Assembly (NCBI GenBank): GCA_905233955.1
Contig: CAJOFQ010000002.1
Coordinates: 68,594 to 132,593, forward strand
DNA: 64,000 nt
Reading direction: 5' to 3'
Source: an uncultured Lachnospiraceae bacterium
GTDB lineage: Bacteria; Bacillota; Clostridia; Lachnospirales; Lachnospiraceae
Shown here: piece after piece, positions 1 to 64,000 of the stretch
How the letters are laid out: the number at the start of each line of letters is the position of its first letter
Numbering within the stretch: position 1 is the stretch's first letter
The notes under the pieces: model-generated
Seen by the model: the letters and a program-made list of their open reading frames with translations, nothing else
Told to the model about the DNA's origin: nothing
Databases searched by the model: none
Program-made: the position numbers and the translations under genes

Positions 1-451
1 TTCCCCACAGGGTCAGATATTCGTTATCATTCCAGTCGTCAGTACTTTTTTGTATAGTATAATTATCATTGCTTATGATAAGCTGGGATGCATCATTATT
101 TCGCCCCAGCATCAGATCAAAAAGCTGACGCATCATTGCCTGGCTTTCACTTTCAGATTGAAGCGCAACCGAACCATCAGAAGACATTACCACGATGGAT
201 ACATTCTCATTGGCGCATATTTTCTCTAACTCGTCCGAAAAAGATTCTTCATACAGATTACCGCTCTTGGACTGGGCATTCAGCTTTTCAAAAGCATCTT
301 CCATGGATGCAGTCTTGTAGTTCAGATAAAACTCCTTCAAGAACAGGTTGTTCATCATCCATATAAGCATGAATACAAACGCCAGGCATAGAAAGATCAT
401 CCCCGTTATCTGTACATTAATGCGATAATGTTCAGGCTTTGTCCACTTCAA
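1..451 (-). CDS. Sensor histidine kinase, N-terminal part (cut by window start)
   Basis: Only the N-terminal ~150 codons are visible; the gene runs off the left edge. The reading frame gives a hydrophobic segment (ITGMIFLCLAFVFMLIWMM) followed by a soluble, probably extracytoplasmic region. This is the usual front end of a membrane sensor kinase, but no HisKA or HATPase motif is in view. It lies directly downstream of an OmpR-type regulator, which is the classic partner arrangement, so the kinase call is inferred from context and topology. It is absent from the ORF track because it is open at the edge. The start is uncertain: a TTG at 451 overlaps the end of the regulator gene and gives a short cytoplasmic lead, while the ATG at 400 would start inside the membrane segment. 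Confidence 0.7.
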   Translation of the reverse strand, partial: MKWTKPEHYRINVQITGMIFLCLAFVFMLIWMMNNLFLKEFYLNYKTASMEDAFEKLNAQSKSGNLYEESFSDELEKICANENVSIVVMSSDGSVALQSESESQAMMRQLFDLMLGRNNDASQLIISNDNYTIQKSTDDWNDNEYLTLWG

Positions 452-1109
452 ATTTGTAACCCATCCCCCATATTGTCTTGATGTAGCTTCCTGATATTCC
501 AAGCTTGCTGCGGAGCATCTTCACATGAGTATCTATTGTTCTGGCTTCACCCAGAAAATCATAGCCCCATACTGCTTGAAGTATCTGTTCTCTGGACAGT
601 GCCAGCCCTTTGTTCCTGATAAAATAAACCAGCAGTTCGAATTCCTTAACAGAAAGCCGGACATCTTCTCCCCCCACCTTGACCTCATGTGCATCCTCAT
701 CGACTATTATATCTCCGGCTATCAGCTTGCTTGCTTCTTCCTTTTGATTCCTGCGAAGCAGGGCATTCACTCTGGCCACTAATACCTTTGGAGAAAAAGG
801 CTTTGTGACATACTCATCCGCTCCCTCTATAAACGCCGCAAGCTCATCCTCCTCAGCACTTTTGGCCGTAAGCATCAAAACAGGTATTGCAGATTCTTCT
901 CTGATGTTTGAAAGAACCTTGCTCCCATCCATTTTCGGCATCATAATGTCCAATATTACAAGCGACAGATCATCATTCTCATAAAAGGCATTCAGTGCTT
1001 CCAGTCCGTCACTTGCCTCTATAACCTGGTATCCGTCCTTTTTCAAAAAATCTCCCACGAGCTTTCGCATCCTGGCTTCATCATCCGCAATTAGTATTTT
1101 TTCTTTCAT
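432..1109 (-). CDS. OmpR/PhoB-family response regulator
   Basis: A DNA-binding response regulator of 225 residues, the normal family length. The N-terminal receiver domain shows the acidic pair (ADDE, residues ~8-11), the phospho-acceptor Asp in VILDIMMPKMDG (~53) and the conserved Lys in VTKPFSP (~103). The C-terminal half is a winged-helix domain (KEFELLVYF ... AVWGYDF ... RTIDTHVKMLRSKL). It would be phosphorylated by the kinase encoded immediately downstream. Its start overlaps the stop of the upstream membrane protein by 4 bases (ATGA), so the two are probably translationally coupled. The regulated genes cannot be told from the sequence. Confidence 0.95.
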   Translation of the reverse strand: MKEKILIADDEARMRKLVGDFLKKDGYQVIEASDGLEALNAFYENDDLSLVILDIMMPKMDGSKVLSNIREESAIPVLMLTAKSAEEDELAAFIEGADEYVTKPFSPKVLVARVNALLRRNQKEEASKLIAGDIIVDEDAHEVKVGGEDVRLSVKEFELLVYFIRNKGLALSREQILQAVWGYDFLGEARTIDTHVKMLRSKLGISGSYIKTIWGMGYKFEVDKA

Positions 1110-1783
1110 AATGTACTCTCTTGAGATAGTCCATCCTCAGTATCTTCAACCTGTTCGTCAACTACAGGGTTCTCTTGTTGCTTGTTCAACTCGGCTTCAC
1201 GCTTTTTAAGCTCCTGTTCCCTTCTGTTCAGTTCCTCATCCCATGTAGCGTACTCATCCTCAAGCTGGCTTCTGTAGTTAATTATGTTCGGTGAATCACT
1301 TGTTATGGTAAGCACAAACATTATAGCTACCATAATAGCTAAAACAACATTTAAAAATATAGAGAACCCTAGTACAGGAAAGGATTTTCGATTTTCATTT
1401 TCTTCTTGTGATTTTTCCCGGAAGAATCTCTTTTTCTTCTTATCCTCCTTAGGTTCCTTTTTATGCTTGTCCTTCGTTTTATTATTTTTAGTTTTGACTT
1501 TCTTCTCAGGTGTGGATTTTATCTCCTCAGGCTCCTGCTCTACGATATCAGCTTCACTTGTAGCGGGAAGAGGAGGAACCTGCCCGGGATCGACAGCCTC
1601 ATCATTGTGTATTATATCATTAAGCTCGCGCAAAAAAGAAAGTCCAACATCAGTATGAAAGACATCCTGTTCCAATATCTGTTTGTAAACAGCCAAAACC
1701 GCTTCGGCATTACTTAAATCAAGTTGAGATTTAAGATATTCTACTGCCCGCTGTTCCTTTCTCTCTTCCGGAGTGTATTCCAT
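1106..1783 (-). CDS. Single-pass membrane protein with Lys-rich and coiled-coil segments, unknown function
   Basis: 225 residues that I do not recognise as a named family. In order: a soluble N-terminal part of ~75 residues; a strongly Lys-rich low-complexity stretch (about residues 90-130, e.g. KDKHKKEPKEDKKKKRF); one membrane segment (VLGFSIFLNVVLAIMVAIMF, ~137-158); a charged heptad-like coiled coil (EELNRREQELKKREAELNKQ); and an acidic tail. The basic side before the membrane suggests N-in, C-out topology. It sits 10 bases after metH and overlaps the response regulator by 4 bases, so it is co-transcribed with the two-component system. A sensory accessory role is possible but is only inference from position. 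Confidence 0.75.
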   Translation of the reverse strand: MEYTPEERKEQRAVEYLKSQLDLSNAEAVLAVYKQILEQDVFHTDVGLSFLRELNDIIHNDEAVDPGQVPPLPATSEADIVEQEPEEIKSTPEKKVKTKNNKTKDKHKKEPKEDKKKKRFFREKSQEENENRKSFPVLGFSIFLNVVLAIMVAIMFVLTITSDSPNIINYRSQLEDEYATWDEELNRREQELKKREAELNKQQENPVVDEQVEDTEDGLSQESTL

Positions 1784-1793
1784 ATCAATTTCC

Positions 1794-4208
1794 TCATGCC
1801 TTCGCTAATATGCGTTCCACCAGTTTTACACATTCCGCTGCATCCCTGGAATATCCATCAGCCCCTATTTCATCTGCAAAGCTTTCAGTAATACAGGCGC
1901 CGCCTATTACTATTCTGGAAGTGCAGTTCATCTCTTTTGCCTTTTCAACTACTTCCTTCATTCTCATCATGGTGGTAGTCATAAGTGCCGATAAGCCTAT
2001 TACTGCCGCTTTTTCACGGATAGCAGCGGAAACTATATCCTCTGCAGGAATATCCTTCCCTAAGTCAATAACCCGATAGCCGTAGTTCTTCAGCATAAGT
2101 ACCACAAGGTTCTTACCAATATCGTGAATATCCCCTTCAACGGTCGCAACAACTATAGTCTCTTTTTGATCATTGCTGTCGGAAATAAGCATTGGCTCAA
2201 GATAATCCATTGCCTCCTTCATGGCGTTGGCACCTGCTATGAGCTGGGGCAAAAAATATATCTTGTCTTCATAATATTTCCCTACAAGATTAATTCCTGA
2301 TATAAGATATTCATTGATAATACCCGATGGTTCAGTTCCTTTTTCCAGTTCTTTTTTAACATCATCAACTATCGAAGAATTCCTCCCCTGAACGACATCC
2401 TCAGTGATAGGATGTAGTGACTCCTGTTTTTTTTCTTTCTTTTCATGTGAGGATGAAACTGTAAGATTACCGGAGGGCACAGTGTTCAGATACCGTTCGG
2501 TAGCCTTGTCCTTGTCCATCAGCATATCAGAAGCCAGAGCTGTGTACATAAGCATTTCCTGGGAAGGATTGGCAATAGCCATTGTAAGTCCCTTTGACAG
2601 AGCTATAGAGAAAAATGCCGTATTGACAAAGGTCCTCTGGGGCAGTCCAAAAGAAATGTTGGAAAGTCCGCATACCGTAGGCAGACCAAGGGTCTGTTTG
2701 CAGTAGCTGACTGTGGCAAAGCATTTCTGCGCAGACTGAGGATCTGCGCCTATGGTCGATACCAGAATATCAACCACAGCGTCCCTTTTATCCAATCCAC
2801 ATGAGATTGCATGCTCTAAAACCGTATCAATATTATCATGCTTTTCTTCGAGTGTCTTTGGAAGTCCTGCGTCTGAAAGAGGCAATAGTATAAACATGGC
2901 TCCATATTTTCTGGCAATAGGTAAAAGCCTGGTCATCTTGTCGCTTTCTGCCGATACGGAGTTAATTAGTGCCCTTCCCGGATATATTCTCAGTGCGGCC
3001 TCCACCACATCCACATAACTGGAGTCAATGCACAAAGGCAGATCAACCGTACTTGTAACCTCATATACGGCATCTATCATGCTCTGTTTTTCATCTATGC
3101 CGTTGGTTCCCATATTTATATCCAGAATCGAAGCTCCATCTTCTTCCTGCTCCCTGGCAAAGGAATTAACTATGTCCATCTTGCCGGCTCTAAGCTCCTC
3201 CTGGAGAACCTTTTTACCGGTTGGATTGATGCGCTCCCCTATGATCAAAAACGGAGCATCATGGGATATGTCGACATTTTTTCTCTCTGAGGTAAGAACA
3301 GAAAACACTTCAGGCTCAGGCGGCAATACAGTCATTCCATTTATCCGGTCACAAAGAGCCTTAATATGCTCCGGCGTGGTACCGCAGCAGCCGCCCACAA
3401 CTGAAGCCCCGGCTTCCACAAGAGAAACCATGGCATCAGCGAATTCGTCCGGATCCATTTTGTAAACAGTTTCACCATTCTCAAGTACCGGAAGTCCTGC
3501 GTTGGGCTTGATGAGTATAGGGATCTTGGCATATTTTCGCATCTTAATCAGAGGATCCAACATTGCTTCAGGTCCCGTAGAGCAATTAATACCTACAACA
3601 TCAGCCCCCATCTCCTGCAGCACTATTATTGTAGTATCAGGCAGACTTCCAAACAGAGTCCGTCCATCCTCATTGTAGGTAAGGGATACCATCACCGGAA
3701 GATCACAGGTTTCCTTAACAGCCAATAAGCCGGCTCTGCACTCCTGCAGGCTCATCATAGTCTCTATTACAAAAAGGTCCACGCCCTCTTCCAATATAGC
3801 CCCGACCTGTTCCTTGTAGATATCTACAAGCTCTTCAAAATCCAGATCCCCTATAGGATAAAGCTGCCTGCCTGTCATAGTAAGGTCTCCGGCTACAAAG
3901 GCGCTTTCCCCTGCTGCCTCTCTTGAAAGCCTTACCATCCGTCTGTTGATATCCGAAAGCCTGCTGCCCAGACCAAACTCCTCGAGCTTGATCCGATTGG
4001 CTGTAAAAGTAGGCGCATACAAAATCTGGGTTCCCACTTTAACATAGTCCTTCTGCAAATTCAAAATCGCATCTGGGTTATCATAGATCCAGGCTTCCGG
4101 ACAGACACCGGTTGGCAAGCCTGCTTTTTGAAGATTTGTTCCGGTAGCCCCATCTAAAATTACAGGTCCTTTGGAAAGAAGTTCTGAGAAATCGAGCTTT
4201 TTTATCAT
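1794..4208 (-). CDS. metH: Cobalamin-dependent methionine synthase (homocysteine/pterin/B12 modules)
   Basis: Transfers the methyl group of 5-methyltetrahydrofolate to homocysteine through cobalamin. The 804 residues carry the homocysteine S-methyltransferase barrel (LDGATGTNLQ near the start; zinc-ligand cysteines in GINCST and GGCCGTTP), the pterin-binding barrel (from about INPTGKK), the B12 cap domain and the B12 Rossmann domain with the cobalt-ligating His in GDIHDIGKN. The C-terminal AdoMet reactivation domain of the ~1,200-residue E. coli enzyme is missing. That is common in clostridia, which must use a separate reactivation partner, and none is visible here. It follows carB by 11 bases, which implies co-transcription with purL-carAB. 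Confidence 0.93.
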   Translation of the reverse strand: MIKKLDFSELLSKGPVILDGATGTNLQKAGLPTGVCPEAWIYDNPDAILNLQKDYVKVGTQILYAPTFTANRIKLEEFGLGSRLSDINRRMVRLSREAAGESAFVAGDLTMTGRQLYPIGDLDFEELVDIYKEQVGAILEEGVDLFVIETMMSLQECRAGLLAVKETCDLPVMVSLTYNEDGRTLFGSLPDTTIIVLQEMGADVVGINCSTGPEAMLDPLIKMRKYAKIPILIKPNAGLPVLENGETVYKMDPDEFADAMVSLVEAGASVVGGCCGTTPEHIKALCDRINGMTVLPPEPEVFSVLTSERKNVDISHDAPFLIIGERINPTGKKVLQEELRAGKMDIVNSFAREQEEDGASILDINMGTNGIDEKQSMIDAVYEVTSTVDLPLCIDSSYVDVVEAALRIYPGRALINSVSAESDKMTRLLPIARKYGAMFILLPLSDAGLPKTLEEKHDNIDTVLEHAISCGLDKRDAVVDILVSTIGADPQSAQKCFATVSYCKQTLGLPTVCGLSNISFGLPQRTFVNTAFFSIALSKGLTMAIANPSQEMLMYTALASDMLMDKDKATERYLNTVPSGNLTVSSSHEKKEKKQESLHPITEDVVQGRNSSIVDDVKKELEKGTEPSGIINEYLISGINLVGKYYEDKIYFLPQLIAGANAMKEAMDYLEPMLISDSNDQKETIVVATVEGDIHDIGKNLVVLMLKNYGYRVIDLGKDIPAEDIVSAAIREKAAVIGLSALMTTTMMRMKEVVEKAKEMNCTSRIVIGGACITESFADEIGADGYSRDAAECVKLVERILAKA

Positions 4209-4219
4209 AACCTACACCC

Positions 4220-7200
4220 TTATATGCTTGCTATATCCACAAGTGTAAACCTGTCAGGCTCACTTTCCAGGCATGTGGCAAGAGCATTGGCGGTATCCAT
4301 GGCCGTAATACAATACACCCCTGTTTCAATGGCGTTTCGCCTGATCAGAAAACCGTCCCTGGTCTTGTCTCCATGTCCCTGGGTAGGTGTATCTATAACC
4401 AGATCTATCTTGTGCCCTAAAATCAGATCCATTACATTAGGAGATTCCTGAGTGATCTTATTGACCCAAAGAGCGTCAATCCCCCTCTCCTGCAAATATT
4501 TTGCAGTAGATCTGGTGGCATAAATCTTGTAGCCTAAAGCCTTGAATCTCTTAGCCACATCCACTGCCTCAGGCTTGTCTGCGTCCTTAACAGTAAGTAT
4601 CATCTGCTTGTATTTTGGAAGCACTACTCCCGCTCCCAAAAAGGCCTTGTACAAGGCTTCGGTAAAGTTGTCAGCAATTCCCAGGCACTCACCGGTGGAT
4701 TTCATCTCAGGCCCAAGAGATATCTCGGCACCTCTTAGTTTTTCGAAGGAAAAAACAGGCATTTTGACTGCGATATAGTCACTTTCCTTTGCAAGCCCCG
4801 GCTCATAGCCCAGCTCTCTTATGGTATGTCCCAGCATTACCTTTGCCGCCAGATCAACTATGGGTATACCTGTAACCTTGCTGATATAAGGCACTGTACG
4901 GGAAGACCTGGGATTGACCTCTATCACATATACCTTGTCATCCATTACAATGAACTGAATATTGATCATACCCTTGACATGCAGCGCCTCTGCAAGCCTG
5001 GCCGTATAATCCGCCAGGGTTTTCTTAACCTCTTCAGAAATTGACTGGGCAGGATAAACAGAAATCGAATCTCCCGAGTGAACTCCGGTACGCTCAATAT
5101 GCTCCATTATTCCGGGAATAAGAATATCAGTACCGTCACATACCGCGTCAACCTCGATTTCCTTGCCCTGAAGATACTTATCAACCAATATAGGATGATC
5201 CTGGGTCGTTCTGTTAATAACCTCCATAAACTGCTCTATATCGGAATCGTCCCAGGCAATCTGCATCCCCTGTCCGCCAAGCACATAGGAAGGGCGTACC
5301 AGAACCGGATATCCTAGCCGGTTAGCTACGGTACGAGCTTGAGCAGTGGTAAATACTGTATCCCCTGCTGCCCTTGGAATCCTTGTTTTTTCCAGTATCT
5401 CATCAAACAGCTCCCTGTCCTCGGCCGCATCCACATCCTCAGCCCTGGTCCCAAGAATAGGTACTCCCATTCGCATCAGGCTTTCAGTAAGCTTGATGGC
5501 AGTCTGTCCCCCAAACTGCACCACTGCCCCGTCAGGCTGCTCCATGTTTACAACATTTTCCACATCCTCAGGGGTAAGGGGCTCGAAATACAGCTTGTCT
5601 GCAATATCAAAATCAGTTGAAACGGTTTCAGGATTATTATTAATTATAATGGTTTCAAAGCCCTCTTTGGCAAAGGCCCATGTGGCGTGAACGGAACAAT
5701 AATCGAATTCTATTCCCTGTCCGATACGAATAGGCCCCGAACCAAGTACAAGGATCTTTTTGGTGTCGTTGCTCCTTGTGGCTTCATTTTCCCTGTTATA
5801 AACTGAGTAATAGTACGGAGTAGATGCTTCAAATTCGGCAGCACAGGTATCAACCATCAAAAATACTGCTTCTATGCCGTATCTCCTTCTCATATCCCGG
5901 ATCTGTTCTGTTTTTCGACCCGTAAGGGCGGCAATGGTACTGTCCGGAAACTGAAGTCTCTTTGCCTCGGCTAAAAGCTCTTCGTCGAGCTCATCTCTCT
6001 TAAGCCTTTCCTCCATCTCCACCAATATAGCTATCTTATCTATAAACCAGCGGTCAATGGATGTGATCTCAAAAAGCTCGTCTATGCTCATACCACGGCG
6101 AAGAGCCTCTGCTATACGATAAATCCTAAGATCGTCAACAAGCTCAAGCTCTTTTTTTAACCTGTAGTCCGAAAGACCGGAAAAATCCACAGAACGCAGG
6201 GATTCAACATTCTGTTCGAGAGATCTTATTGCCTTCATCAGCGCGCCTTCAAAGCTGTCACATATGCTCATAACCTCCCCGGTTGCCTTCATCTGGGTGG
6301 TCAGAGTTCTCTTGGCTGTAATGAATTTGTCAAAAGGAAGCCTTGGAATCTTGACTACACAGTAGTCCAGCATTGGTTCAAAGGAAGCGTATGTCTTTTT
6401 AGTTATCGCATTAGGAATCTCATCTAAGGTATATCCCAAGGCAATTTTTGCTGCTACCTTTGCAATAGGATAACCTGTGGCCTTGGAAGCCAGGGCCGAC
6501 GAGCGGCTGACTCTGGGATTGACTTCTATAACGCAGTATTCAAAAGAATCAGGATTCAGAGCGTATTGAACATTACAGCCTCCGGTAATTCCAAGCTCAG
6601 AAATAATATTAAGCGCGGAAGATCTTAGCATCTGATATTCCTTGTCGGAAAGAGTCTGAGATGGAGCAACTACTATTGAGTCACCTGTATGAACACCTAC
6701 CGGATCGATATTTTCCATGTTACAGACTGTAATACAGTTTCCGGCACTGTCACGCATTACCTCATATTCAATTTCCTTCCAGCCGGCAATACACCTTTCT
6801 ACCAGAACCTCATGAACCCTTGATAATCTAAGTCCATTCTCCAGTATCGCTCTTAGCTCATTTTCATCATTGGCTATTCCGCCGCCGCTTCCTCCAAGCG
6901 TATAGGCAGGACGGAGTACAACAGGATAGCCTATGGTATTGGTAAAACGGACGCCATCATCTACATTGTTAACCACCTTGCTGGCAGCTATTGGCTCTCC
7001 GATCCTCTCCATGGTGTCTTTGAATTCCTGACGATCCTCAGCCTTTTTTATTGTGGATGCCGTAGTTCCTATCAATCTTACATTATGCTTTGCCAGAAAT
7101 CCGGATTCTTCCAGTTCCATTCCAAGGTTCAGTCCCGCCTGTCCTCCCAGTGTAGGAAGCAGACAATCCGGCTTTTCTTTTTCAATGATCTGTTCTAAAA

Positions 7201-7417
7201 GGCGGATCGTAAGGGGCTCAATATATACAGCATCGGCGATCTCTTTATCCGTCATAATGGTTGCAGGGTTAGAATTAACAAGTACAACCGTAACTCCCTC
7301 TTCCTTTAATGAACGACAAGCCTGGGTACCGGCGTAATCAAATTCCGCTGCCTGTCCAATTACAATTGGGCCTGAGCCTATCACCATAACTTTTTTAATA
7401 TCTGCTCTTTTAGGCAT
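4220..7417 (-). CDS. carB: Carbamoyl-phosphate synthase large subunit
   Basis: Makes carbamoyl phosphate from bicarbonate, ammonia delivered by CarA, and two ATP, for pyrimidine and arginine synthesis. The 1,065 residues match the full-length family: two homologous halves, each opening with a nucleotide-binding start (VMVIGSGPIVIGQAAEFDYAG and VLGSGPIRIGQGIEFDY) and an ATP-grasp fold (VEVNPRVSRSSALASKATG, VIEVNPRSSRTVPYISKVTG), then a C-terminal allosteric MGS-like domain. Its start overlaps carA by 8 bases, so the subunits are coupled. A second full-length carB lies at 52728-55946 without its own carA. No PyrR-type attenuator was seen. Confidence 0.97.
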   Translation of the reverse strand: MPKRADIKKVMVIGSGPIVIGQAAEFDYAGTQACRSLKEEGVTVVLVNSNPATIMTDKEIADAVYIEPLTIRLLEQIIEKEKPDCLLPTLGGQAGLNLGMELEESGFLAKHNVRLIGTTASTIKKAEDRQEFKDTMERIGEPIAASKVVNNVDDGVRFTNTIGYPVVLRPAYTLGGSGGGIANDENELRAILENGLRLSRVHEVLVERCIAGWKEIEYEVMRDSAGNCITVCNMENIDPVGVHTGDSIVVAPSQTLSDKEYQMLRSSALNIISELGITGGCNVQYALNPDSFEYCVIEVNPRVSRSSALASKATGYPIAKVAAKIALGYTLDEIPNAITKKTYASFEPMLDYCVVKIPRLPFDKFITAKRTLTTQMKATGEVMSICDSFEGALMKAIRSLEQNVESLRSVDFSGLSDYRLKKELELVDDLRIYRIAEALRRGMSIDELFEITSIDRWFIDKIAILVEMEERLKRDELDEELLAEAKRLQFPDSTIAALTGRKTEQIRDMRRRYGIEAVFLMVDTCAAEFEASTPYYYSVYNRENEATRSNDTKKILVLGSGPIRIGQGIEFDYCSVHATWAFAKEGFETIIINNNPETVSTDFDIADKLYFEPLTPEDVENVVNMEQPDGAVVQFGGQTAIKLTESLMRMGVPILGTRAEDVDAAEDRELFDEILEKTRIPRAAGDTVFTTAQARTVANRLGYPVLVRPSYVLGGQGMQIAWDDSDIEQFMEVINRTTQDHPILVDKYLQGKEIEVDAVCDGTDILIPGIMEHIERTGVHSGDSISVYPAQSISEEVKKTLADYTARLAEALHVKGMINIQFIVMDDKVYVIEVNPRSSRTVPYISKVTGIPIVDLAAKVMLGHTIRELGYEPGLAKESDYIAVKMPVFSFEKLRGAEISLGPEMKSTGECLGIADNFTEALYKAFLGAGVVLPKYKQMILTVKDADKPEAVDVAKRFKALGYKIYATRSTAKYLQERGIDALWVNKITQESPNVMDLILGHKIDLVIDTPTQGHGDKTRDGFLIRRNAIETGVYCITAMDTANALATCLESEPDRFTLVDIASI

Positions 7418-8492
7418 TCTTATTCCCCCTCTTTCGGGCCATCATATCACAGAACCTGTCAAACAATACTCCGCTGTCCATAGGTCCCGGAGCTGCCTCC
7501 GGATGAAACTGTACGGTAAAAATGTCTTTATTTATATATGCCATGCCTTCGTTAGTTTTGTCATTGACATTAACAAATGACGGCACAGCAACATCCTTCG
7601 GAATGCTGTTTTCATCTACTACATAACCGTGATTCTGCGACGAAATATATACCTTGCCTGTTTTTACATCCTTTACCGGATGATTGCCGCCTCTGTGCCC
7701 GTATTTCATCTTGTGTGTATCCCCGCCGTTAGCCAGCGCCAGAAGCTGATGTCCCAGACATATTGCAAAAATCGGAATATCCGATTCACATAATATTTTA
7801 ATCTGATTAATAATACCGGTACAGGATTTAGGATCACCAGGGCCGTTTGACAACAGTATTCCATCAGGTTCATCTCTGATAATTTGTTCGGCCAGGGTAT
7901 CCGCAGGATAGACATTCACCTGACATCCTCGCCTGGACAGGGACTTGGCTATGCTTTTTTTGGCGCCAAGATCCAGCAATGCTACCTTGTAGCCCTTGCC
8001 CTTTACTACATAGGGCTTTTTGCAGGTAACCTTTGATACCACATCACCTACACTATAGCCTTTAATAACTGACAGCACTTCATCCGGATTAACATCCTCG
8101 GTTGTTATCATGCCGTTCATGGTTCCCTTATTACGAAGCCTTCTGGTAAGGGATCTGGTATCTACACCGCAGATCCCCGGAATATCTGATTTGATCAGAA
8201 AATCCTCCAGGCTTCCCATACTTCTAAAATTACTGTCAAGCCTTGATAATTCCCTTACTATATAACCGTCTGCCCATGACCTTTCAGATTCCATATCATC
8301 AGTAAAGCCATAATTGCCAATCAGAGGGTAGGTCATAACAATCGCCTGCCCTGCATACGATGGATCGGTAAGCACCTCAAGATAACCTGTCATAGATGTA
8401 TTAAAAACAATCTCACTTATGGCAGTTCTCGTTGAACCTATGCTTGTTCCTGTATATACAGTTCCATCTTCTAATATAAGCTTCGCCTGCAT
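7410..8492 (-). CDS. carA: Carbamoyl-phosphate synthase small (glutaminase) subunit
   Basis: Hydrolyses glutamine and passes ammonia to CarB. The 360 residues comprise the N-terminal CPSase small-chain domain (LILEDGTVYTGTSIGS) and a class I glutamine amidotransferase domain, with nucleophile Cys in FAICLGHQLLAL and the His-Glu pair in VQFHPEAAPGP. It starts 15 bases after purL and overlaps carB by 8 bases. It is the only carA in the window, so it may have to serve both CarB proteins unless another copy exists elsewhere. Confidence 0.97.
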   Translation of the reverse strand: MQAKLILEDGTVYTGTSIGSTRTAISEIVFNTSMTGYLEVLTDPSYAGQAIVMTYPLIGNYGFTDDMESERSWADGYIVRELSRLDSNFRSMGSLEDFLIKSDIPGICGVDTRSLTRRLRNKGTMNGMITTEDVNPDEVLSVIKGYSVGDVVSKVTCKKPYVVKGKGYKVALLDLGAKKSIAKSLSRRGCQVNVYPADTLAEQIIRDEPDGILLSNGPGDPKSCTGIINQIKILCESDIPIFAICLGHQLLALANGGDTHKMKYGHRGGNHPVKDVKTGKVYISSQNHGYVVDENSIPKDVAVPSFVNVNDKTNEGMAYINKDIFTVQFHPEAAPGPMDSGVLFDRFCDMMARKRGNKNA

Positions 8493-8507
8493 ATGCGTGC
8501 CTTTCTA

Positions 8508-11500
8508 TCAGTGAAAATACTCTACTCCCGACTCAAACAGCTTCATATCCTTATTGCCGTAGATATTCTTCATCACATTCTTTCCAATCCTCTCTGAATG
8601 ACACATCTTGCCGAAAACTCTGCCATCAGGACTTGTAATACCCTCAATTGCATAATATGATCCATTGATATTCCAAGGCTCGGCCATAGTACATGTTCCA
8701 TTTTCGTCAACATATCTTGTTGCTATCTGTCCGTTTTCATAAAGCCGCTTTATTGTGGCATCATCTGCGACAAACCTGCCCTCTCCATGGGAGGCCGGGA
8801 TGGAATACACTTCATCTAACCCTGCTTTTGAAAGCCAGGGTGAAAGATTGCTTACAACCTTGGTATAGGCAACCTTGGCCACATGCCTGCCTATAGTGTT
8901 ATATGTTAATGTAGGAGAATTCTCCTCCTGAGGACATATTCTGCCATATGGAACGAGTCCCAGCTTGATCAGCGCCTGGAAGCCGTTACAAATTCCCAGT
9001 ACCAATCCGTCTCTCTCATTTAAGAGACGCATAAACGACTCTTTTATCTTTTCATTTCTGAATACAGTAGAAAAGAATTTGGCGCTTCCTTCCGGTTCAT
9101 CTCCGGCAGAAAAACCTCCCGGGAAGAAAACAATCTGCGAATTGTCTATCACCCTGCAAAACTCTTCTACTGAATCTGAGATGTCACTCTTGTTCTGGTT
9201 GCAAAATACTACTGTTTTTGTATCTGCTCCCGCGGTATCAAAAACCTTTTTGCTGTCATATTCACAATTTGTCCCGAAAAATACCGGGATAAATACCTGC
9301 GGCCTGGCGGTCTTATGCTTGTTGATATATATTTCTTTGGCATTGAAAGGCTGATTCATCTGGTTCCACAGATTGCTGCCTTCTACACTTCTATCTACCT
9401 TCGTCTTAGTATGGAATACTCCCTCTAACGGCTCCTCCCACGCTGTAATTGCATCCTCTAATGAACATACAACATCTTTGAATCTAAATTCAGCTTCATC
9501 CGTTACTATAGCTATATATTTTGCCAGGTCAGAAAGCCCCTGCAAATCAATATACTCTGATACCTCAGACTGATGCTCCTTTTTAATCTCAAGGATAAGA
9601 GAGCCTGTCTGTGGAGCAAACAATTCATCAACAGATATGGCTGCATCATCGAATGCAATTCCAAATCCATTGCCAAACGCCATTTTGGCTGCAGCGGCAA
9701 AAACACCGTATCCATCTACTGCATAGGCAGATTGTATAAGGGACCTCTGCATAAGCTTATGTACAAGATCATATAAGCTTGAGGCACTGTCATAATCTAT
9801 GACATCGTATTCATCTCTCTTTACACTAAGCAAAAGCAACAGATTACCAGCCTGCTTAAGCTCCGGGGTTATAATGTCATTGTCACTAGCAGTATCCACC
9901 GCAAATGAAACCAAAGTCGGAGGAACATCTATATCATTAAAGCTTCCTGACATAGAATCCTTGCCTCCAATGGATGGCAGTCCAAATCCCATCTGTGCCG
10001 CATACGCGCCTAATAACGCTGCTACAGGCTGACTCCATCTGGCCGGATCTTCACTCATCCTTCTAAAATATTCCTGGAATGAAAATCTGATCTTCCTGTG
10101 GTCGCCTCCACTGGCAACAATTCTTGCAATCGACTCAGTAACCGCGTATATGGCTCCATGATAAGGGCTCCACGAAGAAAGGTATGGATCGAAGCCATAA
10201 GCCATCATGGATACCGCATCAGAGCTGCCATTTTCTACGGGGAATTTTGCAGCCATCGACTGAACAGGAGTAGCCTGATGTCTGCCTCCATAAGGCACAA
10301 GCACACTTCCGGCGCCTATGGAGCTGTCAAACATCTCCACCAGTCCCTTTTGATCAGCGACATTCAGATCAGAAAGAACATGCAAAAACGCATCCCTTAT
10401 ACGATTATCTGCTATATCACTGCAGACCTTGGGAATGGGATTGTGCATGAAATAATTATCCTTTTGGGAAGGACTCTCGACATATACATCCGTTTCCTGA
10501 TGTGCTCCGTTAGTATTCAAAAACGCCCGTGACAGATCTACGATTTTTTCTCCATGCCATTTTAGCACAAGTCTTGGCTCATCGGTTACAACAGCAACCT
10601 GTGTTGCCTCCAGGTTCTCCTGCCTGGCATACTTAAGGAAAGCCTCTGTATCCTTAGGATCTATAACCACAGCCATACGCTCCTGGGACTCGGAAATAGC
10701 AAGCTCCGTTCCATCCAGACCCATATATTTTTTTGGAACCTTGTCCAAATCTATATCCAGACCATCTGCCAGCTCGCCAATCGCTACAGAGACTCCGCCT
10801 GCTCCAAAATCGTTGCATTTTTTTATGAGGACACTGACCTCTTCTCTGCGGAATAATCTCTGGAGCTTTCTCTCTGTAGGAGGATTACCCTTTTGAACCT
10901 CAGCCCCGCATTCAACCGTAGATGATGTGTCATGTGCCTTGGATGAGCCTGTCGCCCCTCCTATGCCATCCCTTCCGGTTCGGCCTCCCAATAGAATAAT
11001 TATATCTCCAGGATCCGAAGTAAGGCGTCTTACTGCACGCCTGGGAGCAGCACCTACTACAGCTCCTATCTCCATTCGCTTTGCTACATAATCCTTGTGG
11101 TAGATTTCATGAACATATCCTGTAGCCAGGCCTATCTGGTTGCCATATGAGCTGTAACCATGGGCTGCCTCACGGACTATCTTCATCTGAGGAAGCTTGC
11201 CTTCCATAGGCTTTTCAACTGCAAATCTCGTTGGATCGGCTGCCCCCGTTATACGCATTGCCTGATATACATATGTCCGCCCTGACAACGGATCTCTGAT
11301 GGCTCCTCCAAGGCATGTTGCAGCTCCTCCAAACGGCTCGATCTCAGTTGGATGGTTGTGAGTCTCATTTTTAAAATTTAATAACCACTCTTCATTTTTT
11401 CCATCTACCTCAATCGGTACCACAATGGAGCATGCGTTAATCTCGTCAGTATCCTCCTGATCTTCCAGCATTCCCATGGATTTCAGCTTCCTGGCCGCCA

Positions 11501-12335
11501 GAATTGCCATCTCCATCAGACAGATGTACTTGTCATCCCTGTCCTTGTAAAACTCTTTAAAATCCTTGCAAAACTGTCTGTAGGTTTCCTCTATGAGTCC
11601 GGTATAATATCCATCCTCAAATTCTATTGATTTGATCTCGGTTGAAAAGGTTGTATGCCGGCAGTGATCAGACCAGTATGTATCCAATACCCTGATCTCT
11701 GTTATGGTAGGATCTCTGTGTTCTTCCTTGCTAAAATAATTTCTGATATGCCAAAAATCCGCATAGGTCATGGCCAGAGAAAGAGATTCATACAGCTCTT
11801 TGAAATCACTTTCAGGCATCACGCAAAAATCACTCATCACCTCTATGCCCTCAGGAATACTGTATTCCTGAACCAGAGTATCCGGTATGGCTTCTTCGGC
11901 CATTCTGGAATCTACAGGATTGATGCAATACCCGCATATCCTGTCAAATTCCTCATCTGTTATACTGCCCTCTATGATGTAGGTAGTGGCTGACCTGATC
12001 AAGGGCTGGGCGTCATCATTCAACAGCTGAAGACACTGCTGTGCAGAATCAGCCCTCTGATCATACTGTCCCGGTAACAGCTCCACTGTAAACCTGCGTC
12101 CGGATACATCAATATCATCTTCAAAAATATCATCCACCGGAGGCTCAGAAAAAACGGTGCGCTTGGCCATCTCATATACTTCTTCTGATACTCCGTCTAT
12201 ATCGTACCTGATGAGCTTACGCACATTTTCTACCTTGTCAATTCCCAGATAATGGCGAAGCTCGTGAGCTAATCTATGTGCTTCCGGGGCAAACTTATCC
12301 TTCTTTTCGACATATATCCTTCTGACGCGACTCAT
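8508..12335 (-). CDS. purL: Phosphoribosylformylglycinamidine synthase, single-chain
   Basis: Converts FGAR to FGAM with glutamine and ATP (fourth step of purine synthesis). The 1,275 residues fuse the PurS-like N-terminal region, the PurL synthetase core (two AIRS-type halves; NETHNHPTEIEPFGGAATC in the first) and a C-terminal PurQ-like amidotransferase (from about PQVFIPVFFGTNCEYDS, nucleophile Cys in GICNGFQALI, His in ASHGEGRF). This is the proteobacterial and Lachnospiraceae-type long form rather than the separate PurS/PurL/PurQ of bacilli. The start is supported by AAGAAGGAGG. It is the first gene of the purL-carA-carB-metH run and has its own promoter upstream. Confidence 0.96.
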   Translation of the reverse strand: MSRVRRIYVEKKDKFAPEAHRLAHELRHYLGIDKVENVRKLIRYDIDGVSEEVYEMAKRTVFSEPPVDDIFEDDIDVSGRRFTVELLPGQYDQRADSAQQCLQLLNDDAQPLIRSATTYIIEGSITDEEFDRICGYCINPVDSRMAEEAIPDTLVQEYSIPEGIEVMSDFCVMPESDFKELYESLSLAMTYADFWHIRNYFSKEEHRDPTITEIRVLDTYWSDHCRHTTFSTEIKSIEFEDGYYTGLIEETYRQFCKDFKEFYKDRDDKYICLMEMAILAARKLKSMGMLEDQEDTDEINACSIVVPIEVDGKNEEWLLNFKNETHNHPTEIEPFGGAATCLGGAIRDPLSGRTYVYQAMRITGAADPTRFAVEKPMEGKLPQMKIVREAAHGYSSYGNQIGLATGYVHEIYHKDYVAKRMEIGAVVGAAPRRAVRRLTSDPGDIIILLGGRTGRDGIGGATGSSKAHDTSSTVECGAEVQKGNPPTERKLQRLFRREEVSVLIKKCNDFGAGGVSVAIGELADGLDIDLDKVPKKYMGLDGTELAISESQERMAVVIDPKDTEAFLKYARQENLEATQVAVVTDEPRLVLKWHGEKIVDLSRAFLNTNGAHQETDVYVESPSQKDNYFMHNPIPKVCSDIADNRIRDAFLHVLSDLNVADQKGLVEMFDSSIGAGSVLVPYGGRHQATPVQSMAAKFPVENGSSDAVSMMAYGFDPYLSSWSPYHGAIYAVTESIARIVASGGDHRKIRFSFQEYFRRMSEDPARWSQPVAALLGAYAAQMGFGLPSIGGKDSMSGSFNDIDVPPTLVSFAVDTASDNDIITPELKQAGNLLLLLSVKRDEYDVIDYDSASSLYDLVHKLMQRSLIQSAYAVDGYGVFAAAAKMAFGNGFGIAFDDAAISVDELFAPQTGSLILEIKKEHQSEVSEYIDLQGLSDLAKYIAIVTDEAEFRFKDVVCSLEDAITAWEEPLEGVFHTKTKVDRSVEGSNLWNQMNQPFNAKEIYINKHKTARPQVFIPVFFGTNCEYDSKKVFDTAGADTKTVVFCNQNKSDISDSVEEFCRVIDNSQIVFFPGGFSAGDEPEGSAKFFSTVFRNEKIKESFMRLLNERDGLVLGICNGFQALIKLGLVPYGRICPQEENSPTLTYNTIGRHVAKVAYTKVVSNLSPWLSKAGLDEVYSIPASHGEGRFVADDATIKRLYENGQIATRYVDENGTCTMAEPWNINGSYYAIEGITSPDGRVFGKMCHSERIGKNVMKNIYGNKDMKLFESGVEYFH

Positions 12336-12371
12336 ACAGCCTCCTTCTTAAGCCAGGTTTTCATTCGTAGT

Positions 12372-12400
12372 AGTATAACATAAATCCACCATCTTGAAAA
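12372..12400 (-). promoter_or_regulatory. Putative promoter of purL-carAB-metH operon
   Basis: On the minus strand TTTTCA, a 17-base spacer and TATACT lie about 40 bases upstream of the purL start. The -10 is close to consensus and the -35 is weaker. It lies between the etfA terminator and purL, which separates the two operons. No riboswitch-like structure fits in the short leader. Confidence 0.5.
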
Positions 12401-12415
12401 CTAAGAGGAACAGCT

Positions 12416-12454
12416 TGCAAAAAGAAAGAAGCCTGCACAATTACTGTGCAGGCT
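12416..12454 (-). terminator. Rho-independent terminator after etfA
   Basis: A perfect 10-bp stem (AGCCTGCACA / TGTGCAGGCT) with a 5-base loop, followed on the minus strand by TTCTTTCTTTTTG. It starts about 40 bases after the etfA stop and marks the end of the butyrate operon. Confidence 0.88.
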
Positions 12455-12492
12455 CCCTTGCCGTATCCTTGTTACAAGCTATGCTCTATGCC

Positions 12493-13536
12493 TTATTTAG
12501 CCTGAGCCTTGATAGCATCTGTAAGCATAGGAACAATTTTGTTCAAATCACCAACAAGACCATAATCAGCAACATCGAAAATCGGAGCTGTATCATCCTT
12601 GTTGATAGCAATAATAATATCAGATTCTTCCATACCTGCTACATGCTGGATGGCACCTGAAATACCAATAGCAAAATATACATTAGGCCTTACAGTCTTA
12701 CCTGTCTGACCAACCTGCATGTCCTTGGGCTTCCAGCCACTGTCCACTACTGCACGAGAGCAGGAAACAGTTCCGCCTATTGCATCCGCAAGATCCTCTA
12801 ACAGCTTGAAGTTCTCAGGGCTTCCAACTCCACGGCCGCCTGATACCAGAATCTTAGCTTCTGAAATATCAACTGTCTTGGATACTTCCTTAACAACCTC
12901 GAGAATCTCTACATAGCGGTTGTTCTCGTCAAAATCAGGCTTGAACTCAACTACCTCAGCCTTGGCACCCTTGTTAGGCTCAATCTTCTGCATTACGCCA
13001 GGGCGAACTGTAGCCATCTGAGGACGGTTATCCGGGCATGCAATAGTAGCGATAGTATTACCACCAAAAGCAGGACGAGTCATCAGAAGCTGATTCTCTT
13101 TTGTCTTGCCATCTCCCGGCGTACCATTAAGCGGGAAGTTACCTATATCCAGTGATGTACAGTCAGCAGTCAATCCTGTTGCAACTCTGGCTGATACTGT
13201 AGGTCCAAGATCGCGTCCGATAGCTGTAGCGCCAACCAGAACTATCTCGGGCTTAAACTCATTAATAACACCTGCAAGTGCCTGTGCATAAGGCTCTGTA
13301 CGGTATATCTCAAGCTTGGGATCATCTACAACAATAACCTTATCTGCGCCATATTCTGCGAGAGAATCTGCAAGATCCTTGACGCCTGATCCAAGCAGCA
13401 CTGCTGCTACCTCAACTCCGCCAAGATCCTTTGCCAGATCTCTGGCCTTGCCCAGCAGCTCAAATGCGATATTGTCCAGCTTGTTATCTACCTGCTGTGC
13501 AAATATATATACTCCTTTGTAATCCTCTAATGCCAT
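12493..13536 (-). CDS. etfA: Electron transfer flavoprotein alpha subunit
   Basis: 347 residues. With EtfB it forms the FAD-containing heterodimer that pairs with butyryl-CoA dehydrogenase. In clostridia this complex bifurcates electrons from NADH to crotonyl-CoA and ferredoxin; that it does so here is inferred from the gene arrangement. The C-terminal FAD-binding domain is intact (VSGGRGVGSPENFKLL, then VGQTGKTVRPNVYFAIGISG, then INKDDTAPIF). The ribosome site GAGGAGG lies just upstream. It is the last gene of the cluster and a strong terminator follows. Confidence 0.96.
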   Translation of the reverse strand: MALEDYKGVYIFAQQVDNKLDNIAFELLGKARDLAKDLGGVEVAAVLLGSGVKDLADSLAEYGADKVIVVDDPKLEIYRTEPYAQALAGVINEFKPEIVLVGATAIGRDLGPTVSARVATGLTADCTSLDIGNFPLNGTPGDGKTKENQLLMTRPAFGGNTIATIACPDNRPQMATVRPGVMQKIEPNKGAKAEVVEFKPDFDENNRYVEILEVVKEVSKTVDISEAKILVSGGRGVGSPENFKLLEDLADAIGGTVSCSRAVVDSGWKPKDMQVGQTGKTVRPNVYFAIGISGAIQHVAGMEESDIIIAINKDDTAPIFDVADYGLVGDLNKIVPMLTDAIKAQAK

Positions 13537-13566
13537 TACAACATCCTCCTCATTCGTCTGCTGTCA

Positions 13567-14358
13567 TCAAATAACATGCTTCTCTAAAAGCTTGCCCATT
13601 ATGTAGTCTACTGATTCCTTCGGATCGAGACTAACCTTCTCGCCGGCTCCCTTTCTTACCTTGTCAGAAGCCTTGGCAATCTTAGTGGGTGAACCTGCCA
13701 AACCAATGTTAGCATCGTCCAGATCCTTTAAGTCGTTGCGGCCCCAAACGGTAACTTCCTTCTCATCATAGGCATCAAAGATTCCGCCGGGTGTCATATA
13801 ACGAGGCTCATTAAGCTCTGCCAACGCGGTAATAAGGCAGGGCATCTTAGCCTTGAGCATGTGGTAACGATCCTCATACTGACGCTTTACAACAACAGAG
13901 TCACCTTCGATCTTAAGCTCCTCTGCGTAGGAAATTACAGGCAATCCCAAATGCTCAGCGATCTGAGGTCCAACCTGAGCTGTATCACCATCTATTGCCT
14001 GACGGCCTGTGATGATAAGATCATAGTCAATATTTCTAAGACCTGCTGCAATTGTAGATGATGTAGCCCATGTGTCAGCTCCGCCAAGCACACGATCTGT
14101 AATCAGAACACCCTTGTCAGCTCCCATAGCCATTGCTTCACGAAGTACATCGTCAGCCTTGGGTAATCCCATTGTAAGTGCTGTAACCTCAACATTATCA
14201 GGATCGGAATCCTTGATTCGAAGAGCAGCCTCCAATCCGGCTTTGTCATCCGGATTCATGATAGAAAGCATAGCTGCACGGTTCAATGTTCCATCCGGGT
14301 TGAACTGTACGCCGCCCGCAGTGTCCGGAACCTGTTTAATACAAACTACTATTTTCAT
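13567..14358 (-). CDS. etfB: Electron transfer flavoprotein beta subunit
   Basis: 263 residues, family-typical. It opens with MKIVVCIKQVPDTAGG, as clostridial EtfB proteins do, and carries the nucleotide-binding fold with the conserved TGRQAIDGDTAQVGPQIA segment. It supplies the beta chain of the ETF that accepts or bifurcates electrons with Bcd. It lies 36 bases after bcd and 30 bases before etfA, with a TAGGAGG ribosome site. Confidence 0.96.
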   Translation of the reverse strand: MKIVVCIKQVPDTAGGVQFNPDGTLNRAAMLSIMNPDDKAGLEAALRIKDSDPDNVEVTALTMGLPKADDVLREAMAMGADKGVLITDRVLGGADTWATSSTIAAGLRNIDYDLIITGRQAIDGDTAQVGPQIAEHLGLPVISYAEELKIEGDSVVVKRQYEDRYHMLKAKMPCLITALAELNEPRYMTPGGIFDAYDEKEVTVWGRNDLKDLDDANIGLAGSPTKIAKASDKVRKGAGEKVSLDPKESVDYIMGKLLEKHVI

Positions 14359-14394
14359 ATTATATTAATACCTCCTATTTATTCTACGCGCGGT

Positions 14395-15546
14395 TTACTT
14401 CAATAATGCTCCTGAAATAACCATTCTCTGAACTTCAGATGTTCCTTCGTAAATCTCAGTGATCTTGGCATCGCGCATCATACGCTCTACATCGTACTCT
14501 CTGGTGTAACCATATCCGCCGTGAAGCTGAACAGCCTTGGTGGTGACTGCCATTGCTGCTTCTGCTGCAAAAAGCTTGGCCTGTGCTGCTTCAACTGAAT
14601 AAACCTTCTGTGTAGCCTTAGCCTGTGCTGCACGATATACCATGAACTGAGCAGCCTGCATACGGGTCGCCATATCAGCCAGAGTAAACTGGGTATTCTG
14701 GAATGCGGATATAGGACGGCCAAACTGCTTTCTCTCCTTAACGAAGTCGATGGCGCACTGCAGTGCTCCCTCACCTATACCAAGTGCCTGAGCGGCAATT
14801 CCGATACGACCGCCATCAAGAGTATGCATGGCAATACCAAAGCCCTTGCCTCTGGGCCCTAAGATATTCTCCTTGGGAATGCGGCAGTCCTCGAAGATAA
14901 GCTCATATGTGGATGAACCACGGATACCCATCTTCTTCTCCTTGGTACCAAATGAGAAACCAGGTGTTCCCTTCTCAACAATAAAAGCTGAAAAACGCTT
15001 CTGAGGACCACGCTTGCCTTCAACTATATCTGTTACGGCAAAGATGATATAAACATCAGCTTCCTTACCATTGGTGATAAAGCACTTTGTACCATTAAGT
15101 ACCCACTCATCGCCATCTTCAACAGCCTTAGTCTGTGCTCCCTGGGCATCAGTACCTGCACCAGGCTCAGTAAGGGCAAAAGCTCCAAGCTTCTGACCAC
15201 TTGCAAGGGGAACCAGATACTTCTGCTTCTGCTCTTCCGTACCGTAGGTCAGGATAGGATCGCAGCAAAGAGAAGTATGAGCTGAAACGATAACGCCTGT
15301 AGTACCGCAAACCTTTGATAACTCCTCAACACACATAACATATGTCAGAGGGTCAGCACCCTGTCCGCCATACTCCTTGGGGATAGGTATACCCATAAAA
15401 CCGGCCTTCTGCATCTTGGTAACCGTCTCACGCGGGAAAACCTCTGTCTCGTCTGTTTCCTGTGCAAGAGGCTTTGCTTCTTTTTCGGCAAACTCTGCAA
15501 AGAGAGTCCTGGCCATTTCATGTTTTTTATCTAATAAAAAATCCAT
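14395..15546 (-). CDS. bcd: Butyryl-CoA dehydrogenase
   Basis: Reduces crotonyl-CoA to butyryl-CoA with ETF. It has the acyl-CoA dehydrogenase fold with the family signatures ALTEPGAGTDAQG and QLHGGYGYTREYDVERMMRDAK, and the catalytic Glu in IYEGTSEVQR near the C-terminus. I start it at MDFLLDKKHEM (15546), which has GGAGGAAAAACAAGC directly upstream. The longer ORF-track start adds 14 residues with no ribosome site. This gives 383 residues, the usual length. It sits between hbd and etfB in the butyrate operon. Confidence 0.95.
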   Translation of the reverse strand: MDFLLDKKHEMARTLFAEFAEKEAKPLAQETDETEVFPRETVTKMQKAGFMGIPIPKEYGGQGADPLTYVMCVEELSKVCGTTGVIVSAHTSLCCDPILTYGTEEQKQKYLVPLASGQKLGAFALTEPGAGTDAQGAQTKAVEDGDEWVLNGTKCFITNGKEADVYIIFAVTDIVEGKRGPQKRFSAFIVEKGTPGFSFGTKEKKMGIRGSSTYELIFEDCRIPKENILGPRGKGFGIAMHTLDGGRIGIAAQALGIGEGALQCAIDFVKERKQFGRPISAFQNTQFTLADMATRMQAAQFMVYRAAQAKATQKVYSVEAAQAKLFAAEAAMAVTTKAVQLHGGYGYTREYDVERMMRDAKITEIYEGTSEVQRMVISGALLK

Positions 15547-15588
15547 GCTTGTTTTTCCTCCATTATTTATTCTATAGTGATGCGACAC

Positions 15589-16458
15589 TTATGCATCCAT
15601 GGGTGTCTTGGTACGGTCAGCATTGTAGATATAGAAGCCCTTGCCTGACTTAACTCCCAAGTTACCTCCACGAACCATCTTGCGAAGCAGAGGACATGCA
15701 CGATATTTGCTGTCACCTGTCTCATTGTACAAAACATCCATAATTGCAAGGCAGATGTCCAGTCCGATGAAATCACCCAGCTCTAACGGTCCCATAGGAT
15801 GGTTAGCACCGAGCTTCATAGCTGTATCAATACCAGCTACATCTGATACGCCTTCCATCTTGATGAAGGCAGCTTCGTTAATAAGAGGGATCAGGATTCT
15901 GTTAACAACAAATCCTGCTGCCTCATTAACCTGAACAGGAGTCTTGCCGATCTCTTCTGAGATCTTCTTGATGCAGGCTACTGTATCATCAGGTGTATTA
16001 ACGCCTGCAATAACCTCAATAAGCTTCATACGGTCTGCCGGATTGAAGAAATGCATTCCGATCATAGGGCGTGAAAGACCGTTTCCAATCTCTGTTATGG
16101 AAAGTGATGATGTGTTAGAAGCGAATACACAGGAATCCTTGCAGATCTCATCCAGCTCCTTAAATGTAGTCTTCTTGACATCCATATCCTCGAAAGCAGC
16201 CTCAACGATAAGATCACAATCCTTACACAGATCCTCTTTAAGACCGGGTGTGATGCTGGCAAGGATGCCATCAACCTTAGCCTGATCCATCTTGCCCTTT
16301 TCTACCAGTCTGGCGTAGCCCTTTGCAATCTTATCCTTGCCGCCCTCTGCCCATTCCTGCTTAATGTCGCAAAGTGCAACCTCATAGCCGTCAACCTGTG
16401 CAAAGGCCTTGGCGATGCCCTGACCCATTGTGCCGGCGCCGATTACTCCAACCTTCAT
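15589..16458 (-). CDS. hbd: 3-hydroxybutyryl-CoA dehydrogenase
   Basis: Reduces acetoacetyl-CoA to 3-hydroxybutyryl-CoA with NAD(P)H. The 289 residues show the N-terminal Rossmann motif (IGAGTMGQGIAKAFAQ), the catalytic His in MHFFNPADRMKLIE, and the C-terminal dimerisation domain (GANHPMGPLELGDFIGLD). The ribosome site is AAAGGAGGAG. It is the step before crotonase, but no crotonase gene is next to it, which differs from the clostridial crt-bcd-etfBA-hbd layout. Confidence 0.96.
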   Translation of the reverse strand: MKVGVIGAGTMGQGIAKAFAQVDGYEVALCDIKQEWAEGGKDKIAKGYARLVEKGKMDQAKVDGILASITPGLKEDLCKDCDLIVEAAFEDMDVKKTTFKELDEICKDSCVFASNTSSLSITEIGNGLSRPMIGMHFFNPADRMKLIEVIAGVNTPDDTVACIKKISEEIGKTPVQVNEAAGFVVNRILIPLINEAAFIKMEGVSDVAGIDTAMKLGANHPMGPLELGDFIGLDICLAIMDVLYNETGDSKYRACPLLRKMVRGGNLGVKSGKGFYIYNADRTKTPMDA

Positions 16459-16484
16459 TTTTTCTCCTCCTTTACTATAGTTGC

Positions 16485-16661
16485 TTATTCGATTAAACCC
16501 GGATCCTGATAAAGCTTTCTTTCTATCATGCTTTTTTCATATTCCGCTGTTTCAATGACTTTATCAATATCGTGCGTTTCTGTAGCAACCTTCAATATTC
16601 TCTCTATGCGTTCCAACTGTTCAAACACATAGCCATTAAATTCTTTTACATCTGTCGCCAT
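16485..16661 (-). CDS. Small uncharacterised protein between thl and hbd (58 aa)
   Basis: An unlisted ORF, below the length cutoff of the track. It starts ATGGCGACAGATG at 16661 with AGGATG a few bases upstream and ends in TAA at 16485, 26 bases before hbd. The predicted product is 58 residues, acidic and almost entirely helical by composition (e.g. GYVFEQLERIERILKVATET), with no cysteine, signal peptide or membrane segment. It fills the whole gap between thl and hbd in the same direction, so it is very likely co-transcribed with the butyrate genes. I do not recognise the family. A structural or regulatory role in the pathway is speculation. Confidence 0.65.
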   Translation of the reverse strand: MATDVKEFNGYVFEQLERIERILKVATETHDIDKVIETAEYEKSMIERKLYQDPGLIE

Positions 16662-16681
16662 AGAAACACATCCTAAAAAAA

Positions 16682-17878
16682 TCAGTCACGCTCTACAATT
16701 GTAGCGCAGCCCATGCCGCCGCCAATGCAAAGTGTAGCAAGACCCTTCTTGGCATCCTTCTTCTGCATCTCGTGAAGCAGAGTAACTAAGATACGGCATC
16801 CGGAAGCTCCTACAGGATGTCCGAGAGCAATAGCTCCGCCATTAGGATTGAGCTGTCTTGCCACATCAATTCCCAGATCCTTGCCAACTGCAACAGACTG
16901 AGCAGCAAATGCTTCATTAGCCTCGATGATATCAAAATCACCAATCTTCATACCGGTCTTGTCCATAACCTTGTTAACAGCAGCAACAGGTCCGATACCC
17001 ATAACCTCAGGACGAACGCCTGCTAATGCTCCTGCTACGAAGGTAGCCATAGGCTTAACACCAAGCTCATTAGCCTTCTCTTCGCTCATAACTACAACTG
17101 CTGCAGCACCATCATTGATACCAGATGCATTACCAGCTGTTACAAATCCGTCCTTGTTAATAGGACGCATTCCTGCAAGCTTCTCTAATGTGACTGTAGG
17201 TCTGGGGCCTTCATCGGTGTCAAATACTACTGTATCTCTCTTAACCTTAACCTCAACCGGAACAATCTCATCCTTGAAAGCGCCTGCCTCCATAGCAGCC
17301 TTGCACTTCTGCTGGCTGTTGTAAGCAAACTCATCAAGCTCTTCACGGGTAAGATTCCATTCCTTGCAGATATTATCTGCTGTCTGAATCATATGATAAT
17401 CATTAAATGCATCCCAAAGAGCGTCCTTAACCATGGTATCTACAAGACCACCCTTGCTGGCTGAAGGCCACATCATACGATAACCGTAACGACCCTGAGG
17501 AAGGGCAAAAGGAGCCATGGACATACTCTCCATACCTCCGGCAACAACAACATCCGCGTCGCCTGCCATAATCATCTGAGCAGCCTGGTTAACACAGTTA
17601 AGGCCGGAACCACAAACAACATTGGTAGTTACTGCCGGTACTTCAACCGGAAGTCCTGCTTTGATGGAAGCCTGACGAGCAACATTCTGACCAAGACCTG
17701 CCTGGATTACGCATCCCATGTATACATGCTCAACCTGGTCACCTGAGATACCTGCACGGTTAAGTGCTTCCTTGATAACGATAGCGCCAAGATCAACAGC
17801 CGGGGTATTGCCAAGGCTTCCGCCCATAGTACCAATAGCTGTACGGCATGCACCTGCTAGAACTACTTTTTTTGCCAT
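16682..17878 (-). CDS. thl: Acetyl-CoA acetyltransferase (thiolase)
   Basis: Condenses two acetyl-CoA to acetoacetyl-CoA, the entry to butyrate synthesis. I start it at [16 protein letters not shown] (17878), which has AAGGAG seven bases upstream. The track's start 20 codons earlier lacks a ribosome site. The 398 residues carry the nucleophilic Cys in [10 protein letters not shown], the His in [10 protein letters not shown] and the second catalytic Cys in CIGGGMGCA. It is the first gene of the butyrate operon. The 175 bases upstream contain two matching palindromes and a possible promoter. Confidence 0.96.
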
Positions 17879-17942
17879 GTCTTTCTCCTTTTCTTGTTTG
17901 TTACGGTCTAAATGTACAATTATGGCTAAATTGCACAAATAG

Positions 17943-18004
17943 AACAGACTTCTGTTACTTCAACATCAAAAATGATAACATAACAGAGGTCTGTATTCAA
18001 GCAA
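17943..18004 (-). promoter_or_regulatory. Putative thl promoter with paired palindromic operators
   Basis: Two copies of a palindrome, ACAGANNTCTGT, lie at 17944-17955 (extended to AACAGACTTCTGTT) and 17983-17994, with centres 39 bases apart. On the minus strand a possible promoter TTGCTT-16-TATGTT (18004-17977) has the upstream palindrome sitting in its spacer. The second palindrome lies just downstream of the expected start. Because the copies are palindromic they also pair with each other as a 14-bp stem with a 23-base loop, so a transcript hairpin or weak holA terminator is an alternative. There is no U-tract, which favours an operator. Confidence 0.4.
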
Positions 18005-18053
18005 TCTTTGTGAAAAAATACCAAAAACCTTTATTGTTTCTTAGTAGCTTGTC

Positions 18054-19040
18054 TCAATTATCACGGCTGCTGTATTTCATCATGATAATTTCTACGCCGA
18101 TTTGCGGATCAATAAGGCCGGTTTTTATCCGGGCCTCAACATTGCCGGCATCCTTTATAAGCTGGCGTAGCTCCTCCATCCTGAAATTACCTGCCAGCAT
18201 CTGGTTTTTCCTGATAAAATACGGCCTTATACCGGCTGATCTTGCTATAACGCTGTCAGGCTCCCGGCGGTCTGTCATTTCTTTTACCACAAGCAGTTTT
18301 ATAAACTGACTCCTTAATATGGCAATTATCTTCAGAGGTTCTTCCTTTCTCAGAAGAAGGTCCCTATAAGCATTCATAGCCCCTGTGGAATCCTTTTTTG
18401 CTATGAATTCCAGCATTTCGAAGATCCTGTCCTCCGCAACGGCCGGACAGCATACTGATATATCCTCCTCTGTGATTGCTTCCTGTCCCTGGCAGTATGA
18501 AATCAGCTTGTCTATCTCATTAGACATTCTGTCCATTGAATCCCCTGCCCTATTGTAAAACATCTGCCAGGCCTGAGAATTCATGGAAAGATTTGCATTT
18601 TTTGTCCGTTTTGAAATCCATCCATACAGCGCTCTCTCATCGGGCAGATTAAGCTCCTCAACATCACCGTGTTTTTGAACAGCTTTATAAAGTGAAGTCC
18701 TTTTGTCAACTTTTTTCTCCGTAAAAATCAGGTATGCAGTTTCCGGAAGAGATTTAATATATTCTGTAAGCGTGGGGCATTTTTTATTAAACAGCCCTCC
18801 GTCCTCACAAACTATAAGCCTGCTGGAGGCAAAAAAGGGCATAGTATCCGCTGCTTCTATGATCGCAGATTCGCTGCACTGTGAATCCTTAAGGTGGGTA
18901 ATATTAATATCGCTGTCATCAGGACGAAGGGCTTGTGTCAATGTTTTGCGATAACCCCGGATCAGATAGCTTTCCTGGCCATATAACAGATATATGTGCT
19001 TGAATGATTTGTTTTTGATATCTGAATCTATTGTACGCAT
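18054..19040 (-). CDS. holA: DNA polymerase III delta subunit
   Basis: Clamp-loader subunit that opens the sliding clamp. It was recognised by the N-terminal FKHIYLLYGQESYLIRGY segment, the DLIV-type strand SRLIVCEDGGLF, and the overall three-domain length of 328 residues. I place the start at MRTIDSDIK (19040). A GTG at 19070 would add ten residues, and neither has a convincing ribosome site. It transcribes away from folA, and the gap to thl holds palindromes rather than a strong terminator. Confidence 0.85.
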   Translation of the reverse strand: MRTIDSDIKNKSFKHIYLLYGQESYLIRGYRKTLTQALRPDDSDINITHLKDSQCSESAIIEAADTMPFFASSRLIVCEDGGLFNKKCPTLTEYIKSLPETAYLIFTEKKVDKRTSLYKAVQKHGDVEELNLPDERALYGWISKRTKNANLSMNSQAWQMFYNRAGDSMDRMSNEIDKLISYCQGQEAITEEDISVCCPAVAEDRIFEMLEFIAKKDSTGAMNAYRDLLLRKEEPLKIIAILRSQFIKLLVVKEMTDRREPDSVIARSAGIRPYFIRKNQMLAGNFRMEELRQLIKDAGNVEARIKTGLIDPQIGVEIIMMKYSSRDN

Positions 19041-19078
19041 GTCGTTACCATATAGTGATGCGAGGGTCACAAAGTCTC

Positions 19079-19103
19079 AAATTATTGCGCAAGCGCATAA
19101 TTT
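19079..19103. repeat. Near-perfect palindrome between holA and folA
   Basis: AAATTATTGCGC-AA-GCGCATAATTT is a dyad of 11 pairs with a single unpaired T. It sits in the divergent control region, just upstream of holA and about 30 bases before the folA -35 box. It could be an operator for either gene, but no regulator is suggested. Confidence 0.45.
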
Positions 19104-19132
19104 GGACCTTTTGACCCTTGAATCATATTATC

Positions 19133-19161
19133 TTGCGGAGATCCTGTTTTTCCTCTATAAT
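19133..19161 (+). promoter_or_regulatory. Putative promoter of folA-ilvBN
   Basis: TTGCGG, a 17-base spacer and a perfect TATAAT, about 75 bases before the folA start. The motif is flanked by an inverted pair, TTGAATCAT at 19118-19126 and ATGATTCAA at 19194-19202. Confidence 0.6.
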
Positions 19162-19235
19162 CATAAGGTAAATGCCAGAACCTTGCAAGCGGCATGATTC
19201 AATGAATATTTAACAGAACTGGAGAGTCCCGTAAG

Positions 19236-19724
19236 ATGAAGCTGATAGCTGCGGTTGACAAAAACTGGGGAATAGGACTTAAGGGCAGGCTCCTTTGTTC
19301 CATTCCAGAGGATATGAAATATTTTCGCAATACTACTCTTGGAAATGTGGTTGTAATGGGCAGAAGAACCCTGGAAAGCCTGCCAGGTGCCAGGGCGCTT
19401 CCTGACAGAACCAATATTGTTCTGACCAGAAACCATGACTACAAAGCCAAGGGTGCTGCCGTTGTTCATTCAGTGAATGAATTACAAAAAGAATTAGAAC
19501 AATACGACACTGATAATGTATTCGTGATAGGTGGAATGAGCATATACAAAACCCTTTATAATCTCTGCGATACGGCTTATATTACGAGGATTGACTATAC
19601 TTATGAGGCGGATGCTTATTTTCCTGATCTGGACAAGAATGACAACTGGGAGTTATCCGGCGAAAGCGATGAATACACCTACTTTGATCTAAGCTATACA
19701 TTTTGCACTTATCGACGGATTTGA
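19236..19724 (+). CDS. folA: Dihydrofolate reductase
   Basis: Reduces dihydrofolate to tetrahydrofolate with NADPH, needed to recycle the folate oxidised by ThyA, whose gene lies 3.2 kb downstream. The 162 residues match the family: MKLIAAVDKNWGIGLKGRLL at the N-terminus (substrate loop), the acidic active-site residue in CSIPEDMKYF, the NADPH-binding VVVMGRRTLESLP and the glycine pair in FVIGGMSIYK. The ribosome site is GGAGAG. It is followed after 28 bases by ilvB and probably shares its transcript. Confidence 0.95.
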   Translation: MKLIAAVDKNWGIGLKGRLLCSIPEDMKYFRNTTLGNVVVMGRRTLESLPGARALPDRTNIVLTRNHDYKAKGAAVVHSVNELQKELEQYDTDNVFVIGGMSIYKTLYNLCDTAYITRIDYTYEADAYFPDLDKNDNWELSGESDEYTYFDLSYTFCTYRRI

Positions 19725-19752
19725 TTCAACTTGACACACATGGAGGCTGTTT

Positions 19753-21468
19753 ATGGATATCACCGGTAAAAAACTGTTTGTAAAAGCACTCTTAGAAGAA
19801 GGCGTTGATACTGTATTTGCCTATCCCGGAGGATACATAACGGATGTACTGGACGAATTGTACAGGACAGATGGAATCAGGATTGTTCTGCCCAGGCATG
19901 AGCAGGCGCTTGTACACGAGGCTGAGGGCTATGCCAGAGCCACCGGCAAGCCTGGAGTCTGCATTGTAACTAGCGGTCCCGGTGCTACTAATACCATCAC
20001 TGGAATAGTTGACGCCAGATATGATTCTATTCCCCTTGTCGTAATAACAGGCCAGGTATCCCAGGGTCTTATTGGCAACGACGCCTTTCAGGAAGTGGAT
20101 ATCGTTGGTATGACCAGAAGCGTGGTCAAATACGGCGTCACAGTAAGGGATAGAAAAAAGCTTGGCAAAATCTTAAAGATGGCCTTTTATATTGCTTCCT
20201 CCGGCAAACCTGGACCGGTTCTTATTGATCTTCCCAAGGACATACAGCTCGCCCAGGGGCCCGCTGAATACCCCTCAGAGGTGCATATCCGTGGTTACAA
20301 GCCTAATGAATCTGTACATATAGGCCAGTTAAAAAAGGCATACAAATTACTTCGTACCGCCAGAAAGCCTCTTATCCTGGCAGGCGGAGGTGTACGCATT
20401 GCCGGCGCAAATGAAGAGCTTACCCGTTTTGCTGAAGAAATGCACATCCCTGTAGTTACAACAGTTATGGGCAAGGGCGCCATTCCCGAGGATCACCCTT
20501 TATATGTGGGTAATTCTGGAATGCACGGCCGCTATGCCGCCAATACTGCTGTAAATGAATGCGATGTATTGTTTTCCATAGGAACCAGATTTAACGACCG
20601 TATCACCGGAGATCTTAACGAATTTGCCCAGCATGCCAAGATCATTCATGTGGATGTGGACACCTCCTCCATATCCAGAAATGTAGTAGTTGATGTTCCT
20701 GTTGTTTCTGATGCCAAGCTTGCTCTTGAGAAGCTTTTGGAATGGGCATCTCCGAAAAAAACAAAATCCTGGAGAGAGCAGATAGGTATATGGCAGCAGG
20801 CACATCCACTGCAGATGAGAAAAGACAGAGGCATGACGCCTCAGATGATTATGGAGGGAATTAATGAGGTTTTCCCTACCGGAATAGTTGTTACTGATGT
20901 AGGACAGCATCAGATGTGGGCAGCCCAATATATCAAGGTTCTTAATAACAGGCGTTTCTTCACCTCAGGAGGTCTTGGTACAATGGGATTTGGTTTTCCT
21001 GCTGCTATTGGCGCCAAGATCGGATCCGGCAAAGAAGATGTGGTTTGCATAACCGGGGATGGCGGAATGCAGATGAATATGCAGGAGCTTGCCACTTGTA
21101 TGTATGAGGATGTCGATATTACCGTATGCATTCTCAATAACCGTTATCTTGGAATGGTTCGTCAGTTCCAGCAGGTATTCTATGGCAAGCGCTATGTTGC
21201 TACCAGCCTTTGCAATTCCGGCGGCAGGCCCCAAAACGGCAAGCTTTCAGATTCTGCAGAGGCCAAATATTTACCGGATTTTGTAAAATGGGCCGAAAGC
21301 TATGATGCCCTTGGTATCAGAGTGGACAACGAAGCGGATATAATCAGTGCCCTAAGGCAGGCGAAGGAGCACAAAGGAACAGCAATAGTCGAATTTATGA
21401 TAGCTTCCGAGGAAATTGTCTTACCCATGGTCAAGGGTGGTGCGCCCATGACGGATATGATACTGTAA
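19753..21468 (+). CDS. ilvB: Acetolactate synthase, catalytic subunit (copy with ilvN)
   Basis: Thiamine-diphosphate enzyme for the first common step of valine, leucine and isoleucine synthesis. The 571 residues carry the three TPP-enzyme domains, with the catalytic Glu in PRHEQALVHEAEGYARATG, the central FAD-binding domain, and the C-terminal cofactor motif GDGGMQMNMQEL...NNRYLGMVRQ. The ribosome site GGAGG lies 8 bases upstream. The regulatory subunit gene follows 25 bases later, so this is the biosynthetic AHAS pair. A second catalytic copy is at 47379-49037. Confidence 0.95.
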   Translation: MDITGKKLFVKALLEEGVDTVFAYPGGYITDVLDELYRTDGIRIVLPRHEQALVHEAEGYARATGKPGVCIVTSGPGATNTITGIVDARYDSIPLVVITGQVSQGLIGNDAFQEVDIVGMTRSVVKYGVTVRDRKKLGKILKMAFYIASSGKPGPVLIDLPKDIQLAQGPAEYPSEVHIRGYKPNESVHIGQLKKAYKLLRTARKPLILAGGGVRIAGANEELTRFAEEMHIPVVTTVMGKGAIPEDHPLYVGNSGMHGRYAANTAVNECDVLFSIGTRFNDRITGDLNEFAQHAKIIHVDVDTSSISRNVVVDVPVVSDAKLALEKLLEWASPKKTKSWREQIGIWQQAHPLQMRKDRGMTPQMIMEGINEVFPTGIVVTDVGQHQMWAAQYIKVLNNRRFFTSGGLGTMGFGFPAAIGAKIGSGKEDVVCITGDGGMQMNMQELATCMYEDVDITVCILNNRYLGMVRQFQQVFYGKRYVATSLCNSGGRPQNGKLSDSAEAKYLPDFVKWAESYDALGIRVDNEADIISALRQAKEHKGTAIVEFMIASEEIVLPMVKGGAPMTDMIL

Positions 21469-21493
21469 TTCTTATCAGTGCGAGGATATCAAT

Positions 21494-22015
21494 ATGAGTA
21501 GTATATTAAAAAACCGCTGGATTGCTCTGTATGTAGAAAACGAAGTAGGCGTTCTTGCCAAGGTTGCCGGATTATTCTCCGGAAAATCATATAATCTCCA
21601 GAGCCTCACTGTGGGTACCACAGAGCACGAGGATATCTCCAGAATGACCATATGTGTAACCAGTGATGATGTGACCTTTGAGCAAATAAAAAAACAGCTC
21701 AACACAATGGTTGAAGTCATTAAGGTTATGGATCTTACCAATATTCCCATTCACATGAAGGAGATCCTCTTTGCCAAGCTAAAAAGAATAACCACAGAAG
21801 AAAAAGCCGAGGCATTCCGAATAGTAGAGGTTTTTGCGGCCAGCGGACATATCAGGGTGATAGACATAGGTGAAGACAGCCTGATAATAGAAAGTGCCCT
21901 TACAGAAAGGCGCAATAACGAGCTTTGCGCCCTCCTTAGAAGCACATTCAAGCATATTGATATAGTAAGAGGCGGAGCTGTGGCTGTTGAAGCAGTCTCT
22001 ACAAGCTGCAGATAG
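21494..22015 (+). CDS. ilvN: Acetolactate synthase, regulatory subunit
   Basis: 173 residues. It begins with an ACT domain (RWIALYVENEVGVLAKVAGLF, NLQSLTVGTTE) that binds valine for feedback control, followed by the conserved C-terminal domain typical of IlvN/IlvH (MKEILFAKLK, FAASGHIRVIDIGEDSLIIE). It is co-directional with and directly behind ilvB. Its 3' end faces the metallophosphoesterase gene with only 4 bases between stops. Confidence 0.95.
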   Translation: MSSILKNRWIALYVENEVGVLAKVAGLFSGKSYNLQSLTVGTTEHEDISRMTICVTSDDVTFEQIKKQLNTMVEVIKVMDLTNIPIHMKEILFAKLKRITTEEKAEAFRIVEVFAASGHIRVIDIGEDSLIIESALTERRNNELCALLRSTFKHIDIVRGGAVAVEAVSTSCR

Positions 22016-22019
22016 CACA

Positions 22020-22883
22020 CTAGTATAAGTTTATCCACACTAATTCACGCGGATTGCCGAATCTCGGAACAGGCGCTGTATTAGCAAGTCCCCTTGATAC
22101 AATAAGATTTCTATCCCCATTGCTGGAAAGTCCGCCGGCATATCGGGGCAGTATCCCCTGCCCCGGTGCAAATAAACCGTGTCCCATCACCCTGATCTGA
22201 CCTCCATGGACATGTCCTGAACATACCAGGTCTATATTCCGGTCACAGAGCATGGGCTCCTGAACAGCCCAGTATTCAGGATGGTGGCTTAAGAGTATCT
22301 TAAATCCCCTTTTTGATTCAAATTCATCCAGCCATCTATATTCAGGTATGATGCCTGCCATATGATATTCGTCCAATTCCTGCTGTGACAGGCTTTTTTT
22401 ATCTATCCAGAGCCAGTCCTTATGATTCTTCCTGTATGCTCTTGTACCAATCACTGCAGCCGATGTTAATCCACCTATCAAAAAATGTTTATTGATCCGT
22501 TTGAATGCATTATCCAGTACGATCACTCCTGTTTTTTTGACCTGCTTAATATCATACCTGGTCAATATTCTTTCGTGATTTCCCAAAGAATAATATGTAG
22601 GTGCGATCCCGGCTAATTGGCTGATAAAGCTCATTACTTCACTGCAATTATCTGTTACGGCTGTCCTCCTGTTGGCCAGACCGTTTTGCTTGAGATACCA
22701 AAGAATTCTGCCATCGATAAGGTCTCCGGTTATGGCTATAATATCAGGTCTTCTTTTCTTCAGATAACCTGTAATAAAATTCAAAGGCCTGTTGTGTATG
22801 TCGGAAAGAAGCGCTATAGACAGCCTGCCTCTGGCAGGAAGATTGTATTCACTGATATCGAATTTCAATTCTTTCCCTTTCAA
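22020..22883 (-). CDS. Metallophosphoesterase (calcineurin-like)
   Basis: 287 residues with the full set of calcineurin-type metal motifs: ALLSDIHN, ITGDLIDG, SLGNHERI, LLSHHPEYW and CSGHVHGGQIR. Relatives in this group (YaeI/YkuE-like) act on phosphodiesters or lipid pyrophosphates at the membrane, but the substrate here cannot be deduced. No classical signal peptide is seen. It is encoded alone, convergent with ilvN and divergent from thyA. Confidence 0.85.
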   Translation of the reverse strand: MKGKELKFDISEYNLPARGRLSIALLSDIHNRPLNFITGYLKKRRPDIIAITGDLIDGRILWYLKQNGLANRRTAVTDNCSEVMSFISQLAGIAPTYYSLGNHERILTRYDIKQVKKTGVIVLDNAFKRINKHFLIGGLTSAAVIGTRAYRKNHKDWLWIDKKSLSQQELDEYHMAGIIPEYRWLDEFESKRGFKILLSHHPEYWAVQEPMLCDRNIDLVCSGHVHGGQIRVMGHGLFAPGQGILPRYAGGLSSNGDRNLIVSRGLANTAPVPRFGNPRELVWINLY

Positions 22884-22894
22884 TATTTAGCAAA

Positions 22895-22921
22895 ATGAGG
22901 TACTATATCCTCATTGTTTTT
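22895..22921 (+). repeat. Hairpin with T-run between the phosphoesterase and thyA
   Basis: AATGAGG / CCTCATT, a 7-bp stem with an 8-base loop followed on the plus strand by GTTTTT, about 45 bases before the thyA start. It looks like a small terminator or attenuator reading toward thyA, yet there is no plus-strand gene just upstream. It may instead shield thyA from antisense readthrough. Confidence 0.4.
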
Positions 22922-22964
22922 AATATTAAAAAATTCTGCCGTATATAAAGGAGGCTGCACTATT

Positions 22965-23810
22965 ATGAGCAAAGCAGATAAAATCTTTGTATCAATGTGT
23001 GAGGATATATTAAGTAACGGAACATCCACAGAAGGCGAAAAGGTTCGTCCGCATTGGGAGGATGGCACAAGCGCTTACACCATCAAGAAATTCGGAGTGA
23101 TAAACCGCTACAATCTGGCAGAAGAATTCCCTGCCCTTACATTAAGACCGGTCGCCATCAAATCCGCTACAGATGAGATGCTGTGGATATGGCAGCGTAA
23201 ATCCAATAATATCCACGATCTCAAGCCTCATATCTGGGATGAATGGGCCGATGCGGATGGTTCCATAGGCAAGGCTTACGGGTATCAGATGCAGATGCTT
23301 CACAATTATCCTGAGGGAAAAATGGATCAGGTGGATCGACTGATATATGATTTGAAGCACAATCCATTTTCCCGGCGCATGATCACCAATATGTATGTTC
23401 ATCAGGATCTTTCAGAAATGAATCTGTATCCATGCGCATACAGTATGACCTTCAATGTTACTCTTGACGAGGATAACGCACTTGTGCTAAACGCAATTTT
23501 GAACCAGCGTTCCCAGGATGTGCTCGCCGCTAACAACTGGAATGTATGTCAATACGCAGTGCTCGTACATATGCTGGCACAGGTATGCGATATGAAGGCA
23601 GGCGAACTGGTGCATGTAATAGCTGACGCGCATATTTACGACAGACATATCCCAATTATTAAGGAGCTGATACAAAGAGAACAGCACGATGCTCCTGACT
23701 TTGTACTCAACCCCGACATACACGACTTCTATGAATTCAGTGACGCTGATGTAAGATTAGAAAACTATGTAACCGGCGAACAGGTCAGAAACATTCCTAT
23801 TGCGGTGTAA
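22965..23810 (+). CDS. thyA: Thymidylate synthase (B. subtilis ThyA-type)
   Basis: Methylates dUMP to dTMP using methylene-tetrahydrofolate. I start it at [14 protein letters not shown] (22965), behind AAAGGAGG, giving 281 residues. Conserved features include [17 protein letters not shown], the catalytic Cys in [16 protein letters not shown], and the substrate His/Tyr in DAHIYDRH. The residue after the catalytic Cys is Ala rather than the His of E. coli ThyA. From memory B. subtilis ThyA also lacks that His and shares the LWIWQxKSN segment, so this is a known divergent subtype. The usual LGxPFN motif reads LAANNWN. The 3' end overlaps queA by 14 bases. Confidence 0.93.
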
Positions 23811-24828
23811 GGAACATTGCATCACCAAAAGAGAAAAATCTATATCTCTGTCTTACTGCTTCCTCATATGCCTTGAGAACATTTTCCCTGCCCGCAAAGG
23901 CCGACACGAGCATTAAAAGTGTAGACTGGGGCAGGTGAAAATTAGTGATCAGCCCGTCTATTACCTTGAACGAATAACCCGGATATATAAAAATATCCGT
24001 CCAGCCGCTTTTTGCCTCTACTATTCCGTTATCGTCAGCCGCTGACTCCAATGCTCTTGTTGATGTGGTTCCAACGGCTATAACTCTTCCCCCATTCGCC
24101 TTTGTCTGTCTGATTGTATCGGAAGTCTCCGGTGGAATGGAATAGTATTCGCTGTGCATATGGTGATCCGCAATATCATCCGCCTTTACCGGCCTGAAGG
24201 TTCCCAGCCCTACATGAAGGGTAATCGGCGCAATGGATACTCCCTTATCTGTGATCTTCTTCATAAGCTCCCTGGTAAAATGCAGTCCCGCCGTCGGTGC
24301 CGCTGCCGATCCGCTGTTGGCAGCGTACACGGTCTGATAGCGTTCCTTATCCTTAAGCTTGTGGGTGATATAGGGTGGAAGCGGCATCTGTCCAAGCTCA
24401 TCCAATACTTCTTCAAATATTCCATCGTAGCTGAAGCTTATGAGTCTGTTGCCGTCACTTAGAATGTCTGTTATCCTGCCACTTAACCTGCCATCACCAA
24501 AATCCAGTATGGTTCCTATCCTGCACCTTTTACCGGGCTTAACAAGGGTCTCCCACACATCCGCTTCCACTCTTTTAAGAAGCAAAAGCTCTACATGACC
24601 ACCTGTGTCAGGCTTGATGCCGAATAATCTTGCGGGGATAACCCTGGTGTCATTGATCACCAGAGTATCTCCACGCCTCAGATAATCCACAACATCAGAA
24701 AAAACTCTGTGAGTAATACTTCCGTTTTGACGATTAAGAACCATGAGCCTTGAACTGCTCCGGTCTTCAAGGGGATCCTGCGCAATCAATTCATCCGGCA
24801 GTGTATAGTTAAAATCAGCCGTTCTCAT
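23797..24828 (-). CDS. queA: S-adenosylmethionine:tRNA ribosyltransferase-isomerase
   Basis: Transfers and isomerises the ribosyl group of AdoMet to preQ1-tRNA, making epoxyqueuosine. The 343 residues are of family length and open with the typical [25 protein letters not shown]. Also typical are [26 protein letters not shown] and the C-terminal [22 protein letters not shown]. Its start codon shares a base with the pheT stop (TAATG), so it is coupled to pheT. No tgt or other queuosine gene is in the window. Confidence 0.95.
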
Positions 24829-27251
24829 TATTTTCTCAGGCTTATGCCAAGCTTTGACAAGGCATCAATAATGCCATCAACAGCATCCGTTATATCCGCT
24901 TCCTCAAGACTTCGGTTGCTGGCTCTGAACACAAGGGAATAAGCCATGGACTTATGACCCTTCAATACCTGTGAGCCCTCATATATATCAAACAATTGAT
25001 AACCTTCCAGATACTGCCCACCCTCGGATTCAAATACCGCTTCGATCTGGCCTGCAGTTATACCATGGGGCACAACCATGGAAAGATCTCTGGTGGCTGC
25101 AGGGAATCTGGCTATGCCCTCATATTTATGATCAAAGGTCATAAGAGGAAGAACCATAGGCAGATCAATATTGGCAATGTACACCCGGTCCTTGATATTA
25201 TAATTCTGGCAGGTAAGAGGATGTACCTCGCCCATAAAGCCAAACTCACGACCCTCATAGCTGATCAACGCCCTGCGTCCCGGATGTAAAAACGGATAGC
25301 TGCCTGCATTGGTGTCATATTGTATTTTCTTTCTGAGACCGGCCTTTTCGAAAAATTCCTCCACAGCACCCTTCAAAGTAAAGAAATCTCCCTCACCGAA
25401 GAATCCCATTATAAACTGCACTCTCTCATCAGGAAGTTCACTAAGAGGCAGCCCCTTCGGAATATATATCTTGGCCAGCTCATATAGCCTTACATCCTTG
25501 TTGCGGTGATTGTAATTCGTAGAAAGCGAGGATAATAAACCGTTAAGGGCAGATGTCCTCATTATGGAAAAATCTTCTCCGAGGGGATTAGATATAACAA
25601 TTGCCTGTCTCATGGGATGATCCTCAGGCAATAAAAGCCTGTCAAATACCTTGGGACTCTCAAAGGAGTATGTCATAGCCTCTGAGAAACCACAATGCTC
25701 TGCCGCATCCCTTGCGATATTGTCCAGCACAAGCCTCTCGGAAAGCTTGCCAGCGGTAGCCTCACCGCTGGGCAGGGTAGATGGTATCCTGTCATATCCC
25801 CAAAAACGGGCAACCTCCTCCGCAATATCCGCATAAGAAAGCAGATCCTGACGGAATGTAGGAATTTTAAGCATATTGGAAGACTCGTTGTATTCTATCT
25901 CCAACGGAACAAAATACGAGAGCATATCCTCTTTTGAAATTGAGGTTCCGAGTATACGATTATATTTTTCCGGTTCAAAGGGCAGAGATACCGGTTCTCT
26001 TTTTTCCGGGTAAATATCTATAACACCACCCACAACTTCACCGGCACCCAGCTCTTCTATCAACTGGCAGGCCCGGTTCATAGCAAGTATGGCATTATTA
26101 GGATCAAGTCCCTTTTCAAATATTCCGGAGGCCTCAGTACGCATTCCCAGCTTCTTGGCGGACAATCTGATGTTGGTCCCGTCAAAGCAGGCCGCCTCAA
26201 AAAGCATTGTCTTGACATCATCAGTGATCATGGAATTCTCACCACCCATGATACCACCTATACCTACAGGTTTCTTGCCGTCACATATCATGAGCATGGA
26301 CTCATCCAAAGTGTGCTCCTGACCGTCCAATGTAACGAATTTCTCGCCATTTGACGCATTTCTGACTATTATCTTTTTATCCTCAATGGTATCAAGGTCA
26401 TATGCGTGCATAGGCTGACCAAATTCTTCCATTACATAATTAGTAATATCAACCAGGTTGTTGATAGGTCTTATGCCTTGAGAGCGAAGTCTCTGCTGCA
26501 TCCAATCAGGTGAAGGAGCTATATTAACATTTTTGACCACTCTGGCAGTGTATCTGGGACATAACTTAGTATTTTTAACCTCAACAGATACATAATCATT
26601 AACATCATCAGAATTGCCTGTGTCAGTTACCACAGGAGGGCGAAATGGCTTGCCAAAAGTGGCAGCAGCTTCTCTTGCTATACCAATTACCGAAAAACAG
26701 TCTACCCTGTTGGAGGTTATCTCATATTCTACAACACAGTCATCCAGACCCAAAAAACTGATGGCGTCCTCTCCCACCGGAGCATCATCAGGCAATATGT
26801 AAATACCGTTTTCAGGAGCATCTGGGAACAGATTTCTATCGCTTCCAAGCTCCTCAATAGAACAAAGCATACCGTCTGACTCAACTCCACGAAGCTTGCC
26901 TTTTTTTATCTTTATACCGCTTACGCTCTGTTTGCCATCGTGATCTCCGGCAACCTTACCTCCGGAAAGCACCACCGGTACTATCGCACCTTCAAATACA
27001 TTTGAGGCACCTGTTACAATCTGAACTGACTTGTCTCCAACATTTACCTGACAAATCACAAGCTTGTCTGCATCCGGGTGTTTTTCTATTTTTTCTATTT
27101 TTCCTATTTTGATATTATCCAGTTTGCTGTCCAGCTGTTCAAATAATTCAACCTTTGATCCGGACATTGTCATGGCATCGGCGTATTGCGAAGGGGTTAT
27201 ATCCTCCATACCATCAACCATTGACCTGATCCATTTCAGCGATGTTTTCAT
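24828..27251 (-). CDS. pheT: Phenylalanyl-tRNA synthetase beta subunit
   Basis: 807 residues, full length. In order: the N-terminal tRNA-binding OB fold ([20 protein letters not shown]), B1/B3-B4 core domains ([17 protein letters not shown]), the B5 domain, the inactive synthetase-like domain ([20 protein letters not shown]), and the C-terminal anticodon-binding FDX-ACB domain ([14 protein letters not shown]). It functions as an alpha2-beta2 complex with PheS, encoded 42 bases upstream. Confidence 0.96.
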
Positions 27252-27293
27252 GCTGTTTTACTCCTCCAAAACGATAGTATTTTTATCTGCACT

Positions 27294-28313
27294 TTAGAAC
27301 TGTCTTAAGAAACGATCATCATTATCATACAATAATCTCATATCGTCTATTTCATATTTGAAAAGTGTAATCCTCTCCAGTCCCAATCCAAACGCGAATC
27401 CTGTGTACTCGTCTGGATCTATGCCACTCATCTTAAGTACCCGGGGGTGTACCTGCCCACAGCCAAGGATCTCTATCCAGCCTTCTCCCTTGCAAAAACG
27501 GCAGCCCTTGCCCTTGCATTTAAAGCAGCTTATATCCACCTCTGCTGAGGGTTCCGTAAACGGAAAATGGTGGGGACGGAATTTGACCTTGGTGTCCTCT
27601 CCAAACATCTCCTTTGCAAACTGAGCCAGAGTACCCTTCAGATCGGAAAAAGTAATATCCTTATCTATGACCATTCCCTCAATCTGATGAAAGCTTGGTG
27701 AATGAGTCGCATCTACCTCATCTGAACGAAAAACACGGCCCGGAGCTATCATACGAATAGGCAATCTGCCCTGCTCCATCTGATGAACCTGTACAGAGGA
27801 TGTCTGGGTTCTAAGCAGAATGTCCTTGTTAATGAAAAATGTATCCTGCTCGTCCTTTGCAGGGTGATTCGCAGGGATATTAAGCGCCTCAAAATTATAG
27901 TAATCGTATTCTACCTCAGGCCCCTCAACTACTTCATAGCCCATTCCTATGAAAATCCGTTCTACCTCTTCCAATGCTATGCTGTTGGGATGGCGGTGGC
28001 CTCTTTTTTCTCTCCTGGCAGGAAGGGTAACATCTATGGTTTCTTCAGCCAGCCTCCGCTCCATTTCTTCTCTTTCAATGGCTGCTCTGGCTTCCTGCAG
28101 CCTGTTCTCGATCTGGGCTCTGGCATCATTGACCATCTGTCCGATTTTAGGACGATCCTCGGCTGAAACATCCTTCATACCCTTTAACAGCGCAGTCAGC
28201 TCTCCTTTTTTACCCAGCACGGCAACACGCACTTCATTAAGAGAGTCCATGCCCCGGGCATCATCTATCTTTTTTAATGCTTTTGCCTGTATTTCTTTTA
28301 GTTTTTCGTTCAT
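27294..28313 (-). CDS. pheS: Phenylalanyl-tRNA synthetase alpha subunit
   Basis: Catalytic subunit that activates phenylalanine. I start it at MNEKLKEIQAKALKK (28313), with TAGGAGG nine bases upstream. The track's 35 extra N-terminal residues cover the promoter and are not coding. The 339 residues have the N-terminal coiled coil and class II motifs, including TQTSSVQVHQME, GRVFRSDEVDATHSPSFHQIEG and GFAFGLGLERI. It is the first gene of pheS-pheT-queA. Confidence 0.96.
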   Translation of the reverse strand: MNEKLKEIQAKALKKIDDARGMDSLNEVRVAVLGKKGELTALLKGMKDVSAEDRPKIGQMVNDARAQIENRLQEARAAIEREEMERRLAEETIDVTLPARREKRGHRHPNSIALEEVERIFIGMGYEVVEGPEVEYDYYNFEALNIPANHPAKDEQDTFFINKDILLRTQTSSVQVHQMEQGRLPIRMIAPGRVFRSDEVDATHSPSFHQIEGMVIDKDITFSDLKGTLAQFAKEMFGEDTKVKFRPHHFPFTEPSAEVDISCFKCKGKGCRFCKGEGWIEILGCGQVHPRVLKMSGIDPDEYTGFAFGLGLERITLFKYEIDDMRLLYDNDDRFLRQF

Positions 28314-28346
28314 ATCAATGCTTCCTCCTATAAAAATCCAAAAGAC

Positions 28347-28375
28347 ATTATATCTATACACAAAAATCTCGTCAA
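28347..28375 (-). promoter_or_regulatory. Promoter of pheS-pheT-queA
   Basis: TTGACG, 17 bases, TATAAT on the minus strand, within the 79 bases between the MoxR gene and pheS. The transcript would start about 27 bases before the pheS ATG. That leaves no room for a T-box leader, which commonly controls this operon in Firmicutes. Confidence 0.75.
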
Positions 28376-28392
28376 GCAAGCTTATATATGCA

Positions 28393-29727
28393 TTATTCCA
28401 AAACCTTAAGATCTGCAATCTCTTTTCTGATGCTGCTATACTCCTGATCCAGCATTAAAATTTTAGAGTATTTGTTATATGATTCACTGGAACACTCGGC
28501 CAGATACTCCTTTGCATAAGGATCCCTGCCAATTGAAGTCAAAAACAGCAGCATTTCCTGTCCTTCTCCAAATGTCTTGTCCAGGAACAAAAAGGCATTT
28601 TCGAGCATGTCTCCTGTCAGATCAATTTCTTCCTGGCGCCTGTCTTCAAGACTGTCAAAATGTTCCTTTTCCCTGGCAAAATCATCACTGCTAAGTGATT
28701 CCTTTTGAGCCTTAAGAGTGGATAAAAGATTCTCCTGCGCCTGCCTTTCCTCATGGTAAGAATAAAATCTGTTACCCAGAGCATCACTTAATAAATGCAA
28801 AAATGACAGCTTCTCATCAAACGGGGCGTTTGTTATTTCATCTCCTCCCTGTCTATATGAGCCCTTTAATATATCGCCTACAGCAAATCTGGTATTATAT
28901 TTCTGATACAGTCTGTAATAATCAAAAAAAGCAGCCGCAATCTGTGTATCCTCAACATATTCGCTGATAAGATACTCTGTAACCGGATAGCTGTTTCTCT
29001 CGTATGCTTTTAGCATTTCAGAAAGATCCTCCCAGCTTCTGGCTGTTACAAAGGATGTCTCATTCACATCGGCACTGATACGATAGAAATAATCCTTCTT
29101 GATATCCAAAAAAGCCCTTATTGCATCATGTAATCTGGCCTTTACTGCGTATTCAAAAAACACATTTATATCTATGTCAATATCCAGTCTTCTGACACGA
29201 TCCAGGGTTACTATGTCAAAATCCCTGGCTGCCCTGTTATAGCTTGGGGGATTTCCGGCACAGGCAATAACAAAGCCTCTTGGTACTTTGTGAGTTCCAA
29301 ATGTCTTGTATTGCAAAAACTGAAGCATTGTGGGCAAAAGGGTTTCAGATACACAGTTTATCTCATCCAAAAACAATATTCCCTCAGAAATTCCAGTCTC
29401 CTCTATGCTCTTATATACCGACGCAAGTATCTCGCTCATGGTATATTCTGTTACCGAATAAGGCTTGCCGTCAAAGGTAACCTCCCTTACTACAGGAAGA
29501 CCAATTGCGCTTTGCCTGGTATGATGGGTTATGGTGTAGGAAACAAGATTGATGCCCATTTCAGAAGCTATCTGGCTCATTACCGCAGTCTTGCCTATAC
29601 CCGGTGCTCCCATCAGCAGCAGCGGTCTGCAAAACCGTTCATCAAGAATATAGTTACCTGATTCATCCTTCCCAAGATACGCGCTTATTGCGTGCTTTAT
29701 TTCTTCTTTTGCCTGACTTATGTTCAT
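28393..29727 (-). CDS. MoxR-family AAA+ ATPase
   Basis: 444 residues from MNISQAKEEIKHA (29727, preceded by AAGAGG); the longer ORF-track start overlaps the upstream gene. It carries a Walker A (LLMGAPGIGKTAVMS), a Walker B (GILFLDEINCVSETLL), a sensor-1 region (GFVIACAGNPP) and an arginine-finger region (TLDRVRRLDIDID), as in MoxR chaperone-like ATPases. The C-terminal half is helical and not recognised. MoxR proteins usually work with VWA-domain partners to insert cofactors or remodel complexes, and the next gene upstream encodes one. The client is unknown. Confidence 0.88.
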   Translation of the reverse strand: MNISQAKEEIKHAISAYLGKDESGNYILDERFCRPLLLMGAPGIGKTAVMSQIASEMGINLVSYTITHHTRQSAIGLPVVREVTFDGKPYSVTEYTMSEILASVYKSIEETGISEGILFLDEINCVSETLLPTMLQFLQYKTFGTHKVPRGFVIACAGNPPSYNRAARDFDIVTLDRVRRLDIDIDINVFFEYAVKARLHDAIRAFLDIKKDYFYRISADVNETSFVTARSWEDLSEMLKAYERNSYPVTEYLISEYVEDTQIAAAFFDYYRLYQKYNTRFAVGDILKGSYRQGGDEITNAPFDEKLSFLHLLSDALGNRFYSYHEERQAQENLLSTLKAQKESLSSDDFAREKEHFDSLEDRRQEEIDLTGDMLENAFLFLDKTFGEGQEMLLFLTSIGRDPYAKEYLAECSSESYNKYSKILMLDQEYSSIRKEIADLKVLE

Positions 29728-29741
29728 ATTATTATGCCTCT

Positions 29742-31076
29742 TTACAGATACACCTTTACTGCCCATGACGGCACATTGGTATCATCGTAATCCTCGTCCT
29801 CTATGAAAATAAAGGCTGTATCATAATCTGTTGCTTTTGTGGGGTAAATTCCGTATCCATCAGTAAAATATAAAAGAGCTGAAAGCCCGGGCAAGCCTCC
29901 TTTTTTCCTTAGATCATCCACATAGGAAAAAACCGGTCTGAAATCCGTCCCATATCCGCCTGAAACGGTAAAATCTCTGGCATATTCTTCTATCTGCCCG
30001 GGTTTGGTCAGTTCTATATCCCTTTGAACATGCTCATCACATTCTATTATGTGCAGATTGACACTTTCAAAAAAATACTCTGACTGGCGAAGAATAGCGA
30101 CTGTCTCATTCAAGAATCTGATCACATGCTTCCTTCTGGTGGAAGCCGATGTGTCAATAGCTATGATCAAAGTAAAAATCCGTTTTTCTTCTCTTCCCTC
30201 AAGTTCCTCTATCAGGGGCATGTCCCCATACATCTTCATGCCATACTGATAGTAGGCTATGTCAAAATACTCCGGATCTATCCTGCATACTTCCCTTGGA
30301 ATCATGTATTTCTCAAGCAGCTTATGATAGTCTCTGTGCGCCGTGTGCCTTAGCTTAAGATTCCAGGTGAGCCTGCCGCTGTCTGACATGGCCTTAGCAC
30401 CTGAAAGCTCTACCTCAGAGTTTATTGCATTTGCGGCCTTCTCCCATATCTCCTTTAGAGGAAGATTACAAAAGGGAGCCAATTGAAAATCATTTTCTAT
30501 TTCATTACTGTCATCATCATTATCCCGCCTCATCCAGAAGGAGTGATCATCCATGCAAAATTCATCTTTTAGCTTCAACCAATCATCACCATAGGGCGGA
30601 TGCTCTTTGAAATATCTGTAGATTCCGGTGTCCGTAAGAGATCTTATCTCATTTGAAAGGGTTTTGTACCATTTTTCACGAAAATCACTTGTGACCATAC
30701 GCATACAATCCATATCCATTGAATCAATAATTGACTCAACGGATATCTCACAGGCAAGCTGCCACAATTCCTCATCATCCTCATTGTCAAAGGAAAAAGC
30801 CCGATAAAAAGGATGCATCAGCAGATTGTGGAGAAGCATATGCATATATATGCGGTTTAATCTTGTCGGAAAATTCAGATATATCTCACTTAGAAACCTT
30901 GTATTATAGCGGATAGATACTCCATCTGTTCCAACTGTGAAGGTATTTTGATCCATAGCCTCTGACAGAGTACCCATAGCTCTGGCAAGATACGGCATAC
31001 TTAGATATAATTCTCTTTTTACCGCCGAAAGAATCCGGCTTCCGAGAGTGATAAGTGTGTCCTTAGTTTTTTTCAT
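29742..31076 (-). CDS. VWA-like domain protein (DUF2201 type)
   Basis: 444 residues. The N-terminal half resembles the metallopeptidase-like region of the DUF2201 family; a helix with spaced histidines (YMHMLLHNLLMHPF) stands where other members have HExxH, but the Glu is missing. The C-terminal half is a von Willebrand A-like domain with a MIDAS-type DTSAS motif (TLIIAIDTSASTRRK) and a GGYGTDFRPVF segment matching the second metal loop. It overlaps the upstream unknown gene by 4 bases and precedes the MoxR ATPase by 14 bases. The three genes therefore form a coupled unit. Confidence 0.82.
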   Translation of the reverse strand: MKKTKDTLITLGSRILSAVKRELYLSMPYLARAMGTLSEAMDQNTFTVGTDGVSIRYNTRFLSEIYLNFPTRLNRIYMHMLLHNLLMHPFYRAFSFDNEDDEELWQLACEISVESIIDSMDMDCMRMVTSDFREKWYKTLSNEIRSLTDTGIYRYFKEHPPYGDDWLKLKDEFCMDDHSFWMRRDNDDDSNEIENDFQLAPFCNLPLKEIWEKAANAINSEVELSGAKAMSDSGRLTWNLKLRHTAHRDYHKLLEKYMIPREVCRIDPEYFDIAYYQYGMKMYGDMPLIEELEGREEKRIFTLIIAIDTSASTRRKHVIRFLNETVAILRQSEYFFESVNLHIIECDEHVQRDIELTKPGQIEEYARDFTVSGGYGTDFRPVFSYVDDLRKKGGLPGLSALLYFTDGYGIYPTKATDYDTAFIFIEDEDYDDTNVPSWAVKVYL

Positions 31077-31795
31077 AGCTGCAAAGAAAGCCTTGTCCGT
31101 TTACGGGCAGCGTATTTAAGCAGCAAAGCCACAGTCTGGGCGTCCTTAGTCTCTGACAGGCAGTTAAGAGCCTCTAATGCACTTTGCCTGGATAGTAACC
31201 CGTTTTTTATCATAAAATCAACTTCACCTGATATATCCCTGTCCTGATCTATCAGCTCCTTTATAACCATAGCATCATTATCTCTGATAAAATCTTCGTA
31301 AACAACTCTATGATTATCCAGCATCTGTACGGGAAATCTCAGCCTGCAAAGAGACATCCTTGCAGCATCACTGATATCCTGATCAACCACATGCAAAAAC
31401 TGCCTGTCATATTCACGCAAATTAAGCTGATATTTGCCAACACACTCTCTGCAGACATATCCGCTGCCCTCTATCTTGTGATGGATAGCCCTGGCAAAGG
31501 TATCCTCCACAAACCCATACAAGTAATCAGGAAAATACAACGACATCACCGTATCATCTTCGGATATAATATCAACTGACAGCGCTGTCTCATGATCCTG
31601 CAAAAAGGCCCTTAACAACGCAAAATCGCCCTTTGCAATTCCATTCGAAAAGGCCGGCCTAACATCAGAGTCTGTGTATTGAATTTGAAGCCTTACTATG
31701 GAGGAATAGCGTTTTGCAACTCCTGCATAGTAGTCCTCAAGGGTGTTTGAGAGATTTTTCAGCTTGTGATTCCTGTCAAAACCAATACATACCAT
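31073..31795 (-). CDS. Uncharacterised protein of the MoxR-VWA cassette
   Basis: 240 residues, not recognised. It has a mixed N-terminal part, one CxxC pair (YVCRECVGKYQ, about residue 117), and a helical C-terminal third (SRQSALEALNCLSETKDAQT) that looks like a helical-repeat scaffold. There is no signal peptide or membrane segment. The ATG at 31795 has no clear ribosome site, but there is no good alternative. Its stop overlaps the VWA gene (ATGA) and it lies 15 bases after the amylase gene. An adaptor or substrate-recognition role for the MoxR-VWA pair is inference. Confidence 0.7.
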   Translation of the reverse strand: MVCIGFDRNHKLKNLSNTLEDYYAGVAKRYSSIVRLQIQYTDSDVRPAFSNGIAKGDFALLRAFLQDHETALSVDIISEDDTVMSLYFPDYLYGFVEDTFARAIHHKIEGSGYVCRECVGKYQLNLREYDRQFLHVVDQDISDAARMSLCRLRFPVQMLDNHRVVYEDFIRDNDAMVIKELIDQDRDISGEVDFMIKNGLLSRQSALEALNCLSETKDAQTVALLLKYAARKRTRLSLQL

Positions 31796-31810
31796 AGTTT
31801 CAAAAAAGAT

Positions 31811-33118
31811 TTAGTAAGGACAAAGCACATAAGCTCTGTGAGCTTCTACTTCAAGCCCTCCGCCAAAATCAACCGTTTCACCAGTAATAAGATCCCTGGC
31901 TCTGCCTGCCTGGGCGTCAAAATGGAATACATACGGTGCGTCATCAATGTTTATGGCCACCATAACACGACCATCACCAAAACGCCTTTGGAATATGCAG
32001 TGCTTATTCTCTAATACAAGCGAAGAAAAATCTCCTTGGCTGAGGGCCTCTGTTTCTTTTTTAGCCCTCGACAGTGCTGCTATTGTATCACAAAGCGGCG
32101 TCCACCGGGGCTCTTCGATCCTGGGTCTTAATGCATTATCTCCCTGTGACTTGTCGCCTCGAATTCCCCACTCACTTCCGTAGTATATGCAAGGGATCCC
32201 CGGCATTGTATACATAAGTGTATAGGCTATGGCAAGATTCCTCTCATCGTTGAGATTGGAGGCTATCCTGGTTACATCGTGATTATCTACAAAGGATATA
32301 AGATGCGCACCCTTGTACAGCGTCCATTGCTCCGGTCCAAACTGCCTCATAAGGGAATGAATTATTTCAAATAAATTACCACTGTTTATGGCAGAAAAAA
32401 TACCTTTGAAGCATTCATAATTAGTGGCCGAATGACACATTTCGTCATTCATGATCTGTTTGTAATCACCGCCTAAAATCTCCCCAAACAGGAAGAAATC
32501 CTTCTTCCAGGAAGATGTCTGTGCTCTTAATCTCTTTAGAAAATCACGATTGACCATATAAGCCACATCAAGCCTCAGGCCATCAATGTCAAATGTGTCT
32601 ATCCAGTATTTGACACTGTCCATCAGGTAATCACACACTGCCGGGTTGTTCAGATTGAACTTGACCAGATCGTAATTACCTTCCCAGCCCTCGTACCACA
32701 ATCCGTCATTGTATGAATTATTGCCGTCAAAGCTTATATTAAACCAGTCCCGGTAGGCTGAATTCTCGCGGTTAACAAGCACATCCTCAAATGCAAAAAA
32801 GCCCCTTCCGGCGTGATTGAACACACCATCCAGCATAACCTTAAAGCCCTCTTTGTGAAGCTTGGCACAAATATCGGCAAAATCTTCATTGCTGCCCAGG
32901 CGGACATCCACCTTACGATAATCCCTGGTGTTATATCCATGAGTATCAGATTCAAAAAGCGGATTGAATAAAACTGTATCTACTCCCAGCTTCTTAAGAT
33001 GGGGTATCCAACGGGATATTTCGTTGATCCTGTGAGTTAGAACCCCATCATTCTCATATGGAGCCCCGCACAATCCCAAGGGATATATCTGATATATAAC
33101 GCTGTTATCTGACCACAT
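31811..33118 (-). CDS. GH13 alpha-amylase family glycoside hydrolase, cytoplasmic
   Basis: 435 residues with the GH13 barrel regions: region I DGVFNHAG, region II GLRLDVAY (nucleophile Asp), region III LFGEILGG (acid/base Glu) and region IV FVDNHDVTR. It lacks a signal peptide and membrane anchor, so it acts inside the cell on imported maltodextrins or glycogen. The short N-terminal lead before the barrel and the compact C-terminal beta domain fit a cyclomaltodextrinase/neopullulanase-like or maltodextrin-degrading enzyme, but the specificity is not readable. The ribosome site is AAAGGAGAT. A terminator lies between it and mecA. Confidence 0.9.
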   Translation of the reverse strand: MWSDNSVIYQIYPLGLCGAPYENDGVLTHRINEISRWIPHLKKLGVDTVLFNPLFESDTHGYNTRDYRKVDVRLGSNEDFADICAKLHKEGFKVMLDGVFNHAGRGFFAFEDVLVNRENSAYRDWFNISFDGNNSYNDGLWYEGWEGNYDLVKFNLNNPAVCDYLMDSVKYWIDTFDIDGLRLDVAYMVNRDFLKRLRAQTSSWKKDFFLFGEILGGDYKQIMNDEMCHSATNYECFKGIFSAINSGNLFEIIHSLMRQFGPEQWTLYKGAHLISFVDNHDVTRIASNLNDERNLAIAYTLMYTMPGIPCIYYGSEWGIRGDKSQGDNALRPRIEEPRWTPLCDTIAALSRAKKETEALSQGDFSSLVLENKHCIFQRRFGDGRVMVAINIDDAPYVFHFDAQAGRARDLITGETVDFGGGLEVEAHRAYVLCPY

Positions 33119-33135
33119 AAATATCTCCTTTCGTA

Positions 33136-33170
33136 AAAAATATAAAACCCCTATACTAAGGGTATAGGGG
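33136..33170 (-). terminator. Terminator after mecA
   Basis: A 9-bp stem CCCCTATAC / GTATAGGGG with a 5-base loop, followed on the minus strand by TTTTATATTTTTT. It lies about 57 bases after the mecA stop and only 18 bases before the amylase start. Amylase expression would therefore need readthrough or a promoter overlapping this hairpin. Confidence 0.82.
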
Positions 33171-33227
33171 CAATAAAAACCTCAAAAAACAAAGTTCATC
33201 AAAAAGCCACTAACAATACTATACAGC

Positions 33228-33905
33228 CTACAAATTCTGTAACTGCAGCAGGGCATCGGATTTGATCATACGAATGGCATGCTCCTCAACACCATAGGTT
33301 GAAGGACCTGAAGCATACATATTGTCTGAATACTCGGCAATGGTGAAAACACTGTGAGCTAACTGCTTCTTAGTCTGATGCAATTCTATGATCAGATAGT
33401 AGGTATCATGATATTTGAGCAGACGCGATGGTGCTCCTGGCATATCTACTGACTTGGCAAGCCTGATACAATCATCCAGATTAGAAAACTCCGCCCAAAT
33501 CTCCATGTCGGTGATCTCATCATCTGAAGTTCCCTCCAGAACCTCCTTGGCAGGATCCAGAGCCAAAGCGTTCTGTGCCTTCATCTTGCCTTGCTCAATA
33601 GCCTGCTGGAATTCCTTAAGGCGTTCCTTGAATTGAGCCAGCATAGCATGAATCGCTGCATTCTGGTCGTCAGAGATCATCAGTGATACATCTCCGTCCT
33701 TCATAACGGTGAGCTGAACATTGAGAGCCTCTCCGGTAGTCTCAAAATCCACCTCGTATCTTGCCTGCTGAAGAATATAGCGCAAAAACTCCTCAGCCTT
33801 GACACGATCTCCCATAAGCTCATCCAAATCTATACCCTGTGCGTTCATCTCTTCACGGCTTATAATGCACTGGATTGAATTATCATTAATCTTAGTAAAT
33901 TTCAA
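33228..33905 (-). CDS. mecA: Adaptor protein MecA
   Basis: ClpC adaptor that targets proteins for degradation (competence and other regulators in B. subtilis). I start it at the TTG at 33905 (LKFTKINDNSIQCIISREEM), preceded by AGGGGTGA six bases upstream. That matches where MecA proteins begin (MKIEKIN...TISREDL), so the ORF-track start 18 codons earlier is unlikely. The 225 residues comprise the N-terminal substrate-binding domain (AQGIDLDELMG), an acidic/Gln-rich linker and the C-terminal ClpC-binding domain (FSNLDDCIRLAKSV). It has its own promoter and a ~100-base leader containing a short ORF. Confidence 0.9.
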   Translation of the reverse strand: MKFTKINDNSIQCIISREEMNAQGIDLDELMGDRVKAEEFLRYILQQARYEVDFETTGEALNVQLTVMKDGDVSLMISDDQNAAIHAMLAQFKERLKEFQQAIEQGKMKAQNALALDPAKEVLEGTSDDEITDMEIWAEFSNLDDCIRLAKSVDMPGAPSRLLKYHDTYYLIIELHQTKKQLAHSVFTIAEYSDNMYASGPSTYGVEEHAIRMIKSDALLQLQNL

Positions 33906-33909
33906 ATTA

Positions 33910-34002
33910 TCACCCCTGAAAAAACATGCGGTATAACAGAGAAAAATTCGAGTCCGCACCCGGCGGAAATGGCACCGGATTTACGACCGCTTTAGAATAC
34001 AT
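33910..34002 (-). CDS. Possible upstream ORF / leader peptide of mecA (30 aa)
   Basis: A 30-codon ORF in the mecA leader, starting ATGTATTCTAAAG with GGTGGAG just before it and ending in TGA TAA, with the TGA lying inside the mecA ribosome site. The peptide includes NPVPFPPGAD. Pro-Pro-Gly is a classic EF-P-dependent ribosome pausing motif, so a translation-coupling or attenuation role is conceivable. It is not in the ORF track. The coding nature is unproven; the leader could simply be structured RNA (TCCGC/GCGGA hairpin). Confidence 0.35.
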   Translation of the reverse strand: MYSKAVVNPVPFPPGADSNFSLLYRMFFQG

Positions 34003-34014
34003 ACACTCCACCAT

Positions 34015-34043
34015 ATAATAACAAGAAAGTATAGATATGTCAA
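34015..34043 (-). promoter_or_regulatory. Promoter of mecA
   Basis: A near-consensus promoter on the minus strand, TTGACA, 17 bases, TATTAT, just past the rpsT terminator. The expected start near 34008 gives mecA a leader of about 100 bases. Confidence 0.8.
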
Positions 34044-34063
34044 AGAATTAAAAATAAAAACTT

Positions 34064-34102
34064 TATTAAAAATGAAAATCCCCAGGGAAATCTCCCTGAG
34101 GA
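34064..34102 (-). terminator. Terminator after rpsT
   Basis: A 10-bp stem TCCTCAGGGA / TCCCTGGGGA (one wobble pair) with a 4-base loop, followed on the minus strand by TTTTCATTTTTA. It lies 48 bases after the rpsT stop. Confidence 0.82.
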
Positions 34103-34149
34103 TGTCATACACAACAACAAATTCATACACAAAACTCGTATCCGTCTGA

Positions 34150-34391
34150 TTAGATAGTATTAACTGCCTTGGCAAGACGGGACACCTTGTGAGCTGCATT
34201 ATTCTTATGATAAACACCCTTGGAGGAAGCCATGCTGATCTCCTTGGTTGCCATACGAAGAGCACTTACTGCAGCGTCTTTATCCTTAGCGGCAACAGCA
34301 GCCTCAACCTTCTTAATGCGATAGCCTTGTTCCTCTCAGTCTTTGTTGCCGATACTAAAATTCGTTTCTTTGCAGACTTTATATTCGCCAA
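34150..34391 (-). pseudogene. rpsT: Ribosomal protein S20 gene with frameshifting internal deletion
   Basis: Not in the ORF track. From a TTG at 34391 (GAGGAGG upstream) the frame reads ANIKSAKKRILVSATKTERN and on to KAI. After two stray bases (34318-34319) S20 resumes in another frame as IKKVEAAVAAKDKDAAVSAL through SSKGVYHKNNAAHKVSRLAK to NTI and a TAA at 34150. The ~7-8 codons that normally lie between (KSxMRTA-like) are missing. The net loss is 1 mod 3, so translation from the TTG would end after about 41 residues. A UUG start is also used by E. coli rpsT. Promoter, ribosome site and terminator are intact. This is either a real mutation or a sequence/assembly error. Confidence 0.88.
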
Positions 34392-34420
34392 TGTTATTCA
34401 CCTCCTCTAAAGACCAAAGT

Positions 34421-34449
34421 ATTCTACCACATTCGCTACTCTTAAGCAA
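34421..34449 (-). promoter_or_regulatory. Promoter of rpsT
   Basis: TTGCTT, 17 bases, TAGAAT on the minus strand, giving a leader of about 20 bases before the GAGGAGG site and the TTG start. Confidence 0.7.
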
Positions 34450-34469
34450 GGGTAAAATTAAACTTTACA

Positions 34470-34511
34470 AAAATATGTATGATCCCTCATATAACTCAGG
34501 CTTTATGAGGG
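34470..34511 (-). terminator. Terminator overlapping the FIST-GGDEF stop
   Basis: An 8-bp stem CCCTCATA / TATGAGGG with a 12-base loop that begins within the last codons and stop of the FIST-GGDEF gene, followed after ten bases by ATTTTTG on the minus strand. The T-run is delayed, so efficiency is uncertain. Confidence 0.5.
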
Positions 34512-36308
34512 TTTTGGATTATGCCTTTCCTCACCAACTACTATACGATTCCTGCCAGTCTCCTTGGCTTCATACAATGCATTATCTACACGGGTGTATA
34601 TAGCCTTTTTGTCCTCGGCTCCTGTAACAACAGTAACTCCAAGACTGCAGGTAAGTCTGTGGATCTTAGGGAAGGGGTACATCTCAACAGTCTGCCTGAT
34701 CTCTTCTGCGCGCTCTAATGCCTGCTCCAGAGTAACTCCGGGCAGCAGCATAAAGAATTCTTCGCCGCCCCAGCGTCCAACTGCCTCTCCCTCATATTCC
34801 CGGACTGTAGCATTTAATACCGCCGCCACTCCTTCGAGAATCTTATCTCCTGTTTCATGTCCACAGGTGTCATTAACACGCTTAAAATGATCAACATCAA
34901 TCATTACCAGAGAAACCACGCCTCCATTTTCTGCCACATCATCCAAAGCTACATTAATGCGTCTTTCTATTTCCCGTCTGTTGTACAAAGCTGTCAGCTC
35001 ATCAACAGTTGCCATATGAAGCAGCTTCTCATTAGCCTCAGTAAGGTCCGAAAGGCTCTGTCTAAGCTCGTCTGATGTAGCCTTGATGAGAGTTGTAAGT
35101 CTCTTGACAAGTGAAGTCTGACCATGCATAGCGGTAGTGTCAACTGATACCCTGGGTATATCCCGACCCGTCTTTGGGCCCTCGCGCATCGCAATAGTAA
35201 GCATAGTAATATTATGCCACATAATATGACCCGTATCATGATCACGATTCAATTCACCGCCCGTACAAAAACCACATGATGTGGCTATCTTCTGGAATGG
35301 CGCCATCTCATTATTGATGAAATAATTCCAGAAAATCTTGCGCATAGCACAGCTGTAAATAAGTATGGCCTCCGGCTCAAACTTTCGAACCTCTTCTGCC
35401 CTGGCGTCAACCTCCGCAACTATCGCTATAGGATCACCATACGACATGGTAACCTTCATGCCATTATGAATATAACCCGCAAGCTCCAAAGCACCCTCAG
35501 TTCCGGTAACAGAACAGTGCCTTAGCATGGTCATCCCCTCATCCTCCACCAACAAAGGAAATTCCATGGAATTCTCAATAAAGTGACCATCATCTTCGAT
35601 ATCAAGATAACGGCGATACAGCTCCATGGCAGATATATCATCTACACAGTATAAGGTATTCTTACTGGCTTTTGTAACTGTAAATGTACGCCCTAATGGC
35701 TCCCATCCAGCAGTATGTCCCACATCAATATGGAAATCACTGCCGGCATATGTAATCAAGGCAAGGGCGTTGTCAAACACACCACCCTCTGTAACAATGA
35801 AACGGCGTCCTCCCTCAAGTATATGACTGATTGGATATCCTCCGAAAATCTTTACATCCCTGCTGCACTTGTCCAGCGAATGTAAAAAAGTCAGGTTATC
35901 CACCGGAGCGCCCTGAATCAGAATCTCCGCAGCCTTAATATCCGGTGTATCATCTATGATACGCCTGGCCTGATCACCTGTCTCAGCTTCATGATCCAGT
36001 ACATCGGGAAAGAAAAAGACCCTGACATCAGTGGTCTTAAACATCATCGCGGAAAGCAGTATCACCGGATCAGTAAGGGCACCGTTAATAATCTCTGCAT
36101 TAGAAGAAATCCCGCAAAACTCACAGAAGGGAAACTCCCTGTACAGCCTGTCCCTTATGGTTAGAATCCATCCCTCCTCATCTATTCCACAATATATGTG
36201 AAATAGCAGTGATTTCGCCTCTCCAAATACCTCAAGCTCCTTCCTTATAGCGTCAACTGAAGCAGAAAGAGCATCATCATTATATATTTCGTACAAAAAC
36301 TGTCTCAT
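34503..36308 (-). CDS. FIST-domain sensor with C-terminal GGDEF (diguanylate cyclase)
   Basis: 601 residues. The N-terminal ~390 residues match the FIST/FIST_C sensory fold (FIST-type strands FHIYCGIDEEGW, CGISSNAEI, the FIST_C region FEPEAILIYSCAMRKIFW and CGFCTGGE near the end), thought to bind small ligands such as amino acids. A short helical linker follows, then a GGDEF domain with an intact active site in the GGEEF form (VGRWGGEEFFMLLPG) and DVDHFKRVNDTCGHETGD. No membrane segment is seen, so it should sense a cytoplasmic signal and make c-di-GMP. The ribosome site is AGAGGAG. It is a single-gene unit. Confidence 0.87.
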   Translation of the reverse strand: MRQFLYEIYNDDALSASVDAIRKELEVFGEAKSLLFHIYCGIDEEGWILTIRDRLYREFPFCEFCGISSNAEIINGALTDPVILLSAMMFKTTDVRVFFFPDVLDHEAETGDQARRIIDDTPDIKAAEILIQGAPVDNLTFLHSLDKCSRDVKIFGGYPISHILEGGRRFIVTEGGVFDNALALITYAGSDFHIDVGHTAGWEPLGRTFTVTKASKNTLYCVDDISAMELYRRYLDIEDDGHFIENSMEFPLLVEDEGMTMLRHCSVTGTEGALELAGYIHNGMKVTMSYGDPIAIVAEVDARAEEVRKFEPEAILIYSCAMRKIFWNYFINNEMAPFQKIATSCGFCTGGELNRDHDTGHIMWHNITMLTIAMREGPKTGRDIPRVSVDTTAMHGQTSLVKRLTTLIKATSDELRQSLSDLTEANEKLLHMATVDELTALYNRREIERRINVALDDVAENGGVVSLVMIDVDHFKRVNDTCGHETGDKILEGVAAVLNATVREYEGEAVGRWGGEEFFMLLPGVTLEQALERAEEIRQTVEMYPFPKIHRLTCSLGVTVVTGAEDKKAIYTRVDNALYEAKETGRNRIVVGEERHNPKPS

Positions 36309-36483
36309 GATATCTCCTCTAAAAAACAGATAATACCGCTTGCTTTAAACAGCTCATACCATTAGAAAACCGATAAATACTCTTGTAATTTTAAATCATT
36401 GTACATAAAAAGTAAAGATGTTTGGCGGTGCCATTGAATGATTTAATCAGTTGGATTATACTGTATCTGGAACCCTAATACGA

Positions 36484-37068
36484 ATGGAATCAGGCAGAAA
36501 AATGATAAGTCGCATTGCAGTAATATTCCCCGGCATCGGATACAATAAAAACCGTCCGCTTCTATATCACTCAGGCAAGCTGGCCCTTCAGCACGGATTC
36601 AAGGTCAAAGCACTTGAATTTGGCGGATTTCCGACCAAAATAAAAGGCGACCGTGAAGCCCTTATGAAGGCTTTTTCAATCGCCGTAGCCCAATCAGAAG
36701 ATCAGCTAAAATATATAGATTTCGAGGCCTATGAGGATATTGTTTTCATATCCAAAAGTGTGGGTACAGTAGCAGCCGCCGTATATGCTGCCAAGCACAA
36801 TGTTCCGGCTCGTCAGCTATATTATACGCCTCTTGAGCATACCTTTTCCCTGATGGAGGATCACAACGGACTGGTCTTCCACGGCACTGCTGATACCTGG
36901 GTCAATACCGAAGCTGTAGAAGAGGGCTGCAAAGAAAAGCATCTGATACTTAAGACCATTCTTGGGGCTAACCATTCTCTGGAAAGCGAAGATGTATTTG
37001 CCAACCTCCAGGATCTGTTTGTGATCCTGAAGGATGTCAATCGTTTCCTGCTCAAGCAGGAGGTCTGA
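36484..37068 (+). CDS. Small alpha/beta-hydrolase-like protein
   Basis: About 194 residues. The fold signs are a first strand (RIAVIFPGIGYN), a nucleophile-elbow-like FISKSVGTVAAA (Ser within SKSVG), and a late GANHSLE that could carry the catalytic His. The short length without a lid fits the small dienelactone-hydrolase-like group. The substrate is unknown. The start is uncertain: ATG at 36484 or 36502 (weak AGGCAG upstream), or the TTG at 36451 used by the track. It converges on glyS with 17 bases between the stops. Confidence 0.72.
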   Translation: MESGRKMISRIAVIFPGIGYNKNRPLLYHSGKLALQHGFKVKALEFGGFPTKIKGDREALMKAFSIAVAQSEDQLKYIDFEAYEDIVFISKSVGTVAAAVYAAKHNVPARQLYYTPLEHTFSLMEDHNGLVFHGTADTWVNTEAVEEGCKEKHLILKTILGANHSLESEDVFANLQDLFVILKDVNRFLLKQEV

Positions 37069-37085
37069 TACATCTTATATATCAT

Positions 37086-38480
37086 TTAGAACATAAGCTT
37101 TTCTTCAAAATACTCTTTCAGCTTGGCAATAGGTACTCTCTCCTGCTCCATCGAATCTCTTTCCCTGACAGTGACACAATTGTCTTCCTGGGAATCAAAA
37201 TCATAGGTTACGCAATAAGGAGTGCCTATCTCATCCTGTCTGCGATAACGCTTACCTATATTACCCCTGTCGTCATATTCACAATTATAATACTTTGAAA
37301 GCTGGCCATATACTTCTTCGGCAGCCTCACCCAGCTTTTTTGAAAGGGGCAGTACGCCGATCTTAACCGGAGCTATGGCAGGATGAAAATGGAGAACCGT
37401 TCTCATATCTGGCTTCTCTTCGGTGCCTATATTCTCTTCATCATAAGCAGCGCATAAAAATGCCAATACTACACGGTCAGCTCCAAGTGAAGGCTCTATA
37501 CAGTAAGGAATATACTTTTCTTTTTTGACATCATCAAAATATGTCATATCCTCACCTGAAGTGTCCTGGTGCTGCTTGAGATCATAATCTGTCCTGTCAG
37601 CAATTCCCCAGAGCTCGCCCCATCCAAATGGGAACATAAATTCAATATCAGTGGTTCCTTTGGAATAAAATGCCAGCTCTGCAGGATCATGATCACGCAT
37701 CCTTATATCTTCTTCCTTAATACCCAGAGAAAGAAGCCAGTTCTTGCAGAAAGAGCGCCAATATTCAAACCATTCAAGATCCTTGCCCGGCTCACAGAAA
37801 AACTCCAGCTCCATCTGTTCAAACTCTCTGGTACGGAATGTAAAATTCCCGGGTGTTATCTCGTTTCTGAAGGATTTTCCAATCTGTCCAATTCCAAAGG
37901 GCAGTTTCTTACGGCTGGTTCTCTGAACATTTTTAAAATTGACAAATATTCCCTGAGCTGTCTCGGGGCGCAGATATACTACATCCTTAGCATCCTCAGT
38001 CACTCCCTGGAAGGTCTTGAACATAAGATTAAACTGACGGATCTCTGTAAAATTGTGCTTACCGCAGGTAGGACAGGCAATATTATTATCGGCAATGTAA
38101 CTCTCCATTTCCTCCTTGGTCCATCCATCCACAGATGAAGAAAGCTCTATTGAATTGTCATGGGCATAATCCTCTATGAGCTTGTCTGCACGAAATCTCT
38201 CATGGCACTCCCGACAATCCATAAGGGGATCGGAAAAACCGCCCAAATGTCCTGAAGCATGCCAGGTTCTGGTATTCATCAATATGGCACAATCCACCCC
38301 AACATTGTATGGATTCTCCTGTATAAATTTTTTCCACCAGGCCTGCTTGACATTATTCTTAAGCTCTACTCCCAGATTTCCATAATCCCATGTGTTAGCA
38401 AGCCCTCCATATATCTCGGAGCCGGGATAAATAAATCCTCTGTTCTTACACAGGGCTACAATTTTTTCCATGTCTTTCAT
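37086..38480 (-). CDS. glyS: Glycyl-tRNA synthetase, alpha2 type
   Basis: 464 residues of the single-chain dimeric class II enzyme (as in B. stearothermophilus-like and eukaryotic GlyRS, not the alpha2-beta2 form). Visible features are [21 protein letters not shown], the zinc-binding insertion with CxxC pairs ([17 protein letters not shown]), motif 2 ([20 protein letters not shown]) and motif 3 ([14 protein letters not shown]), and a C-terminal anticodon-binding domain. It is the last gene of the long minus-strand run. No T-box leader fits in the 21 bases upstream. Confidence 0.95.
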
Positions 38481-38501
38481 TTCTCTGTTACCTTTCCTTT
38501 T

Positions 38502-39230
38502 TCATTTTGCGCTGTATATTATATAACTCTCAACAGGATCTCCTATCTGGACCTTTCTGGATGATATGACTCCTGTGCCCTCATCGCTCAGATATAAAAT
38601 ATCCGAAGGAACAACCACACTTATAGCCTGGTCAATAATTACAACCTGCTGTGATGAATCCTTGGTAACCGCATCTATTTCAGCGGAATCAGCCTTTTCT
38701 CCACCCTTGACATTCACAAAACTCGTCTGAAAATCGTAGCCTTCCTTGAGAGCAGCCTCAATCGTCCCGTCAAAGAAAGACAGGCCTGTAAAGTCCGAAT
38801 AGCTCTCAAAATCCCTGTACTGTGTCTTCAAATAAGCTACCCCGTCAGAAACACTGCATTTTTTGAAACGGATGGCGTTAGGCTTTTCGGATTTGTCGTT
38901 ATATTCACTTATCTGCTGCCTGGCAAAGGATTCGATTTCCTGTTTTGAAGCTTTTGAATCAACAACATCTATTTCCTCAAAAATAATACTTCCATCAGAC
39001 TTGATAGTAAGAGTAGTCTCAGTAGCCTTTTTTTCAAAACCTCCCAGCAGAAAAACAATCAGCAAAATTACAGCTGCCACAAAAGCACAAATAGCCATTA
39101 TCAAAGCTCTTCTGCGCCTTTTTAGAAGCTCAACCCGTTCTTTTTTTCTTTTCAGCATCGCCTGATCTCTCGTCATGCGATTGGTTTCTGCTCTGTGAAA
39201 ACCGTTTCGTCTAACTCTTTTTTGACTCAT
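38502..39230 (-). CDS. Single-pass membrane protein, unknown function
   Basis: 242 residues. The N-terminal ~45 residues are extremely basic (KRKKERVELLKRRRRA), followed by one membrane segment (LIMAICAFVAAVILLIVFLLGG) and an extracytoplasmic mixed domain of ~175 residues (from KKATETTLTIKSDGS). The topology is N-in by the positive-inside rule. The family is not recognised. It lies 10 bases after recO and 21 bases before glyS, so it is part of the same run. There are no catalytic motifs. Confidence 0.72.
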   Translation of the reverse strand: MSQKRVRRNGFHRAETNRMTRDQAMLKRKKERVELLKRRRRALIMAICAFVAAVILLIVFLLGGFEKKATETTLTIKSDGSIIFEEIDVVDSKASKQEIESFARQQISEYNDKSEKPNAIRFKKCSVSDGVAYLKTQYRDFESYSDFTGLSFFDGTIEAALKEGYDFQTSFVNVKGGEKADSAEIDAVTKDSSQQVVIIDQAISVVVPSDILYLSDEGTGVISSRKVQIGDPVESYIIYSAK

Positions 39231-39239
39231 CTGATTACC

Positions 39240-39974
39240 TCATAAGTCCAAAAAGCTCTCACTTTTAAAGCTATGTCCCACATACAGGTTATAGTATTCA
39301 TTAATTATATAAGAAAGTTCCTCTAGTATTTCATCCTTTAAAACAAAAGAATAAACCTTAGAGCTTGGTGTAGATGCAATATACTGCAGCGTGTATAGTG
39401 CGGAGGGTGATATTCTGATCCCCCTGCCATTTCCACAGCAGTCACTGCACAAAACACCTCTTCGATCCGAAGAAAGAAATATCAGATTCTCTCTTTTTTT
39501 ACAGCTTTGACACTGAAAAACATTCGGATAATCACCGTTTATCACAAGGGTCTTAAACTCATATACCAGTCTTACAAGTTCAACCGGAATTCTTCCCACC
39601 AGCATAGCCCTGAAACTTTGGTAGAGCAAAACCAGCCTCTCGGTTTCATCAACATTTTCAAGCGAAAAATACTCTGCTATCTCAAGAAAATAATATCCGT
39701 ACCATACCAGCTCCAGATCACCGGTTAAAGCTTCAAAATAATTGCTTATGTCCGCGCTGTAAATTGTATATGATTCTCTGCCCTCAAAGGCTTCAAATAC
39801 TCCACTTACAAACGGATTTGTAGCCGCGGCAATCTGGCTTTTTGACCGTCTGGCATTCTTGGCAAATGCGGATATCTTTCCCCGTTCTTTGGTTAACAGT
39901 ACTATCCTTCTGTCAAACTCTCCTACAGGCATACTGGACAATACCATCCCTGTCAGGTTGATTCTATCACTCAA
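39240..39974 (-). CDS. recO: DNA repair protein RecO
   Basis: Loads RecA in the RecFOR pathway. The 244 residues have the N-terminal OB fold (LTGMVLSSMPVGEFDRRIVLLT, GKISAFAKNARRSKS) and a C-terminal helical domain with a zinc-finger pair (CQSCKK ... GVLCSDCCG). Its start overlaps era by 4 bases, the common era-recO pairing in Firmicutes. Confidence 0.92.
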   Translation of the reverse strand: MSDRINLTGMVLSSMPVGEFDRRIVLLTKERGKISAFAKNARRSKSQIAAATNPFVSGVFEAFEGRESYTIYSADISNYFEALTGDLELVWYGYYFLEIAEYFSLENVDETERLVLLYQSFRAMLVGRIPVELVRLVYEFKTLVINGDYPNVFQCQSCKKRENLIFLSSDRRGVLCSDCCGNGRGIRISPSALYTLQYIASTPSSKVYSFVLKDEILEELSYIINEYYNLYVGHSFKSESFLDL

Positions 39975-40900
39975 ATATCATCCTCTATACGGTACCCAAA
40001 ATTTGATACCAGATAATCACTGTCCCGCCAGGCTTTTTTTACTTTAACAAACAGGGAAAGATTAACGGGGGCATCAAGCATTCTCTCTATTTCAAATCGT
40101 GCATTGGTACCGATCTTCTTCAGCATTGAACCCTTTTTGCCTATTATTATCCCCTTGTGGGATTCCTTTTCGCAAATTATGGTGGCTTCTATATCGTATA
40201 TTTTCTTGCCCTTTCGCTTCTTCATACGATCAATGGAAACCGCTATTCCATGGGGTACCTCTTTGTCTAAAGCGTGAAGAGCCTTCTCCCTTATAAATTC
40301 CGCTGCCAACTGTCTCTGCGGCTGGTCCGTAACCGTATCCTCATCGAAGAACATGGGACCATTTTCCAGATAGTTAAAGATTATATCAATAAGCTCATTG
40401 CAGCCATCTCCCATCCTGGCGGATACCGGAACTATCTCAGCAAAATCGTACAGCTTACTGAAATGGTCTATGACTATCAAAAGCTTATCCTTTTGGATTG
40501 AATCAATCTTGTTAATAACCAGAATAACCGGTACACCAACATTACCAAGCTGATCGGCTATTTTTATATCCTTTGGTCCGGGATTAACATCCGGCTCCAC
40601 CATCCAGAGGATAACATCCACATCACGAATGGCGGATTTGGTCACCCGAACCATATACTCCCCCAGCTTGTTTTTAGCCTGCTGTATACCCGGAGTATCT
40701 GCAAAAACTATCTGTCCCCTGGCATTGTCATTATAAACACTTAAGATTCTGTTTCTGGTCGTCTGGGGCTTGCTTGAGGTTATTGCCACCTTTTGGCCCA
40801 CCAGATGATTCATGAGAGTAGACTTACCCACATTTGGCCTGCCGATTACTGTTACAAATCCACTCTTTAACTCTTCTAAAGTGTTCCCGTCCTCCATCAT
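39971..40900 (-). CDS. era: GTPase Era
   Basis: Ribosome-associated GTPase that matures 16S rRNA. The 309 residues carry G1 (IGRPNVGKSTLMN), switch region (SSKPQTTRNR), G3 (ADTPG) and G4 (VINKID), and a C-terminal KH domain (EKESHKGIIIGKKGSMLKKIG). It is coupled to the peptidase gene upstream and to recO downstream by 4-base overlaps. Confidence 0.97.
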   Translation of the reverse strand: MMEDGNTLEELKSGFVTVIGRPNVGKSTLMNHLVGQKVAITSSKPQTTRNRILSVYNDNARGQIVFADTPGIQQAKNKLGEYMVRVTKSAIRDVDVILWMVEPDVNPGPKDIKIADQLGNVGVPVILVINKIDSIQKDKLLIVIDHFSKLYDFAEIVPVSARMGDGCNELIDIIFNYLENGPMFFDEDTVTDQPQRQLAAEFIREKALHALDKEVPHGIAVSIDRMKKRKGKKIYDIEATIICEKESHKGIIIGKKGSMLKKIGTNARFEIERMLDAPVNLSLFVKVKKAWRDSDYLVSNFGYRIEDDI

Positions 40901-43803
40901 AGACTGCGAACCTCATCAAAAATATCAGAATTCTCACGAAGTACATCTTCATTGCCAATGGCGCACAGGTAGCCTTCATCCGTGACTGACCGGATAATAT
41001 CGGATAATGCCCGTATATCCTCTGTATCACAGGATAAAACCTCGTCTCTCTCCTTTTGAAGAACCTCCTCAGTCATATCCGTAAGATATGCTGTAAGAGA
41101 TCTTACTCCCTCCTGAGAAACTGTCAACGGAGTATCCATACTGCTGATTGTTCCTATTACATATTTGCGCATATCTCTTTCTGATGCGTCAAACTCCGAA
41201 AGATAATCTGCTGTATGCTCAAATATCTCGTAGGTTTTTTTCAGATTAGGATCCCTGTAGGAGGAAAAGAGCACATTGCCATTTCTGGAAAAGGTACTCA
41301 TGCAACCGTATGCTCCGCCCTTTACCCTGATATTGATCCAAAAATATTCATAATTGAGCAAGACCTTGAGCACCTTCAAGGCACCGCTGTATTTGAATCC
41401 ATGGCGCTTAAAATTACCTGCCAGGGAATCATACTGAACCTGGGCTGCCGTTCCTATTCCCTCATTCCTGTGTGAAGATTCATGAATATCGTATTCTACG
41501 GAACAATTGCCATCAAAAAGACCATCGCAAAAATGTTTATAACATCTGTCCCATATGGTCTCTCCCTGGTTTTCACGGATTGAAAAAACGCTTAACCTGG
41601 TTTTGGTGAAAATCTTGTTGCAAAGACTTTTTGCTCTGTCCACGAAACCATCTATTCTATTATCGAAATCCTCCGCAAAGGCTTTGACAAATTCGAAATA
41701 ACAAATTCCTGAAAGCTCATCTAATTTTTTATAATTATCAGCAAAATAGCTTCCTGCACGGTAAGAAGACAGCGTATGGCCTGCACTCATAAGCTTCATC
41801 TGCATAGCTGACACTTCCTGAAGCAATAGCTGATTTATACGCTTTTTATCGGAAAAATCCGTGTGAAAAAGCATCTGTTCCATAAACTCAAAAGCCTTTT
41901 CTTCCTTGTCGTAAATATATTTCATGTGAGCTTCGACAAAGAATCTGTAAGTTCCGTCGTCTTTTGCATATAATTTAGGAATCAGACTTATTCCGCCTGT
42001 GTTTAGATTAACCTCATTGTAGAAATCATTATAATTGTATTTTTCTGTATTAAGGAGTCCTATCAATCTGGTGAAAAATGACAGCTCCGGTACATAAAAA
42101 TCATCTATATCCTTAAGCTCGAACAAAAACGAAATATATGCGATTCCATGAGTATCCAACTTACACTCTATAAAAGGAACTCCGTCAACCTTCCTTGTTG
42201 TATGGCAGAACGGTCTTATTTTATCCTTGAGGTCGCTTCTTTCAAGAAGAGGAAGAGTCATAAGCTCCTCCTGGCTGGAGGGGGTCGCTTGGTATTCCTT
42301 TAGATGGGCGGTTTCTTCTATCAGCTTATTGATCTGATCATCCGAAAGACTGGTTTTGTATTTGGCAAGCTTATCCTTAAGCTTCTGATCTCTCTCCTTG
42401 GTAAGTCCCTTTTTGGGTTCTACAACTACAACTGAAGCATGAGAATTGGACAACAGATATTCTCTGATCCAGTCTTCAAAGCAGCCATTTTCAAGATCTT
42501 CCTTTAGCTGCTGCAGTACCTGAAGCGCATCCAGATGCAGAAATGGCTGTTCTTCATCATAGAGCCAGCTGTCCAGCGCGTTCAAGCCATACAGCAATCC
42601 CTTGGGATATGAGCCAAAATCAGCCTCTCTTACCTTGAATTCCGTACTGTTAATTGCTGCCAAAAGACTCTTGTGGTCAAGAGCTCCATCGGCTTGCTCC
42701 TTTAACACCCGGTTAATTATATCCAAAAATTCCTGTTTTTTCTCAACATCACTACCCTTGGCTATTATTGAAAAGACAGGCTGCAGCGTTCCATTGTCAT
42801 AACCGCCCAAAATATCCTTGCCTATCCCTGCATCCAAAAGAGCCTGTCTTATGGGAGCTCCGGGAGCTGACAAAAGAGCATAATCCAAAAGCTCAAAAGC
42901 CGAATACAGCTTCTGATCCAAAACATCTCCAATTACAAGATTATACGAAAGGTATGTCGCCTGCTTTTCATCCTCAGCACTTGCTATAGGATACTCCTGA
43001 ACCAGGTGAACCGGCTCGGAAAAAGGCTTCTGTAAAACAATCCCGGAATTGATATCTATTCTGTCATAATGGGAAAGATAATTAGCGTCCAGCCAATTCA
43101 GCCGTTCCTCCATATCCATGTCACCGTACAGGTAAATATAGGAATTAGAAGGATGATAGTACATACGGTGAAAGTCCAGAAAAGCCTCATAAGAAAGGGA
43201 CGGAATATCATCCGGATCCCCTCCGGACTCATATTGGTAGGGCGTATCGGGAAACAGAGAGTTAAGCACTGCCCTTGACAGAACATCATCCGGCGAAGAA
43301 AAGGCTCCCTTCATCTCATTATAGACAACACCACTGATCCTTATATCTCCATCAGGATCATCCAGCTCATAATGCCATCCCTCCTGCCTGAATATCTCCG
43401 GATGTCTCGCTATATTGGGATTCAGGCAGGCATCCATATACACATCCATAAGATTGGCAAAATCCTTGGCATTGGTGCTCGCCACAGGATAAACTGTCTT
43501 ATCCGGATAGGTCATAGCATTCAAGAATGTATTCATGGAACCCTTTGCCAATTCTACAAAAGGATCCTTTATCGGATATTTTTCTGATCCGCATAATACA
43601 GAATGCTCAGTTATATGAGCAGTACCGCATGAATCTACAGGCGGCGTCCTGAATCCAATGTAAAACACCTTATTCTCGTCATCATTCTCCAGAAGCAACA
43701 GTCTGGCGCCACTTTTTTTGTGCTTTAACAGCCAGCCCTCTGACCTGAGATCAGAAAGGCTCTGTCTGGAAACAAGAGAATAAGTATCAGGTATTTTAAA
43801 CAT
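40897..43803 (-). CDS. M16C-family zinc metallopeptidase (insulinase/PreP-like)
   Basis: 968 residues, the length of a full PreP-like protein with two M16 halves. The inverted zinc motif HxxEH is present (GTAHITEHSVLCGS), with the downstream metal-ligand Glu in VYNEMKGAFSSPDD, followed by the M16C linker region and an inactive C-terminal half. There is no signal peptide, so it probably degrades peptides in the cytoplasm. Its stop overlaps era by 4 bases and it lies 8 bases after the DUF1015 gene. Confidence 0.92.
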   Translation of the reverse strand: MFKIPDTYSLVSRQSLSDLRSEGWLLKHKKSGARLLLLENDDENKVFYIGFRTPPVDSCGTAHITEHSVLCGSEKYPIKDPFVELAKGSMNTFLNAMTYPDKTVYPVASTNAKDFANLMDVYMDACLNPNIARHPEIFRQEGWHYELDDPDGDIRISGVVYNEMKGAFSSPDDVLSRAVLNSLFPDTPYQYESGGDPDDIPSLSYEAFLDFHRMYYHPSNSYIYLYGDMDMEERLNWLDANYLSHYDRIDINSGIVLQKPFSEPVHLVQEYPIASAEDEKQATYLSYNLVIGDVLDQKLYSAFELLDYALLSAPGAPIRQALLDAGIGKDILGGYDNGTLQPVFSIIAKGSDVEKKQEFLDIINRVLKEQADGALDHKSLLAAINSTEFKVREADFGSYPKGLLYGLNALDSWLYDEEQPFLHLDALQVLQQLKEDLENGCFEDWIREYLLSNSHASVVVVEPKKGLTKERDQKLKDKLAKYKTSLSDDQINKLIEETAHLKEYQATPSSQEELMTLPLLERSDLKDKIRPFCHTTRKVDGVPFIECKLDTHGIAYISFLFELKDIDDFYVPELSFFTRLIGLLNTEKYNYNDFYNEVNLNTGGISLIPKLYAKDDGTYRFFVEAHMKYIYDKEEKAFEFMEQMLFHTDFSDKKRINQLLLQEVSAMQMKLMSAGHTLSSYRAGSYFADNYKKLDELSGICYFEFVKAFAEDFDNRIDGFVDRAKSLCNKIFTKTRLSVFSIRENQGETIWDRCYKHFCDGLFDGNCSVEYDIHESSHRNEGIGTAAQVQYDSLAGNFKRHGFKYSGALKVLKVLLNYEYFWINIRVKGGAYGCMSTFSRNGNVLFSSYRDPNLKKTYEIFEHTADYLSEFDASERDMRKYVIGTISSMDTPLTVSQEGVRSLTAYLTDMTEEVLQKERDEVLSCDTEDIRALSDIIRSVTDEGYLCAIGNEDVLRENSDIFDEVRSL

Positions 43804-43811
43804 AATTATGA

Positions 43812-45059
43812 TTACCTCTCTATTTCGTGGATCAACAAACCACTTCTAAGCTTAGGCTCGAACCATGTGGATTTGGGAGGCATAAGAAGGCCGTTATCAG
43901 CAACTGCAAAAAGCTCATCCATGGATGTTGGATACATTGCAAAAGCCACCTTCATATTGTCCTTTTCACACCGCTTTTCCAACCCTTCCAATCCTCGTAT
44001 TCCTCCTACGAATCCAATTCTCTTATCCTTGGAAGGATCCTTTATTCCAAATATTGGTCCAAGTATATGATTCTGTAAAAGCGACACATCCATTCCATCT
44101 ACAGGATCATCATTTTTCAATTCATCATGAAACTCAAATAAATACCATTTGTCCTCCATGAACATTGAGAACTGTCCCTTTTTTTCGGGGCGAATACCGT
44201 AAAAGTCTGTTTTTTTAAGTGTAGCAGCCTTTTCAACAGCAGCCAAAACCTTAACGGGAGTAAGCCAGTTCAAATCCTTAACCACCCGGTTATAATCGTA
44301 GATCTTAAGCTCGTCCTGAGCGAACAATACCGCAAGAAAGTAGTTGTATTCTTCCTTGCCATTGCCCCTTGGATGGGAGTCTCTTCTCATCTTAGATACC
44401 CTTATTGCAGATGCAGCCCTGTGATGTCCGTCTGCAATATAAACCTCCGGGATATTGCCAAAAGCAAATGTAATATTGTCTATATCCTTACCGTCACTGA
44501 TCACAAATATCCTATGACGGATTCCATCATCGGCGGTAAAATCATATACAGCCTCTTCTTGTTTTTTTGTTTTTTCTATTATCTGTGCAATAGTATTGTT
44601 ATGTCTGTGAGCCAAAAAAATCGGACCTGTCTGGGCACTCGTCCTGTCCACATGACATACTCTGTCTTCTTCCTTTTCTTTTCTGGTATTCTCGTGTTTT
44701 TTGACAACACCATTTATGTAATCATCTACTGACACGCAACCTGCTATTCCATTTTGAATGCGGCCATCCATTGTAAGCTCGTACAGATAATAGCAGGGCA
44801 TTTCCTCACGAATAAAATCCCCCTCATCTATCATCTTATGGAGAAGCTCATCGGCTTTGTCATACACTTCCGGTGCGTATGTGCTTACACTGTCATCAAA
44901 ATTTGTCTCAGCTCTGTCAATTCTCAAAAATGAAAGCGAGTGATTCTTAATCTCCATTTTTGCTTCGCTGCGAGTATATACATCGTATGGTAATGCCGCA
45001 ATTTCACTGGCCTTGTCCCTGGCAGGACGAAGAGCTTTAAATGGTTTTATATTTGCCAT
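43812..45059 (-). CDS. DUF1015 family protein, candidate serine kinase-like enzyme
   Basis: 415 residues of the DUF1015 family, seen from ALPYDVYTRSEA near the N-terminus, VVKKHENTRKEKEEDR and VYIADGHHRAASA. The family includes the archaeal free serine kinase SerK and the staphylococcal SbnI, both members of the ParB/Srx fold that handle serine and O-phosphoserine. Here it lies directly behind serC-serA, so a role in phosphoserine/serine interconversion is an attractive inference, the more so as no serB phosphatase is visible. The family assignment is firm; the reaction in this organism is not known from the sequence. Confidence 0.85.
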   Translation of the reverse strand: MANIKPFKALRPARDKASEIAALPYDVYTRSEAKMEIKNHSLSFLRIDRAETNFDDSVSTYAPEVYDKADELLHKMIDEGDFIREEMPCYYLYELTMDGRIQNGIAGCVSVDDYINGVVKKHENTRKEKEEDRVCHVDRTSAQTGPIFLAHRHNNTIAQIIEKTKKQEEAVYDFTADDGIRHRIFVISDGKDIDNITFAFGNIPEVYIADGHHRAASAIRVSKMRRDSHPRGNGKEEYNYFLAVLFAQDELKIYDYNRVVKDLNWLTPVKVLAAVEKAATLKKTDFYGIRPEKKGQFSMFMEDKWYLFEFHDELKNDDPVDGMDVSLLQNHILGPIFGIKDPSKDKRIGFVGGIRGLEGLEKRCEKDNMKVAFAMYPTSMDELFAVADNGLLMPPKSTWFEPKLRSGLLIHEIER

Positions 45060-45108
45060 GTATGTCCCCTTCTAAGGTGGTTAGGTTACGCAAGTAACTG
45101 ATATTGTA

Positions 45109-46272
45109 TCATTTTATAACTCTGATCCGGATTACCTCTGGAATCTTGTTAAGTTTTGCAATTGCATCCTTGGTTACAGGAGTATCCAAATCCAACAGAG
45201 CATATGCTAAAGTTCCTCTTGTCTTATTAAACATGTCAGATACATTAATATCATCGTCACCCATGATCTTAGTATACTGAGCTATAACGCCCCTTACATT
45301 GCGGTGCATTATCGCTACCCTTCCGGCTCTTGGAGGACGGCCCATGTCACAATCAGGGAAGTTAACTGAATTAGTGATATTGCCGTTCTCAATGTAGTCC
45401 ATTATCTGCTCAACCGCCATAACCGCACAGTTATCCTCAGCCTCCTCGGTAGAAGCTCCAAGATGCGGGGTAAGTATAACTCCCTCTTTGCCTGCCGTAA
45501 CAGTATTAGGAAAATCGGACACATATTTGCGGATCTTGCCATCCTTAATAGCCGCTACCACAGCCTCTTCATCTACCAGAAGATCCCTGGCAAAATTCAA
45601 TATCACTACACCCGGCTTCATCTCGGATATAGCTTCCTGATTGATCATCCTTCTGGTATTATCCATTAACGGAACATGTATAGTTATATAATCACAGTTC
45701 TTATAGATATCACTTACATTGTCTATGTGACGGACACTGCGTGACAGGTTCCATGCCGCACGAACTGAGATGAAGGGATCATAGCCGTACACCTCCATAC
45801 CAAAATGCGTTGCCGCATTAGCTACACGGACACCTATAGCTCCTAAGCCTATAACGCCCAGCTTTTTACCATATAATTCAGTACCGGCATAATTCTTTTT
45901 TGCCTTTTCCATGGCACTGGCTATCTCTTTGTCACTGGCATTATCCGAAACCCACTTGTTGCCGCCAATGATGTCTCTTCCTGCCAAAAGCATGCCTGCA
46001 AAAACCATCTCTTTTACAGCGTTGGCATTAGCTCCGGGGGTATTAAATACGACTATCCCGTGTTCTGCACACTCCTGAATAGGAATATTATTAACTCCTG
46101 CACCTGCCCTGGCAACAGCCAGAAGCTTTTCATGAAACTGCATTTCGTGAAGTCTGGCGCTGCGCACCAGGATAGCATCCGCTTCCTTAACATCCTTGGT
46201 CTCCTGATACTGGGAGGTAAATAAGGATGTTCCCTTATCAGAAATAGGATTCTGGCAATTATACTGGTACAT
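45109..46272 (-). CDS. serA: D-3-phosphoglycerate dehydrogenase
   Basis: First step of serine synthesis: 3-phosphoglycerate to 3-phosphohydroxypyruvate. The 387 residues have the 2-hydroxyacid dehydrogenase fold with the NAD motif GVIGLGAIGVRVANA, the catalytic Arg in NFARDLLVDE (more often NxARGxxVDE), and the His in LTPHLGASTEEAE. A C-terminal ACT domain (AQYTKIMGDDDINVSDMFN) suggests serine feedback. It is 21 bases after serC. Confidence 0.95.
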   Translation of the reverse strand: MYQYNCQNPISDKGTSLFTSQYQETKDVKEADAILVRSARLHEMQFHEKLLAVARAGAGVNNIPIQECAEHGIVVFNTPGANANAVKEMVFAGMLLAGRDIIGGNKWVSDNASDKEIASAMEKAKKNYAGTELYGKKLGVIGLGAIGVRVANAATHFGMEVYGYDPFISVRAAWNLSRSVRHIDNVSDIYKNCDYITIHVPLMDNTRRMINQEAISEMKPGVVILNFARDLLVDEEAVVAAIKDGKIRKYVSDFPNTVTAGKEGVILTPHLGASTEEAEDNCAVMAVEQIMDYIENGNITNSVNFPDCDMGRPPRAGRVAIMHRNVRGVIAQYTKIMGDDDINVSDMFNKTRGTLAYALLDLDTPVTKDAIAKLNKIPEVIRIRVIK

Positions 46273-46293
46273 AATTATATCTCCTTAATTAAA

Positions 46294-47376
46294 TTATATG
46301 TTTTTCTTTTCAAAATCCGCCATAAATTCTACCAGCTTTTCCACACCCTCTTTAGGCATGGCGTTATAGATTGAAGCTCTCATTCCGCCTACAGTACGAT
46401 GTCCCTTAAGATTCTCAAATCCCACTGCCTTGGACTCTGCAACAAACTTAGCATCCAATTCATCATTATCTGTGACAAAGGGAACATTCATCAGTGAACG
46501 GTCCTTTTTGACAACTGTTCCTCTGAACAATTTGCTGTTGTCCAGGAAATCATATAATACTGCAGCCTTTTCCTCGTTGCGCTGCTTCATAACCTCAAGG
46601 CCGCCCATGTTCTTAAGCCACTTAAATACCTTGCCGCAAATATATATTCCATAGCAGGGAGGAGTATTGTACATGGAACCGTTATCCGCCTGAGTCTTCC
46701 ACTTCATCATGGTAGGAGTGCCGGTAAGGCATTCATCTGTTATAAGATCCTCGCGGATGATGTTAATAACAACACCTGCAGGACCAATGTTCTTTTGAAC
46801 ACCACCGTACAAAACTCCGTATTTTGTCACATCAACCGGCTCTGACAAAAAGCACGAGGAAACATCTGCCACAAGCTCTCTCCCCTTTGTGTTCGGAAGC
46901 TGCCAGAATTTGGTTCCGTAGATAGTATTGTTTTCGCAGATATAGACATAATCCATATCGTCTGTAATTGGAAGATCAGAACAATCAGGGATGTAAGAAA
47001 ATGTCTTGTCGGCGGAGCTGGCAAGCTCAACTGCATCACCGTAAACTTTAGCCTCCTGGTAAGCTTTTTTAGCCCATTGTCCGGTTACAATATAGCCTGC
47101 CTTTTTATTCTTCATAAGATTCATCGGAACCGCTGCAAATTGTAGAGAGGCCCCTCCCTGTAAAAACAGAACCTTATAATTATCAGGTACATTTAAAAGC
47201 TCTCTAAGATCCGCTTCTGCTTCATTGATTATATCGTCGTACATCTTGGATCTGTGGCTCATCTCCATGACTGACATACCGCATCCGCGATAATCCATCA
47301 TCTCGTCAGCAGCTTCCTTAAGAACCTCTTCGGGTAATACAGCAGGTCCGGCAGAAAAATTATATACTCTTGACAT
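46294..47376 (-). CDS. serC: Phosphoserine aminotransferase
   Basis: Second step of serine synthesis, a PLP enzyme. The 360 residues open with the family's YNFSAGPAVLPEEVL. They continue with LFLQGGASLQFAAVPMNL and VADVSSCFLSEPVD, and have the PLP-binding Lys in YGGVQKNIGPAGV. It is encoded 2 bases after ilvB2 and 21 bases before serA. Confidence 0.96.
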   Translation of the reverse strand: MSRVYNFSAGPAVLPEEVLKEAADEMMDYRGCGMSVMEMSHRSKMYDDIINEAEADLRELLNVPDNYKVLFLQGGASLQFAAVPMNLMKNKKAGYIVTGQWAKKAYQEAKVYGDAVELASSADKTFSYIPDCSDLPITDDMDYVYICENNTIYGTKFWQLPNTKGRELVADVSSCFLSEPVDVTKYGVLYGGVQKNIGPAGVVINIIREDLITDECLTGTPTMMKWKTQADNGSMYNTPPCYGIYICGKVFKWLKNMGGLEVMKQRNEEKAAVLYDFLDNSKLFRGTVVKKDRSLMNVPFVTDNDELDAKFVAESKAVGFENLKGHRTVGGMRASIYNAMPKEGVEKLVEFMADFEKKNI

Positions 47377-47378
47377 TT

Positions 47379-49037
47379 TTACCCCTCTCTACATTCACTA
47401 ATGGATGTTCCCGGTGCGACCATAGGCCATACCTTGTCATCTCTGTCTATAACTGCATCTATCAAAAATGGTTCATCCGCAGACAAAGCCATATCCAAAG
47501 CAGCTTCGTACTCCTGTCTGTTTGAAGCACGCACGGCCTTTATTCCAAAGGCCTCTGCCAGCTTAACATAGTCTGTATTCTCATCTAATATGGTGGCCGA
47601 GTAGTTCTCATCATAAAACAGATCCTGCCACTGACGGACCATGCCCAGCACATGGTTGTCCATTATTATTTCCACTATTGGAACATTTTCCCTCTTTGCA
47701 GTGGCAAGCTCGTTCATATTCATGCGAAAACACCCGTCACCTGCGATATTTACAACCTTTTTATGTCCCAAACCTATGGACGCACCTATGCAGGCACCAA
47801 GACCGTAACCCATTGTGCCGCAGCCTCCTGATGTAATAAGCTGTCTTGGCCTTGAGAATTTGTAATGCCCCGCAGTCCACATCTGATGCTGACCCACATC
47901 GGTTGTAATTACCAGATCTCCATCGGTCTTCTCATAAAGTGACTGAATCATATATGGACCGGTAAGACCCTCTCCTGTTGCAAGTGGATATTTGTCAGAA
48001 AGGGATTTTATATATTGTACCCACTGGGTATGCTCCTGGGCCTTCAGCATTGGATTAAGCTGCCTTAATATACCGCGTATATCTCCCACTACCTGCGCGT
48101 CTGCAACTATATTTTTATTGATCTCAACAGGGTCAATGTCAAATTGCAGTATATCGGCATTTTTCGCAAAGGTTGTAGGGTCTCCCAGAATACGATCTGA
48201 AAATCTGGTTCCTATGGCTATCAAAAGATCACACTCGCTGACCCCCAGATTAGACGCCTTGGTCCCATGCATTCCAAGCATTCCGGTATAATTATCCTTG
48301 CGGCCGTCATATGCTCCCTTGCCCATGAGAGTGTCACAAACCGGAGCATCCACCAATCGTACAAACTCTTCAAGCTCTTTTTCAGCTCCTGAAATTACGG
48401 CTCCTCCACCTACCATCACAAAGGGCTTTTTGGAACCATGTATCATATCCGATGCTCTCTTAAGATCCTTCTGGCTGATAGTAGCCGTAACCGGAACTAT
48501 GTCTTTTGGCGCAGTATATGTGTACTCTGTCTCTTCTGCAGTTATATTCTTGGGAATATCCACCAGCACCGGTCCCGGGCGCCCGGATCCGGCAATATAA
48601 AACGCCCTGCGCAAAGTGTCTGCAAGCTTGTTTATATCCTTGACAATAAAATTATGTTTGGTAATAGGCATTGTTATGCCTGCTATATCCACTTCCTGAA
48701 AACTGTCCTTGCCTAGCAGTGACAAGCCAACATTACAGGTTATGGCGACCAGAGGTACTGAATCCATATATGCCGTTGCTATTCCTGTAACCAGATTCGT
48801 CGCACCGGGTCCGCTAGTAGCAAAGCAAACTCCTGTTCTTCCTGTGGCTCTGGCGTAGCCGTCGGCTGCATGGGCCGCACCCTGTTCATGGCTTACCAGT
48901 ACATGATGGATCTCATCTCTGTGACGGTACAGCTCGTCATAGAGATTTAAAATCGCTCCTCCAGGATAGCCAAATATTGTATCAACCTTTTGTTCTTTCA
49001 GGCATTCTATTACAATCTGAGAACCATTTAACTGCAT
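47379..49037 (-). CDS. ilvB: Acetolactate synthase, catalytic subunit (second copy)
   Basis: 552 residues with the same TPP-enzyme layout as the 19.7-kb copy: catalytic Glu in VSHEQGAAHAADGYARATG, FAD domain, and GDGCFRMNMNELATA...DNHVLGMVRQWQDLF. The two differ clearly in sequence and so are old paralogs. This one is embedded in leuB-ilvD-ilvB-serC-serA and has no ilvN beside it. It may use the IlvN encoded at 21.5 kb or act without feedback. A catabolic AlsS is less likely because of the biosynthetic operon. Confidence 0.93.
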   Translation of the reverse strand: MQLNGSQIVIECLKEQKVDTIFGYPGGAILNLYDELYRHRDEIHHVLVSHEQGAAHAADGYARATGRTGVCFATSGPGATNLVTGIATAYMDSVPLVAITCNVGLSLLGKDSFQEVDIAGITMPITKHNFIVKDINKLADTLRRAFYIAGSGRPGPVLVDIPKNITAEETEYTYTAPKDIVPVTATISQKDLKRASDMIHGSKKPFVMVGGGAVISGAEKELEEFVRLVDAPVCDTLMGKGAYDGRKDNYTGMLGMHGTKASNLGVSECDLLIAIGTRFSDRILGDPTTFAKNADILQFDIDPVEINKNIVADAQVVGDIRGILRQLNPMLKAQEHTQWVQYIKSLSDKYPLATGEGLTGPYMIQSLYEKTDGDLVITTDVGQHQMWTAGHYKFSRPRQLITSGGCGTMGYGLGACIGASIGLGHKKVVNIAGDGCFRMNMNELATAKRENVPIVEIIMDNHVLGMVRQWQDLFYDENYSATILDENTDYVKLAEAFGIKAVRASNRQEYEAALDMALSADEPFLIDAVIDRDDKVWPMVAPGTSISECREG

Positions 49038-49057
49038 ACTAAATCAACTCCATTTTC

Positions 49058-50734
49058 TCAAGGCTTGTCACCAGGGATCTCAAGTATTGCACCGCGGTTA
49101 CCGGAGGTTACCATACTTGCGTATCTGGCCAGATACCCGCTTTCAACCTTGGGCTTTCGAGGAGTCCAGGCTGCCCTTCTCTTTTCAAGCTCCTCATCTG
49201 ATACGAGAAGATCCAGCTTAAGTCCCGGAATATCAATGGATATCATATCTCCCTCTTCTACAAGAGCTATAGGTCCGCCTACGGCTGCTTCCGGAGAGAC
49301 ATGTCCTATGGATGCACCCCTTGAAGCTCCTGAAAACCGCCCGTCTGTGATTAAGGCTACGCTGGAGCCTAAGCCCATGCCTGCAATCGCAGATGTAGGA
49401 TTAAGCATCTCTCTCATGCCGGGACCGCCTTTGGGACCCTCATATCTGATCACTACTACATCACCTTCGTTGATCTTGCCGCCCTTGATAGCAGATATGG
49501 CATCCTCTTCGCTGTCAAAAACCCTTGCAGGACCTTTGTGAACCATCATCTCATCGACAACGGCTGAACGCTTGACAACAGAACCATCCGGAGCCAGATT
49601 GCCCTTTAATACGGCCAGACCTCCGGTCTTGGAATACGGATTATCTACCGGTCTTATAACCTCAGGGTTGAGATTAACAGCGTTTTTAATGTTTTCTCCA
49701 ACTGTTTTTCCTGTTACCGTGATGCAATCCGTATTAATCAGCCCTATATCCGCAAGCTCTTTCATAACTGCGTACACGCCGCCAGCCTCATTCAAATCCT
49801 CCATATATGTAGGACCGGCCGGTGCAAGGTGGCACAGATTCGGAGTCTTCTCGCTTATGGGATTAGCATATGATATGTCAAAATCAAAACCAACCTCATG
49901 GGCAATTGCCGGCAGATGAAGCATTGAGTTGGTGGAGCATCCCAGAGCCATATCCACGGTAAGAGCGTTCTCTATGGCTTCTTTTGTCATTATATCCCTG
50001 GGCCTGATATTTTTAGCCAGCATATCCATTACTGCATAACCGGCTCTTTTAGCCAGACGAAGCCTCTCGGAATACACTGCCGGTATGGTACCATTGCCTC
50101 GGAGTCCCATGCCCAAAACCTCTGTAAGACAGTTCATGGAATTAGCCGTGTACATTCCTGAGCATGATCCGCAGGTAGGACATATTTTCTCCTCATATAC
50201 AGCCACCTCTTCTTCGGACATCTTGCCTGCGGCATGAGCGCCTACAGCCTCGAAAATGGAAGAAAGGGATCTCTTTTTGCCATCTATGCGTCCCGCAAGC
50301 ATCGGTCCGCCTGAAACGAAAACTGTAGGAACATTGATCCTTGCAGCAGCCATTAAAAGTCCCGGAACATTCTTATCACAGTTTGGCACCATAACCAAAG
50401 CATCAAACTGGTGCGCAATAGCCATACATTCGGTAGAATCGGCTATCAGATCCCTGGTAACCAGAGAATACTTCATTCCAATGTGTCCCATGGCTATACC
50501 GTCACAAACAGCTATGGCAGGAAATACTACCGGCGTGCCGCCGGCTTCCGCCACACCCATTCGTACAGCGTCTACTATTTTGTCTATATTCATATGACCG
50601 GGTACAATCTCATTATATGAGCTTACAATACCCACCATTGGTTTTTTGATTTCCTCAGGTGTATAACCAAGCGCATTCAAAAGGCTTCGCGCCGGAGCCT
50701 GCTGCATACCGCATTTCATGTTGTCACTTTGCAT
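49058..50734 (-). CDS. ilvD: Dihydroxyacid dehydratase
   Basis: Third step of valine/isoleucine synthesis, an iron-sulfur enzyme. The 558 residues are of family length with the cluster cysteines in [14 protein letters not shown] and [18 protein letters not shown], and the signature [14 protein letters not shown] near the C-terminus. It lies 10 bases after leuB and 20 bases before ilvB2. No ilvC is seen in the window. Confidence 0.96.
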
Positions 50735-50744
50735 TTTGTTCCTC

Positions 50745-51836
50745 CTATAAGCGCTCTACTATTTTATCACCCATCTGGGCTGTGTTGATCTGTTCTACGA
50801 CACTTTTATCACGAGGCATAATGTCTATGGTACGATAACCGTCTTTAAGAACCTTAGTAACAGCGTCCTCTACTGCTTTTGCCTCCTCATCCAGGTCAAA
50901 GCTGAACCTGAGCATCATAGCTGCAGATAGTATCGTGGCTATGGGATTGGCTATGCCCTTGCCTGCTATGTCCGGAGCGCTGCCGCCGCTGGGCTCATAA
51001 AGTCCGAAGCTGGTCTCATTAAGGCTGGCAGAAGAAAGCATTCCCAAAGAACCTGTAAGCATGCTTGCTTCATCGGAAAGTATATCCCCGAACATATTCT
51101 CTGTAAGAATTACATCAAACTGCGCAGGATCCTTCACAAGCTGCATGGCAGCATTGTCAACAAGCATATGCGAGCATTCCACATCCGGATAGTCCACTGC
51201 AACTTCATCTACGATCTTTCGCCATAATCTTGAAGAATCCAGCACATTAGCCTTGTCAACGGAGCATACCTTTTTGCTGCGCTTCCTGGCTATATCAAAC
51301 GCCCTTATAGCAATTCTTCGAATCTCATTCTCATTATAAATAAGTGTATCATAAGCGCTTAACACACCATCTATTTCTTCAGTTTTGCGCTCGCCAAAGT
51401 ACAATCCTCCGGTTAATTCGCGCATTATCATCATATCAAATCCGTCAGCAATAATATCATCCCTTAAGGGGCAGGCTTCCTTGAGCTCATTATACAGATA
51501 TGCCGGTCTTAAATTCGCAAACAATCCCAAAGCCTTGCGTATTCCAAGCAATCCGGCCTCGGGACGCTTGTCGGGAGGAAGCTTGTACCATGGAGAGGTC
51601 TTGGCATCTCCTCCTATTGAACCCATCAGCACTGCGTCAGCGCTTTTCGCCTGCGCTATGGCTTCATCTGTCAACGGAATGCCATATTTGTCAATCGACG
51701 CTCCCCCCATGAGAATCTCTTCATATTCCCATGAATGCCCAAATTTGTCTGCTACAGCGTCTAATACCTTAATGGCCTCAGCCACTATCTCAGGACCAAT
51801 ACCATCTCCTCTGATAACTCCAATTTTAAAATTCAT
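50745..51836 (-). CDS. leuB: 3-isopropylmalate dehydrogenase
   Basis: Leucine synthesis, NAD-dependent oxidative decarboxylation. I start it at [18 protein letters not shown] (51836), with GGGGAGG nine bases upstream; the longer ORF-track start is unlikely. The 363 residues show [12 protein letters not shown], the catalytic Lys in [13 protein letters not shown], the metal-binding Asp in [12 protein letters not shown] and [18 protein letters not shown]. leuA, leuC and leuD are not in the window. Confidence 0.95.
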
Positions 51837-51903
51837 ATTTTTTCCTCCCCTGGTGACTGTAAAGGAAATTAACCAATTCACTAACTATAATCTATTTGCC
51901 GTT

Positions 51904-52713
51904 TTATATCAACCCAAAATGTTCCAATCCATTGTATATACCATCATTATCAATATCTGATGTTATGTAATCCGCCAGGGCCTTGATCTCATCCCTGCCA
52001 TTCCCCATACATATTGACAGACCGGCGTATTCCATCATGTCCACATCATTGGGTCCATCTCCAAATGCCACCGAATCCTGTCTGTTTAATCCATAATGAG
52101 AAAGCAGCTTCTCCATACCTGTTGATTTTACAACTCCGTTTATTGTTATCTCACCACAGTATGGATCCGGATCACCAAATGACAGCTCTGTAACGGTAAA
52201 ATAATCACCCAGCATATCGGAAAGCTCATCTACCGTAACCTTTGCGTTATGATAAAACATCTTCTGGACTTTTTCAATTCCATCGAGGGATGGCAGCTTT
52301 ACAAGATTACCTACTGCATCCTTGGGATCCTTGGCATTTGCCACTTTCGATGTAAACATAGCCAGCTTGTCATATCCCTCATTACTTATGAATACTTCTC
52401 CAACAGTCTGAACACATAGATCCGGCAGTATTCCTTGCGAAATCTTAAGACAAGAAGCGTATTCCAATGGATCAATATACTCCTCATAAACGACCTGCCC
52501 ATTTGCTGTAACATAGGCACCTGCTGCCGATACTATCGCGTCAAAGCCAATATCAAGTATATGACTGTCAATCTGATTTTCACTCCTGCCAGAACAAAGT
52601 GCCGTAATATTACCCTTTTTCTGAGCCAGCTTCACCCCTTCTATGGCTGAGGCCGGTACCACACCTTCAAAATTGCTAAGAGTTCCGTCAATATCAAAAA
52701 ATATAACCTTCAT
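51904..52713 (-). CDS. HAD-superfamily hydrolase, Cof type
   Basis: 269 residues with the HAD motifs FFDIDGTLSN (motif I), LCSGRSENQ (motif II region), a late Lys and FGDGPNDVDMMEYAG (motif IV), plus the large type IIB cap between them. Cof-type enzymes dephosphorylate sugar phosphates, pyridoxal phosphate or similar molecules, and the substrate is not readable. It is 14 bases after carB2 and co-directional with the amino-acid genes. A phosphoserine phosphatase role is possible by context only. Confidence 0.88.
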   Translation of the reverse strand: MKVIFFDIDGTLSNFEGVVPASAIEGVKLAQKKGNITALCSGRSENQIDSHILDIGFDAIVSAAGAYVTANGQVVYEEYIDPLEYASCLKISQGILPDLCVQTVGEVFISNEGYDKLAMFTSKVANAKDPKDAVGNLVKLPSLDGIEKVQKMFYHNAKVTVDELSDMLGDYFTVTELSFGDPDPYCGEITINGVVKSTGMEKLLSHYGLNRQDSVAFGDGPNDVDMMEYAGLSICMGNGRDEIKALADYITSDIDNDGIYNGLEHFGLI

Positions 52714-52727
52714 GCTTTTTATACCGC

Positions 52728-55700
52728 CTATAATTCCTGAAGAGAGTGAATCTGACCGTTACCGTGTTCCTTTAATTCATGAATGCCCTCTGCTGCAGCC
52801 ATGGCTCCGGCAACAGTTGTAATATATGGTATACGGGCTCTGATCGCAGCTCGCCTTACATAAGCGTCATCATGACCTGTACCCTTGCCGATGGGAGAAT
52901 TAATAACCAATGACACCTGACGATTAGTGATTACATCCTCGACATTTGGACGCCCTTCATAATTCTTTAAAACCCGCTTTACAGGAATTCCGGCATTTTC
53001 TATTGTTGCAGCCGTCTGCCCTGTAGCAAAAATCTTAAAGCCATCATCATGGAAGCTTTTTGCTATGGCAGCAGAATAGGGTCTGTCCTGCTCGTTAACT
53101 GAGATAAGTACTGATCCTTCAAGCGGAAGCTTGGAACCGGCTGCTTCCTGTGCCTTGTAAAATGCTTCGCCTGTAGATGTGGCAAGACCAAGCACTTCTC
53201 CCGTAGAACGCATCTCCGGTCCCAAAAGAGGGTCAACCTCAGGGAACATGGAAAACGGGAATACAGCTTCTTTAACACCATAGAACAAAGGCTTTTTGCC
53301 GTCAAACCTCAATTTCAGATCTGATACGGGTGATTCCTTGCCAGTAAGGGATGATGTTATTATCTCAGTAGCAATTGGAACCATCCTGATTCCGCAGACC
53401 TTGGAAACCAAAGGCACTGTACGGGATGCTCTGGGGTTGGCCTCCAAAACATATACTGTGTCATTTTCTATGGCATACTGAATATTCATAAGTCCCACTA
53501 CATTGAGCTCCACAGCTATCTGTCTGGTGTATTTCCTTATGGTATCAAGATGATCCTGTGAAATATGCTTAGATGGAACTATACAAGCCGAATCGCCTGA
53601 ATGTATACCAGCCAGTTCTATGTGCTCCATAACTGCCGGAACAAAGGCGTCCTGCCCGTCAGATATGGCGTCGGCCTCACATTCTACAGCATTCTGCAGA
53701 AAACGGTCAATCAGAATCGGTCGATCCGGTGTTACGCCAATTGCATCACGCATATATGAATCCATGCTCTCTTCACTGCGGACAATCTCCATTCCCCGGC
53801 CTCCGAGTACGAAGGAAGGTCTTACCATTACCGGATAACCGATTTCTGCCGCAACAGCCTTGGCTTCCTCTACAGTGGATGCCATACCTGACTGGGCCAT
53901 AGGAATGTTAAGCTGATCCATCATTTTCCTGAACAGGTCACGATCCTCCGCCAGGTCAATAACCTCAGGCTGTGTTCCCAGTATTTTTACTCCCTCTTCT
54001 TTAAGCTTTGAGGAAAGATTAAGCGGCGTCTGACCCCCGAACTGGGCAATAATACCTACAGGCTTTTCCTCGCGATATATCTGCAGTACATCCTCCAAGG
54101 TAAGGGGTTCAAAATACAGCTTATCTGATGTATCGTAATCTGTTGAAACAGTTTCAGGGTTGCAATTAATTATTATTGTCTCAAAACCCAGCTTCTTCAG
54201 CGCCAAAGACGCGTGAACACAGCAGTAATCGAATTCTATTCCCTGCCCTATACGGTTTGGTCCGCCTCCAAGGATTAAAACCTTGTTCTTTTTTTCAGAT
54301 ATCGGGTTATTGCCTTTTTTGCAGTAGGTTGAATAGTAATATGCACTGTCCAAAGTCCCATATACATGAACGCCATCCCAGCTCTCTAAAATATCAGATT
54401 CCTCGCGCTTTGCTCTTATTTCGTCCTCTGATACTCCAAGAAGCTTGGCCAGATAAAGGTCTGAAAAACCGTTTTTCTTGGCATTCTTAAGAGCTTCAGT
54501 ATCCGGAACCGTCCCTTTAAATCTGTCTATCAGGGATTCTTCCTCCTCAACCAGTTCCTTCATCTGGGTCAGGAAATAAGACTTAATGCCGGTCTTGTCA
54601 AAAATTTCTTCAACACTGACTCCCTTGCGAAGAGCTTCATAAATCAAAAAATATCTCTCGCTGGAAGCATTCTGTATCATCTGCATCAGTTCTTTTGCTG
54701 ATAGCCTGTCGTATCCGTTAACATATCCAAGACCATATCTGTCCTTCTCAAGAGAACGGATAGCCTTCTGGAATGCTTCTTTGAAGTTCTGCCCTATACT
54801 CATTACTTCGCCCACAGCGCGCATCTGTGTGCCAAGCTTATCCTCAACTCCGTCAAACTTCTCAAATGCCCATCTGGCAAATTTTACTACAACATAATCC
54901 CCGTTTGGAACATATTTATCCAGCGTACCAAAACGACTGTCAGAAATATCTGACAACAAAAGTCCTGCAGCAAGCTTAGCTGAGACAAGAGCTATCGGAA
55001 AGCCTGTGGCCTTGGAAGCAAGTGCTGATGAACGGGAAGTCCTGGGGTTAATCTCTATTACTACCACCCGATCACTCTTGGGATCATGGGCAAATTGAAC
55101 ATTAGTACCTCCAATAACTCCTATGTGTTCTACAATCCTGTACGCCTGATCCTGAAGCTCCTTCTGAAGATCCTGTGAAATCGTAAGCATGGGTGCCGTA
55201 CAGAATGAATCTCCTGTGTGAACTCCTACCGGATCAACATTCTCGATGAAGCACACCGTTATCATGTTGTTGGCACTGTCCCTGACAACCTCCAGCTCCA
55301 GCTCTTCCCATCCCAGAATAGATTCTTCCACCAGAACCTGATGTATAAGTGAAGCCTGCAAGCCCCTTTCACATACCACCTTCAATTCATCTCTGTTGTA
55401 TACCAGTCCGCCTCCTGCACCGCCCATTGTATATGCAGGTCTTAACACTACAGGATATCCCAGCTCGTCTGCTTCTTCCAAAGCTTCATCGACACTATAG
55501 CATGCCTTGCTTTTTGCCATAGCAATTCCCAGGCTGTCCATAGTCCGTTTGAATTCGGTCCGATCCTCTCCCCGTTCGATGGCATCTACATCAACGCCTA
55601 TAACCTTGACATTATATTTTTCCAGAATTCCTGCCTTGTACAGCTCAGAGCACAAATTAAGACCCGATTGTCCTCCCAGGTTAGGAAGAAGGGCCCGGGG

Positions 55701-55946
55701 TCTTTCCTTCTCTATTACCGCTGTAACCCTTTCAACATTCAAGGGCTCAATATATGTATGATCCGCCATTTCAGGATCCGTCATTATGGTCGCAGGATTG
55801 GAGTTGACTAAAACTATTTCATAACCCAGACTCCGCAGTGCTTTGCATGCCTGGGTTCCTGAGTAGTCAAATTCGCAGGCCTGACCTATGACAATTGGTC
55901 CGGATCCGATAATCAGTACTTTTTTCTTTTCTCCTTTTTGAGACAT
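52728..55946 (-). CDS. carB: Carbamoyl-phosphate synthase large subunit, second copy
   Basis: A complete 1,072-residue CarB with both ATP-grasp halves (VLIIGSGPIVIGQACEFDYSG, VLILGGGPNRIGQGIEFDY; VIEINPRTSRSSALASKATG, VLEANPRASRTVPLVSKVCG) and the MGS-like regulatory domain (GFKIFATGQTAATIENAGI). It differs throughout from the 4.2-7.4 kb copy. There is no carA next to it. It heads a run of amino-acid genes, so an arginine-linked function beside a pyrimidine-linked carAB is a reasonable inference. No clear promoter was found in the 119 bases upstream. Confidence 0.95.
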   Translation of the reverse strand: MSQKGEKKKVLIIGSGPIVIGQACEFDYSGTQACKALRSLGYEIVLVNSNPATIMTDPEMADHTYIEPLNVERVTAVIEKERPRALLPNLGGQSGLNLCSELYKAGILEKYNVKVIGVDVDAIERGEDRTEFKRTMDSLGIAMAKSKACYSVDEALEEADELGYPVVLRPAYTMGGAGGGLVYNRDELKVVCERGLQASLIHQVLVEESILGWEELELEVVRDSANNMITVCFIENVDPVGVHTGDSFCTAPMLTISQDLQKELQDQAYRIVEHIGVIGGTNVQFAHDPKSDRVVVIEINPRTSRSSALASKATGFPIALVSAKLAAGLLLSDISDSRFGTLDKYVPNGDYVVVKFARWAFEKFDGVEDKLGTQMRAVGEVMSIGQNFKEAFQKAIRSLEKDRYGLGYVNGYDRLSAKELMQMIQNASSERYFLIYEALRKGVSVEEIFDKTGIKSYFLTQMKELVEEEESLIDRFKGTVPDTEALKNAKKNGFSDLYLAKLLGVSEDEIRAKREESDILESWDGVHVYGTLDSAYYYSTYCKKGNNPISEKKNKVLILGGGPNRIGQGIEFDYCCVHASLALKKLGFETIIINCNPETVSTDYDTSDKLYFEPLTLEDVLQIYREEKPVGIIAQFGGQTPLNLSSKLKEEGVKILGTQPEVIDLAEDRDLFRKMMDQLNIPMAQSGMASTVEEAKAVAAEIGYPVMVRPSFVLGGRGMEIVRSEESMDSYMRDAIGVTPDRPILIDRFLQNAVECEADAISDGQDAFVPAVMEHIELAGIHSGDSACIVPSKHISQDHLDTIRKYTRQIAVELNVVGLMNIQYAIENDTVYVLEANPRASRTVPLVSKVCGIRMVPIATEIITSSLTGKESPVSDLKLRFDGKKPLFYGVKEAVFPFSMFPEVDPLLGPEMRSTGEVLGLATSTGEAFYKAQEAAGSKLPLEGSVLISVNEQDRPYSAAIAKSFHDDGFKIFATGQTAATIENAGIPVKRVLKNYEGRPNVEDVITNRQVSLVINSPIGKGTGHDDAYVRRAAIRARIPYITTVAGAMAAAEGIHELKEHGNGQIHSLQEL

Positions 55947-56065
55947 ATCTTGCTCCCTTCATCTTTGTAATCTTAACGGAACAATGCCGCCGAAACTGTC
56001 ATAACCGGCAATTTCAACGGCATAATTCAGATGCTTCCGGGAAACACCATGAACCGATGAATCCC

Positions 56066-57376
56066 TTAGTAATTTTTATTGTCAAGTCGCTTTCTAAAAT
56101 CTTCTTCACAAAGGGGCTTGTCGAAGTAATATCCCTGTATCACATCACACCCCGCATTATTGACAAATGACAGCTGGTCTTCCCTCTCAACTCCTTCGGT
56201 AAGAACTTCTATCCCGAGCCTTTTTGCCATTCGGATTATGTCCGTCAGTATGATCTCGTCCTTCCATGAGAAATCGTCTGTATTGATAAATGAACGGTCG
56301 ATTTTTAATGTGTGAACCTGGAATTCCCTAAGGGTAGATAATGATGAGTATCCCGAACCAAAATCATCTATGGCAGTCTTGACTCCCAGCATATATAGTC
56401 TGTTAATAAAATCTGCCAGAATACCGTGTTCCTCATCATCTACGGTCTCTGTAACCTCTATTTCTATCAGATTCTTGTCTATACCGGATTCTTCGATGAT
56501 GTTGTTAATATTGTCTGCCAGCTCGGCATCCATAAGATCTTTTCTGGAGAAATTTACAGATATGGTTACAGGCTCCAGACCTGCTTCCATCCAAAGCCTG
56601 ATATCATTACAGGTACGCTGAAGAACATAATAGTCCAGGAATAAAATCTCACCATTCTGTTCCAGGGTTGGGATGAAAGCTCCCGGCGGAACCATGTCTC
56701 CGTCATGCTTCCACCGAACCAAACCTTCTGCTCCAACCAGAAGGCGTTTCTTCGAATCCACTTTCGGCTGGTAGAATACAAAAAATTCTTCATTCCCGAG
56801 AGCAGTGTGAAAATTCTCAACCACTTCCTTCTTCTGAAAATCACGGTTAAGCATATCAGTTGAAGCAAGAGCTGTAGTCTTGTGAGTTATGTATCTGGCA
56901 TGGATCAATGCAACAGACGGACGGCTTATCACCTCCCTGATACCTGAAACCTTCTCATCTATGTCCCACATACCCACAGATGCGGATAAAAAGACCTGTT
57001 CCTTGTGCTTGTCCACATATACAGTCACACCTACACGGGATAAAAAATAAACAAACAGATCCCTCCTGCCCTTCAATATGAGAGCGGTGAAATTATCCTC
57101 ACCCAGATGCCCTACGCACTCCTGGGGCTGAACAAACGATCTAAGCTTATCAGCGTATTTGCGAATGATCTCGTCACCAACCTTATGACCATATTTCTGG
57201 TTGATCATTCCAAATCCGCGAATGTTAAAAAAGAACGCAGTATAATCGCTAAGCCTGCCAAAGCGCTCTAACCGACTGGCAAATTGAAGATATCCGGAGG
57301 CATTATATAATCCGGTCAGATATTGAGTCGTTCTGTTATTGAGTTGAACTGAAACATTACTCTTATCTAATGCCAT
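56066..57376 (-). CDS. Degenerate GGDEF plus EAL protein (c-di-GMP phosphodiesterase)
   Basis: 436 residues. The N-terminal GGDEF-like domain (residues ~15-165) has GHLGEDNFTAL where the active GGDEF loop should be, so it is unlikely to be a cyclase. The C-terminal EAL domain keeps most catalytic residues: GAEGLVRWKH (EGL for EAL, Glu retained), SVNFSRKDL, EIEVTETV, AIDDFGSGYSS, LKIDRSF and LTEGVER. It should hydrolyse c-di-GMP. Its start codon overlaps the cheV stop (TAATG), which links it to chemotaxis signalling. No membrane segment is seen. Confidence 0.88.
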   Translation of the reverse strand: MALDKSNVSVQLNNRTTQYLTGLYNASGYLQFASRLERFGRLSDYTAFFFNIRGFGMINQKYGHKVGDEIIRKYADKLRSFVQPQECVGHLGEDNFTALILKGRRDLFVYFLSRVGVTVYVDKHKEQVFLSASVGMWDIDEKVSGIREVISRPSVALIHARYITHKTTALASTDMLNRDFQKKEVVENFHTALGNEEFFVFYQPKVDSKKRLLVGAEGLVRWKHDGDMVPPGAFIPTLEQNGEILFLDYYVLQRTCNDIRLWMEAGLEPVTISVNFSRKDLMDAELADNINNIIEESGIDKNLIEIEVTETVDDEEHGILADFINRLYMLGVKTAIDDFGSGYSSLSTLREFQVHTLKIDRSFINTDDFSWKDEIILTDIIRMAKRLGIEVLTEGVEREDQLSFVNNAGCDVIQGYYFDKPLCEEDFRKRLDNKNY

Positions 57377-58287
57377 TATGACTCATACCTCTCCACCAGT
57401 TCATCCACTGTTTCCACCAGACGACCAATCTCGGGCTTGGTAAGCTGTGCGTCAGCTCCAAGGGATTCACCCTTTTTGTATATTACATCATTGATCATTG
57501 ATGAAAAGATTATGACAGGAATATTCTTGATGACCGGATGCTGTTTCACCAGCTTGGTCAGCGTATGTCCATCCATCTTCGGCATCTCAATATCTGTGAT
57601 AATACAGTGAACCTTGTCTAAAACATTGCCTTTTTCCGCCATCTCTGTAAGAGCATCCCAGGCATCCTGTCCGTTGACATAGGGCAAAATCTTAGTATAA
57701 CCGGCTCTGTCCAGGCATTCCTGAATAAGCTTGGAAAGCATTTTGGAATCCTCAGCCATAAGGATTGGAGAATGTGAGCGGTCTTTCTTCTCATATTCGT
57801 CCATATCAGAAACCTTGATGCCGGCTTCGGAATTGATCTTGGACATAATGCGCTCGAAATCAATAACCACAGTAAGATGACCTTCAATCTGCACAACTCC
57901 TGTCGCCAGATCAGCTTCCCCTGCCTCAGCAGATGCGTCCGGTACATGGATATGATCCCATGAAACGCGGTGTATGCCCCGGATCTCGTCTATATGAAAC
58001 GCTGTAATAAGTCCTGAAAAAGCGGCAATAATGAACATACCCTGTTTCTTCTGCCTGGGAAAAGGTTCAAATCCAAGAGCCTTCCTGAGGTCCACGACAG
58101 ATATCATTCTCTCTCTGGGCATGAACAATCCCTCGACATAAGCGTGAGTATTGGGAATCGGAGTGACAGGATACCAGTCTATAATCTCCTGAATCTTGGA
58201 AACATTAATGCCATAGTGGTGGTTTCCCACCATGAATTCCAGAATTTCAAGCTCATTTAATCGGTCTCCAAAAAGTATCTCGCTCAT
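57376..58287 (-). CDS. cheV: Chemotaxis protein CheV (CheW domain plus receiver)
   Basis: Couples chemoreceptors to CheA with a phosphorylatable adaptation domain. The 303 residues start at MSEILFGDRLNELEIL (58287, GGGTGAT upstream); the ORF-track start lies on the promoter. The N-terminal CheW-like domain (LEFMVGNHHYGINVSKIQEI, GLFMPRERMISVVDLRKALG) is followed by a receiver with MAEDSKMLSK, phospho-acceptor Asp in CIITDIEMPKMDG and Lys in QLTKPE. It is co-transcribed with the EAL protein. Confidence 0.93.
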   Translation of the reverse strand: MSEILFGDRLNELEILEFMVGNHHYGINVSKIQEIIDWYPVTPIPNTHAYVEGLFMPRERMISVVDLRKALGFEPFPRQKKQGMFIIAAFSGLITAFHIDEIRGIHRVSWDHIHVPDASAEAGEADLATGVVQIEGHLTVVIDFERIMSKINSEAGIKVSDMDEYEKKDRSHSPILMAEDSKMLSKLIQECLDRAGYTKILPYVNGQDAWDALTEMAEKGNVLDKVHCIITDIEMPKMDGHTLTKLVKQHPVIKNIPVIIFSSMINDVIYKKGESLGADAQLTKPEIGRLVETVDELVERYES

Positions 58288-58330
58288 TATATCACCCGCT
58301 TCTTGCCGTGCGTTATACAACACCATTGCC

Positions 58331-58359
58331 ATTATATCATTTTTTTTGGATTTTGTGAA
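58331..58359 (-). promoter_or_regulatory. Promoter of cheV-EAL
   Basis: TTCACA, 17 bases, TATAAT on the minus strand, with the start expected about 36 bases before the cheV ATG. It overlaps the position of the longer ORF-track start and so argues for the start at 58287. Confidence 0.68.
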
Positions 58360-58382
58360 TATTATCCTTAATAATTTGGTGA

Positions 58383-58412
58383 TTGCACTACCACGATAAT
58401 TTGTATTATAAT
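58383..58412 (+). promoter_or_regulatory. Promoter of the diguanylate cyclase gene
   Basis: TTGCAC, 18 bases, TATAAT on the plus strand. The ORF-track ATG at 58411 lies inside this -10 box, which supports the ATG at 58465 as the real start. It is back to back with the cheV promoter. Confidence 0.65.
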
Positions 58413-58464
58413 GGGAGCGTTAAATCATTATTTATCTGGCAAAGTTTACGGGACGGTTTGGTAT

Positions 58465-60132
58465 ATGAGAACAAAATTATTATCAACCTGTGTAGTTTTA
58501 TCCTTATTTTTGATTCTGCTTGGCGGCACTGTATATGCCGCACCTTCCAAAGATCATCAGAGTGATCCATTTCGCATACTCTTTATTGCCTCATATAACT
58601 ATTCCTATTCCACAGTTCCCCTTCAGCTTAGCGGCTTTAGAGAGGGTCTTGGAGGAATGTCATACGATATCGACTATGAGTTCATGGATTCCAAGAATTT
58701 CTACCATCCTGACGATTTGCAGGAGTTTTACACTTTTGTTAATTACAAGATCTCTCATTCCGACCCATATGATCTGGTTGTGGTATCCGATGATAATGCT
58801 CTCAGATTCTGGAAGAATTACCGCAATAAATTATTCCCTGACACACCGACCGTGTTCCTGGGTATTAACAATTACACTGACGCAAAGGCTGCTGATTCAA
58901 TGGATGAGGTGACCGGTATAGCTGAAGTATTCGATTACATATCCAGCTTTGATCTTATGCGTTCATTGTTCCCGAACCGCAATCATGTTGTCGCTGTTGT
59001 CGACGGGTCCATCACTGCCCGAGGTGAGTATGCACTGTTCCAGGATGCTTCCTCACAATATCCACAGCTTACATATTCTGTACTAAATACCGTGGATTAC
59101 TCTGAATCAGGGTTGATAGAAGCTCTCAAGAAGCTTGGTGATAATGATATAATCCTGTACCTGGACTTTTTAGAGGACGGAGATGGCAATATCTATACCG
59201 AGCGCACAGCTTCCTCTCTTCTTGCAGACAATGCCCCCAATGTTCCCATAATGCGTGTCTCTACCGCGAATGTTGAGCGGGGAGTTTTTGGCGGTATTGT
59301 ATATTCTCATTATGATGCAGGTGTCCTGGCAGGCGAGATGACTGCCAAGATTGCAAAGGGTACTCCCCTGGGCGACATCCCTATGGTTGATCACCCTATT
59401 ACCACAGCTATTTTTGATCAGAATGCCCTGGATCATTTTGGGATTTCAATAAGGGAGCTTCCCACAAACTCCACTATTCTCCACGAACATCCTTCGCTGA
59501 TCAAATTTTACAAAGAGAATACTATGCTTGCTAACCTGATTCTGCTTGTAATATTGATGATGATTGTCATCATAGCCATCCTCATAATCAATAATCAGCG
59601 CAGAGAAAAGTTAATCAAGCAGGACTTCCTGACACAGATGCCGAATCGGCTGTATATCAATTCCAAGATCCAGCAGACAATAGACAGACATGAGCCATTT
59701 GGACTGTTAATGATGGATGTAGACCACTTCAAGAACATTAACGATACCCTGGGGCATCCTATAGGCGACGAGCTTCTCATAAGTGTCGCCAAGAGGTTAA
59801 AACAGCAGAGCTCCAGCCAGCTTATTATCGCCCGTATCGGTGGTGATGAGTTTAATGCTCTTTTGCTTGGCAAGAGCGTAGGTCACGCGGATGAAATTTG
59901 CCAGCGTATCCTGGAATCAGTAAAGGAAGAATACAACCTGTCCAGCGGTCCTCTTAACATTACAGCCAGCTTGGGCTGTGCGCTTTACCCCCATCATACC
60001 GATGATCCAACCCGGGTTATGAGCTACGCTGATGCTGCTCTTTACGAAGTAAAAGAGCGTGGCAGAAACGGCTATCAGCTGTTCCATCCCACGCTCGCAA
60101 AGCACCTTAAGCATTCAGATTATCATGTTTGA
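58465..60132 (+). CDS. Membrane diguanylate cyclase with periplasmic binding-protein-like sensor
   Basis: 555 residues from MRTKLLSTCVVLSL (58465). In order: a signal peptide/anchor ending near VYAAPS; an extracytoplasmic ~330-residue domain resembling the ABC-type substrate-binding fold (FRILFIASYNYSYSTVPLQLSGF, YDLVVVSDDNALRFW, VFLGINNYTD); a membrane helix (LANLILLVILMMIVIIAILII); and a GGDEF domain with intact RIGGDEFNALLL and DVDHFKNINDTLGHPIGD. It should make c-di-GMP in response to an external ligand. It ends immediately against the stop of the sugar-binding lipoprotein gene, with zero bases between. Confidence 0.88.
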   Translation: MRTKLLSTCVVLSLFLILLGGTVYAAPSKDHQSDPFRILFIASYNYSYSTVPLQLSGFREGLGGMSYDIDYEFMDSKNFYHPDDLQEFYTFVNYKISHSDPYDLVVVSDDNALRFWKNYRNKLFPDTPTVFLGINNYTDAKAADSMDEVTGIAEVFDYISSFDLMRSLFPNRNHVVAVVDGSITARGEYALFQDASSQYPQLTYSVLNTVDYSESGLIEALKKLGDNDIILYLDFLEDGDGNIYTERTASSLLADNAPNVPIMRVSTANVERGVFGGIVYSHYDAGVLAGEMTAKIAKGTPLGDIPMVDHPITTAIFDQNALDHFGISIRELPTNSTILHEHPSLIKFYKENTMLANLILLVILMMIVIIAILIINNQRREKLIKQDFLTQMPNRLYINSKIQQTIDRHEPFGLLMMDVDHFKNINDTLGHPIGDELLISVAKRLKQQSSSQLIIARIGGDEFNALLLGKSVGHADEICQRILESVKEEYNLSSGPLNITASLGCALYPHHTDDPTRVMSYADAALYEVKERGRNGYQLFHPTLAKHLKHSDYHV

Positions 60133-61368
60133 TCAGTCCACAACTTCAAAGGTTCCATCATCATTCATCTTGTAGAAGCCTGTATCTACTAGTTCTTCTA
60201 CCAGGTTGTCCTTTGTAACTGTAACAGGAGTTAACAGGAATGATTTCATGTAATTGGTTCCGTTGGAGTATCTGTCGTCTGCAAATACCACATCAAAATC
60301 CCATCCGGATTTTTCTATAAGAGATTCGTCTATCTCTTCACCATTCATGAATGCCACTGTAACATCATACATGGCCTTAGTCTCATGAGGAAGGCACTTG
60401 TACACTGTCATGGACTGCTTTCCATCCATGATATTCTTAAGATTATCCACATCTCCATCCTGTCCGGTAAGAAGAACAGTATTACCACCGCTGTAGCTTG
60501 ATTCTATCGCCTGAGCCACTCCAAGGGCTGCGGTGTCGTTGGCACAAAGTACGGCATCCAATGGCTCGTCGGCGTAATACGACGCGATAATACCTGTCAT
60601 ACGCTCGTTGGCCTTCTCTGTAGACCACTGGAAGGTCTCGGTTTCGGAATAGCCTGTCTCACCTGAAAGAACCTCTACTACTCCGCTGTCCAGATAGGGC
60701 TGGAGTACTCCCATTGCGCCATAATAATAACCATCAGCATTCTTGTCATTGGAATCACCTGAAACAATCTCCATGTGATAAACCTTGTCACCGGCATTGT
60801 CCAGATCAAGTCCGTCTCTGATATGCTCCCCCTCCAATTGACCTACCATGTCATTATCAAAAGATACATAGTAATCCACGGAATCACTGTCAATAATTCG
60901 GTCATATGCAATAACAGGAATGTCACACGCTTTGGCTTCTTCTAGTACCTCCGTAAGCTCTGTGCCCTTTACAGCCGCTATAAGGAGAATATCAACTCCA
61001 TCATTAACCAGATCATGAATATCCTGCTGCTGAGTGTCTATCTTGTTATCTGCCCATCTGATATCAACTGTATATCCGGCATCCTCAAAATTCTGCTTCA
61101 GATAATTGCCGTCCCAGTTCCATCTCGGCAAATGCTCAGCTGGCATCGATATGCCAATTATTTCCTCGCCGTCATCTGCGTGATTAAGTGCTGCTTCTGA
61201 TAATTCCAGCTCTTCCTCTGCTGCATCAGCACTTTCTTCAGCCACAGCTTCACCTGTATCAGCATCATCTGAAGTTTGTGTACCTGAACCTCCAGAGCCT
61301 CCACAGGCTGCTGCAGACCATGCCAGCATGCAGGCTGCAAGCAGAGCCATAATCCTCTTTTTTCTCAT
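60133..61368 (-). CDS. Sugar-binding lipoprotein (ChvE/xylose-binding type)
   Basis: 411 residues. It has a lipoprotein signal with lipobox SAAAC at about residues 18-22, a Gly/Asp-rich linker, then a type I periplasmic binding protein fold (GEEIIGISMPAEHLPRWNWDG, DGVDILLIAAVKGTELTEVL, IPVIAYDRIIDSDSVDYYVSFDN, AVLCANDTAALGVAQAIESS, LTGQDGDVDNLKNIMDG). This is the ChvE/XylF-like multiple-sugar group. No ABC ATPase or permease gene is near, so it is either an orphan partner of a distant transporter or a sensory receptor. It is convergent with and abutting the diguanylate cyclase gene. Confidence 0.9.
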   Translation of the reverse strand: MRKKRIMALLAACMLAWSAAACGGSGGSGTQTSDDADTGEAVAEESADAAEEELELSEAALNHADDGEEIIGISMPAEHLPRWNWDGNYLKQNFEDAGYTVDIRWADNKIDTQQQDIHDLVNDGVDILLIAAVKGTELTEVLEEAKACDIPVIAYDRIIDSDSVDYYVSFDNDMVGQLEGEHIRDGLDLDNAGDKVYHMEIVSGDSNDKNADGYYYGAMGVLQPYLDSGVVEVLSGETGYSETETFQWSTEKANERMTGIIASYYADEPLDAVLCANDTAALGVAQAIESSYSGGNTVLLTGQDGDVDNLKNIMDGKQSMTVYKCLPHETKAMYDVTVAFMNGEEIDESLIEKSGWDFDVVFADDRYSNGTNYMKSFLLTPVTVTKDNLVEELVDTGFYKMNDDGTFEVVD

Positions 61369-61479
61369 TGTATAAACCCCCTCCGTTTAAACCCCTGCAC
61401 TATAAGTAACTTTCATATCAGTTTATACGATGTTAAATGTAAAATCAATCCTGTTTTATACACTGTTTTATTCTCAACT

Positions 61480-63606
61480 CTATTCCAGCACTTCAGTCCA
61501 GTAGTGCTGATCGTATATATCTGTAAATCTGTACAACGCTTTTATAGCGCCATTGCCCACATCAACATTGGATATACGCATGTTATCAGAAACGATCATC
61601 GGCTCTCCCAAAAATGCGTCTTCTTCATACTGACCATTATAATTATAGTACGGACATATAAAATCAATACGGTCGCCATTTTCCAGGTCTGTAAGGCTCT
61701 TTGACACCGTATCTGTAGGTGCGTCACAATACTGTGCTCCGGCTATATAGCCCTTTGGCTCTTCATTATCAAAAACTATAATAAGATTGGCTTCCTGATC
61801 ATTTAATAATACAGGTACATAACCTGTAATGGTATAGCCTTCATCTGTCTCTGTAGTATCAGTGTGATAATAGCACACAGGCTGACCATTAATGGCAAGC
61901 CAGGTACGGTCAATATCTCCCAGAAGATTGCCATCATCATCAAAGGAGAAAACATTATCAAGTCCCAGATTAAAATACCCTTCCCCATCATCGTAATACA
62001 TGGACAGATCCAATGACAGAATACTGCTCCATTCATCTTCTGACAGGCTTATATATTTTTTCCCATCCTCAGATGTCTTCCATACCAGTTCCTCCCCGGA
62101 TATGGATCCATTCTGGGAATTTATGGAATCTGCACTTCTGGCCCCCGTCAAAAGATAAAAAATATTGGAAATATCCTGTGATGAGGTGGTAGTCTGTCCC
62201 TGAGACTGGGTGCTGGCAAAGGCACGAATACAGGCAGTGTAGTCGCTATCCATGCCTATATCCTCGTAATTATCCGCAGCCGCCTCAACATAATCCTTAC
62301 GCTGCTGAGGGAAATATATGGACACGCCATAGGCATTTGTCATATTAGATGATGTACGATTATACTTGACAGCTTCCTTGAGTACATCCGCAAGCTGCTC
62401 TCCCTCCGGAGAATTCATATTCTCTGCCAGATTAACCAGATCTACCTGATCTATCCTGGAGCTCTGGGCAAACTCCCTGGTATGATATCTGGCTGACGAA
62501 ACAGAAGCATAATCTGTATTAATCGCCCCTGAAACCTGCTGGGAAAAGCTGTTAAGTCGATCCGGAACGGTATTAGCAAATTCAGCCAGATCAATAACAG
62601 ACAATGTAGTCTTCTGCCCTGGAACATAACTTTGACATGCACTGGTGTAGTCATCAATAATATTTGCAGCCAGATCCAGTGTTGGCATGGAAGTATCCTT
62701 GGACAGCTTATTTAACCATTTTGTATAATACCAGCCGATTCCGGGTTCAGTTTCCTCAGAAGCAACAAGATAGTCTCCATAATGCTCCAGCATCAGGGCG
62801 TTTTCAGCCGTTGCCATAAGACACGCATCAAAACCGATCATATCAAAGCTGATACCGGAATTTTTAAGAGCCGTGTTTATTCCTGACAATGACATGGAAC
62901 CGGAGTTTTTATGCTTTTCATCGTAGCCGTAACCACTGACAGAACCGCCGCCATGATCCCAGAATATCAGTTCGTACCTGTTTGCAGGATAGTTTGCGGC
63001 ACTCCATTTTATGAAGGATGTAAGCGTGTCAGGGGATGTAAGCGACTTATCCCCATCATCATTAACCAGGCATCTAAGCCCTCCGTTTTCAACCTTATAT
63101 ATCTGATTGACACGGCTGGAAACCAGGGAATTCTGCCATCTGCTGCAGCCTCCTGTATATACCAGCAGATTGATCTTATCTGAGAGGGTGGCATCCATCA
63201 TTTCCTTAAGGTCATTAGTCGCCATGCTGCTTCTCGACTCAAGGTCAGTTCCGCACATGTAGACCATTAGCGTTATTATATCCTCTCCGTTACCTGCGAT
63301 GTCCGTAAATTTATTACGGGAACCATCGGCAACAGCCGTATTAGGTTTTGACACTGGAGTGGCAGCCCAATTTGCGGAATCATTTTGATACAGGGTTTCA
63401 GAGGGGCTTACAGCTTGGCCTCCCAATAAATTCAACAGAATAATAATTATTATTACAGGCAGACTTAATCCTCCGCCAATCATGGCTCCTCTTGACGGAC
63501 CACTACCCCCTGATGAAGAGTAGGAGCCGGACGGCCTTTTTGATACACCCTTACTATCATTAGTAACATATACATCTCTGCTCTTAGGTCTGTTTTTCGG
63601 CGCCAT
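61480..63606 (-). CDS. Clostripain-family (C11) cysteine peptidase, membrane-anchored
   Basis: 708 residues from MAPKNRPKSRDVYVTND (63606, GGGAGG upstream); the ORF-track start 53 codons earlier is not supported. A basic, Ser/Gly-rich N-terminal tail is followed by a membrane segment (LSLPVIIIIILLNLLGG) and then the C11 domain from ITLMVYMCGTDLES. The catalytic His lies in IFWDHGGGSVSGYG and the Cys in IGFDACLMATAEN. The C-terminal ~270 residues form an additional beta-rich domain of unknown role. It is probably anchored with the protease outside the cell. It has its own promoter and a hairpin at the 5' end of the transcript. Confidence 0.88.
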   Translation of the reverse strand: MAPKNRPKSRDVYVTNDSKGVSKRPSGSYSSSGGSGPSRGAMIGGGLSLPVIIIIILLNLLGGQAVSPSETLYQNDSANWAATPVSKPNTAVADGSRNKFTDIAGNGEDIITLMVYMCGTDLESRSSMATNDLKEMMDATLSDKINLLVYTGGCSRWQNSLVSSRVNQIYKVENGGLRCLVNDDGDKSLTSPDTLTSFIKWSAANYPANRYELIFWDHGGGSVSGYGYDEKHKNSGSMSLSGINTALKNSGISFDMIGFDACLMATAENALMLEHYGDYLVASEETEPGIGWYYTKWLNKLSKDTSMPTLDLAANIIDDYTSACQSYVPGQKTTLSVIDLAEFANTVPDRLNSFSQQVSGAINTDYASVSSARYHTREFAQSSRIDQVDLVNLAENMNSPEGEQLADVLKEAVKYNRTSSNMTNAYGVSIYFPQQRKDYVEAAADNYEDIGMDSDYTACIRAFASTQSQGQTTTSSQDISNIFYLLTGARSADSINSQNGSISGEELVWKTSEDGKKYISLSEDEWSSILSLDLSMYYDDGEGYFNLGLDNVFSFDDDGNLLGDIDRTWLAINGQPVCYYHTDTTETDEGYTITGYVPVLLNDQEANLIIVFDNEEPKGYIAGAQYCDAPTDTVSKSLTDLENGDRIDFICPYYNYNGQYEEDAFLGEPMIVSDNMRISNVDVGNGAIKALYRFTDIYDQHYWTEVLE

Positions 63607-63658
63607 TAGACATCCTCCCGTTATATACAGTTTAATACTTTTTATACTCGCGACCGAA

Positions 63659-63703
63659 TTTAACTGCCGCTTAAACTTCTCTGACACGGTATATGCAGTT
63701 AAA
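63659..63703 (-). repeat. Inverted repeat at the 5' end of the clostripain transcript
   Basis: TTTAACTGC and GCAGTTAAA, perfect 9-base arms 27 bases apart. They begin about two bases after the predicted transcription start, so the mRNA could fold a 5'-terminal stem-loop. An operator is the alternative. Confidence 0.45.
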
Positions 63704-63711
63704 CTTGAACC

Positions 63712-63740
63712 ATTATATAATATCCTTTTTATTCGTACAA
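63712..63740 (-). promoter_or_regulatory. Promoter of the clostripain-type protease gene
   Basis: TTGTAC, 17 bases, TATAAT on the minus strand, about 105 bases before the start at 63606. It confirms that the long ORF-track start is wrong, because that start lies upstream of this promoter. Confidence 0.75.
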
Positions 63741-63761
63741 TAGCTGTATAAGCTGCAAATA

Positions 63762-64000
63762 TCACAAGACAAGAGAAGAAAAAGCCTTTTTAATTGCATT
63801 GGCATATTCACTGTCAAGATACCAGATTGAGCTGTCATTTGGAGCTCCCTTTGGCGGCTTTTGGGCCGTTGAACTACTATCTTCACCTGGATTTGAATAG
63901 TAATTGTCCTTAGAAATAAATCTTGTAAATACCTTCCTGTCCTTTGGAATTGGATCGTATATCACAACCTTAGCTCTGGCATATGTTATATTGCCTGCCG
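63762..64000 (-). CDS. C-terminal fragment of an unidentified protein (cut by window end)
   Basis: The frame is open to the right edge beyond the ORF-track start (a GTG at 63965 that need not be the true start), so this is the last ~79 codons of a longer gene. Visible residues include ITYARAKVVIYDPIPKDRKV and the C-terminal IWYLDSEYANAIKKAFSS. A polar Ser/Pro/Lys-rich linker lies between them. No family is recognised and no membrane segment is seen. Confidence 0.55.
   Translation of the reverse strand, partial: AGNITYARAKVVIYDPIPKDRKVFTRFISKDNYYSNPGEDSSSTAQKPPKGAPNDSSIWYLDSEYANAIKKAFSSLVL

Follow-up and report, generated by a model that had tools for sequence, protein, structure and literature searches.

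Several described systems join a MoxR-type ATPase to a partner protein with a VWA domain. In NorQ/NorD, CbbQ/CbbO and RavA/ViaA, a MoxR ring works with a VWA protein that carries a MIDAS, and the N-terminal domain of this partner is thought to set specificity (PMC9976466, PMC3893208). In NorQ/NorD the VWA protein plugs the MoxR hexamer with its MIDAS toward the client, while the N-terminal domain gives specificity; the authors extend this plug model, as a proposal, to MoxR/VWA pairs generally (PMC9976466). A third conserved protein accompanies the AAA+ MoxR and the vWA protein in the ternary conflict systems of Kaur et al. 2020, a text that makes no mention of Lachnospiraceae or DUF2201 and has LRR in one reference title only (PMC7159879). 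Here we examine a three-gene cassette of Lachnospiraceae, a major gut bacterial family, in which a MoxR-VWA pair is accompanied by a member of an LRR protein family. Literature searches on DUF2201, COG3864 and MoxR with LRR returned nothing relevant, and the trio is undescribed in the papers searched, as the preliminary description of this DNA had supposed of its function.

The locus and its three proteins

The cassette lies within a stretch of 64,000 nucleotides (the window), where the order of transcription on the minus strand is mecA, GH13 amylase, ORF3, VWA, MoxR and pheS/pheT. The relevant features are the following.

28347-28375, minus strand: promoter-like site TTGACG-17-TATAAT just before pheS (consensus match only)
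28393-29727, minus strand: MoxR-type AAA+ ATPase, 444 amino acids counted from the conserved ATG
29587-29610, minus strand: Walker A motif GAPGIGKT, MoxR residues 40-47, with glycines, lysine and threonine invariant in alignment A8
29742-31076, minus strand: VWA protein, 444 amino acids, predicted DUF2201_N pseudo-metallopeptidase followed by the DUF2201 VWA domain
30141-30155, minus strand: MIDAS DxSxS, D308-T-S-A-S312, in invariant alignment columns; T377 and D406 complete the site
30813-30842, minus strand: H79-MLL-H83-NLLM-H88, a degenerate HExxH with Glu80 replaced by Met and invariant His residues
31073-31795, minus strand: ORF3, the third component, 240 amino acids, C-domain of a putative LRR-type adaptor family with the LRR array cut to about one degenerate repeat
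31076-31420, minus strand: ORF3 residues 126-240, the helical subdomain and minimal conserved unit, found elsewhere alone upstream of the VWA gene or fused to VWA
31673-31780, minus strand: ORF3 residues about 6-41, tentative remnant of the last LRR_5 repeat (hhalign to the last repeat of relatives)
31811-33118, minus strand: GH13 amylase
33147-33171, minus strand: terminator-like hairpin (consensus match only), located between mecA and the GH13 gene
33228-33959, minus strand: mecA

ORF3 and the VWA gene share a 4-base ATGA overlap. Although the longest MoxR ORF begins at 29766, the conserved start (MNIxxAKxEI) corresponds to the ATG at 29727, which leaves a gap of 14 bases after the VWA gene; the coupling of three genes by this overlap and this gap had been proposed earlier, and both the coordinates and the ORFs proved right. 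The GH13 gene ends 15 nt upstream of the cassette, and pheS is separated from it by the promoter-like site. Together with the hairpin upstream, this site suggests, on consensus matches only, that amylase and cassette may share a transcript here. The amylase adjoins the cassette in some members of the window's genus only and is not a conserved neighbor beyond it, and we rejected it as a part of the system. The flanks are variable overall, with the commonest flanking family in 16/103 loci and 338/443 flank clusters being singletons; recurring flank genes are HAD, ssb, rpsF and folate-like genes.

The ATPase matches Pfam AAA (4.7e-8) and AAA_5 (2e-7), both above cut-off, while its matches to AAA_3 (E=0.023) and bpMoxR (22.9 bits) fall below. 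Its AAA+ motifs are intact: the Walker A residues G40-T47, the Walker B DE (D121-E122), N159 and R177 are invariant among 17 MoxR members, in line with the earlier assignment of this gene to a MoxR AAA+ ATPase with a VWA partner. We take N159 to be the sensor 1 Asn and R177 the Arg finger.

The VWA protein consists of DUF2201_N (3e-6, 27.3 bits, cut-off 23.2) and DUF2201 (8e-10, 39.3 bits, cut-off 26.4) alone, and Pfam revealed no effector domain on the window's copy. Confidence in its structure model is low overall (pTM 0.54), and only the VWA fold was matched. Cassette VWAs are mostly about 430-515 amino acids long. Their MIDAS is complete, as D308, S310, S312, T377 and D406 are invariant (alignment A4). 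The N-terminal domain presents a different pattern. H79, H83 and H88 occur in 153/154 cassette VWAs, which are all 153 alignable members, and D110 and E114 occur in 148/154 and 147/154, respectively (the window's protein has E110 where D110 is usual). A glutamate at position 80 is found in 2/154 only, and the window's own H79-MLL-H83 lacks the HExxH active site, which bears out the earlier remark that this Glu had been lost. Because the histidines and D110/E114 are kept while Glu80 is lost, we infer that a metal site is retained without hydrolysis, and the N-terminal domain is predicted to be, probably, a metal-binding pseudo-peptidase.

ORF3 of the window, taken alone, has no match in Pfam, NCBIfam or PDB, and in this respect its earlier description as unrecognised stands. 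It does not hold for the family: LRR_5 repeats were matched by Pfam in 39/40 aligned homologues, the sole exception being the window's protein, which thus fails to qualify by itself as a BspA-type LRR_5 protein. In other genera, most homologues have 290-390 amino acids (the longest, in L312, about 1,180); an LRR_5 array forms their N-terminal part, and behind it comes the conserved C-domain, in which G110, G112, D130, R151 and P155 are invariant. The number of repeats differs widely among lineages, and the LRR region of these relatives matches the solved structures 4fs7, 4gt6 and 4h09. By hhalign profile-profile comparison, ORF3 residues 6-228 align to the LRR-bearing family with a probability of 97.6%, and the aligned part comprises the final LRR repeat and the C-domain; the array has therefore disappeared from the genus of the window, save perhaps for one degenerate repeat. 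Judged by these alignments, ORF3 is no orphan, as which we had considered it, but the short form of an LRR protein made of BspA-type LRR_5 repeats and a new C-terminal domain.

The AlphaFold model of ORF3 (pLDDT 87, pTM 0.85) consists of a beta module and, after it, a helix bundle, with low confidence for residues 1-30 (pLDDT 51-68). A Foldseek search of this model against PDB and BFVD returned nothing at E<=0.001, and the C-domain, which no solved protein contains, gave no convincing match in PDB. For the C-terminal half we considered ankyrin and other known repeats, but rejected them on the lack of a Pfam match and the Foldseek result; weak matches to BubCD, Ctf4 and ankyrin were not taken as evidence. 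The CxxC that had been singled out as a feature of the third protein is not a family motif: C118 alone is conserved, C115 is usually Tyr outside close relatives, and a metal site at this position was rejected. On direct inspection, no hydrophobic N-terminal stretch of the kind expected of a secretion signal was seen in ORF3 or the inspected relatives.

Linkage of the third gene to the VWA-MoxR pair

In order to examine gene neighborhoods, we searched a sample of 250 Lachnospiraceae genomes with a C-domain profile and a cassette-VWA profile. Since plain LRR proteins dominated the class search made with the first profile, A1, we moved on to the C-domain-only profile A2, of which a closer subset, A3, was used for the contig scan. 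The C-domain profile matched 111/250 genomes, the cassette-VWA profile 131/250, and both matched 110. A cassette VWA is thus present in 110/111 genomes with a C-domain match and in 21/139 without one (Fisher p about 8e-48), and none of the 87 genomes in which the C-domain match is strong lacks it. Among the 88 places with a strong match, about 82 have a VWA gene within about 7 kb and 3 lie at contig ends; in G545, G636 and G663 the C-domain gene is truly apart, yet a VWA gene occurs elsewhere in the genome. A VWA gene also stood beside the ORF3 homologue in 24/25 of the first relatives found. The preliminary description had claimed that the third gene belongs with MoxR-VWA and had named its frequent occurrence apart from the pair as the result that would speak against this; the neighborhood search gave no such result, and the co-occurrence and the fusions described below favor the claim.

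In the reverse search, from the VWA, a third component is found in about 124/131 VWA-bearing genomes, and this genome-level figure is the unbiased measure of association; a ratio of 144/154 is drawn for the most part from loci to which the third gene had led us. In fourteen of the 21 VWA-only genomes, the pair has an LRR or C protein as neighbor or fusion partner. The VWA gene has no third component nearby in G046, G057, G183, G495 and G579, while G625 is uncertain and G669, where a contig end cuts the gene short, was left out of the reading. With six or seven of the 131 genomes in this state, the third component is not absolutely required.

The order of the genes varies, but they stay linked. 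Across 120 loci plus the window, C-VWA-MoxR on one strand was observed at 89 places and VWA-MoxR-C at 4; in L329 an LRR gene lies between VWA and MoxR, and in L289 two copies flank the VWA gene. In seven ORFs the helical subdomain of the C-domain is part of one polypeptide with VWA, joined to its N-terminus. Two of the seven (L238, L239) look degenerate and are without parts of MoxR/VWA, and another (L133) is itself joined in frame to a peptidase-like ORF upstream. In some loci a lone helical part of 102-146 amino acids is encoded directly upstream of VWA. The fusions and the lone helical parts indicate that the helical subdomain is the constant part of the third protein and the LRR its variable part.

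The cassette VWA is patchily distributed: roughly every second Lachnospiraceae genome in the sample carries it, and gut bacteria that have it include Coprococcus comes, Anaerostipes hominis, Faecalicatena contorta and Blautia parvula. A class-wide sample of 391 genomes gave 24 with strong matches, of which 13 belong to the family of the window and the others are spread over eight further families; when the sample was drawn from the phylum, a strong VWA match turned up in one genome from beyond the class (G862), where an LRR + C protein of 1,177 amino acids is encoded next to it. The cassette genes are under purifying selection: dN/dS in 16 close pairs was well below 1 for all three genes, with most values at 0.05-0.29, and the third protein is generally the fastest-evolving. 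A mobile element was considered and rejected, since the cassette is absent from the plasmid collection and VWA matches in IMG/VR were only distant (22-39% identity). Ten records of the phage collection match; the best five are short unannotated fecal contigs (4-15 kb) that bear the title 'Bacteriophage sp.' and might be bacterial DNA under a wrong label.

Proposed mechanism and its alternatives

We propose that the trio forms one cytosolic remodelling machine of the MoxR AAA+ type, in which an LRR-type protein serves as client adaptor and the VWA protein as a non-cutting, metal-site partner, and we assign this reading a probability of roughly 0.6. By analogy with NorQ/NorD, MoxR would form an ATP-driven ring, and the VWA protein would plug this ring and grip the client through its MIDAS, while its N-terminal pseudo-metallopeptidase domain would bind metal without cleavage. 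The helical C-terminal subdomain of the third protein would attach it to the N-terminal part of the VWA protein, and the LRR array found in most species would serve to present a client or a signal. In the window's genus, where the LRR is eroded, ORF3 might act as a bare adaptor, or contact with the client might have shifted to the beta module. The seven fusions of the helical subdomain to the VWA N-terminus point to the putative docking site; because the C-domain is without a structural match in PDB, the docking role is drawn from these fusions and from gene order. The earlier guess that the third protein is a client adaptor is compatible with this evidence, and we retain it as a putative role.

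The main rival to the remodelling machine is a conflict or immunity system, in which the LRR protein would sense an invader product and MoxR-VWA would serve as an NTP-dependent switch, as in the VMAP/iSTAND/FtsH/beta-propeller MoxR-vWA ternary systems. The combination of MoxR, vWA and a distinct third protein is core logic that the cassette has in common with those systems (PMC7159879), LRR is a classic recognition scaffold, here with widely varying repeat number across lineages, and presence in 131/250 genomes is patchy. We nevertheless consider this reading rather unlikely: PADLOC gave only weak matches, on which ground a defence link was rejected, the varied chromosomal flanks have no defence-island pattern, the VWA protein of the window bears no effector domain found by us, the plasmid and IMG/VR results speak against it, and selection is purifying, with positive selection not seen. 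It is also unlikely, in our estimate, that the cassette is a maturation factor for one enzyme, responsible for cofactor insertion or reactivation as in NorQ/NorD or CbbQ/CbbO and merely tuned by the LRR protein. Where the job of a MoxR-VWA pair is known, it is of this kind (PMC9976466; PMC3893208), and a constant client encoded elsewhere would be compatible with the data, but no enzyme gene travels with the cassette, as the flank counts given above indicate.

Two further explanations carry far less weight. The VWA protein could be an active metallopeptidase and the cassette a regulated protease, given that the metal-ligand-like H79, H83 and D110/E114 are almost invariant and that the majority of canonical DUF2201 proteins in the same family still have HExxH; with the catalytic Glu in just two of 154 cassette members, this is very improbable. 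That the third gene is an unrelated neighbor kept by chance might be suggested by the want of a recognisable domain in the window's copy, but the idea is refuted by the co-occurrence (p about 8e-48) and by the VWA fusions, to which the several positions of the gene relative to the pair may be added, and its probability is close to nil.

Returning to the remodelling machine, the cassette might represent an undescribed MoxR-VWA ternary class, in which a cytosolic LRR receptor seated on a metal-binding pseudo-peptidase directs the AAA+ ring's choice of protein, possibly as an intracellular bacterial LRR surveillance switch. We offer this extension tentatively and regard it as possible but doubtful. 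If the proposal is true, the MoxR-VWA mechanism gains a third, separately encoded recognition subunit, and a functional context is provided for a DUF, a new C-domain and cytosolic BspA-type LRR proteins. The natural fusions, the short forms and the LRR-less genus make docking and recognition roles separable by experiment.

Comparison with described systems

What is new here beyond the preliminary description is the identity of the third gene as the remnant of an LRR-protein gene, its near-obligate association with the pair, the fusions and the pseudo-peptidase pattern. Close to the cassette are canonical MoxR-DUF2201 pairs in the same bacteria (L254-L257, L101, L102, L108, L110), which likewise have a MoxR-type AAA+ gene beside a VWA gene with DUF2201_N and DUF2201. 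Unlike the cassette, they place MoxR ahead of VWA and lack a C-domain protein, and their HExxH is mostly intact (HEVMH, HEIMH, HEYLH), L254 being without the Glu. Canonical DUF2201 proteins score about 20-90 bits against the cassette-VWA profile, compared to about 280-720 bits for cassette members, and by sequence the cassette VWAs are a distinct group inside DUF2201.

BspA-type LRR_5 proteins (4fs7, 4gt6, 4h09) have the LRR region in common with the ORF3 relatives, which differ by the added C-domain, by having no signal peptide that we could see and by a gene tied to VWA-MoxR. NorQ/NorD, CbbQ/CbbO and RavA/ViaA resemble the cassette in the MoxR ring and the VWA/MIDAS partner with its presumed specificity domain. 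They are two-part systems with known or proposed clients, to which the cassette adds a separately encoded putative adaptor, and the apparent derivation of its VWA N-terminal domain from a metallopeptidase also sets it apart from them. The systems of Kaur et al. 2020 (PMC7159879) share the plan of an AAA+ MoxR, a vWA protein and a third conserved protein. The third protein in our case combines LRR_5 with a new C-domain, and the VWA protein has a DUF2201_N pseudo-peptidase with no effector found. By their Pfam and PDB matches, the third proteins are set apart from VMAP, iSTAND, FtsH and beta-propeller proteins, as they confidently match LRR families alone in Pfam, and the cassette is found mainly in Lachnospiraceae, a family absent from the text of that study (PMC7159879).

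Variant forms of the cassette at related loci

At one related locus (L238 1857-4664, genome G648) the helical C-terminal subdomain of the third component, the VWA protein and MoxR are all encoded within a single 935-aa ORF, the MoxR portion of which is without the Walker A part; this ORF is a triple fusion, either decayed or mis-assembled. Another locus (L133 170-3676, genome G624) carries a 1168-aa ORF in which peptidase-like sequence is in frame with the C-terminal subdomain and VWA, and at a third (L289 3937-7348) two third-component genes flank the VWA gene, one on either side. The Glu of the HExxH motif is present in only 2 of the 154 cassette-type VWA proteins compared (L181 8957-10318 and L304 4252-5676). 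The latter locus is also without the third component and possibly represents an intermediate form.

Cassette-type VWA genes in phage-labelled records

Cassette-type VWA genes (38-63% identity) were found in five short fecal records without annotation, deposited as 'Bacteriophage sp.' (MT837836.1, MT839739.1, MT837937.1, MT835935.1 and MT836813.1), which are possibly bacterial DNA under a phage label.

Other genes of the window

A full-length carbamoyl-phosphate synthase large chain is encoded twice within 64 kb (4220-7417 and 52728-55946). A FIST sensor domain is fused to GGDEF at 34503-36308, and a second GGDEF protein is encoded at 58411-60132. Two genes upstream of the cassette, and separated from it by a terminator-like site, lies mecA (33228-33959); MecA is a protein adaptor of an AAA+ protease.
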